Of a stretch of 35,679 bases of DNA, positions 1 through 35,679 are shown piece by piece (the stretch's first letter is position 1; each line of letters begins with the position of its first letter). A program made the translations under genes and the position numbers. Below the pieces are notes generated by a model. The model did no database searches. It was not told the DNA's origin and worked only from the letters and a program-made list of their open reading frames with translations. Origin of the DNA: Actinomycetota bacterium (lineage in GTDB: Bacteria; Actinomycetota; Thermoleophilia; Gaiellales; Gaiellaceae); contig VAYM01000151.1 of assembly GCA_005884945.1 (NCBI GenBank), positions 1 through 35,679 of the forward strand, in the 5' to 3' direction.

Positions 1-3
1 CAT
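1..3 (-). CDS. Start codon of a gene running off the left edge
   Basis: Reading leftwards on the minus strand after the lipoprotein stop codon (17-19), the sequence gives a GGAG ribosome-binding site, eight bases, then ATG at 3-1. The spacing is right for translation, so a further gene of the same operon probably begins here. Nothing of its protein can be seen. Confidence 0.35.
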
Positions 4-16
4 TCGCTCAACTCCA

Positions 17-529
17 TCAGCACAGGCCGTCGTAGTACGTGGAGTGCGGGCCCAGGTACGTGATCGTGTCGACCTTGCGCTTCCACGCGATGAGGACGTA
101 TGTGCGGTCGCGATCGTTCCGGATGAAGATCGTGTCCCCGCTGCAGCCGGGGCCGATCTTTCGGCCCTCGCGCTCGGCCGCCTTCTTCGCCGGCATGCCC
201 GGACGCGAGCCGCGCTCCGTCTGCCAGCGGCTCGACTGCGTCCAGAAGTCCGACAGCGCTTTCGTGTCGTTGTTGAACGAGTACTCGGTGCGGCAGTCCT
301 TGCCGCAGACGTAGACGAGCGTCCGGCCGCCGTGCGGCGCCGTGACCGCCGGATCCATCTGTGCGATGACGCCGTCGGGCCTCCCGAGCCTGGCGCGTAG
401 CTGACTCTCGGTCGTCATGTCCAGCCGAAACGGGCCGATTCGGCCGTCGGCGTGGACGACGCTCCCGCTCTGCCCGCCGCAGCCGGCCAGGAGCAGCGTG
501 ACAAGAGCGAGGACGATGCGGCTGCGCAC
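17..529 (-). CDS. Small secreted lipoprotein, unknown function
   Basis: The protein has 170 residues, starting at GTG 529. I chose this start because the N-terminus then reads as a lipoprotein signal: basic VRSR, hydrophobic core, and lipobox LLAGC with the lipidated Cys at residue 17. It should be anchored outside the cytoplasmic membrane. The mature part has a CGKDC pair (likely disulfide) and ends in YYDGLC, and is otherwise not a family I recognise. The start lies only 7 bp after the stop of the upstream AlbA_2-like gene, so the two are co-transcribed. A longer open frame upstream of 529 overlaps that gene and is low-complexity Ser/Arg/Thr, typical of a shadow frame. The export call is good; the function is unknown. 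Confidence 0.7.
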   Translation of the reverse strand: MRSRIVLALVTLLLAGCGGQSGSVVHADGRIGPFRLDMTTESQLRARLGRPDGVIAQMDPAVTAPHGGRTLVYVCGKDCRTEYSFNNDTKALSDFWTQSSRWQTERGSRPGMPAKKAAEREGRKIGPGCSGDTIFIRNDRDRTYVLIAWKRKVDTITYLGPHSTYYDGLC

Positions 530-536
530 GGCCTCG

Positions 537-1439
537 TTATCGGCGTCTGCGGGTCGCGAGATAACCGGCTTTCGCGTTCTCGAAGAACTGCACGTCGCGC
601 GTGTCCTGGTCGACCAGCCAGTCGACGAACGCGTCGCTGTACTGCGGCGACCCGAATTTCGGAACGTGCACGAACTCCGGCCGCGTCTCCTCGCTGAGGG
701 CGTAGATCCGGCGCACGCTGAGGATGTCGAAGGCGTTGACACTCCGCCCGTCGAGGCGCCTGTTCACCTCGGCAATCACTTCTTTCTGGCGATACGGGTG
801 CGAGTGGTCCGGGTCGACCTGCCCGTAGAGCGGCGCGTGCGGATCGGTCGTCAGCCGGATCAGGGTCGGCCGGCCTTCCTCGTCGCGCTCCGCCGTCTGG
901 ACGATCGCGACTTCCGCGCGGTCGGGCGCGTGCATCACCTGACGGATGTTCGCGAGCCACTGCTGGCGTGTCGCATCGAGCTGGCGCCGGATGAAGTCCC
1001 GGACGTCGTCGCCCGTGGGCGGCTCGCTTCTCACGCCGTGCCGGAAGTACAGGCCGCCTTCGGCGAAGACGACGTGCTCGCGTCCGTCCCGGTCCCGGTA
1101 GCGGCCCTGCGCCGAGAAGACGAGCGGCGCGCCCAGGACGCTGTCCACGACGACGGCGGTCTCCCCTCGGCCGCCGCGCGTGACGTCGTACAGCTCGAAG
1201 CCTTCGAAGTCCGGCTCGACGTAGCGCGCGAGCTGCTCGTGCAGCAGCTCCTCCTCGAGCGGGATGGCGGAGCGAACGACGACCACGCCGCCGCCCGAGT
1301 TCGCGAGCGCCGCCACGTCGCGGACGAGCTCGAGCCAGTCGCCCGGTGCGCCCGAGTCGAAGTCCTCCTTCAGCGCGACGCGCTTCGAGCTCCGCTTCGC
1401 CGTCGCGGCACGCTTCAGGAGGCGCGCTGCGTCAGCCAT
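537..1439 (-). CDS. AlbA_2/Schlafen-like putative DNA-binding protein
   Basis: The protein has 300 residues with ATG at 1439. The N-terminal third (residues about 20-110) has the pattern of the AlbA_2 (Schlafen-type) domain: KEDF, then an amphipathic stretch, then ALANSGGGVVVV, the usual NSxGG turn of that fold. The C-terminal half contains HPYRQKEVIAEVNRRL and resembles DNA-binding or modification-sensing proteins that I know only as hypotheticals. The start overlaps the stop of the upstream cupin gene by 8 bp, which implies translational coupling. There is no signal peptide, so it is cytoplasmic. The domain call is by pattern only; its target (DNA, RNA or ligand) is unknown. Confidence 0.55.
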   Translation of the reverse strand: MADAARLLKRAATAKRSSKRVALKEDFDSGAPGDWLELVRDVAALANSGGGVVVVRSAIPLEEELLHEQLARYVEPDFEGFELYDVTRGGRGETAVVVDSVLGAPLVFSAQGRYRDRDGREHVVFAEGGLYFRHGVRSEPPTGDDVRDFIRRQLDATRQQWLANIRQVMHAPDRAEVAIVQTAERDEEGRPTLIRLTTDPHAPLYGQVDPDHSHPYRQKEVIAEVNRRLDGRSVNAFDILSVRRIYALSEETRPEFVHVPKFGSPQYSDAFVDWLVDQDTRDVQFFENAKAGYLATRRRR

Positions 1440-2001
1440 TGAGCGGATTCCAGTCGCTACGTCCAGGAGCCCAGTGCGGAAACGGTGCATACGCCTCCGC
1501 GGGAGAGGTCGTCTCCGTCTCGACCCCGGCGCCGTGACGACGAGCGAGATCGGAGGCCGGATAGACGATCGACTTGTCCGCCGTCCGCGCGCCGGTCATG
1601 AAGATGACGCAAGGCGCGTCGCCCGTCGCTACGAAGCAGTGGGCCGTTCCGGGCGGGCAGTGGACGAAGTCCCACGCCTTGAGCGGCCGTTCGACATCCT
1701 CGACCAGCAGCAGGCATTCGCCGGCGATGACGAGAAAGTCTTCCTCGTTCGACTCACCGTGGTACAGGCCGCTTCGCTTGCCCGGAGGCACGACCGCGAG
1801 TGTGATTCCGAGCTGCTCGAACCGCACCTGGTCGCGATCGGCGCGTCCTCTGAGCACGCGCCGGTCGGTCTCGAAGACGCAGCGCGCGCCAAAGGCATCG
1901 TTGGTCAACCAAGCCGCGTCGGCCGCGTTGACGACGAACCAGCCCTCGCTGACAGGTGCGAGGCCCGAATCCAGCGCTTCGACGCGCGCTTCGTCGACCA
2001 C
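1432..2001 (-). CDS. Cupin-domain protein
   Basis: The protein has 189 residues starting with GTG at 2001. A single cupin barrel is visible at about residues 60-140. Motif 1 is near SGLYHGESNEEDFLVIAG, with the His and Glu residues that normally bind a metal, and motif 2 is near FVHCPPGTAHCF. The flanking N-terminal piece (WFVVNAADAAWL) and the C-terminal AYAPFPHWAPGR piece are typical of small stand-alone cupins found in actinobacteria. The substrate cannot be predicted; such proteins may be isomerases, dioxygenases or sugar-binding sensors. It heads a three-gene operon (cupin, AlbA_2-like, lipoprotein). A TAAGGT hexamer 6 nt before the GTG suggests a leaderless transcript. Confidence 0.75.
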   Translation of the reverse strand: MVDEARVEALDSGLAPVSEGWFVVNAADAAWLTNDAFGARCVFETDRRVLRGRADRDQVRFEQLGITLAVVPPGKRSGLYHGESNEEDFLVIAGECLLLVEDVERPLKAWDFVHCPPGTAHCFVATGDAPCVIFMTGARTADKSIVYPASDLARRHGAGVETETTSPAEAYAPFPHWAPGRSDWNPLNG

Positions 2002-2002
2002 A

Positions 2003-2013
2003 GGCTGACCTTA
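2003..2013 (-). promoter_or_regulatory. Possible leaderless promoter -10 of the cupin gene
   Basis: The minus strand has TAAGGT followed by 6 nt and the GTG start at 2001. This is the TANNNT spacing seen before several other genes in this window. No clear -35 element is visible. Confidence 0.35.
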
Positions 2014-2040
2014 ACTCGCTGCTTCAAGACGCAGACAAGC

Positions 2041-2060
2041 CAGACCTTCTGGTCTGACCC
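2041..2060. repeat. Palindromic element, copy A (possible terminator)
   Basis: A 6-bp stem CAGACC/GGTCTG surrounds a TTCT loop. The 20 bases match 19 of 20 in the element at 9471-9490. It lies between the stop of the QueA-like gene (2069) and the cupin start (2001), where it can end the QueA transcript. The left arm is shorter than in the other copy, as if it had decayed. Confidence 0.6.
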
Positions 2061-2068
2061 CGCGGGTC

Positions 2069-3103
2069 TTAGGGCAGGATCAGATGGCTGTCGCCGAACT
2101 CGTGCCAGAGGTAGCCGTGCGCGAGCGCCTCGCGGTAGCAGCGCTCCAGCAGCTCCTCGTCGGCGAGCGCCTGCAGCATCTTCAGGTGCGACGCCTCCGG
2201 CTCGTGCCAGCCGGTGATGAGACCGTCGACGACGCGCACCTTGCACTCCGCACAGACGACGTGGTTCGTCCAACCTTCGCCCGGTGCGACGCTGCCGTCG
2301 GGTTCGGCGACGGTCTCGAGCGCGCGCACGACGGTCGTCCCGACCGCGATCACGCGCCCGCCCCAACCGTGCACGGCGTTCACGAGACGCGAGGTCGACG
2401 CGGGAACGCGGTACCGCTCGGGATACGGTGGCTCACCGGCCTCCGGAGACGAGACGCCGGTGTGCAGGACGACCGGCGCGACGTGGATCCCACGCGCGAC
2501 GAGATCGGTGATCAGCTGCGCCGTGAACGGACGGCCGGCGCTCGCCATCTCAGCGCTGCCCGGCTCGACCGCGTACGCGTTCTGGTACGTCGCGAGCGGC
2601 CACTCGCGCGGCACGTAGCCGTACCGGATCGGGTGGCCGTGCTCGTGGAGATACACGACGAGCGGCTGCGGCAGGTCGAGGCGCGCGACCCACAGCCGGC
2701 GTCCGCGTGCGTAGGGCGCGACCAGCTCGATGCGTCCGCCGCCCGGCACGGTCAGGACGTCTCCCTCCCGCGCGCTGAGGAAGGGGCCGTTCTCCGCGCG
2801 GAGCTCGACGATCCACCAGCGGTCGGCGACGCGGTGCGGCACCGGCGTCGAGAAGTGCAGCTCGACGTGCGAGCCGTCCGCGCGGCGCGCGGGCACAGCG
2901 GCGGGCAGCGTCGCGGAGGTGTTGACGACGACGAGGTCGCCCGGCGCGAGGAACGCCGGCAGCTCCTTGAACCGCGCATGCGCGATCCGCCGGTCGTGCC
3001 TGCCGGCGACCATCAGCCGTACCTCGTCGCGCGCGACACCGCGCGCCTCCGGCGGCTCGTGCGCCTCGAGACGATCCGGCAGCTCGAATTGCAGCGCGCT
3101 CAT
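2069..3103 (-). CDS. queA: QueA-like S-adenosylmethionine:tRNA ribosyltransferase-isomerase
   Basis: The protein has 344 residues with ATG at 3103, overlapping the SDR stop by 4 bp (ATGA). The family transfers and isomerises the ribosyl group of SAM onto 7-aminomethyl-deazaguanine in tRNA, the penultimate step of queuosine synthesis. QueA landmarks are present: the N-terminal FELPxxLxAHEPPE, the VVVNTSATLPAAVPAR segment (the family's DxLVxNxxxVxPAR region), an RYGYVPREWP stretch near residue 180, and the C-terminal AYxxALAHGYLWHEFGDSHLIL. The length is near the usual 340-350. No other queuosine gene is in the window, and many actinobacteria lack the pathway, so this may be a divergent QueA paralogue with another substrate. 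Fold and family are secure; the exact reaction is less so. Confidence 0.8.
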   Translation of the reverse strand: MSALQFELPDRLEAHEPPEARGVARDEVRLMVAGRHDRRIAHARFKELPAFLAPGDLVVVNTSATLPAAVPARRADGSHVELHFSTPVPHRVADRWWIVELRAENGPFLSAREGDVLTVPGGGRIELVAPYARGRRLWVARLDLPQPLVVYLHEHGHPIRYGYVPREWPLATYQNAYAVEPGSAEMASAGRPFTAQLITDLVARGIHVAPVVLHTGVSSPEAGEPPYPERYRVPASTSRLVNAVHGWGGRVIAVGTTVVRALETVAEPDGSVAPGEGWTNHVVCAECKVRVVDGLITGWHEPEASHLKMLQALADEELLERCYREALAHGYLWHEFGDSHLILP

Positions 3104-3777
3104 GCCTCGACCCGGACGAGCTCGCGCGCCTTGTAGCGGCCGCTCGGCAGGTCGCCTTCGATCAGCTCGAGGAGTCCGGGGACGCTCTCCTCCGGCAGCG
3201 GACGGTCGGAGATGTCCTCGCCGGGGAACGCGTCCTGGTGCATCTGCGTGCGCATGTCGCCCGGGTCGACCGCGTAGATGCGGAGCCCGGGGTGCTCCGC
3301 TCCGAGGATCGCCGTCAGCTGCTCGAGCGCGGCCTTCGAGGACCCGTACCCGCCCCAGCCCTCGTACGGCTCGACGGCCGCGTCGGAGGTGACGTTGACG
3401 ACCCGCGCGCCGTTCGCAAGCCGCGGCAGAGCGAGCTGGACGAGCGCCAGCGGCCCCGTCACGTTGATCTCGTAGACCTGGCGCAGCTCGTCCAGCGGGT
3501 ACTCGGCGAGTGGAGGGAGTGGGCTCGGACCGAGCACGCTTGCGTTGTTGACGACGAGGTCGATGGTGTCCCCCGCGGCTTCGACGAGTGCGGCGCGATG
3601 ACGCGGGTCGGCGATGTCGCCGGCGACGGTGATGACGTTGTCGTTTCCGGCCCAAGCGCCCTCGAGCTCGGCCCGTCCGCGCGCATCGACGACGAGGCGC
3701 CAGCCCCGTTCGGTCAGCGCACGTGCGAGCGCGAGGCCCAAGCCTCGCGAGGTGCCGGTGACGATTCCAATGGGCAT
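3100..3777 (-). CDS. Short-chain dehydrogenase/reductase
   Basis: This is a 225-residue classical SDR. The cofactor loop TGTSRGLG is at residues 7-14, NNAS at 77-80 and Asn105 in INVTG. Catalytic Ser131, Tyr144 and Lys148 are present (YGSSK). It should reduce or oxidise a carbonyl or alcohol using NAD(P)H in the cytoplasm. The substrate cannot be read from the sequence. The gene overlaps the QueA-like gene by 4 bp, so the two are translated together, an unusual partnership. The start is supported by TACGGT exactly 7 nt before the ATG, consistent with a leaderless message. Confidence 0.88.
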   Translation of the reverse strand: MPIGIVTGTSRGLGLALARALTERGWRLVVDARGRAELEGAWAGNDNVITVAGDIADPRHRAALVEAAGDTIDLVVNNASVLGPSPLPPLAEYPLDELRQVYEINVTGPLALVQLALPRLANGARVVNVTSDAAVEPYEGWGGYGSSKAALEQLTAILGAEHPGLRIYAVDPGDMRTQMHQDAFPGEDISDRPLPEESVPGLLELIEGDLPSGRYKARELVRVEA

Positions 3778-3790
3778 GCCCCTAACCGTA
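3778..3790 (-). promoter_or_regulatory. Leaderless promoter -10 of the SDR-QueA operon
   Basis: TACGGT (3790-3785, minus) is followed by 7 nt and ATG 3777. There is no Shine-Dalgarno sequence in the intervening bases. It is part of a recurring TANNNT-N6/7-start pattern in this window. Confidence 0.5.
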
Positions 3791-3827
3791 GGGCCTCGGC
3801 GGTCCCGGTCGGTATCGGGAATTGGTC

Positions 3828-4463
3828 CTAGGACCTGTGGCGTGCCGCGTAGATCGCGGCCTGCGTCCGGTCGGCGACGCCGAGCTTTCCGAGCACGTGC
3901 GTGACGTGCGTCTTGACCGTCTTCTCGGCGAGGCCGAGCTCGAGCGCGATCCGCTTGTTCGAGAAGCCGCGGCCGATCAGCTCCAGCACTTCGCGCTCCC
4001 GCGGCGTGAGGCTCTGCAGCTGGTCGCGCCCGTCGTCCTCGGCGAGCCGCTCGACGAGCCGTGCCGCGACCGACGGGTCGATCAGCGCCTCGCCCGCGTC
4101 GGCCGCGCGGATCGCACGGGCGAGCTCCTGCGGCTCGGCGTTCTTCAACAGGTAGCCGGCCGCGCCCGCGCGAACCGCAGGGAGGAGGCGATCGTCGTCG
4201 ATGTAGCTCGTCAGGATGATCACCCGTGTCTCCGGCACGCGCTCGCGGAGCGCGCGCATCGCCTCGACGCCGTCGAGCTTCGGCATCACGAGGTCCATCA
4301 GGACGACCGCAGGCCGCAGCTGCTCGGCGAGCGCGACCGCTTCGGCGCCGTCCGCGGCGTCGCCGACGATCTCGATCCCGTCCTGCAGCTCGAGGAAGCT
4401 GCGCAGCCCCTCGCGCAGGACGGCGTGGTCGTCCGCGATCAGGACGCGGATCGGGTCAGACAT
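3828..4463 (-). CDS. NarL/LiaR-type response regulator
   Basis: The protein has 211 residues. The receiver domain spans residues 5-120, with acidic pocket DD (11-12), phospho-acceptor Asp57 (VVLMDLVMP), the Thr of LTS and Lys107 (LLKN). A LuxR-type helix-turn-helix (residues about 148-205) begins LTPREREVLELIGRG and contains NKRIALELGLAEKTVKTHV. It should act as a DNA-binding transcription regulator once phosphorylated by the kinase encoded immediately upstream, whose stop codon it overlaps by 8 bp. It is last in the LtrA-kinase-regulator operon. Its binding site is unknown. Confidence 0.95.
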   Translation of the reverse strand: MSDPIRVLIADDHAVLREGLRSFLELQDGIEIVGDAADGAEAVALAEQLRPAVVLMDLVMPKLDGVEAMRALRERVPETRVIILTSYIDDDRLLPAVRAGAAGYLLKNAEPQELARAIRAADAGEALIDPSVAARLVERLAEDDGRDQLQSLTPREREVLELIGRGFSNKRIALELGLAEKTVKTHVTHVLGKLGVADRTQAAIYAARHRS

Positions 4464-5580
4464 CGAGGTGCACCGTCGTCCCTTCGCCGCGTGACGAGCG
4501 GATCTCGAGCCGGCCGCCGATCCGCTGCGCGCGCTCCTCCATCGACGTCAGTCCGAGCCTGCGTGCGCGCAGCTCGACGGACTGCGGGTCGAAGCCGATG
4601 CCGTCGTCGACGACGTCGAGCGCGAGCTGCCCGTTCTCGCCGCTGAGTCGGACGACGACGCGGCTCGCCTCCGAGTGTCGCAGCGCGTTCTGCATCGCCT
4701 CCTGCGCGATGCGGAAGACCTCCGCGTCGCGCCGTGGGTCGGGCGTGAGCTCGAGGTCGCCCTCCATCACCACGTCCGCGGACTGGACGCGCCGCAGGAC
4801 GTCCACGTGCTTGCGCAGCGCGCCGCAGAGACCGTCCTGCACGAGATCCGGCGGACGCAGCTCGAAGATCAGCGAGCGCAGCTCGTCGAGTGCCTGGCGC
4901 GCGATCGCCTGAAGCTTCGCGATCTGCCCGCGTGCCGCGACGGGATTCCGGTCGAGCAGCGTCGCCACGGTCTCCGCGGTAAGCACGACGCTGTAGAGCT
5001 TCTGGCTGACGACGTCGTGGAGCTCGAGCGCCAGCCGGTTGCGCTCGGAGACGACGGAGAGCTCGCGGCTCTGCTCGTACAGGCGCGCGTTCGTGATCGC
5101 GATCGCCGCATGCGATGCAAGGAGCTCGATCAGTTGCTCGTCGAGGACGCTGAACTCCGGCGCGCGTTCCTTTTCCGTCAGGTAGAACGCGCCGATCACT
5201 CCATCGCGCGAGACGATCGGCACCCCGAGGAACGAACGCATGTCGGGATGACCGCGCGGCCAGTACCCCGTGAAGCGCGGGTCGTCGTGGATGTCTGTCG
5301 TGCGGAACGGCTCGCGCGATTCGAGGATCGCGCCGAGCATCCCGTGCGTGCGCGGGAGCGGGCCGAGGGAGGCAATCAGCTTGTCGCTCATCCCGGAGGT
5401 CAGGAACGCGCTGAAGCCGCCGTCGCCGTCCGGCACGCCGAGCGCCGCGTAGCGCGCGTCGACGAGCGTGCGCGCGTTCTCGACGAGGCGTTGCAGGACC
5501 TCCTCCGTCGACAACTCGCCGCCGATCGCGAGCACAGCGTCGCTCACGGCCTTGAGCGCGGGGCTGAGCGGCTCGGTCAT
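4456..5580 (-). CDS. Soluble GAF-domain sensor histidine kinase (NarL-type partner)
   Basis: The protein has 374 residues from ATG 5580 and no transmembrane segment. A GAF domain covers about residues 25-170, followed by a short coiled linker and a HisKA_3 dimerisation domain with phospho-accepting His188 (ALELHDVVSQKLYS). A HATPase domain covers about 280-374, with N-box NALRHSEA and DDGIGFD. It resembles the DevS/LiaS group, which passes phosphate to LuxR-type regulators. Because it lacks a membrane anchor, it either senses a cytoplasmic signal through GAF or works with the LtrA-like membrane protein just upstream, whose stop overlaps this start (ATGA). It overlaps the regulator gene by 8 bp. 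A longer open frame exists upstream of 5580, but it lies within the LtrA gene and is a shadow. Confidence 0.93.
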   Translation of the reverse strand: MTEPLSPALKAVSDAVLAIGGELSTEEVLQRLVENARTLVDARYAALGVPDGDGGFSAFLTSGMSDKLIASLGPLPRTHGMLGAILESREPFRTTDIHDDPRFTGYWPRGHPDMRSFLGVPIVSRDGVIGAFYLTEKERAPEFSVLDEQLIELLASHAAIAITNARLYEQSRELSVVSERNRLALELHDVVSQKLYSVVLTAETVATLLDRNPVAARGQIAKLQAIARQALDELRSLIFELRPPDLVQDGLCGALRKHVDVLRRVQSADVVMEGDLELTPDPRRDAEVFRIAQEAMQNALRHSEASRVVVRLSGENGQLALDVVDDGIGFDPQSVELRARRLGLTSMEERAQRIGGRLEIRSSRGEGTTVHLDV

Positions 5581-6764
5581 CCGTTCACGCTCAGCAGCGT
5601 CCGCTCGACGTACACGACGACGATGAGGACGCCGGCGAGAGCCGCCGCCACCGCGACGGGTGGCAGCCCCGACTGCACGGCGAGAACGAGGAGGATCGCG
5701 GCCACGGCGACCAGCTTGAGCGTGACGCCCGCGCGATGCGGTCCGCCGACGACGACCGTCCGCGTTCCGATCAACGAGAGGAGGAAGAGGACCGCGCCGC
5801 CGAGCAGCGCGACACTCGGGCCGGCGCCGAGGTGGTCCTCGTGTGCGCGCTCGATCAGCAGGCGCAGGCCGGCTCCCATCGCAGCGAGCCCGATCAGCAG
5901 TGGGATGTGCGCATAGGAGTAGACGACGACGGACATCGTCGAGCCGCGAAGAGCGACGCTCTCCTGCCGGTCGTAGTAGAGCCACCACACGGCGGCGACG
6001 GCTGCGAACCCGAGGACGCCGGCGGCCGCGGAGACGAACCGCCAATTCGTGCCGGAGGTTTGCAGCGCGACGGCGGCGACCGACTCGCCGAGGACGATCA
6101 GCGTGAAGAGCGCCCAGCGTTCCGGCAGGTGGGTCGCGCTCGTCGGGATCCGGCGGTGCAACCGGGTCGAGAGCGGCGGCAGGCTGAGCTCGAGAACCTG
6201 TGCAGCGCCCCAGAACCAGTAGCGGTACGGCGTCGTCACCGCGAGTGACGCGAGCCAGATCCCGACGCCGACGCTGTAGCCGAGGCCGTAGAAGCGGACG
6301 AGCGGTCGCGCCTCCGGAACTGCGCGCCACGCCCGTGCGTAGAGCGCAAGCATGAGGGAGCGGAGAACGACGTACGCGACTGCGAAGGCCGCGGTGTGAA
6401 CGCCTCGCGCGACATCGGCGATGAGGACCGCCATCGCCGCAATCGCGAGCATGGCGGCGAAGTAGGTGAGTCGGAACGCAAGGTCGTCCGTGTCGAAGCG
6501 CGTCGCGTAGGCCATGTAGCCCTGCCACGCGACGTACACCGGAACGAAGAGTGCGGCGAAACGGAGGAACCCGAGGGCCGAGTGGTCGAGGACGAGCAGG
6601 CGCGAGAGCTCCGTGATCGCGACGACGAAGACGAGGTCGAAGAAGAGCTCGAGCCAGCTCGCGTGGCGCTCCGAGTCGCGATCGTCGGCAGTGCGAAGCC
6701 GCGGCGGGACGAGCCAGGGCGCGCGCCCGTTCGTTCCGACCGGCTCGCCGACTCGGATGCCCAT
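5577..6764 (-). CDS. LtrA-like (low temperature requirement A) polytopic membrane protein
   Basis: The protein has 395 residues, taking ATG 6764 as the start because TACGCT lies exactly 7 nt before it. A GTG at 6794 is the alternative. The family signature is clear: HASWLELFFDLVFVVAITELSRLL near residue 25, then about ten hydrophobic helices, and PERWALFTLIVLGESVAAVA in the middle, which is the conserved GE motif of LtrA. LtrA proteins are membrane proteins of unknown biochemical role, first linked to growth of Listeria at low temperature. Here the gene is the first of an operon with a histidine kinase and a response regulator, with a 4-bp overlap. This raises the possibility that LtrA supplies the membrane input for the soluble kinase. 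Confidence 0.9.
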   Translation of the reverse strand: MGIRVGEPVGTNGRAPWLVPPRLRTADDRDSERHASWLELFFDLVFVVAITELSRLLVLDHSALGFLRFAALFVPVYVAWQGYMAYATRFDTDDLAFRLTYFAAMLAIAAMAVLIADVARGVHTAAFAVAYVVLRSLMLALYARAWRAVPEARPLVRFYGLGYSVGVGIWLASLAVTTPYRYWFWGAAQVLELSLPPLSTRLHRRIPTSATHLPERWALFTLIVLGESVAAVALQTSGTNWRFVSAAAGVLGFAAVAAVWWLYYDRQESVALRGSTMSVVVYSYAHIPLLIGLAAMGAGLRLLIERAHEDHLGAGPSVALLGGAVLFLLSLIGTRTVVVGGPHRAGVTLKLVAVAAILLVLAVQSGLPPVAVAAALAGVLIVVVYVERTLLSVNG

Positions 6765-6777
6765 CGCATTCAGCGTA
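6765..6777 (-). promoter_or_regulatory. Leaderless promoter -10 of the LtrA-kinase-regulator operon
   Basis: TACGCT (6777-6772, minus) is followed by 7 nt and ATG 6764, with no Shine-Dalgarno sequence. The same hexamer and spacing recur before the MFS gene starting at 15971. Confidence 0.5.
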
Positions 6778-6846
6778 ACCCGCGACGGCGTCACACTTCC
6801 GTCACGGTGCCTGGCACCGCGGCTGGCAGCCGGGTGGAGGGACAGG

Positions 6847-7602
6847 TCAGGTGCGGACGGTCACCGCCCGCAGCTTGTCCGGATTCGCGATCACGTCGAT
6901 CTCCGCGATCCGACCGCCGGACACGGTGAACCCGACGACCGCGATCGGCCGGTCGCTCGGCATCACGATCACGCCCGCGCTGCCGTTGACAATCGCCGGC
7001 CGCCCGAGCGGCGCGAACATCCGGCCGCGCGTCAGGATCTGCGCCGCGACCGCCTCGGCACCGTGAACCGCCTCGCGGTCGCGCGCGCGCGTGTCGATTC
7101 GGAACACGACCTCCGGGTCGAGCACCTCGATCAGCGCGTCGAAGTCGCCGCTGCGAGCCGCAGTGAGAAACGCGTCGACGACGCGTCGCTGCTCCGCGAG
7201 GTCGGGATCCGGCGTCGGCGCCGCGCACTGCACGCGCCGACGCGCGCGGCTCGCGAGCTGCCGCGTCGCCGCAGGCGAACGTCCGACGATCGGCGCGATC
7301 TCCTCGAACGGCATGGCGAACATGTCGTGCAACACGAACGCGAGCCGCTCCGCCGGCGCGAGCGTATCCAGCACGACGAGGAGTGCGGCGCGCAGCATGT
7401 CGAGGCAGACGCGCGCGACGACCGTCGTGAGCCAGCCGCCGAGGTTTGCAACGGCGCCGGTGTCCGCACGGTCCAGCCGCAGCCAGGCTTCCTGAACTGC
7501 GTCCTCGGCCTCGTTGACCGACCCGAGCATGCGGTACGCGACCGCCTGCAGGTGTCGCCTGTGCCGCTCGAACTCCCCCGTCAACACGTCTCGCTCGTTC
7601 AC
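6847..7602 (-). CDS. ECF41/SigJ-type sigma factor with SnoaL-like C-terminal domain, linker missing
   Basis: The protein has 251 residues from GTG 7602, with GAGAGG nine bases upstream. Region sigma2 (YRMLGSVNEAEDAVQEAWLRL ... GWLTTVVARVCLDMLRA) is followed directly by sigma4 (ALLVVLDTLAPAERLAFVLHDMF ... IVGRSPAATRQLASRARRRVQ). In ECF41 and SigJ proteins these are normally separated by about 40-50 residues, including a WLPEP motif, and that whole linker is absent here. The C-terminal SnoaL-like domain (residues about 135-251) keeps the NPDKL motif but has no recognisable DGGGR motif. The family is thought to be controlled by this domain rather than by an anti-sigma factor. Promoters of exactly the ECF41 type lie upstream, so the gene is probably autoregulated. 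The missing linker could be biological or an assembly deletion. Confidence 0.85.
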   Translation of the reverse strand: MNERDVLTGEFERHRRHLQAVAYRMLGSVNEAEDAVQEAWLRLDRADTGAVANLGGWLTTVVARVCLDMLRAALLVVLDTLAPAERLAFVLHDMFAMPFEEIAPIVGRSPAATRQLASRARRRVQCAAPTPDPDLAEQRRVVDAFLTAARSGDFDALIEVLDPEVVFRIDTRARDREAVHGAEAVAAQILTRGRMFAPLGRPAIVNGSAGVIVMPSDRPIAVVGFTVSGGRIAEIDVIANPDKLRAVTVRT

Positions 7603-7603
7603 C

Positions 7604-7630
7604 CGTCACATCCTCTCGTTCACATCCGTC
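7604..7630 (+). promoter_or_regulatory. ECF41-type promoter driving the ABC exporter
   Basis: CGTCACA (7604-7610), 16 bases, then CGTC (7627-7630). The ECF41 consensus is TGTCACA-N16-CGTC, so only the first base differs. Transcription would start near 7637 and reach the exporter ATPase ATG at 7676, which has AGGAGG at 7665-7670. Confidence 0.6.
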
Positions 7631-7638
7631 ATCCATCT

Positions 7639-7665
7639 GACGAGCGGAACACCACGGATGTGACA
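7639..7665 (-). promoter_or_regulatory. ECF41-type promoter driving the sigma factor itself
   Basis: On the minus strand, TGTCACA (7665-7659), 16 bases, then CGTC (7642-7639): a perfect match to the ECF41 consensus. Its start site near 7632 faces the opposite promoter. A 10-bp inverted repeat (7620-7629 with 7654-7663) spans the same region and partly reflects the paired sites. Confidence 0.7.
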
Positions 7666-7675
7666 GGAGGACGAG

Positions 7676-8608
7676 ATGATCGAAGTACGCAAGCTCAGGA
7701 AGATCTACCCCGGCGGCGTCGAGGCGGTCAGCGGGATCGACTTCGACGTCGAGCCGGGCGAGGTCTTCGGACTGCTCGGGCCGAACGGCGCGGGCAAGTC
7801 CACGACGATCGGCATGCTGACGACGACCGTCGCGCCGACGAGCGGGACGGCCAAGGTCGCCGGTTTCGACGTCGCGAAGCACCCGCTTCCGGCGCGGCGC
7901 GCGAGCAGCGTCGTGTTCCAGGAAGCCGTCGTCGACCGCTCGCTCACCGGACGGCGGAACCTCGAGATCCACGCCCGCCTGTGGGGCGTCGACGAGCGCG
8001 AGTCGAAGGCGCGGATCGACGAGCTCGCCGCGACGCTCGACCTCGCCGAGCTCGTCGACCGGCCCGTCGGCTCGTACAGCGGCGGCGAACGGCGGCGGCT
8101 CGAGATCGCCCGCGCGCTCGTGTCGGGCCCGCGGGTGCTCTTCCTCGACGAGCCGACGGTCGGGCTCGACCCGCTGATCCGCGCCGAGCTCCTCGACGCG
8201 ATCGCCGGGCTCCGGGGGCGAACCGAGATGACGGTGCTCGTCACCACGCACTACCTCGACGAGGCCGAGCGCCTCTGCGACCGCGTCGCGATCATCCACT
8301 CCGGTCGGATCGTCGCGCTCGACACGCCGGCGGCGCTGCTCTCGGAGCTCGGCCCGGAGATCCTCGAGCTCCGCGTCACCGGCAGCGCGCATGCGGCAGC
8401 CGACGCGCTCCGTGCGAGAGGGATCGCCGGCGACGAGGCGTTCGCGGTCGGCTCCACGTTGACGATCCCGCTCCGCGACACGAGCTCCGGCGAGGCGATT
8501 GCAACGGTCACCGACCTCGGCATCGCCACCGCGATCAGCACGCGACAACCAACCCTCGACGACGTCTACCTGCGGTTGACCGGCGATCGGCTCGCCGCAG
8601 CCGCCTGA
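7676..8608 (+). CDS. ABC exporter ATP-binding protein, DrrA-like
   Basis: The protein has 310 residues, with AGGAGG five bases before ATG 7676. Walker A GPNGAGKST is at residues 35-43, followed by the Q-loop (VVFQEAVVDRSLTGRRNL), signature YSGGERRRLEIARAL, Walker B VLFLDEPTVGLD and the switch His in VTTHYLDEAE. The extended C-terminal domain (about 220-310) ends in LDDVYLRLTG, which is typical of the daunorubicin-resistance (DrrA) subfamily of drug and lipid exporters. The permease follows ten bases after the stop. An ECF41-type promoter directly upstream links its expression to the divergent sigma factor. The exported substrate is unknown; 'daunorubicin' is only a family name. Confidence 0.93.
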   Translation: MIEVRKLRKIYPGGVEAVSGIDFDVEPGEVFGLLGPNGAGKSTTIGMLTTTVAPTSGTAKVAGFDVAKHPLPARRASSVVFQEAVVDRSLTGRRNLEIHARLWGVDERESKARIDELAATLDLAELVDRPVGSYSGGERRRLEIARALVSGPRVLFLDEPTVGLDPLIRAELLDAIAGLRGRTEMTVLVTTHYLDEAERLCDRVAIIHSGRIVALDTPAALLSELGPEILELRVTGSAHAAADALRARGIAGDEAFAVGSTLTIPLRDTSSGEAIATVTDLGIATAISTRQPTLDDVYLRLTGDRLAAAA

Positions 8609-8618
8609 AAGGAGAGCC

Positions 8619-9455
8619 ATGTCTGCAGCAACTGCAACGGCCACCCTGCCCGCGCTGAGGCGAGCCCGGGCCTTCAGCTCGCTCGGCACGCTGACGGGAC
8701 GACGGTTTCAGCTCACCGCCCGCACGCCGCGCGAGCTCTTCGTCCCGCTCTTGACGCCGATCATGTTCGCGCTGGTGATCGCACCGGCGCTCAAGTCGGC
8801 GCTGCACACGAACGCGAGCTACGAGTCGTTCGTCGCGATCGGGACCGTTGGACTGCTGATCCCGCTGAACACGATGTTCTCGGGGCTCGGCGTGATCGTC
8901 GACCGCGAGAACGGCGCGCAACGCGAGCTGCTCGCGGCGCCGATCCCGCGCTCCCTGCTCGTGCTCGGAAACCTCGTCGTCGCGTTCGCGATCACGGGCC
9001 TCCAGGTCGCGGTGCTCATCGCGGTCGCTACGGTGCGAGGGATCAACTTCGATCCGACCGCGACCGGCGTGCTGTGGTTCGTCGCGGCGGCCGGTCTCTT
9101 CGCGATCGGCATGTACGGCATCGCGGAGATCCTCGCGAGCCGGGTGCCGCGGCAGGAGGAGTACATCGCGCGTGTTCCGGCGATCGCGATCCTGCCGTGG
9201 TTCCTGGCGGGGGCGCTGTTCCCGATCACGGCGTTGCCGACGGGGCTCACGTGGGTCGCGAAGTTCCTGCCGCTGACGCACGGGCTCGCGCTGATGCGCT
9301 ACGGCCTGCTCGGAGACAGCACCGGCCTGCACAACATCTGGGGCGGGATGGGTTCGACGGCGTCGGCGGCGCTCAGCCTCGCGGTGCTCGCCGGCTTCGC
9401 GCTGATCCTGACGGCCGGTTCGATCCGCGTCTTCACGCGGGCCGCGCTCCGCTGA
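8619..9455 (+). CDS. ABC-2 type exporter permease, DrrB-like
   Basis: The protein has 278 residues, with AAAGGAGA a few bases before ATG 8619. A cytoplasmic N-terminus (residues 1-40) is followed by six hydrophobic helices in the ABC-2 pattern (FVPLLTPIMFALVIAPAL, IGTVGLLIPLNTMFSGLGV, VLGNLVVAFAITGLQVAVLIAVA, LWFVAAAGLFAIGMYGIAEIL and two more). The conserved ERENG-like segment (DRENGAQRELLAAPIPR) lies after the second helix. It forms the membrane half of an exporter with the preceding ATPase, probably as a 2+2 complex. A strong hairpin eight bases downstream ends the operon. Confidence 0.92.
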   Translation: MSAATATATLPALRRARAFSSLGTLTGRRFQLTARTPRELFVPLLTPIMFALVIAPALKSALHTNASYESFVAIGTVGLLIPLNTMFSGLGVIVDRENGAQRELLAAPIPRSLLVLGNLVVAFAITGLQVAVLIAVATVRGINFDPTATGVLWFVAAAGLFAIGMYGIAEILASRVPRQEEYIARVPAIAILPWFLAGALFPITALPTGLTWVAKFLPLTHGLALMRYGLLGDSTGLHNIWGGMGSTASAALSLAVLAGFALILTAGSIRVFTRAALR

Positions 9456-9462
9456 TGAAAGG

Positions 9463-9494
9463 AGAAGGGTCAGACCTTCCGGTCTGACCCTTCT
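9463..9494. terminator. Bidirectional hairpin terminator; palindromic element, copy B
   Basis: The 14-bp perfect stem AGAAGGGTCAGACC / GGTCTGACCCTTCT has a TTCC loop. It sits between two converging genes, the exporter permease (plus, ends 9455) and the small secreted protein (minus, ends 9500), and can serve both. Its core is nearly identical to the element at 2041-2060. Confidence 0.7.
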
Positions 9495-9499
9495 TCGAG

Positions 9500-9688
9500 C
9501 TACGCGTTCGAACTGTTGTGGGGACAGTTCGAATGTGAGCCGTTCGACTGGGTCGTCGATGTCGTGGTCGTGTTCGAGGACTTCGAGCTGTTGCCGCCGG
9601 CGGCGAGGGCAACGCCCACACCGGTGCCGCCGAGTGCGAGCGCGGTGGTGACGGCTGCGACGGCGACGCTTCGACTGGGTCGGAACAC
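9500..9688 (-). CDS. Small secreted Ser/Thr/Asn-rich protein
   Basis: The protein has 62 residues from GTG 9688, a start fixed by a strong AAAGGAGGT just upstream. It begins with a signal peptide: basic FRPSR, hydrophobic VAVAAVTTALALGGTGVGVALA, with a likely cut after ALA-A-GG. The mature peptide is only about 30 residues, almost all Gly, Ser, Asn and Thr, and ends HSNCPHNSSNA with a single Cys. I recognise no family. The low-complexity tail resembles a linker or an envelope-associated peptide. It sits downstream of the FtsX/ATPase operon, but an array of 11-bp direct repeats 47-101 bp upstream suggests separate control. A longer frame starting at 9724 lacks a ribosome-binding site. Confidence 0.6.
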   Translation of the reverse strand: MFRPSRSVAVAAVTTALALGGTGVGVALAAGGNSSKSSNTTTTSTTQSNGSHSNCPHNSSNA

Positions 9689-9734
9689 GGGACCTCCTTT
9701 CTGGTCGGGTGCGCTCCCATGCAACCGTCGGCGG

Positions 9735-9789
9735 CTAAGAGCCGGACAAGACCTGTCTAAGAGGTCGGTGAAAAGTTCCTAAGAGCCGG
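9735..9789 (-). promoter_or_regulatory. Array of five 11-bp tandem half-sites
   Basis: Five consecutive 11-bp units start at 9735, 9746, 9757, 9768 and 9779. Each has a TAAGA-like core at positions 2-6 (plus strand: TAAGA, CAAGA, TAAGA, TGAAA, TAAGA), and the first and last units are identical over all 11 bases. Head-to-tail 11-bp spacing is the hallmark of OmpR/PhoB-type regulators. The array lies 47-101 bp upstream of the small secreted protein, an activator position, and runs into the last codons of the ATPase gene. Confidence 0.5.
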
Positions 9790-11293
9790 CGTCCAGCACG
9801 AGGCACTCGTCGGCCGCGGCGACGAGGTCGGGGTCGTGACTCGCCGCGACGATCGTCGTTCCGCCCTCGCGGGCCGCCGACTCGAGCAGCCGGATGATCA
9901 TGCGACCCGAGAGCCGGTCGAGGTGCGCGGTGGGCTCGTCGGCGAGGAGGACTCGCGGGCCCGGCGCCAGCGCGCGCGCAAGCGAGATCCGGCGTTGCTC
10001 CCCGCCGGACAGCCGGTCCGCGCGCCGGTCCCCGAGCTTGTCGAGGCCGACCCACTCGAGCCAGCGGTCGGCGCGGCGACGCGCTTCGATCTCGTCGAAG
10101 CCGCGCAGGGTCAACGCAAGCTCGACGTTCTCGCGCGCCGAGAGGAAGTCCACGAGCGTCGAATGCTGCGAGACATAGCCCAGGACGCGGCGACGAAAAC
10201 GCGCGGCCTCGTCTCCGTCCAGCGAGTCGACGCGCTCGCCTCCGACCCACACTTGCCCGTCGTCGGGACGGTCGAGCGCCGCCTGCAGGTTCAGCAGCGT
10301 CGTCTTGCCGCTCCCCGACGGGCCGGCGATGACGTGCAGGCGCTCGGGCGCAAATGTCCACGACACCCCCGACACGACCGACTGCTCCCGCTTGCCGTAC
10401 GACTTCGTCACTCGATCGAGCGCGATCTCGGTGCCGCGTTTCTCCTGCGGCTCGAGGCGGCGCTCGGGGACGGACGCTCTCGTCGGCCGTTCGGCAAGTA
10501 GCTCCACCTTGCCCCACGTCGCCTGCGCGCGGACCCGTTCTCCGACGCCGGCCTCTTCGCGCACTGCGCGCGGGAGACGAAGCCAGCCCTGCTCGTCGAC
10601 GATCAGCACCGGTCGCGTCGTCCCCTCGGCGGCGAGCCGCCCGTCCCGGATGTGGATCGTCCGAGCACAGGCTGCTGCCACGGTCGGGTCGTGCGTGACG
10701 ATCAGCGCCGCTGCGCCTGCTTCGCGCGTGAGCTCGAGGAGAAGCGACACGACCGTGCGTGTCGCCGCGGCATCGAGCTCGCCCGTCGGTTCGTCCGCAA
10801 GTAGCAGCCGTGGTCTCTTCGCGAGCGCCGCACACACGGCGACGCGTTGTTGCTCGCCGCCGGACAGCTCGGCCGGACGCGCGCGCGCCCGCTCCACGAG
10901 CCCGGCTGCACGCAACAGCGCGGTGACGCGAGCGGGATCGGACCGGCCGAGCAGTCGGAGCGGCATGCCGACGATCTCAGCCACGCTCAGGTCGTGGGGC
11001 AACGACAGGTGGTAGTGCTGCCGGACGATTCCGATCGACGTTCGGCGCACGCGCGAGAGCTCGCGGCCGGAAATCGCTCCGAACGCAGAGCCGAGGACGT
11101 TGAGCGATCCGCTCGACGGGCGTGCGAACCCCGCGCAGAGCGCGAGCAGCGTCGTCTTGCCGGAGCCGCTGGGCCCGAGCACAGCAACGCTCTCGCCCGC
11201 CGCGACCTCCAAGGACAGACCGCGCAACGCGGCGACGTCACCGTGCGCCTGTCGGTACAGGTGAAACAGGTCGTCGGCGCGGACGGCGCTCAT
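9779..11293 (-). CDS. Double ABC ATPase with an AbrB-like segment between the two domains
   Basis: The protein has 504 residues from ATG 11293, overlapping the permease stop by 4 bp (ATGA). The first nucleotide-binding domain has Walker A GPSGSGKT (40-47), LSGGEQQRV (143-151) and ADEPTGELD (166-174). The second has Walker A GPSGSGKT (324-331), LSGGEQRRI and ADEPTAHLD. Both belong to the MacB/LolD group that powers FtsX-type permeases. Residues about 228-266 (VLIVDEQGWLRLPRAVREEAGVGERV ...) read as a SpoVT/AbrB-like swapped-hairpin unit, a DNA-binding fold elsewhere. Having both ATPases in one chain fits the single large permease. The role is probably mechanotransmission or lipid/peptide handling; the substrate is unknown. 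Confidence 0.88.
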   Translation of the reverse strand: MSAVRADDLFHLYRQAHGDVAALRGLSLEVAAGESVAVLGPSGSGKTTLLALCAGFARPSSGSLNVLGSAFGAISGRELSRVRRTSIGIVRQHYHLSLPHDLSVAEIVGMPLRLLGRSDPARVTALLRAAGLVERARARPAELSGGEQQRVAVCAALAKRPRLLLADEPTGELDAAATRTVVSLLLELTREAGAAALIVTHDPTVAAACARTIHIRDGRLAAEGTTRPVLIVDEQGWLRLPRAVREEAGVGERVRAQATWGKVELLAERPTRASVPERRLEPQEKRGTEIALDRVTKSYGKREQSVVSGVSWTFAPERLHVIAGPSGSGKTTLLNLQAALDRPDDGQVWVGGERVDSLDGDEAARFRRRVLGYVSQHSTLVDFLSARENVELALTLRGFDEIEARRRADRWLEWVGLDKLGDRRADRLSGGEQRRISLARALAPGPRVLLADEPTAHLDRLSGRMIIRLLESAAREGGTTIVAASHDPDLVAAADECLVLDAGS

Positions 11294-14200
11294 GCGCGCA
11301 ACCTCGCTGCGGGTGGCTCGCGCAGGGCTCGTCCCGAAACGAACGCGGCCGCCGCGAACGTCGCTGCGATCAGTGCGGCGAGAACCCCGGCTGCGGCCGG
11401 CCACGCGACGACGGCCACGATCGGCGGCAGCGGATTGCCGGCCGTGCCCGTGACCGCGACGAATGCGCTCACGAGCAGCACGCCGAAGACGCCGCCGAGC
11501 ACGCCCGCACCCAGACCGATCGACGACACGACGAAGACGCGGAGCTGCGCAGCGCGCCGTAGCGCTCGCGGTGAAACTCCCAGCGCCTCGTACTCCGCGA
11601 GCACGAGCCGCTCCGAGGCGAGCGTCGAGCGCGTCGCGAGCACGAGGCCGACGAATCCGAGCGCCGCAGCGAGCACGCCCGCCACTGTGAGCACCTTCCG
11701 CGTGCCTGCTGCGAGCGGATCGTCGCGCAGCCGTCGTTCGGCGGCCGCGACGTCGAGCGCCGTGCGCGCCGGACGTGGCCCAGTGAACGACCAGGCCTCC
11801 GTCGGCACCGCGAGCCCGGGCTGGTCCGCGTTCAGTGCGGCGAAGAGCGTGTCGTAGTCGATGACCACGAAGTCGTGCGGATCGTTCACGATCGAGGGGA
11901 AGAGACCCGCACGCCCGACGAGATGGAGCGGGACCGCCTTGCCGGCGACGACGAGCGTGACGAGGCCGTTGACCGCCTGGTCCGCGACGGGCCGGGATGC
12001 GAGCGCGGAGAGCTCGCCGATCTGGAACCCGGGCGAGGGAGGCGGCAACCCTGCGGCCGGATGGACGAGCGGCTGACGCGTGCCGTTGACCCGGAAGCGG
12101 ACGCCGCGTGCAACGGGTGCATGTGCGAAATGGCTCGCAAACAGGATTCCACTCGTGCCGTCGGGGGCGATCGTCGGCTTCCAGGAAGCGATCGACGGGA
12201 GCGCCGACCAGCCGCTCCGGCGTCGTTGCTGGAACGAGCCCAGGTCGACGAAGCCCTCCGGGTCGTACTTGAACGAGATCGGCGTTTGCGTCGCTTCGTA
12301 CTGGACGGCCACGAGCCGCGCTCCGTCCAGGCTGCGCGGAACGCGCGCGCGCAGCAATCGCCAGTCGTGCCACACGGCACCGAGGCTCAGCTGCGCGAAC
12401 CGCTGGTTCGCCAACAGGAAGTCGAGGACGATCAGGCGAGGAAAGTCCGTCTGCGCGCGTGCCCAGACGCGCAAGGTGCGCGCATCGTCCGCGAGCGCCG
12501 GACCGGTCAACCTGATCGCGCTCGGACGCAACCTCCGTGCAATCGCCGCCCGCGACGGATCGGCGAAGCTGTCGCGCCAGCCGAGGACGTCGGTGATCCG
12601 CTTCGCCGGGATTGCGAGTACGCGGACCTGGAGCTCCGCGCCTGCCGGGTCGGTCTCGTTGACGTCCCCGGTCAGACGCATCACCGGAGCGGCGTGGCCG
12701 AACCTCACGCCCGCGACGCTGCGGCCGGTCATCCGCCAGTTCGCGCCAACTGCGAAGCGCGCCTGGTCGTGCGCCTGCCGGTCGATCGTCGCGCGGTAGT
12801 TGAGGCTGAACAGCGCGCTGCCGAGCGCGACCGCGAGGAAGGTCGTGGCGGCGGCCGCGTGGCCGGGACTGCGGGCGGCGTTCAGGAATGCGAGCCTGAT
12901 CAAGGGAGCTCGGCGGCCCAGGCGTTCGCCGAGACGAAGCGTCAAGGGCACGACGCGGAGGAGGAGGACGCCCGTCGTGAAGAACACGAGCGCCGGCGCG
13001 AGCAGGACGACGGGCGCCGTCCCGTTGCGCGCGACCTCGTCCGGCGTCAGCGCGCCCGTCGTGGACATCTGCCACACGATCAGGCCGAGCGCGACGAGGG
13101 CGCTGAGCTCGAGGCCGCCGAAGCGCGCACGTACGTCGCGTGCCGTCTGCGAAACCAGCAGGAGACCGCCGCCGGCGACGCCCACGGCGACCATCACGAC
13201 GATCGTCCGCGATGGAAGCGCCCCGCGCACGAAGCCGATCGGGAGACCGCGCGTGTGTCCGACGACGAGCGCCGCGACGGCGATCGCCGCCAGCGCGAGC
13301 ACCGTTCCGACCACGGCAGGGGCGAAAACCTCGGCTGCGCGTGCAATGAAGACCTGCGTGCGGCCGGCACCGAGGTCGGTCAGCTGCTCCTCGACGAGCT
13401 TGGACTCGCGTCTTCGTGCTGTCGCAAGGAACGCGGCGAATGCGACGACGAGCGCAGCCGCCTCGCCGGCGACGATCAGCAAGCGCTCGCGGGCGACGTC
13501 GCCGCGATGGGTGAGATCGCGGAGGACGCCCAGCGGCGCGTGCGCGCGGACGAGTGGGTCGCTGCGCTCGAGCTCCGCGATCGTCACGCGCAGTCGCTCG
13601 CGGACGTTGCCGAGCGAGAACGCGTGCACGCGTCCCGGATCGAGTGCCGCGGTCGTGGCCACCGTGCTGGCGTGCTCCGCCACGATCGCCCGTAACCGAG
13701 GCGATAGGGAACGAACGAGCAGCGCCTGCTGGCCGAGCTGGGTGCGGTCGCGAACGAGCCCGGGTCGGAGCGACCCGCGACCGACGATCGTCGCCGTCAC
13801 GTGCGGGCCGAGCGGCACCCGGGAGCCGACCGGCTCGCTCCCGGTCAGCGCAAGCGCCTCGCACCTCGCCCCGGCGCACGACGAAGGCAGACGTCCCGCG
13901 TGCGCTGCGACGTCGGACGAGGGATCGTCGGCGAGCACGATCCGCGTTCCGAGTGGATTGTTCGGGACGATCGAATGCCAGATGCGGATGCGGTGGATCG
14001 GCCCGGTCACGTCGCCGAAGCCGCGAACGGCGTCCGTCACCGTCGGGGCGCGAAAGTCGGCCTCGGGCGGGACGGTGAAGTAGACGACCTCGAGCGCCCG
14101 CTCGCCGGGCGGCAGCCGCGCAAGGTGGGCTCGCACGCTGTCCTCCTGCGCCGTCGCGGCCGTGAGGCTGCTCCACCCGATCAGCGCCGCGGCGCCGCCG

Positions 14201-14295
14201 AGCGAGAGGACGAGAGCGAACGTCGACAGCGGCCTCGTGCGCAGGCGGCGCCAGGCAAACGCGATCGGAGTTCCGGCGGCTCGAAACCGCTTCAT
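11290..14295 (-). CDS. Large FtsX-type ABC permease
   Basis: The protein has 1001 residues from ATG 14295. A first helix at about 23-46 is followed by an extracellular domain of about 220 residues containing CAGARC (probable disulfide). A membrane block of about six helices follows (LLIVAGEAAALVVAFAAFLA onward), then a second extracellular domain of about 330 residues. Three C-terminal helices follow (VLTVAGVLAAALGFVGLVL, FVVSSIGLGAGVLGGVFGVLL, VAWPAAAGVLAALIAATFAA). This is the ten-helix, two-domain layout of duplicated FtsX/MacB permeases. It is translationally coupled to the double ATPase. TAGCGT lies 8 nt before the ATG, slightly off the leaderless spacing seen elsewhere. Transport direction and cargo cannot be inferred. 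Confidence 0.88.
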   Translation of the reverse strand: MKRFRAAGTPIAFAWRRLRTRPLSTFALVLSLGGAAALIGWSSLTAATAQEDSVRAHLARLPPGERALEVVYFTVPPEADFRAPTVTDAVRGFGDVTGPIHRIRIWHSIVPNNPLGTRIVLADDPSSDVAAHAGRLPSSCAGARCEALALTGSEPVGSRVPLGPHVTATIVGRGSLRPGLVRDRTQLGQQALLVRSLSPRLRAIVAEHASTVATTAALDPGRVHAFSLGNVRERLRVTIAELERSDPLVRAHAPLGVLRDLTHRGDVARERLLIVAGEAAALVVAFAAFLATARRRESKLVEEQLTDLGAGRTQVFIARAAEVFAPAVVGTVLALAAIAVAALVVGHTRGLPIGFVRGALPSRTIVVMVAVGVAGGGLLLVSQTARDVRARFGGLELSALVALGLIVWQMSTTGALTPDEVARNGTAPVVLLAPALVFFTTGVLLLRVVPLTLRLGERLGRRAPLIRLAFLNAARSPGHAAAATTFLAVALGSALFSLNYRATIDRQAHDQARFAVGANWRMTGRSVAGVRFGHAAPVMRLTGDVNETDPAGAELQVRVLAIPAKRITDVLGWRDSFADPSRAAIARRLRPSAIRLTGPALADDARTLRVWARAQTDFPRLIVLDFLLANQRFAQLSLGAVWHDWRLLRARVPRSLDGARLVAVQYEATQTPISFKYDPEGFVDLGSFQQRRRSGWSALPSIASWKPTIAPDGTSGILFASHFAHAPVARGVRFRVNGTRQPLVHPAAGLPPPSPGFQIGELSALASRPVADQAVNGLVTLVVAGKAVPLHLVGRAGLFPSIVNDPHDFVVIDYDTLFAALNADQPGLAVPTEAWSFTGPRPARTALDVAAAERRLRDDPLAAGTRKVLTVAGVLAAALGFVGLVLATRSTLASERLVLAEYEALGVSPRALRRAAQLRVFVVSSIGLGAGVLGGVFGVLLVSAFVAVTGTAGNPLPPIVAVVAWPAAAGVLAALIAATFAAAAFVSGRALREPPAARLRA

Positions 14296-14332
14296 CGGTC
14301 AATACGCTAAGACGCCGGCGCCGCCAAACAAA

Positions 14333-14368
14333 GCGCCGGGCGGCCTTCATGCGAAGGCCGCCCGGCGC
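14333..14368 (-). terminator. Rho-independent terminator downstream of the MFS gene
   Basis: The 16-bp perfect stem has arms at 14333-14348 and 14353-14368 and a 4-nt loop. On the minus strand it is followed by TTTGTTTGG. It ends transcripts from the MFS gene whose stop is at 14520 and insulates the FtsX gene starting at 14295. The rest of the 224-bp gap shows no gene. Confidence 0.8.
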
Positions 14369-14519
14369 GAGAGTCGAGGGGGGTTGCGGCGAGCTCCCCA
14401 GCGCGTCGGAGCTGCGGCACTCCTATTGACGCTCGCGGACTCTCCTGGTTCCTCTGTCATCGCCCGCCTGGGCCGCCCGGCCTACCCTCGAAGGGGGGAA
14501 CCGGAAAGGAGGAAACCGC

Positions 14520-15971
14520 TCAGTCGCCCGCCTCCGGCGTCGCGACCACGAGCCGCTCGCGCCGGCGCAATCTCGGCGGCGTGACGAAAACGGCGACGCC
14601 GGCGCCGATCGTCGCCGCAACGGCGCTGATCGCGAACGCGACGGTGAAGCCGGTGACGGACGGAACTCCCCCGGTCCCCGGAAGGGTGTGCGCGCTCAGC
14701 AACGCCGCGCCGACCTGACCGCCGACGACGCCGCCGACTGTTCGCATCACGGTGTTCATCCCGGTCGCGACTCCCGTCTCCGACGGACGCACTGCCTCGG
14801 TGATCAGCGTCGCCATCGATGCGAGCGCGAATCCGATCCCGGCGCCGAGCACCGCCATCGGGATCAAGATCTCCCAGGATCGATCGTTCCAGAGCGCGAG
14901 CGACGCGGCCGCAATCGCCGTGAGGAGCATCCCGAGCGCGAGCGGCCATTTGCCACTCGTCCGACGTGCGATCAATCCCGCGAGCGGACCGGCGAACAGC
15001 AGCGTGAACGAGCTCGGAAGCAGATAGAGCCCCGCTTTCGTCGCACTCGCGTCGAATCCGTAGTCGACGAGGTGTCGAACCGAGTCCGGAAGCCCCTTCG
15101 GCGTCTCGACGAAGTTCGGCACGAGCACGAACGACCCGAACATCGCGAACCCCGCGATGATTCCGGTGACGTTCGTGAGCAGAACCGGACGGTGCGCGAG
15201 CATGCGCATGTCGACCATCGGCTCCGGGACACGAAGCTCCGCGAATCCCCACGCAAGCAGGAACGCGACTGCGACCAGCGCGAGCGTCGCGATCCTTCCG
15301 GAGCTCCAGCCCCAGCTCTCGCCTTCCGTCAGCGCGACCAGCATCGCGATCAGCCCGATGGACATCAGTGTCGCGCCGAGGACGTCGACCCGCGACGGAG
15401 TCTTGATCGGCGACTCCGGCACGAACCGGCGGACGAGAACGCCTGCGACCGCGTAGGGCACCGCGCCGGCGATGAAGAGCCACCGCCACGTGGCATGGTC
15501 GACGATCAGGCCCGCGAGGACGATGCCGAAGCCGCCGCCGACGCCGAAGACCGCCGAGATGAGCCCGATTCCTACGGTGACCTTCTCGCGCGGGAACTCG
15601 TCCCTGATGATCCCGAAGCTCAGCGGGAAGATCGCGCCGCCCGCGCCCTGCACTGCGCGGAACGCGATCAGCGACCAGATGTTCCACGCGAGCGCGGCAC
15701 CGACGCAGCCGGCGAGCGAGCACAAGAGCGTGATCGTCAGCAGCCGCTCCTTGCCGTACTGGTCGCCGAGCTTGCCGAGCACGGGCGTCGCGACGGACGC
15801 GACGAGCAGGAAGACCGTCAGCACCCACGTCACCCACGTCGTCGTCGTGTGCAGATCGCGTTGCAGTGCGGGCAAAGCCGGGATGACCATCGTCTGTTGC
15901 AGCGCGTATGCGGTGCCGCCGAGGGTCAGGATCGCGAGCGTGACGTTGTAGTGCTGCCGCCCCTCCGCCAT
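14520..15971 (-). CDS. MFS drug exporter, EmrB/QacA (DHA2, 14-helix) type
   Basis: The protein has 483 residues from ATG 15971; ATG 15974 directly before it is possible, but TACGCT sits 7 nt before 15971. The DHA2 features are complete: the first helix with QQTMVIPALPALQRDL, motif A after helix 2 (GKLGDQYGKERLL), motif C-like GxxxGP region around FGVGGGFGIVLAGLIVD, WRWLFIAGAVPY, and 13-14 hydrophobic segments. It should expel small hydrophobic compounds using the proton gradient. It is divergent from the methyltransferase with only 18 bp between starts. Unlike the other DHA2 gene here (17802), its first helix is intact. The substrate is unknown. Confidence 0.9.
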   Translation of the reverse strand: MAEGRQHYNVTLAILTLGGTAYALQQTMVIPALPALQRDLHTTTTWVTWVLTVFLLVASVATPVLGKLGDQYGKERLLTITLLCSLAGCVGAALAWNIWSLIAFRAVQGAGGAIFPLSFGIIRDEFPREKVTVGIGLISAVFGVGGGFGIVLAGLIVDHATWRWLFIAGAVPYAVAGVLVRRFVPESPIKTPSRVDVLGATLMSIGLIAMLVALTEGESWGWSSGRIATLALVAVAFLLAWGFAELRVPEPMVDMRMLAHRPVLLTNVTGIIAGFAMFGSFVLVPNFVETPKGLPDSVRHLVDYGFDASATKAGLYLLPSSFTLLFAGPLAGLIARRTSGKWPLALGMLLTAIAAASLALWNDRSWEILIPMAVLGAGIGFALASMATLITEAVRPSETGVATGMNTVMRTVGGVVGGQVGAALLSAHTLPGTGGVPSVTGFTVAFAISAVAATIGAGVAVFVTPPRLRRRERLVVATPEAGD

Positions 15972-15984
15972 CATCGCGAGCGTA
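15972..15984 (-). promoter_or_regulatory. Leaderless promoter -10 of the MFS gene
   Basis: TACGCT (15984-15979, minus), then 7 nt, then ATG 15971. No Shine-Dalgarno sequence precedes either ATG of the ATGATG pair. Confidence 0.45.
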
Positions 15985-15989
15985 TCCGT

Positions 15990-16739
15990 ATGACCAGGCT
16001 CTACACGGACGACGCCGAGCTCTACGACATCCTCTTCGACTGGGACGTCGAGGAGGAGGTCGACTGGCTGTTCGAGCGGCTCGGCCGGCCCGCGAGCGTT
16101 CTCGAGCCGGGTTGCGGTAGCGGCCGGATGCTCGAGTCGTTCGCCCGGCGCGGCGTCGAGGTGGTCGGGATCGATCTCTCTCCCCAGATGGTGGAGCTCG
16201 CGCATCGCCGGTTTGGAGACCACCTGCACGTGTCGCTCGCGGACATGACCGATTTCGATCTCGGACGGACGTTCGACGCCGCCATCTCGCCGATCAACAC
16301 GCTCCTCCACCTGACGCCCGAGCGGCTGGCGCGCCACCTCGAGTGCATGTCGCGGCACCTCGAGCCGCGCGGCTCCTACCTCGTGCAGGTCGGGCTCATC
16401 GACCAGGCGTCGCAGGATCAGCTCGCCGGCTCGCACTGGGAGGAGAGCCGCGGCGACACGAAGCTGCGGGCGGACTGGACCGACGAGGAGCTCGACTTCG
16501 AGCGCGGCGTGTCGCGGCAGAGATCGCGGATCGAGGTGCTCGAGGGACCGCGTGCGGGCGAGGTGATCGAAGAGATCCACGACATGACGCTGTGGACTCC
16601 GGCCACGTGGGCGGCTGCGATCGACGCGTCGCCGTTCTCCGAGACGGAGACGTACGACGCAGGGCAGAAGGGGAGTCGACCGCGCATGGACGCCGACGCC
16701 ACGGGCGGGCTTCTGTGGCATCTGCTCCAGCCGCGTTAG
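15990..16739 (+). CDS. Class I SAM-dependent methyltransferase
   Basis: The protein has 249 residues. SAM-binding motif I is VLEPGCGSGRMLE (about residues 37-49), then the acidic loop VVGIDLSPQMVELA, motif LADMTDFDL, and FDAAISPINTLLHL, the usual post-motif strand. A C-terminal beta region (residues about 150-249) resembles small-molecule methyltransferases of the Methyltransf_25 type. No substrate is evident. The start is only 18 bp from the divergent MFS start, and neither a Shine-Dalgarno nor a TANNNT hexamer at the usual distance is visible. The stop codon overlaps the convergent hydrolase stop by 4 bp. Confidence 0.88.
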   Translation: MTRLYTDDAELYDILFDWDVEEEVDWLFERLGRPASVLEPGCGSGRMLESFARRGVEVVGIDLSPQMVELAHRRFGDHLHVSLADMTDFDLGRTFDAAISPINTLLHLTPERLARHLECMSRHLEPRGSYLVQVGLIDQASQDQLAGSHWEESRGDTKLRADWTDEELDFERGVSRQRSRIEVLEGPRAGEVIEEIHDMTLWTPATWAAAIDASPFSETETYDAGQKGSRPRMDADATGGLLWHLLQPR

Positions 16740-17674
16740 CCTCGGTCGAACTCCGCCACGACGCGCGCGAGCGGGCCGGGCGCGCCGAGCATCGATAGGT
16801 GTCCTGCGCCGGGCAAGACCCGAAACGGGACGCCAAGCGCGCGTGCCGACGCCCGTCCCGCGCCGACCGAGTCCACGTTGTCGTCCTGTCCCCAGACGAC
16901 GAGCGACCGAACACGCACGCGGCGGAGGTCCGCGAGGCGGTAGCCCTGGATTCCGTAGCGCGCCATCGACTTGAAAGCCGCGAGCGTGCCCTCGACCTTG
17001 AACGGCTGTTCCCACGGCCGAAGGACAGAGTGCGTGAGTCGCGGATGATGCGGCCCGTACGCATCGCGAAGCGCGCGGCGGAAGATCCAGTCGGAACCGG
17101 TCGCGATCCGGTAGATGCTGGTGAACCACGGGCCGACGACGAAGTCGGGCAGCCAGCTCGGCGCGCCACCGGCGGCGATCGCGTCCCCGTCGAGCAGAAC
17201 GATGCCTCCCAACTCGTCCGGGTGCGCCAGAGCTTCACCGACGGCGACGGCCGCTCCGAGCGAATGGCCGACGATCACGGCGCGCCGAAGCCCGAAGCGG
17301 ACGTCGAAGTCGTGCACGAGTGCGATCCAGCTCCGCAACGTGTACGGGCCTTTGCGCTGGGAGTAACCGAACGGGGGCAGGTCGAGCGCGAACACCCGGT
17401 GCGTCGCACCGAGCCGCTTGCCGACCGCCTGCCACACCTGGGTCGGCTCGACGAATCCGCCGAGGAGCACGATCGGGCTCCCGCTGCGTCCCCACCTGCG
17501 GTACGCGACGAGCTTCCCGTCGACGGAGACGAATGGACCCGCGTAGAGCTCTGTGACGGGCTCGATCCGCGCGGCGGTCGCGGCGTTGTACACGAGCGAG
17601 GCGATCGTCACGACGACGGCGAGCTCGAGCAGAAGACGGCCGACCTTCTTCGACCAACGGCGGAGGCGCGGCAC
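16736..17674 (-). CDS. Membrane-anchored alpha/beta hydrolase
   Basis: The protein has 312 residues, starting at GTG 17674 because TACCGT lies exactly 7 nt before it; GTG 17716 would add 14 residues. A single N-terminal helix (about 11-31, LLLELAVVVTIASLVYNAATA) anchors it, with the catalytic domain outside. The hydrolase core has strand PIVLLGGFVE, nucleophile elbow GHSLGAA (Ser138), acid in VVWGQDDNVD (Asp264/265) and His292 (GAGHLSML). A cap region lies between. It is probably an esterase or peptidase-like hydrolase with unknown substrate. It converges on the methyltransferase with overlapping stop codons. Confidence 0.87.
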   Translation of the reverse strand: MPRLRRWSKKVGRLLLELAVVVTIASLVYNAATAARIEPVTELYAGPFVSVDGKLVAYRRWGRSGSPIVLLGGFVEPTQVWQAVGKRLGATHRVFALDLPPFGYSQRKGPYTLRSWIALVHDFDVRFGLRRAVIVGHSLGAAVAVGEALAHPDELGGIVLLDGDAIAAGGAPSWLPDFVVGPWFTSIYRIATGSDWIFRRALRDAYGPHHPRLTHSVLRPWEQPFKVEGTLAAFKSMARYGIQGYRLADLRRVRVRSLVVWGQDDNVDSVGAGRASARALGVPFRVLPGAGHLSMLGAPGPLARVVAEFDRG

Positions 17675-17687
17675 CCCGCCGACGGTA
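17675..17687 (-). promoter_or_regulatory. Leaderless promoter -10 of the hydrolase gene
   Basis: TACCGT (17687-17682, minus), then 7 nt, then GTG 17674. This spacing is what decides the start codon. Confidence 0.45.
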
Positions 17688-17761
17688 CCTCCGCGTGGTG
17701 CGGGTGGCCGCACCACGAGACGCCGGCGTGCCGCCTCGACGGCCTGGCTTCGGTCTGGCTA

Positions 17762-17787
17762 GATACGAAACGACACCGTTTCGTATC
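17762..17787. promoter_or_regulatory. TetR-type operator
   Basis: Perfect inverted repeat with arms GATACGAAAC (17762-17771) and GTTTCGTATC (17778-17787) and a 6-bp spacer. It lies 15 bp before the MFS start codon and its AAGGAG site. The TetR regulator encoded downstream in the same operon is the obvious ligand, giving autorepression released by a pump substrate. Confidence 0.8.
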
Positions 17788-17801
17788 GATAAGGAGCTAC
17801 G

Positions 17802-19343
17802 ATGACCCCGTCAGCCGCAACCATCTACCGCCGCCGCTGGTGGACGTTGGGCGTTCTCAGTCTGAACGCGTCGGCCTCGCAGCTGCAGTGGATCACGGAC
17901 GTCTACCTGCTCGTCTTCGCCGGCGTCCTGCTGACGGCGGGAAGCCTCGGTGACCGGTTCGGGCGCAAGAAGGCATTGCTCGCCGGGCTCGTCCTGTTCG
18001 GATCGGGGTCGCTCTTCTCCGCGTTCTCCGGCTCGCCGGAGTTGCTGGTCCTCGGTCGAGGCGTGATGGGGCTCGGCGGCGCATTCATCATGCCGTCCAC
18101 GCTTTCCGTCCTCACGAATGTCTTCCCCGCCCGCGAACGTGCGCGCGCGATCTCGATCTGGGCCGGCGTGTCAGGGCTCGGAATCGCGATCGGCCCGATC
18201 ACCGGCGGGTTCCTGCTCGATCACTTCTGGTGGGGCTCGGTGTTCCTCGTCAACGTTCCGATCGTGATCGTCGCGCTGCTCGCCGCCAAGCCTCTCGTTC
18301 CGGAGTCGTCTGATCCCAAGACCCCGCCCGTCGACACCCTCGGAGCCGCACTGTCGATCGCGTCGCTCGTCTCGCTCGTCTGGGCGATCATCGAAGCGCA
18401 GTCGCGCGGCTGGTCATCGAGCCCGATCCTGGCCGGATTCGCGGCCTTCGCCGGGCTCGGTGCGGCCTTCGTCGCCTGGGAGCTGCGCACCCCGCACCCC
18501 ATGCTCCAGATGACCTTCTTCCGGAACCGCGCGTTCAGCGGTGCGAGCGCCGCGATCTCGCTGGTGTTCTTCGCACTGATGGGGACGATCTACTTCCTCA
18601 CGCAGTACATCCAGCTCGTGAAGGGCTACTCGCCCCTCGCCGCCGGCGTTCGCATCGCTCCGGTCGCTCTCGGTCTCATGCTCGGCGCCGGAATGTCGCC
18701 CAAGTTGAACGGTCGCTTCGGGACGAAGGTCATGGTTCCCGCGGGCCTGACGATCGTCGCCGGAGCGCTGACGCTGCTCGCGCAGGCCAACGTCGACACC
18801 GGGTACGGGCTCGTCGCCGCGGTGCTCGTCCTCATGGGACTGGGCATGGGAACGGCGATGGCTCCCGCGACTGACTCGGTGATGGGCTCGTTGCCGCTCG
18901 AGAAGGCGAGCATCGGCTCGGCGATGAACGACACGACCCGGCAGGTCGGCGGCGCGCTCGGCGTTGCGGTGCTCGGCAGCCTGCTGACGACGGGCTACCG
19001 CGATCACCTCGACCCGCACGTTCCCGCGCAGGCGCGCGACTCGCTCGGTGCGGCGCTGCACGTGCCGAGCACGCATGTCGTCGACGGCGCTCAGCAAGCC
19101 TTCGTCGCCGGCATGAGCACGACCGCGCTCGTCGCCGCGGCAATCGCCCTCGTCGGCGCGCTGGTCGCGGCGATCGCCCTACCGAAGCGCTCCCGCTACC
19201 GGGTATCCACGGCACAGGTCACGTGCATCTCGTGCGGCACCGAGATCGCACCGTCGCTCGCGCACCTCGGCTCGCTCCATTGCCACGATTGCCGTGACGC
19301 GCAGCCGCTGACGGCGGCCAAGCTCGAGGTCGCCGCAGCGTGA
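17802..19343 (+). CDS. MFS drug exporter (EmrB/QacA type) lacking helix 1, with C-terminal zinc ribbon
   Basis: The protein has 513 residues, with AAGGAG seven bases before the ATG. The family normally starts RRRWWTL..., then a helix containing LDxTIxNVALPxL, then SxSQLQWIxDAYxLVFAG. Here RRRWWTLGVLSL joins directly to NASASQLQWITDVYLLVFAG, so about 24 residues covering most of helix 1 are missing, in frame. The remaining 13 helices, motif A (GDRFGRKK) and motif C region look normal. The C-terminal 45 residues carry CISC ... HCHDC, a zinc-ribbon pattern unusual in an MFS pump. The TetR gene overlaps the stop (GTGA), and a palindromic operator precedes the gene. Loss of helix 1 would be expected to harm transport unless it is an assembly error. 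Confidence 0.88.
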   Translation: MTPSAATIYRRRWWTLGVLSLNASASQLQWITDVYLLVFAGVLLTAGSLGDRFGRKKALLAGLVLFGSGSLFSAFSGSPELLVLGRGVMGLGGAFIMPSTLSVLTNVFPARERARAISIWAGVSGLGIAIGPITGGFLLDHFWWGSVFLVNVPIVIVALLAAKPLVPESSDPKTPPVDTLGAALSIASLVSLVWAIIEAQSRGWSSSPILAGFAAFAGLGAAFVAWELRTPHPMLQMTFFRNRAFSGASAAISLVFFALMGTIYFLTQYIQLVKGYSPLAAGVRIAPVALGLMLGAGMSPKLNGRFGTKVMVPAGLTIVAGALTLLAQANVDTGYGLVAAVLVLMGLGMGTAMAPATDSVMGSLPLEKASIGSAMNDTTRQVGGALGVAVLGSLLTTGYRDHLDPHVPAQARDSLGAALHVPSTHVVDGAQQAFVAGMSTTALVAAAIALVGALVAAIALPKRSRYRVSTAQVTCISCGTEIAPSLAHLGSLHCHDCRDAQPLTAAKLEVAAA

Positions 19344-19942
19344 CGGAGACGCGTAAACCAGGTCGGCCTCGCAGCGCCGAAGCCGACCGCGCGATCCTCA
19401 GGACGACCGTGGAGCTCCTCGCGACCGAGGGGCTCCGTGGTCTTTCGATCGAGCGCGTCGCCGAGCGGGCGGGCGTGGGAAAGACGACGATCTACCGTCG
19501 CTGGTCGACGAAGCGCGCGCTCGCCGAGGCCGCGCTGCAGGCGTTGTTCACCGAGATGAAGTCCGTCGCGGATGTTCCGGAGACGGGAAGCGTCCGCGGC
19601 GATCTCGTCGAGGCCGCCGCGGTCCGGATGCGCGCCGTCTCGGGCACGCAGTTCCTGCTGCCGCGCCTCGCGCTCGAGTCGGAGAGCGACGCAGCGTTCC
19701 ATCGCCTCGTGAACAAGATCCTCGTCGAGCCGACGCGGGCGCCGATCATCGAAGTCCTACGGCGCGGCGTCGAGCGCGGCGAGCTCCGCTCGGATCTCGA
19801 TCTCGAGCTCGCGTGCGACCTCTTCGTCGGGCCCTTCCTCTACCGGCTGCTCGTTTCGCGCGGCAACCTGACTGAGGTCGCGCGAATGGTCGCTCCAGCA
19901 CTGGACCACTTCCTCCGCGCGGCCGCACCAGAACCGCGCTAG
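19340..19942 (+). CDS. TetR-family repressor of the adjacent MFS pump
   Basis: The protein has 200 residues from GTG 19340, overlapping the pump stop by 4 bp. The N-terminal AT-hook-like GRPRS is followed by a TetR DNA-binding domain: ILRTTVELLATEGLRGLSIERVAERAGVGKTTIYRRWSTKRAL. The C-terminal ligand and dimer domain (residues about 75-195) is of the TetR_C type found with EmrB pumps. It probably binds the palindrome at 17762-17787 and represses the operon. The last four bases, CTAG, are shared with the stop codon of the convergent sulfatase. Confidence 0.93.
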   Translation: MTETRKPGRPRSAEADRAILRTTVELLATEGLRGLSIERVAERAGVGKTTIYRRWSTKRALAEAALQALFTEMKSVADVPETGSVRGDLVEAAAVRMRAVSGTQFLLPRLALESESDAAFHRLVNKILVEPTRAPIIEVLRRGVERGELRSDLDLELACDLFVGPFLYRLLVSRGNLTEVARMVAPALDHFLRAAAPEPR

Positions 19943-21624
19943 CAGCCCCGCACCGTTCGGTCGACGCTCACGAGCCGGTCGACGCCGACGGCGACCCGCG
20001 CCCGGAGGAGCGCACTCCCGCGCACGCGCACCGTCGCGCGAAACGGGGCGCGCGTGTCGCTCCTCAGTCCGCGGTGGTTCGCCGAGAAGCCGACGGTGCG
20101 GATGTTCGCGCCGGTCACGATCGCCGTCACCGCGCAGCCGTGCCGCGCGGTCCGCATGCGCACCGCCGGAGGGACGTGGCACCTCGCGCCGGCGCACGAC
20201 ACGAGAACGTGCAGTCGAGCGGCGAGCGCCGCCTTGACTCCGTCGTACGCCGGGTTCGCGTGCTGGCTCTGCAGCTCGTCCGGATCCTTCGCGAGGTCGT
20301 ACAGCTCGCGGTCGCCGTTCGCGTACTCCGCGTAGAGGAAGTGGCGCGACCGGATCGAGTCGAAGTGTCCGTTCCCCGGCGTGTTGTCGATCAGCAGGTC
20401 GCGCCCTAGTTCCTTGCCGCCGTCCCGCCAGAGCGGGAGCAACGAGACCCCATCCTCGATTCGGCCCGGCTTCACGCCGGCGGCGGCAAGCATCGTTTCC
20501 GTGTAGTCGACGTTCATCGTCAGCTGCGACCGGTGCACGCCGCGGGGAAGCGACGAGTTGCCGGTCCAGCGCATCAGCAACGGCACGCGGATCGACGGCT
20601 CGTACAGCAGCACCTTGCCGTTCGCGACGCGGTGCTCGCCGTGGAAGAAGCCGTTGTCGCTCGTGAAGAGGATCAGCGTTTTGTCGAGCTGACCCGTCGA
20701 GCGGAGCGTGTCGACGATCGAGACGACGGCGTCGTCGACGGCGAGCAGCGTCTCCCGCCGCTGTTGCCAGTTCTCCTGAATCGCGGCGATCCGCCGCGGC
20801 GTCAGGAGCGGACGGTTGCGGATCGCGGCCGGCTTGTCCGACACGTCGGCCTCGTTGAAGCTCGGCGGCCGCGGGAGCGGTACCCCGGCGAAGCGGTTCT
20901 CGTAGCGCGGCGCCGGCACAGGCGTGCCGAGGTTCGGCGGATCGCCCGCCTCGCGCGGCGCGCCCGAATGGTTCGCGAGGAAGGCGACCCAGAAGAAGAA
21001 CGGGCCCTTGCCCGCGCGCTCGCGGATGATCGCGTCCGCCTTGTCGCGGTAGACGTCCGTCTGGTAGCAGGACGGCTGTCTGTTCGCGCAGTACGTATGC
21101 AGCGCCCCGTTCTCGTTCAGCGTGTAGTTGTAATAGCGGTACGTCGTCGGATCGACCGCTCCGTGCCATTCGCTCCAGCCGGGCGGGATCTCCCTCGGGT
21201 CGCGCGTCCCGTAGCCGTTCAGGTACTTGCCGAGGTGGACGGTGTAGTAGCCCGAGTTCTTGAGCCAGACGGCGAGCGTGTTCGTCGAGTCGAGCTTGTA
21301 GTAGCCGCCCTGCGGCAGCGCATTGCCGCGCACGCCGTTGTTGTGCGAGTACTGCCCGGTGAGGAGGCTCGCACGCGACGGACAGCAGAGCGAGAACGAG
21401 TCGAAGTTGTTGTCGAACGTCACGCCTTCGTCGCCGATCAGGCGGCGGACGTTCGGCAGGACCTCCATCTCCGCCAAGGTCTGGTCGTCGGTCTCGAGGA
21501 CGAGGATGTTCGGTCTCGACTCGGCGGCTCTCGCCGTCGAGTTCGGCCCGCTCGCCGAGACGGCGGCGATGATCGCAATCGTCACGGCCGTGGACGCCAG
21601 TCCAATCGCCTGCCTGGCCTTCAC
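19939..21624 (-). CDS. Secreted sulfatase (formylglycine type)
   Basis: The protein has 561 residues from GTG 21624, with AAGGGGG upstream. A signal peptide (residues 1-34, ending STARAAES) is followed by the alkaline-phosphatase-like sulfatase fold: metal site RPNILVLETDDQ (Asp46/47), active site Cys80 in C-C-P-S-R followed by ASLLTG, LGKYLNGYG, and FTSDNGFFHGEHR with the second metal pair. Cys80 must be converted to formylglycine, so a modifying enzyme is needed; none is in the window. The layout fits N-acetylglucosamine-6-sulfatase or arylsulfatase types. The last ~90 residues (from SCAGARCHVPP) form a Cys-containing, beta-rich extension of unknown role. The substrate is unknown. Confidence 0.9.
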   Translation of the reverse strand: MKARQAIGLASTAVTIAIIAAVSASGPNSTARAAESRPNILVLETDDQTLAEMEVLPNVRRLIGDEGVTFDNNFDSFSLCCPSRASLLTGQYSHNNGVRGNALPQGGYYKLDSTNTLAVWLKNSGYYTVHLGKYLNGYGTRDPREIPPGWSEWHGAVDPTTYRYYNYTLNENGALHTYCANRQPSCYQTDVYRDKADAIIRERAGKGPFFFWVAFLANHSGAPREAGDPPNLGTPVPAPRYENRFAGVPLPRPPSFNEADVSDKPAAIRNRPLLTPRRIAAIQENWQQRRETLLAVDDAVVSIVDTLRSTGQLDKTLILFTSDNGFFHGEHRVANGKVLLYEPSIRVPLLMRWTGNSSLPRGVHRSQLTMNVDYTETMLAAAGVKPGRIEDGVSLLPLWRDGGKELGRDLLIDNTPGNGHFDSIRSRHFLYAEYANGDRELYDLAKDPDELQSQHANPAYDGVKAALAARLHVLVSCAGARCHVPPAVRMRTARHGCAVTAIVTGANIRTVGFSANHRGLRSDTRAPFRATVRVRGSALLRARVAVGVDRLVSVDRTVRGC

Positions 21625-21888
21625 GATTCCCCCTTTCGCTCCGACCTTTACGACGGGAAGCGTGTTCGACCGTTAGGGATCGGCCGTTCGGATTGCGTAA
21701 GGCTTCTGTGAAAGACGAGACTCGAGAATCAAGCGCACGCCCAACCGGTTCTCCGAGGCATTGCGTGCGATGCGACGAAGCCTGAGGGCGAGGAGTCGCG
21801 CGTCGTAGCGGCGGCGCGAAGCGCCGCCGCGGAGTGCGCAGGAAAGCGGCCGCCGCCCGAGCCGCAAAGCGGCTCGCTCGACACGCGT
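21625..21888. other. Intergenic region with GC hairpin
   Basis: No gene is seen in these 264 bases. A 10-bp GC stem (21808-21817 with 21821-21830, GAA loop) lies about 60 bp past the end of the damaged MshEN-like gene and could end its transcript, though no T-run follows. Upstream of the sulfatase, TAAGG at 21698 and TGAAA at 21709 are 11 bp apart, a weak echo of the array at 9735-9789. Confidence 0.4.
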
Positions 21889-22492
21889 TCAGCCCTCGAC
21901 GTCGATCGAGGCGATCGTGTCGGCGGACGTACACGTTCGCTTTCGTCGAGGTGGTCGTCGCGGGAACGGGAGGAGCCGGCGCTGCGCGGTGCTCCGGCTC
22001 GACGGTGATCTTGACGACGGGCTCGGGCTCGACAGCAGCCGGAGGCTGCGGTTCCGGCTCCGGCTCGACCGCGGGCTCGGGAACGGCGGCGGGCGGGACG
22101 AGCGGCTGCACGACGTTGAGCGCCGGCACGGGCGGCGCCAGCTGCAAGTCCGGAGTCGGAGCTGCGGGGGGCGTTGCGGGTGCCGTGAGGCGCGCGATGT
22201 CGGCCGCGTCGATGCGACCGCTCTCCACCGCGAGCTCTGCGAAGGAACGCCCGGTCTCGGCTTCCTCCTGCATCGTCGTTGCGACCTCCGCCGTGGTCAT
22301 GAGCCCTAGCCGCACGACCTGCGCCTCGAGCGAAGCCGCGGGGGAGGGCGCGGGATCCGGAGCGGGGCCGGGGCTGAGCGGCGGCTCGTTCATCAGGCCG
22401 CCGGAAGCGCGCGGAGGCGTCGAGAGGCTGGGCCCCGCCGCGGTCGGCGGAGTGGGGTTGAGGCCCGAGATCGGCTGCGAGGACACATTCAT
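21889..22492 (-). pseudogene. MshEN-like Pro-rich protein, frameshifted or internally deleted
   Basis: The gene opens with a strong AAGGAG five bases before ATG 22492. Residues about 53-101 (LEAQVVRLGLMTTAEVATTMQEEAETGRSFAELAVESGRIDAADIARL) look like an MshEN/GspE N-terminal domain. A Pro/Glu/Ala-rich linker follows. The frame has no stop and runs on into nonsense (Arg-rich) and across the sulfatase. In the next frame, a sensible ending SADTIASIDVEG is followed by TGA at 21891-21889. The total is 604 nt, not a multiple of three. I infer a 1-nt shift, or a deletion that also lost part of a C-terminal domain, near 21920-21945. It would be co-transcribed with the MFS/MarR genes. Confidence 0.5.
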
Positions 22493-22537
22493 CGGTACTC
22501 CTTGGCGCTTGCTACCGCAGGAAATTCTCCAGGGATC

Positions 22538-23842
22538 TCATCGGCGGGCGGCCCCCCCGACTTGAGCGGCCTGTGGAGAAAGGCGCTCGCCGGCGGCCTC
22601 GGCCCCGACAGGAGCGGTCGGCGCCCGCATCAGCCTCCCCACCACGAGCGCGCTCGACATCGCTGCAATCCCGGCCACGAAGAAGGCGAGTCTCGTCCCG
22701 CCCACGTGGACGAGCCAGCCGGAGATCAGGCCGCCGAGCGAGCCGGTTCCCGCAAAGGCGAAGAAGTAGAGCCCGATCACGCGGCCGCGGAGATGATCCG
22801 GCGCCGCGAGCTGAACGATCGAGTTCGCATTCGACGACCACGTCGTGAAGCTGACGCCGCCGGCGAAGAGGAGCACGCACGCGAGCCACACCGACCCTGC
22901 CGGCCCAAGCAGCAGCTCGGATGCACCGAAGCCCATCGCCCCGAGCAGCATCAACGAACGGCGCGCACGTCCCTGCGCGGCTGCGAGCAGTCCCCCGACG
23001 AGCGCACCGGCACCGAACGCGGCCGATAGAGCGCCGAACGTCCGCGGGCCCGCGTGCAGCGTCTGCTTCGCGAGCACCGGCAGCAGCACGTTGTAGTTCA
23101 GGCAGAACGTACTGACGATCAGCACGAGCACGAGGACCAGGAAGATCTCGCGCGACTGGAGCGCAAACGCGATACCCTCACGCGCGCCGCGCATCATCGT
23201 CGGCCGCGTCGACGCTTCGACCGGGTAGAACTCCTGCGGCCGCATCATCAGCAACCCCGCGAGCACCGCGAGGAAGCTGACGGCGTTGATCGTGAAGCAG
23301 ATGCCGGCTCCGAACGCGGCGATGAGGATGCCCGCGAGCGCGGGCCCGTAGATCCGGGACGCGTTGAACACGCTGGAGTTGAGCGCGACCGCGTTCTGGA
23401 GCTCCGCGCGCCCGACCATCCGGTACGTCAACTGCTGGCGTGACGGCGCATCGAGAACCTGGACGAGCCCGCCGAGGAAGGCGATCACGTACACGTGCCA
23501 CGGGCGGACGACTCCGGCGAGCGTGATCGCCGCGACCGTCGAGGCGAGGAGCATTGCGGTCGCCTGGGTGTTGATCACCGTCCGCCGTGGGTCGAAGCGG
23601 TCGACCACCACGCCGGCGAAGAGGCTGAACAGCGTGAACGGAAGGAACTGCGCGAACGCGAGCAAGCCGACCGCGAGCGCCGAATGGTGCGTCAGCGAGT
23701 AGACGAGCCACGCCTGCGCGAACCGCTGGATCCACGTTCCCGGCAGCGAGACCGTCTGGCCGAGGAAGAAGAGGCGGTAGTTCCGGTGCTTCTTGACGCT
23801 GACGAATGCGCGGCCGTTGAAACGAAGGATCGCCTTCGTCAC
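22538..23842 (-). CDS. MFS exporter of the MFS_3/EntS type
   Basis: The protein has 434 residues from GTG 23842, overlapping the MarR stop (GTGA). It begins with RNYRLFFLGQTVSLPGTWIQRFAQAWLVYSLT, the signature N-terminus of the EntS/MFS_3 family, followed by 12 hydrophobic helices and the inter-helix DRFDPRR motif. The mid-protein GALSAAFGAGALVGGLLAA and the DHLRGRVIGLYFFAFAGTGSLGGLISG segment are typical. It should export small molecules such as siderophores or drugs. The MarR regulator just upstream and the operator at 24284-24302 suggest induction by a substrate. Confidence 0.92.
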   Translation of the reverse strand: MTKAILRFNGRAFVSVKKHRNYRLFFLGQTVSLPGTWIQRFAQAWLVYSLTHHSALAVGLLAFAQFLPFTLFSLFAGVVVDRFDPRRTVINTQATAMLLASTVAAITLAGVVRPWHVYVIAFLGGLVQVLDAPSRQQLTYRMVGRAELQNAVALNSSVFNASRIYGPALAGILIAAFGAGICFTINAVSFLAVLAGLLMMRPQEFYPVEASTRPTMMRGAREGIAFALQSREIFLVLVLVLIVSTFCLNYNVLLPVLAKQTLHAGPRTFGALSAAFGAGALVGGLLAAAQGRARRSLMLLGAMGFGASELLLGPAGSVWLACVLLFAGGVSFTTWSSNANSIVQLAAPDHLRGRVIGLYFFAFAGTGSLGGLISGWLVHVGGTRLAFFVAGIAAMSSALVVGRLMRAPTAPVGAEAAGERLSPQAAQVGGAARR

Positions 23843-24282
23843 GCCGCGCCGTTCTCCAGCAGTAGCGTGAGCGGCTCGACCGCGGCGTGCAGCGCCTCGA
23901 GCTGCTCCTCGTCCAGGCCGCGGAGCCGTTTCGCGAGCCAGGCCGTCCTCCTCGAGCGGACGGAGCGGAGCACGCGGTGGCCGTCGACCGTGAGCGTCAG
24001 GCGGACGCGCCGCTTGTCGCCTTCGACCGGCTCCCCCTCGACGAGACCGGCCGCCTCGAGCCGACTAACGAACTTCGACATGCCGGGAACCGACATGCGT
24101 TCTTGCGCAGCGAGCTCGCGGACGCCGATGCCCGGCGCGTACTTGATCGCGACGAGGAGGGAGACCTGCCCGCCGGTGACGCCCAGCGAGTGAATCTCGC
24201 GGCGGAGCTCGCGGTTCAGCTTGAGCAGTAGCGGCCGGAGTCGGTTCGCGAGGGCTGTGGTGTCGGTCGTTGCGACGGGCAT
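23839..24282 (-). CDS. MarR-family regulator of the adjacent pump
   Basis: The protein has 147 residues. The winged helix has the recognition region [28 protein letters not shown] and the wing [15 protein letters not shown], with the usual MarR D-x-R motif. Dimerisation helices flank it. It is translated with the downstream MFS gene (4-bp overlap). A palindrome begins two bases before the ATG, so repressor binding would cover the transcription start, and no Shine-Dalgarno sequence is visible. Confidence 0.94.
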
Positions 24283-24283
24283 A

Positions 24284-24302
24284 TCGTTAACCAGGTTAAC
24301 GA
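24284..24302. promoter_or_regulatory. MarR-type operator
   Basis: TCGTTAACC-A-GGTTAACGA: 9-bp perfect arms around one base, immediately upstream of the MarR start codon. It is AT-rich compared with its surroundings. It also lies 54 bp before the divergent AAA ATPase gene, which could therefore be affected. Confidence 0.75.
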
Positions 24303-24355
24303 ATCGACCTGACCCGCCGCCGCCCTCATCCCTCGAAAGGGCACAATCTCACGCG

Positions 24356-25369
24356 ATGCCTAGGAATCCGCTCGAAGACGTGGCCCGCGGCCTGCGCGTC
24401 CTCGGGGAGCGCCTGTCCGCCGGCGAGGAGGCGGACTGGCTCGCCGGCCAGATCGAGAATCTCAGCCGCCCGGACCAGTCGGAGCTCACGCTGGCCGCCC
24501 TTCAGGCCGAGCTCGACGCGCTCACCGGCCTGGACACCGTCAAGGAGCAGGTGCGCGCGCTCGTCGCCTTCCTGCAGGTGCAGGCGGAGCGGGAGCGGCA
24601 CGGGCTTCCCGAGGTGGCGACGTCACAGCACCTGGTGTTCCTCGGCAATCCGGGCACGGGGAAGACGACCGTCGCGCGGCTGCTCGCGCAGATGTATCGA
24701 GCGGTCGGGCTGCTCAAGCGTGGGCATCTGGTCGAGGTCGACCGCGCGGGTCTCGTGGGCCAGTACGTCGGCACGACCGCGCTCAAGACGGACCGCGTGA
24801 TCAAGCGCGCGCTCGACGGCGTCCTCTTCATCGACGAGGCGTATGCGCTTTCGCGCGGGGACGAGCGCCAGGACTTCGGTCCCGAAGCCGTCGAGACACT
24901 GCTGAAGCGCATGGAGGACTACCGGCACCGGCTCGTGGTGATCGTCGCCGGCTATCCGCGGCTCATGCACCAGTTCCTCAACTCGAACCCAGGTCTGCGC
25001 TCGCGGTTCTCGCGCGAGATCACGTTCCCGGACTACTCGACCGACGAGCTGCTCGCGATCGCGCATACCTTCGCGCGCGACAACGAGTACGTGTTCGGCG
25101 ATGGAACCGAGGCGGCGTTGCGCCGGATCCTCGCCGGCGCCGCGCGCGGTGAGCGCTTCGGGAACGCGCGCCTCGTGCGGACGCTCTTCGAGCAGGCGCT
25201 GAACGCGCAGGCGCTCCGCCTTGCGGGCGTTTCGGGCGACGCGCTCACGGGCCTCGGGCGCGACGAGCTGATGACGCTTCGTCCCGAAGACCTGACGGCC
25301 GCCGCCCGCACGATCGGCGAGGGCCGCGAGCACGACCCGCGTGCGCCGTTCTGGCGCCGCCGCCGCTGA
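24356..25369 (+). CDS. CbbX/SpoVK/EccA-like AAA+ ATPase
   Basis: The protein has 337 residues from ATG 24356. An N-terminal helical region (1-50) precedes the AAA+ core. The core has Walker A GNPGTGKT (97-104), the pore-loop region [24 protein letters not shown], Walker B VLFIDE (156-161) followed by AYAL, a sensor region VIVAGYP, and arginine finger [10 protein letters not shown]. The lid domain ends near 300. These features define the CbbX/SpoVK branch, which includes Rubisco activases and the EccA proteins of type VII secretion. No Rubisco or ESX genes are nearby, so the client is unknown. The DUF1707 gene follows after 15 bp. Confidence 0.9.
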
Positions 25370-25371
25370 AC

Positions 25372-25384
25372 TACCATCGACTCG
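25372..25384 (+). promoter_or_regulatory. Leaderless promoter -10 of the DUF1707 gene
   Basis: TACCAT (25372-25377), 7 nt, then ATG 25385, with no Shine-Dalgarno sequence in the 15-bp gap after the ATPase stop. The gene may therefore have its own transcript as well as read-through. Confidence 0.45.
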
Positions 25385-25783
25385 ATGGCTGAGGATCTGC
25401 TCGCGTCGGACGCCGACCGGGCGCGCGTGTCCGGTGAGCTCCGCACGCACTACGAGGCGGGGCGACTCACGCTCGAGGAGTTCCAGGAGCGGCTCGACGA
25501 GACGCACCAGGCGCGGACCGAGGGTCAGCTCGAACGCGTTCTCCGGCAGCTTCCGTCGAAGCGGCCGACGGTCAGTCCGCGCGACACCCGCTGGCGCTCG
25601 CTCGCGCTGCAGTACGCGCTCGTGAACCTCGTCGCGATCCTCGTCTGGGTCTTCGGCGGCGCGAACGGCGACTTCTGGCCGAAGTGGGTCTTCATCGTGA
25701 CGTTGTTCATGTTCGCGAGGCGCGCGTTCGGACCGCGGCATCGACGCGCTCTGCCTCGGCCGCCGAAAGAGCCGCGCGTCTAA
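25385..25783 (+). CDS. DUF1707-domain membrane protein
   Basis: The protein has 132 residues. The N-terminal 55 residues form a DUF1707 unit (ASDADRARVSGELRTHYEAGRLTLEEFQERLD ... TEGQLERVLRQLP), common in actinobacterial membrane or regulatory proteins. Two hydrophobic helices follow (YALVNLVAILVWVFGG and WVFIVTLFMFARRAF), the 2TM arrangement, and a basic tail. It lies just after the AAA ATPase and may be its membrane partner; that link is inference. Its stop overlaps the convergent mannosidase stop by 4 bp. Confidence 0.85.
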   Translation: MAEDLLASDADRARVSGELRTHYEAGRLTLEEFQERLDETHQARTEGQLERVLRQLPSKRPTVSPRDTRWRSLALQYALVNLVAILVWVFGGANGDFWPKWVFIVTLFMFARRAFGPRHRRALPRPPKEPRV

Positions 25784-27942
25784 GAGAGTCGCAGCGTCCG
25801 GATCTCCCACGGGCGCAGCTCGACCGACACGTCGCCGACGTGCGCCGTGCTCGGCTCGTTCGTCTCGTTGACGATCCGCGCTTCGAGTGCGCCGTTGCGA
25901 CGACGGAGCGACGTCAGCACCGCCCCTTCCAGCTCCGGCCCGGCGTGTTCGCGAACGCTGCCCGCGACGCCCGGGGTCGTCAGCAGCGGGTGGCGGTAGC
26001 GCTCCGCGTGCTCGAGTGCCCGGTCCGGATCCGGAGACCATGCGAACGAGAAGCTGTGCGGTCCGTGCATCTGCGCGGCGGGGATCGCAAGCTCGGGCCC
26101 GGCGTTCTCGACACGCCACGGATTCGCCTGGCGGCTGATCAGGCCGATCGACCGCAAGACCGTGAGGGCGAGCTCCCGGCCGTCCACGAGCTCGTACTCC
26201 GAGACGTGCTCGAACAGCAGCGCGACGCCGCCCGCGGCGACGAACGCGCCTGCCGGATAGGTCCCTAGTCCTTGCTCGCCGTGTCCGCCCTCCTGCTGCG
26301 GCGGACGCTCCACGATCGCGAACTGACCTTCGGCCCGCGTGCGGTCCGTCTCGTGCTTCAAGGGAACGTGAAGGCGTACGCGATGGTCGCTGCACGGGTT
26401 GTCGAAGGAGACGCGCACGCGAACGAACGGCTCACCCGCACGTACCTCGGCTTGGATGTCGACTTCGACCTCGACCTCGTCGTCGCTGCGACGTGACCCG
26501 TCGGCCTCGACCGCGCGCGGCCACTCGTACGTGCGGTGGAGGACGATCCGCGCGCGCAGCGGTCCGGCGTCGACGAGCTCGACCTGCTCGTCGACCGGCT
26601 CGTCGATCAGGCGGTCCGCGCGAGGAGGCGCGTAGTTGTAGCTGTCGCCGAAGTCGCCGCCGTCGACGATGCGGAACGAGGCGACGTCGAGCTCGAGCAG
26701 CTCGCTGCGGACGGTCGTCCCGCTGGCCTGGACACGCTCGTCGTCGCTCGGCGCAGCCCGCCCAACGGCCGTCCAGCCGAGCGGCGGAACCGTCACCGTG
26801 CCGAGCCCGTCGACGACTTCCGTCCGGACGAACGGGGACGGGTTGACGACGACCGTCGTTCCCGACGGCGCCTGCGCGGCGATCCGCTCGAGCACGAGCC
26901 GTGTCAGCTCGTTGCCGATCTGCTCCGCCTCCGCATACCGCACGAGCACCTGCGCCGACACTTCGTCGGCCGAGCAGCCGCAGATCGAGTCGTGCGCGGA
27001 GTTCTGGAACAGCCGCGACCAGGCAACGTCGAGGAACGCCTGCGGCCAGGCGTCCCCGTAGAGCGCGTGCAAGGGCTCGGCATACCGCTCGAGCGCGCGC
27101 TCCGCACGACCCGCTGCCTGCTTGATGTCGATGCGTGCGGAGACGACGTCGGGAAGCAAGTTCGCGCGAGCAGCGCTCCGAAGCTCCCCACGAACCTTTG
27201 CAACAGTCTGTTGCAAAGGTCGTTCGGCTGCGAAGTACTCGGCCAGCGTTGCCACCCGCGTTCCCTCCGGGATGCGCTCGAGGAGATCGCGCGCCGGCGG
27301 CATGTGGTCCGTGCCGACCATGCCGAGGATGGGGTCGTCGCCGAACCACGGCCGCAGCCGCTCCACCAGAGCCTCGACGGAGTCGTCGCCGAGTATGTAC
27401 GCCGCGTTGCTGTAGCCGTTCTCCGGCATGTACTCGGTGCGGATGACCGTTCCGTCGATGCCCTCCCAGTCGAAGACGTGCGACTCGACCGTCGACGGGA
27501 CGCCGCGCCACATGATCGCGACGTCGATTCCCGCGGCGCGGAGGATCTGCGGCATCTGCGCGACGTGGCCGAACATGTCCGGGAGGTAGCCGACGCGCAT
27601 CGCGCCGCCCACCTCGGCCGCCCGCGCGAGACCCGCCTCGAGGTTGCGCACGGTCGTCTCGCCGCTGACGAGGAACTCGTCCATCAGCGTCTGCCACGGC
27701 CCGACCGCGAGCCTGCCCGCCTCCACGAGCGCGCGGATTCGCGCCTCGCCTTCGGGCCGGATCTCGACGTAGTCGTCCACGGTCGCGAGCTGCCCGTCGA
27801 GCGTGAACCGCCAGCGCTCGTCGCCCTCGAGCAGCTCCAGCACCTCGTCGACGACGTCGACGAGCGACATGCGGAACGACTGGAACGGCCGGTACCACTC
27901 CCGGTCCCAGTGGGTGTGCGGGACGAGGACGAGCTCGGTCAG
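25780..27942 (-). CDS. GH38 alpha-mannosidase, probable CTG start
   Basis: The first ATG (27870) would remove the active-site motif. Reading upstream in frame gives VPHTHWDREWYRPFQ, and the only sensible start before the in-frame stop is CTG 27942, giving 720 residues (MTELVLVPHTHWDREW). Zinc ligands are His11 and Asp13, the nucleophile is Asp122 (PDMFGH), and the fourth ligand is His317 (AHDSICGC). The middle GELRSAARANLLPDVVSARIDIK and the C-terminal beta domains are typical of GH38. It is a retaining exo-alpha-mannosidase with no signal peptide, so it acts on imported glycosides. It starts within 5 bp of the upstream permease stop, hence the same operon. A 27-bp palindrome interrupts it at 27194-27220. 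Confidence 0.85.
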   Translation of the reverse strand: MTELVLVPHTHWDREWYRPFQSFRMSLVDVVDEVLELLEGDERWRFTLDGQLATVDDYVEIRPEGEARIRALVEAGRLAVGPWQTLMDEFLVSGETTVRNLEAGLARAAEVGGAMRVGYLPDMFGHVAQMPQILRAAGIDVAIMWRGVPSTVESHVFDWEGIDGTVIRTEYMPENGYSNAAYILGDDSVEALVERLRPWFGDDPILGMVGTDHMPPARDLLERIPEGTRVATLAEYFAAERPLQQTVAKVRGELRSAARANLLPDVVSARIDIKQAAGRAERALERYAEPLHALYGDAWPQAFLDVAWSRLFQNSAHDSICGCSADEVSAQVLVRYAEAEQIGNELTRLVLERIAAQAPSGTTVVVNPSPFVRTEVVDGLGTVTVPPLGWTAVGRAAPSDDERVQASGTTVRSELLELDVASFRIVDGGDFGDSYNYAPPRADRLIDEPVDEQVELVDAGPLRARIVLHRTYEWPRAVEADGSRRSDDEVEVEVDIQAEVRAGEPFVRVRVSFDNPCSDHRVRLHVPLKHETDRTRAEGQFAIVERPPQQEGGHGEQGLGTYPAGAFVAAGGVALLFEHVSEYELVDGRELALTVLRSIGLISRQANPWRVENAGPELAIPAAQMHGPHSFSFAWSPDPDRALEHAERYRHPLLTTPGVAGSVREHAGPELEGAVLTSLRRRNGALEARIVNETNEPSTAHVGDVSVELRPWEIRTLRLS
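27194..27220. repeat. 27-bp perfect palindrome inside the mannosidase gene
   Basis: Arms ACCTTTGCAACA and TGTTGCAAAGGT (12 bp each) flank a 3-base centre. It is far more AT-rich than its surroundings and encodes PLQQTVAKV in frame, using codons (TTG, CAA, ACT, GTT, GCA, CGT nearby) rare in these genes. It may be a small in-frame palindromic insertion. Confidence 0.55.
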
Positions 27943-27946
27943 ACCG

Positions 27947-28861
27947 TCAGGTTTTCACCGAGCCCGCCAGCAGTCCCTGCACGAAGTAGCGCTGCAGCGC
28001 AAAGAACACGACGAGCGGGAGGAACATCAACAGGAACGACGCCGCGCTCAACAGGTGGTACTCCGGTCCATACGTCGACAGCAAGTACGGGATGCGCACG
28101 GTCATCGGCTGTCGGGTCGGCTCGCCGGAGAGAAAGATCAGGGCCATCAGGAGGTCGTTCCAGACCCACAGGAACTGGAAGATCCCGAACGACGCGAGTG
28201 CCGGCACGGACAGCGGCAGCACGATTCGCCGGAAGACCTCCATGTTCGAGGCGCCGTCCATCCGCGCGGCCTCGATCAGATCCTTCGGCAAGGTAATGAA
28301 GAAGTTCCGCAGCAGGAAGATCGCGAGCGGCAGTCCGAACGCCGTGTGCGCGAGCCAGATACCGACGAATGCGAACGCGCCGATGCCGAAGTGCGGCGTG
28401 CTGAGGTGCCACTGGCGGAAGAGCTTCAGAAGGGGAACGAGCGAGGTCTGGATCGGGATGATCATCAGGGCGACGATCAGGAGGAAGATCGTGTCCCTGA
28501 ACGGGAAAGCGACCCAGGCGAAGCCGAATGCGGCGAGGGCGCCGAGCGTCAGCGGCAAGAGCGTCGCGGGAATCGTGATGATCAGGCTGTTGACCCATGC
28601 GCGACCCATCCCTTGCGCGTGGATGACCGTCCCGTAGTTGTGCAACGTCCAGTTCCAGTGCGTCAGCCCCGTCCACCAACCGGTCGACAGGATGTCCGAG
28701 TTCGGCCGGAACGACGTGATCGCGAGGCCGAACGTCGGCACGAGCCAGACGAGGGCGATCGCGATCAGCACGATGTGGAGCGGCGTTCGCGTGATGAAAC
28801 GGACGATCCGTTCGCTGCGGCTCCGTGCCGGGAGCGCGACTGTCTGCTGGTAGATCGCCAT
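27947..28861 (-). CDS. Sugar ABC transporter permease, MalG-like
   Basis: The protein has 304 residues from ATG 28861, which shares a base with the stop of the previous permease (TGATG). Six helices are visible, starting PLHIVLIAIALVWLVPTFGLAITSF. The EAA loop that contacts the ATPase is EAARMDGASNMEVFRRIVLPL. The C-terminus FALQRYFVQGLLAGSVK is typical of MalG/UgpE proteins. With the MalF-like permease it forms the channel of a CUT1 sugar importer. Confidence 0.95.
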   Translation of the reverse strand: MAIYQQTVALPARSRSERIVRFITRTPLHIVLIAIALVWLVPTFGLAITSFRPNSDILSTGWWTGLTHWNWTLHNYGTVIHAQGMGRAWVNSLIITIPATLLPLTLGALAAFGFAWVAFPFRDTIFLLIVALMIIPIQTSLVPLLKLFRQWHLSTPHFGIGAFAFVGIWLAHTAFGLPLAIFLLRNFFITLPKDLIEAARMDGASNMEVFRRIVLPLSVPALASFGIFQFLWVWNDLLMALIFLSGEPTRQPMTVRIPYLLSTYGPEYHLLSAASFLLMFLPLVVFFALQRYFVQGLLAGSVKT

Positions 28862-29829
28862 CAGGTGACGACCCGTTCGCTTCGGAAGCGTCGCACGTTC
28901 ACGACCATCACGGGCAGGACGAGGATGAGCATGATCACCGCGACGGCGGCGCCGTAACCCGGGCGCAGGTTGGGGAACGTCTCGTAGTACATCGTGAACG
29001 CGATCACGCGGCTCGTCGTCCCCGGCCCCCCGCCGGTCATCACGTAGATGATGTCGAACACCTTGACGACGTTGATGAAGAGCCAGATCGTCACGATCGA
29101 GATCGGCAGGCTCAACATCGGGACCATGATCCGCCAGAAGATCGCCCACTCGCTTGCGCCGTCGGCGCGTGCTGCCTCGAGGATCTCCGTCGGGATTCCT
29201 TTGATCGCCGCCGACAGCACGACCATCACGAATCCCGTCGACGCCCAGATGTACGCGAAGATCAACGCGTAGTTGACGGTGTCGTCCCGCCCGAGCCACG
29301 CGATCGGGTTGTGGCCGAAGGCATGCAGGATCGCGTTGAGGACGCCCTGGTTGATGTCGGGGCTGTAGACGAAGAGCCAGATGATTCCAACCGCGGTCGC
29401 CGAGATCGCCATCGGCACGAACGTCACGCTCTTCACGATGCGCTCGTACCGGACGCGAACAGCCAGGACGGCCAGTCCGAGGCCGAAGAACAGCGACAAC
29501 GAGATGTAGAAGATGATCCAGCGCAGGTTGTTGACCAGTGCACCGCTCGGCGGGAAGTGGCTGAGGTCGAGAAAGTCGGGATCGTTCGTCAGCAGGTTCT
29601 TGAAGTTGTCGATCCCCACCCAGTGCGTGAAGTTGAAGAGGTAATCGCTCTGGTAGAACGACAATCGAATCGTGTAGTAGGCGGGATAGACCAGGAACAG
29701 CCCCAGCACGACGAGCGCCGGCGAGATGAAGAGCAGTCCTTGAAGGCGTGAGAGACGCGAGCGCGACCCGACGGGCTCGGCGACGGGCGGCGGCGCGGGA
29801 ACAACGGGTGTTGGGATGGCCTGGCTCAA
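28861..29829 (-). CDS. Sugar ABC transporter permease, MalF-like
   Basis: The protein has 322 residues if it starts at TTG 29829. There is no convincing ribosome-binding site, and the Pro-rich N-terminus (residues 1-28) is unstructured, so the start is uncertain. First helix LLFISPALVVLGLFLVYPAYYTIRLSF, six helices in all, EAA loop EAARADGASEWAIFWRIMVPML, and the family's TGGGPGTTSRV stretch near residue 255. It is the CUT1 partner of the following MalG-like permease. It is separated from the binding-protein gene by a strong hairpin that probably lowers its expression. Confidence 0.93.
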   Translation of the reverse strand: MSQAIPTPVVPAPPPVAEPVGSRSRLSRLQGLLFISPALVVLGLFLVYPAYYTIRLSFYQSDYLFNFTHWVGIDNFKNLLTNDPDFLDLSHFPPSGALVNNLRWIIFYISLSLFFGLGLAVLAVRVRYERIVKSVTFVPMAISATAVGIIWLFVYSPDINQGVLNAILHAFGHNPIAWLGRDDTVNYALIFAYIWASTGFVMVVLSAAIKGIPTEILEAARADGASEWAIFWRIMVPMLSLPISIVTIWLFINVVKVFDIIYVMTGGGPGTTSRVIAFTMYYETFPNLRPGYGAAVAVIMLILVLPVMVVNVRRFRSERVVT

Positions 29830-29840
29830 GGGAAGAAGTC

Positions 29841-29871
29841 CGAGCGGCGCCCCGCGGGGAGGCGCCGCTCG
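29841..29871 (-). promoter_or_regulatory. Hairpin between binding-protein and permease genes
   Basis: The 11-bp perfect stem CGAGCGGCGCC / GGCGCCGCTCG has a 9-nt loop, which can itself pair as CCGCGG. No T-run follows. In sugar importer operons such hairpins protect or partially end the binding-protein message so that it is made in excess over the permeases. Confidence 0.6.
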
Positions 29872-29883
29872 ACTACCGACCGA

Positions 29884-31197
29884 TTACGAGCCCCACTGTC
29901 CTTTGATCTGCTTCTGGAAGTTGCTCAGGATCTTCTTGACGTTCGACGTCGAAGGATTCTGAGCGATCTTCTGGAGCGCGAAGCCCCAGGTATCCCCGAA
30001 AGCTCCCGGCATCTGGTCCGAGCCGTCGAAGCGGATCACTTTCGCGCCCGCGAGCTGAGCGCCTTCGCGCCGGACGAGCACGTTCGGATACGCGCTGCCC
30101 TTGACCTGCTTGTTGGGCGAGATGATCGCGCCCGTCGAGACCCAGATCTTCCCTGCAGCGCCGGAGGTGATGTACTGCAGGAACTTGCGGATGTTCGCGC
30201 TGTCCTTGAACGCGACCGCGTAGTCCCCGCCGATCGTCACCGGGCTACCCCACTTGGGGTTGATGCTCGGCCACGTGAAGTCGTTGATCGTCACGCCGGG
30301 CTTCAGTGACGTGTTCACCTGGCCGATCGCGATCCCGCCGACGAAGCCGCCCTCGTAGTAGAGGTGCGCCTTCGGGCTCTTGCCGAAGACGTCGCCGATC
30401 CCGCCGACGAAGCTCTGGCCGAGCATTCCCTGGATCCCGCCGAGGACGTACTTGTTGTTGATGATCTGCGTCATGGTCTTCAACGCAGACGCGACGGACG
30501 GATCCGTGAACGGCAGCTTCCCGGTGAAGAGCGCCTGGTATTTCGCCGGCCCAGCGGTCCGGACGTAGATGCTCTCGAACCAGTCCGTCAGGACCCACTG
30601 GCTCTGGTTCGGACCGTCACCGACCGCCCACGGGACGAGGCCTTTCGACTTCAACGTCTTCGTGAGCTTGACGAGCCCCTTCCACGTCGTCGGCGCCTTC
30701 AGCTTGTACTTCTTGAACGTTTGCGGCCGGTACCAGATGACGCTCTTGGAGTTCGCTTTCGCAGGCAGGCCGTAGAGCTTTCCTCCCACCGTTCCGAACC
30801 CGATCCACGAGCTCCCGTAGCGCGCCTTCATGTACGCCGGCGTGAAGCCCATCGTTCCGAGGTTCTTCAGCACGCCCTTGCGCGCAAGCGAAGCGAGGTA
30901 GCCCGGCCGCGGCACGATCGCGATGTCGGGGGGATTGCCCGCCGCCAGTCGCGCGCCGATGTCCGTCGTGAAGTCGCGGCCCGACGTGTACTTGACGTCG
31001 ATGCCGGTGTCCTTGGTGAACTGTTTCGTCACCTTGATAAATGCGTCCTGCTCGCTCCCGCCCCAGAGCGAGAAGACTTCGATGCTTGCTGCAGACTTCT
31101 TCGCCTTGCCGCCGTAGCTTGCGCTGGCGACAAGTGCACTGACAACAGCCGCGACCAGCACGAGTGCCAGTGCGGCGAGTGCATGACGGCCCTTCAC
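29884..31197 (-). CDS. Extracellular solute-binding protein, family 1 (sugar)
   Basis: The protein has 437 residues from GTG 31197, preceded by GGAGGAGGAG. The signal peptide is hydrophobic (ALAALALVLVAAVVSALVASASYGG) but has no Cys, so this is not a lipoprotein, unusual for a single-membrane bacterium. The mature protein starts IEVFSLWGGSEQDAFIKVTKQFTKDTGIDVKY, the classic SBP_bac_1 N-terminus, followed by GNPPDIAIVPRPG, LYGLPAKANSKSVIWY and TWKGLVKL. It should capture an oligosaccharide or glycoside and hand it to the two permeases. It has its own promoter (31236-31264). Confidence 0.94.
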   Translation of the reverse strand: MKGRHALAALALVLVAAVVSALVASASYGGKAKKSAASIEVFSLWGGSEQDAFIKVTKQFTKDTGIDVKYTSGRDFTTDIGARLAAGNPPDIAIVPRPGYLASLARKGVLKNLGTMGFTPAYMKARYGSSWIGFGTVGGKLYGLPAKANSKSVIWYRPQTFKKYKLKAPTTWKGLVKLTKTLKSKGLVPWAVGDGPNQSQWVLTDWFESIYVRTAGPAKYQALFTGKLPFTDPSVASALKTMTQIINNKYVLGGIQGMLGQSFVGGIGDVFGKSPKAHLYYEGGFVGGIAIGQVNTSLKPGVTINDFTWPSINPKWGSPVTIGGDYAVAFKDSANIRKFLQYITSGAAGKIWVSTGAIISPNKQVKGSAYPNVLVRREGAQLAGAKVIRFDGSDQMPGAFGDTWGFALQKIAQNPSTSNVKKILSNFQKQIKGQWGS

Positions 31198-31235
31198 CCG
31201 ATCTCCTCCTCCTTTGCCCGGTTTCCTAACGCCCG

Positions 31236-31264
31236 ATTATGCACTTCAAACCTCTGCCGGTCAT
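31236..31264 (-). promoter_or_regulatory. Sigma70-like promoter of the binding-protein gene
   Basis: On the minus strand, ATGACC (31264-31259), a 17-bp spacer, and CATAAT (31241-31236) match the -35 and -10 consensus at 4 and 5 of 6 positions. It lies in the 71-bp gap after the ATPase gene, about 40 bp before the GTG start. Confidence 0.45.
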
Positions 31265-31268
31265 TCCG

Positions 31269-32354
31269 TCAGACGACACGCTCCTCCGTCTCCGGATCGA
31301 AGAGATGGAGTTTGTCGTACAGGACTGCGAACTTCACCTCGTCGCCCATGCGAACCTTCTTGTCCGACGGCACGAGCGCGAGGATCTCGGTGCCTTCGGC
31401 CTGCGCGTGCAGAAGCTCCTCGTGCCCGAGGTATTCGACGACGTCGACCTTCGCCGTGAGGTGAATCGCGTTCGATCCTCCTTGGCCGTCGAGCTGGAGG
31501 TCCTCGGGCCGGAACCCGATCACCAAGTCCTTCCCTTGGCGGTGCTCGGCGACCTGTGCGGGCTTTCCGCCGAGCTCGAGCCGGGAGGTGCCGAACCTGA
31601 GCCCGCCGTCTTCTGCCTTCGCCGTCGCGAAGTTCATCGCCGGCGAGCCGATGAACGCCGCGACGAAGACGTTCACGGGATTGTCGTACAGCACCGGCGG
31701 CGGACCGACCTGCTGCAGGACGCCGTTCGACATCACAGCGATGCGCTCGCCCATCGTCATCGCTTCGACCTGATCGTGCGTGACGTAGATCGTCGTCACG
31801 CCGAGCCGTTGCTGCAGGCGCAGGATTTCCGCCCGGGTCTGCACTCGCAGCTTCGCGTCGAGGTTCGAGAGCGGCTCGTCCATCAGGAACGCCGCCGGCT
31901 CGCGGACGATCGCGCGCCCGAGCGCCACGCGCTGGCGCTGACCGCCTGAGAGCGCTTTCGGCTTCCGGTCGAGGAGCCGCTCGAGGTCGAGCACCCGTGC
32001 CGCTTCCTGCACTCGGCGCTTGATCTCCTGCTTGTCGGTCTTCAAGAGCTTCAGCCCGAACGCGAGATTGTCGTAGACGGTCATGTGTGGATAGAGCGCG
32101 TACGACTGGAACACCATCGCGATGTTCCGGTCCTTCGAAGGGACGTGGTTGACGACGCGGTCGCCGATCAGCAGGCGGCCGGCCGTGATGTCCTCGAGGC
32201 CGGCCACGCAGCGAAGCGCCGTCGTCTTCCCGCATCCGGACGGGCCGACGAGCACGAGGAACTCGCCGTCCTCGATCTCCAGCTGGAGATCGTCGACCGC
32301 GGTGACGTCGGCGGCGTACTTCTTCGTGACGTGGTCGAATGTGACGGTCGCCAC
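31269..32354 (-). CDS. Sugar importer ATPase, MsmK/UgpC/MalK-like
   Basis: The protein has 361 residues from GTG 32354. The ATPase domain has Walker A GPSGCGKT (37-44), Q-loop VFQSYALYPHMTVYDNLAFGL, signature LSGGQRQRVALGRAI, Walker B AFLMDEPLSNLD and switch His in VTHDQVEAMTMG. The C-terminal TOBE/MalK regulatory domain (about 240-361) contains LVIGFRPEDLQL. Such ATPases can serve several CUT1 importers; here the cognate binding protein and permeases follow on the same strand. The start is 9 bp after the Rieske gene stop, so the two are co-transcribed. Confidence 0.95.
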   Translation of the reverse strand: MATVTFDHVTKKYAADVTAVDDLQLEIEDGEFLVLVGPSGCGKTTALRCVAGLEDITAGRLLIGDRVVNHVPSKDRNIAMVFQSYALYPHMTVYDNLAFGLKLLKTDKQEIKRRVQEAARVLDLERLLDRKPKALSGGQRQRVALGRAIVREPAAFLMDEPLSNLDAKLRVQTRAEILRLQQRLGVTTIYVTHDQVEAMTMGERIAVMSNGVLQQVGPPPVLYDNPVNVFVAAFIGSPAMNFATAKAEDGGLRFGTSRLELGGKPAQVAEHRQGKDLVIGFRPEDLQLDGQGGSNAIHLTAKVDVVEYLGHEELLHAQAEGTEILALVPSDKKVRMGDEVKFAVLYDKLHLFDPETEERVV

Positions 32355-32363
32355 GGGGGGATG

Positions 32364-33404
32364 CTAGTACGCGAGGGCCTCCGCGGTCAGCCGCTGGAAG
32401 TGCGCGACGAGCTGCTCGCTCTGCGGCATCAGGCGGCCCGCGTCGAGGACGCCGGAGCGGATCCCCCGCTGCACGCCTTCGACGAGCGCCGTGTCCTCGC
32501 GCCCGACCTGGTTGTCGAAGGCGATCAGCTCGTTCATCCACCGCTCGTCGACGTCCGGCGCGAAGAAGTAGTCGAGGAACCGGGCGGTTCGCTCGGGGCC
32601 GACTGGGATGATCGGGCCACAGGACAGGTTCGGGCTTCCGGGGAAGATGTTGACGCCGAAGTTCGGCCACAGGAAGTGGAACTGGCCATGCGGGATGTCG
32701 CCGCCGGCGAAGACCGACGCGTCGCCGGCGCGCAGGTGGCCGAACTGGCTCGACGTGAGGCCGTTCGATTCCAGCTTGTACGCGTCGGCGGAGACGTCGA
32801 CGACGGCCGAGAACCCGGGATGCGCGACCGGGCAGTGGTAGCACTCGAGGAAGTTCTCGCAGGCGACCTTCCAGTTCGTGTCCAGCTCGAACTCCGTCCG
32901 GAAACGGAACTCGAGCGAATCGACGTCCAGCACTTCCGCGACCTGCGCCGGCACCGGCCCGAGCGCCTCCGCGAGCGGCGGCGCATCGACGTCCGGATTG
33001 ACGAACACGAACGGGCCCCACGTGTCGAGCGCGAGCGGGACGAGCGACAGCTCCTCGTCCTCGAAGTCGAGCTCCCGGTCCGATCTCGGCGCCGCGCGAA
33101 GCTTGCCGTCGAGCCCGTACGTCCACGCGTGGTAGCTGCACTGCAGCGTCTCGCGCCGGCCGCTCCCATGGGCGACGACCGAGCCGCGATGGCGGCAGAC
33201 GTTCAGAAACGCGCGCAACTCATCATCACGCGCGCGCGTCACCACTATCGGCGTGCGTCCGGCCATGGCCGTGAAGAACGAGCCGGGGTCGGTCGCCTGA
33301 CCCTTGTGGCCGACGTACTGCCAGGACCGCGTGAAGATGCGCTCCTGCTCGAGGCGAAGGACCTCGGGGTCCGTGTACCAGTTCCAGGGAAGGGTCCTCT
33401 CCAT
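32364..33404 (-). CDS. Rieske-type oxygenase, large (alpha) subunit
   Basis: The protein has 346 residues from ATG 33404. The N-terminal Rieske [2Fe-2S] site is C70-x-H72 and C89-x2-H92 (CRHRGS ... CSYHAW). The catalytic domain has NWKVACENFLECYHCPVAHPGF with His190 and His195 for the mononuclear iron, and a candidate Asp in GREDTALVEG. It resembles the choline monooxygenase and glycine-betaine/stachydrine demethylase branch more than aromatic dioxygenases. It needs a reductase, and none is in the window. It heads the strand carrying a sugar importer and mannosidase, an unexpected neighbour. TAACCT 6 nt before the ATG suggests a leaderless message. Confidence 0.88.
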   Translation of the reverse strand: MERTLPWNWYTDPEVLRLEQERIFTRSWQYVGHKGQATDPGSFFTAMAGRTPIVVTRARDDELRAFLNVCRHRGSVVAHGSGRRETLQCSYHAWTYGLDGKLRAAPRSDRELDFEDEELSLVPLALDTWGPFVFVNPDVDAPPLAEALGPVPAQVAEVLDVDSLEFRFRTEFELDTNWKVACENFLECYHCPVAHPGFSAVVDVSADAYKLESNGLTSSQFGHLRAGDASVFAGGDIPHGQFHFLWPNFGVNIFPGSPNLSCGPIIPVGPERTARFLDYFFAPDVDERWMNELIAFDNQVGREDTALVEGVQRGIRSGVLDAGRLMPQSEQLVAHFQRLTAEALAY

Positions 33405-33420
33405 GCCGAAAGGTTAGTGT
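33405..33420. promoter_or_regulatory. Overlapping divergent leaderless -10 elements
   Basis: Minus strand: TAACCT (33416-33411), 6 nt, ATG 33404 of the Rieske gene. Plus strand: TAGTGT (33415-33420), 7 nt, ATG 33428 of the peptidase. The hexamers share two bases, so both promoters cannot be occupied at once. Confidence 0.5.
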
Positions 33421-33427
33421 CTTGCGC

Positions 33428-35275
33428 ATGGCCGTCACGAAGACCAGGAAGCTGATCCCGTTCGAGCAGTTCATGGCGTTCCGCCGCTTCTCTGCGGGTC
33501 TGGCGTTCGCGCCGGACGGCGGGCACGTCTACTTCGTGAACAACATGTCGGGACAGTTCAACCTGTGGCGCACGGCCGCGGGCGACGGCTGGCCCGACCA
33601 GCTTTCCGCCTTCACCGAGGACACCGTCCGGCTGCTCGGCATGTCGCCCCACGACGGCACGGTCGTGTTCTGCGCCGATCACGACGGCGACGAGTACCAC
33701 CAGATCTACCTGCTCGACCCGGAGACCGGCTGGCCGGAGAAGGTGACGGACGCGCCGCAGGTCCAGCATTACGTCGGCGGCGACGCGTTCTCGCCGGACG
33801 GATCGAAGCTCGCATACGCCGCCAACGCTCGCAAGCCGACGGACATGGAGGTCTGGATCCGCGACCTCGATTCCGGCGAGACGCGCTCCGTTTTCGGCGA
33901 GGGCAAGTACTCGTTCCCCGGCGCGTGGTCTCCCGACGGCTCGAGGCTCGTGGCGCTCGACTTCCGGCACAACAGCGACGCGACGCTCCACCTGATCGAC
34001 CTCGACACCGGCGAGGCGCCTGAGGTGACGCCGCACGAGGACGACGCCCTCTACCTCCCCGGGCCGTGGGCCGTCGACGGCTCCGGCTTCTACTTCGTCG
34101 GCGACGAAGGTCGCGAGTTCCGCGGCATCGCCTTCTACGACCTGGGCGCCGGCACCTGGGACTGGGTCGAGACGCCCGACGGCGACGTCGAGGACATCGC
34201 GTTGTCGCGCGACGGTCGCGTGCTGGCTTGGCTCCTCAACGAGGACGGCTGGGACGTCCTGAAGCTGCGCGACCTCGAGACGGGTCGGGAGCTTCCGGAT
34301 CCGGCGCTCCCGCGCGGCGCGAGGCCGCACCTCACGGGCTTTCAACCGCCGATCGCCGTCTCCGCCGACGGTGCACGCGCCGCGCTCGTCCTTGCGAGCC
34401 CGCGACGTCCCCCGGAGGTGTACGTCGTCGAGACGGAGAGCGGCGAGTCGCGGCCCGTCACCGAGAGCCGGATCGGCGGGCTGCGCGAGGACGATCTGAC
34501 GGACGTGGAGCTGATCTCGTACCCGACGTTCGACGACAGGCAGGTGCCGGCGTGGCTCTACCGGCCGCAGACGAACGGAGAGAAGGTTCCCGTCGTCCTG
34601 GCCATCCACGGCGGCCCGGAAGCGCAGGAGCGGCCGGTCTACAACCCGCTGTACCAGTACCTCGTCAGCCGCGGGATCGGCGTGCTCGCGACGAACATCC
34701 GCGGCTCGACCGGCTACGGGAAGTCGTACCAGCGCCTCATCCAGCGCGACTGGGGCGGGGGCGACCTGAAGGACTGGGACCACGCGGTCAAGTGGCTGCA
34801 CGCACAGGACTGGGTCGATCCGGAGCGGATCGGCGTCTGGGGTGGTTCCTACGGCGGCTTCGCGGTCCTGACGTGCGTGACGCGTCTTCCGGATTACTGG
34901 GCCGCGGCCGTCGACATCTTCGGGCCGTCCAACCTGATCACGTTCGCGAAGGCAGTTCCCCCGACGTGGCGGCGGATGATGAAGCGCTTCGTCGGCGATC
35001 CGGAAGAGGACGCCGACATGCTGCTCGAGCGCTCACCGCTGACGTACATCGACAACGTGACGACGCCGCTGCTCGTGATCCAGGGAGCGAAGGACCCGCG
35101 TGTCGTGCAGCCGGAGTCGGATCAGCTGGTGGAGAAGCTCCGCTCGCTCGGGCGCGACGTCGAGTACATCGTCTTCGACGACGAGGGCCACGGGTTCACG
35201 AAGAGGCAGAACGAGCTGAAGGCGTTCCGCGCATCGGCCGAATGGCTCGAGCGCTATCTGTTGAACGGCCGCTAG
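33428..35275 (+). CDS. S9-family (prolyl oligopeptidase-like) serine peptidase
   Basis: The protein has 615 residues from ATG 33428; a TTG six bases earlier is less likely given the TAGTGT spacing. The N-terminal part (about 15-360) is a beta-propeller with repeated FSPDGSKLAYAA/WSPDGSRL blades. The C-terminal alpha/beta hydrolase holds the triad Ser474 (GWGGSYGGFA), Asp556 (GAKDPRV) and His588 (DEGHGF). It has no signal peptide, so it acts on small peptides in the cytoplasm. Dipeptidyl-peptidase or acylaminoacyl-peptidase activity is typical of the family. It is divergent from the Rieske gene with only 23 bp between starts. Confidence 0.94.
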   Translation: MAVTKTRKLIPFEQFMAFRRFSAGLAFAPDGGHVYFVNNMSGQFNLWRTAAGDGWPDQLSAFTEDTVRLLGMSPHDGTVVFCADHDGDEYHQIYLLDPETGWPEKVTDAPQVQHYVGGDAFSPDGSKLAYAANARKPTDMEVWIRDLDSGETRSVFGEGKYSFPGAWSPDGSRLVALDFRHNSDATLHLIDLDTGEAPEVTPHEDDALYLPGPWAVDGSGFYFVGDEGREFRGIAFYDLGAGTWDWVETPDGDVEDIALSRDGRVLAWLLNEDGWDVLKLRDLETGRELPDPALPRGARPHLTGFQPPIAVSADGARAALVLASPRRPPEVYVVETESGESRPVTESRIGGLREDDLTDVELISYPTFDDRQVPAWLYRPQTNGEKVPVVLAIHGGPEAQERPVYNPLYQYLVSRGIGVLATNIRGSTGYGKSYQRLIQRDWGGGDLKDWDHAVKWLHAQDWVDPERIGVWGGSYGGFAVLTCVTRLPDYWAAAVDIFGPSNLITFAKAVPPTWRRMMKRFVGDPEEDADMLLERSPLTYIDNVTTPLLVIQGAKDPRVVQPESDQLVEKLRSLGRDVEYIVFDDEGHGFTKRQNELKAFRASAEWLERYLLNGR

Positions 35276-35327
35276 GAGGGATGGCGAAACGCGTTCTCAT
35301 TCGCGCGCCCCTTACGGACCGGGTCGA

Positions 35328-35552
35328 TCAGACTGACTCTCGGAGCGCGTTTGCCGCAGCCTGCAGACGGTCACTGACCTCGGCTAGTTCTCGGGCCGCG
35401 AGGTCGATGCGCTCTTGTTGGATGTCGGAACGCTCTTGCTGGCTGGCAGCGCGCTCACGCATCTCCTTGAGCTGACTACCCATGGTCTCCACGGTTCGAG
35501 TGAGATCCGCCAGCTGGCCGGCAACGGTCGCAATGTCTTCGCTGGCTGTCAT
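35328..35552 (-). CDS. Short coiled-coil protein, unknown function
   Basis: The protein has 74 residues from ATG 35552. Heptad-like spacing runs almost throughout (VAGQLADLTRTVETMGSQLKEMRERAASQQERSDIQQERIDLAARELAEVSDRLQAAANAL), predicting one long helix that would form a coiled coil. There is no signal, membrane helix or catalytic motif. TAGAAT (35568-35563, minus) lies 10 nt before the ATG and is a good -10 match, implying a very short leader. There is no Shine-Dalgarno sequence. It converges on the peptidase gene. I do not recognise the family. Confidence 0.6.
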   Translation of the reverse strand: MTASEDIATVAGQLADLTRTVETMGSQLKEMRERAASQQERSDIQQERIDLAARELAEVSDRLQAAANALRESV

Positions 35553-35679
35553 GGCTGCCGGGATTCTACGCGGCGAGTGGAACGCTTCGTGCCCGCGCCA
35601 GGTTCGCCTTCCTGCTCTGGCTGTGGCGACCGAGAGTGGCGCCGTTTGGGAAACGCTCGCTGACCCCTGACCGAGCTTC
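35553..35679. other. Right-edge region without a recognised gene
   Basis: Apart from the TAGAAT -10 candidate of the coiled-coil gene, I see no convincing gene, hairpin or repeat in these 127 bases. Short open frames here have no family-like features. Confidence 0.4.

Follow-up and report, generated by a model that had tools for sequence, protein, structure and literature searches.

A symmetric face-to-face ECF41-type promoter predicted to serve both a SigJ-like sigma factor gene and a DrrAB-like exporter

The intergenic gap of 73 bp (7603-7675) that separates a SigJ/ECF41-like sigma factor gene from the genes of a DrrAB-like exporter contains a 60-bp symmetric element, which, judged from its sequence, is very probably a two-way promoter read by RNA polymerase carrying a SigJ/ECF41-type sigma factor. 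Such a promoter would autoregulate the sigma gene and drive the exporter, the two activities being mutually exclusive. The locus lies in a contig of 35,679 nucleotides from an Actinomycetota bacterium of the Gaiellaceae (GCA_005884945.1, VAYM01000151.1), and this whole stretch of DNA is referred to below as the window; its relevant features are collected in Table 1. The layout of the element is far more general than the sigma/drrA pair in which it was noticed.

Table 1. Features of the sigma/drrA locus, in window coordinates.
Feature	Position	Strand	Remarks
Face-to-face dyad, GTCAC-N17-CGTCA-N6-TGACG-N17-GTGAC, 60 bp	7605-7664	.	Read as bidirectional ECF41-type promoter
drrA-directed promoter	7604-7630	+	-35 CGTCACA 7604-7610, N16, -10 CGTC 7627-7630; predicted start G7639
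Sigma-directed promoter	7639-7665	-	-35 TGTCACA 7665-7659, N16, -10 CGTC 7642-7639; predicted start G7630
Central 8-bp gap separating the -10 elements (N6 from CGTCA to TGACG)	7631-7638		Phase-locked spacing
Probable Shine-Dalgarno sequence of sigma gene, GAGAGG	7612-7617	-	From sequence; pattern recurs in dyad alignment
Probable Shine-Dalgarno sequence of drrA, AGGAGG	7665-7670	+
SigJ/ECF41-like sigma factor, 251 aa	6847-7602	-	GTG start at 7602; without sigma2-sigma4 linker
Junction of 111-bp in-frame deletion	7386-7387	-	37 codons; linker including WLPEP region
DrrA-like ABC exporter ATPase, 310 aa	7676-8608	+	ATG at 7676
DrrB-like ABC-2 permease, 278 aa	8619-9455	+
Perfect 14-bp inverted repeat, 4-nt loop	9463-9494	.	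Just 3' of drrB; possible terminator hairpin, no T-run

According to Wecke et al. 2012 (PMC3426412), ECF41 promoters mapped by 5'RACE in two species consist of TGTCACA and CGTC (or TGTT) and start at a G, and a wider ECF41 set has a spacer of 16 ± 1. A TGTCACA-N16-CGTC promoter, as goes with ECF41 membership, is present at the sigma locus: the minus-strand site TGTCACATCCGTGGTGTTCCGCTCGTC (7639-7665) matches this consensus exactly and is the only exact match in the window, where 0.04 would be expected by chance. The plus-strand site CGTCACATCCTCTCGTTCACATCCGTC (7604-7630) reads CGTCACA-N16-CGTC, with one mismatch. Both sites are thus where the preliminary description had placed them, one perfect and one with a single mismatch, and the length of the intergenic gap and the 8 bp between the -10 elements were likewise confirmed. 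Single sites with up to two mismatches show no excess over chance within the window, so that the statistical weight comes from the dyad combination, of which approx. 3e-8 exact copies at the window's spacing are expected in 35.7 kb, and from its conservation.

The sigma protein was searched against 61 relatives, among which strong orthologs were found, and the divergent sigma/drrA/drrB arrangement is kept in six genomes (G005, G008, G001, G009, G022, and G030). In all seven loci (the window and the six orthologs), GTCACA/CGTCA occurs on both strands, each spacer is N16, and the gap measures 8 bp, while most other intergenic sequence is variable. The conserved blocks are the plus-strand -35 CGTCACAT, the plus-strand -10 CCGTCAT, the minus-strand -10 TGACGA, and the minus-strand -35 TGTGAC; the first base of the sigma-directed -35 varies among the six orthologous loci. 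The preliminary description had named conservation at orthologous loci as the test of its proposal, and this test came out in its favour, with both motifs in 7/7 loci. Its broader claim, a self-regulated sigma factor that also switches on an exporter, is well supported by sequence, and pairing with DrrAB was seen again across three families. Four further orthologs, fetched by protein similarity alone (L038-L041; G030:C163, G040:C39, G049:C132, and G043:C145), have no CGTC -10. Their dyads, with a gap of 9 bp as parsed here, carry changes in both -10 elements: TGTC/TGTC in two, GGTC/GGTC in one, and GGTC/TGTC in one. Paired changes of this kind are as predicted if one sigma factor reads both sites and suggest a shift in -10 specificity, although all four loci lie on one branch of the tree and may reflect a single evolutionary event.

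Given the symmetric look of the element, approx. 85,000 species genomes were scanned for the dyad with exact half-sites and a central gap left free between 0 and 20 bp. In the 119 stretches listed, at least 108 matches have N6, compared with at least one with N5, three with N7, seven with N8, four with N9, and one with N14; six of the seven N8 matches derive from one tandem repeat, about ten of the listed matches with other spacings are credible, and the matches are related to one another. A SigJ/ECF41-like sigma ORF starts at or near the element in 103 of the 108 N6 matches listed; the five exceptions comprise two at the border of the retrieved DNA and three for which no adjacent sigma gene could be assigned. 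This linkage extends across phyla, the listed matches including Actinomycetota, Alphaproteobacteria, Acidobacteriota, Chloroflexota, Planctomycetota, Myxococcota, Armatimonadota, and others. Of the 91 targets that could be assigned among the listed matches, 59 are similar to carboxymuconolactone decarboxylases, and others read as FMN reductases, VOC, PNPOx-like, or DUF1059 proteins in addition to DrrA (names other than DrrA come from reading the query sequences, not from profile searches). Face-to-face elements with N9, a minor spacing, were seen beside SigJ-like sigma genes in three Rubrobacteraceae (L114, L119, and L137) and in Arthrobacter (L071), and the 60-bp element of Ktedonobacter robiniae (L129, 6028-6087) is almost perfectly palindromic from end to end.

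Within the window's own class (399 genomes), the face-to-face element occurs in 22 genomes, and a reversed-pattern control gave no matches in the same set. A back-to-back version was found in only two of the 399 even over a wider gap range and was rejected as an equally common alternative. A DrrAB-like pair is faced by 14 of the 22 class elements, across three families; in five the opposite gene encodes an MFS-type protein read as an exporter (L182, L185, L186, L187, and L189, in place of DrrAB), and in one a decarboxylase. The MFS-facing dyads suggest repeated recruitment of efflux genes. In a sample of the phylum drawn by protein similarity rather than by motif, a recognisable dyad was found in about 5-7 of 29 SigJ-like loci; the layout is therefore common but not universal. 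Two more exact consensus sites in the window's genome (C135 and C175) apparently fall within coding regions, and the overall number of sites is close to chance expectation; a wider regulon in this genome was thus rejected in favour of the likelier case of one local target.

As for the genes themselves, the exporter pair is called DrrAB-like, as drrA and drrB miss their family cut-offs (TIGR01188, 297.9 vs. 312.45; TIGR01247, 69.4 vs. 223). The inverted repeat downstream of drrB was not called by a terminator scan. Further along the minus strand (9779-14295), ABC ATPase frames and a 1001-aa permease-like ORF form a seemingly separate exporter cluster. On the other side, at 3828-6794, the minus strand carries genes for an LtrA-family membrane protein and, after it, a GAF/HisKA_3 kinase and a NarL-like regulator. 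LtrA is encoded downstream of the sigma gene but was rejected as a member of the unit, as its gene is not conserved at the ortholog loci.

How the element might work follows from its geometry. In S. meliloti, the ECF41 start is mapped 9 nt downstream of CGTC (PMC3616915), and a G occupies this start position in pSymB. The same distance, applied to the window, places both predicted starts at G residues about 9 bp apart (Table 1), and not about 5 bp apart, as had been proposed in the preliminary description; each of these G residues pairs with the final C of the opposing -10. Polymerase equipped with the SigJ/ECF41-type sigma factor encoded next to the element would read the 60 bp in both directions, transcription in one orientation yielding positive autoregulation of the sigma gene and in the other expression of the target, which in the window is the DrrAB-type exporter. 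With the -10 elements facing each other across 8 bp, either transcript would begin within the complementary strand of the opposing -10, and a single stretch of DNA would be melted in both open complexes. Coinciding bubbles and almost fully overlapping footprints should, on structural grounds, exclude simultaneous occupancy, so that with one polymerase at a time each initiation would give either more sigma factor or more exporter.

Whether this circuit still operates in the window's own genome is another matter. ECF41 factors are defined by sigma2, sigma4, and a SnoaL-like C-terminal extension of about 100 aa. In the window protein, sigma2 and sigma4 are present and the C-terminal extension aligns with that of the orthologs; in the nearest full-length ortholog (G005), Pfam SnoaL_2 itself scores below threshold (23.5 vs. 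27). The window sigma is shorter (251 aa vs. approx. 290 aa in orthologs), and the entire sigma2-sigma4 linker, kept in the full-length orthologs examined, is absent: Pfam places the end of region 2 and the start of region 4 at residue 72, compared with 75 and 110, respectively, in the nearest ortholog. Along with the linker, the WLPEP motif found in many DrrAB-linked orthologs is missing. The C-terminal NPDKL motif (for its role, see PMC7730460) is intact as ANPDKL; the window sigma has no DGGGK-type motif such as occurs in RpoE9. The protein scores 238.4, below the cut-off of 271 bits for the SigJ subfamily (NF007214), while the ortholog from G005 scores above it with 279.9. A sigma factor lacking its linker is unlikely to span both the -10 and the -35. 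It is therefore conceivable that the sigma gene is decaying and that the promoters are remnants of a dead circuit, a reading that is compatible with a working two-way promoter in the relatives and that we consider to have a nearly even chance of being correct. Besides the in-frame loss of 37 codons, it is favoured by the fact that no second SigJ-like sigma gene was found in the window's genome (86% complete), in which the remaining matches are distant. Moreover, in a congener (G004:C205, L044, approx. 7889-8221) the sigma gene is reduced to a C-terminal fragment, and the locus may thus be decaying in the genus. Against it, the sigma reading frame is open, the NPDKL motif is retained, and the dyad, drrA, and drrB are all intact. 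The linker loss itself may be true or may be a fault of metagenome assembly, and hence the circuit in this genome may be broken, decaying, or misassembled. Given the missing linker, the circuit is best studied in relatives.

A second alternative shares the promoter reading and departs from the preferred one only at the step of competition. Both sites would be real ECF41 promoters, and the overlap would simply be a compact layout of co-induced genes with negligible competition; this could well be so, although we lean somewhat against it. At E. coli bidirectional promoters, polymerase binding is mutually exclusive, but at basal activity they are too weak for measurable competition, which appears only when activity is raised (PMC12825309). 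The sigma leader is, moreover, very compact, with the Shine-Dalgarno sequence and start codon of the sigma gene flanking the target-directed -35, which points to packing. However, compactness leaves unexplained why one locked gap value occurs in most lineages. In addition, the two -35 elements are not equivalent: among the matches listed, the consensus T is present in 70 of 103 sigma-directed but only 24 of 103 target-directed elements (Fisher p ~1e-10; p = 4e-5 when redundancy is reduced to 59 elements, among which relatedness persists). This bias fits tuned strengths, but its cause may lie in promoter strength, in translation context, or in the two together. Competition between the two outputs that is large enough to be measured is what we infer from the structure of the element, and autoactivation of the sigma factor could lift activity enough for it to appear.

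The remaining alternatives concern the promoter reading itself. If only the perfect minus-strand site were used, for autoregulation, the plus-strand site would be a by-product of the ribosome-binding region of the sigma gene, and indeed its -35 carries one mismatch and overlaps the sigma leader. This is quite improbable in view of the conservation of the plus-strand -10 CGTCAT and of both N16 spacers in 7/7 loci and of the joint change of both -10 elements in L038-L041. Moreover, no other promoter-like site precedes drrA; a housekeeping-type drrA promoter was rejected, no sigma-70-like promoter having been found in 6700-9700. Least likely, and rejected here, is a binding site for a dimeric regulator with a secondary likeness to promoters: although CGTCA-N6-TGACG is a perfect inverted repeat of typical operator shape, the outer arms are ECF41 -35 elements at the exact ECF41 spacer, and their distance of approx. 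50 bp does not resemble a single dimer site. The loci showed no third regulator gene in common (the constant neighbour being the sigma gene), and the one-direction ECF41 promoter of S. meliloti has a -35 and a -10 but no TGACG.

Several parts of this arrangement have precedents. The autoregulated ECF41 loci of Wecke et al. 2012 (PMC3426412), which encode a decarboxylase, oxidoreductase, or epimerase (COE), resemble the window in the promoter consensus, in a sigma factor with a C-terminal SnoaL-like extension, and in a single local target. Divergent sigma/COE pairs with promoters on both genes are already published, 55 divergent loci being tabulated with a promoter upstream of sigma in 36 and of COE in 41; overlap, face-to-face placement, and a fixed gap are not described in the sections of that paper covered here. 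The locus in the window differs in that its target is an ABC exporter and its sigma factor has no linker. Indeed, no COE gene is linked to the window sigma, whose neighbour is DrrAB-like, and approx. 30% of ECF41 loci lack a COE gene according to that survey. The RpoE9 (ECF41) locus SMb20029-rpoE9 of S. meliloti (PMC6180224, PMC3616915) has the same promoter, but there a single promoter in one direction serves a COE-sigma operon and there is no dyad. Among solved structures, M. tuberculosis SigJ (PDB 5xe7) is the best relative of the nearest full-length ortholog, from G005 (E = 4e-51, nearly full length), and it differs from the window protein in that the latter has no linker.

Bidirectional promoters are likewise a known class in bacteria (Warman, Grainger and colleagues; PMC12825309, PMC10268837), with a symmetric -10 region and mutually exclusive polymerase binding, as proposed for the window; acrR/acrAB is an efflux example. 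Their divergent starts are commonly 18, 10, or 23 bp apart, and the class is defined by divergent promoters with overlapping core regions and starts about 7-25 bp apart, a range into which the predicted starts in the window would fall at approx. 9 bp if the start distance of S. meliloti applies. Those studied are, however, housekeeping promoters and most commonly have one -10 element in common, whereas the locus in the window has an alternative sigma factor, two complete -35/-10 pairs, and predicted feedback on the sigma factor's own gene. In a partial check of the literature, no description of the fixed face-to-face ECF41 geometry was found.

Taken as a joint reading, for which we see about an even chance, these elements would form a class of phase-locked bidirectional promoters for SigJ/ECF41-type sigma factors, in which two complete promoters face each other across exactly 8 bp, share one melted region, and make each initiation a choice between sigma factor and target. 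The fixed geometry, not a separate regulator, would then set the ratio of sigma factor to target and hold runaway autoactivation in check. By the same reading, this promoter type would span at least seven phyla and would, in the window's class, have been transferred for the most part to genes of exporter type. Widespread as they are, ECF41 factors lack an obvious anti-sigma factor that would restrain their autoactivation. If production of the sigma factor and of its target physically exclude each other, a simple brake on autoactivation would be built in, and the two outputs would be partitioned by the promoter itself. Finally, the exporter targets suggest a role of these circuits in tolerating foreign compounds in the window's class.
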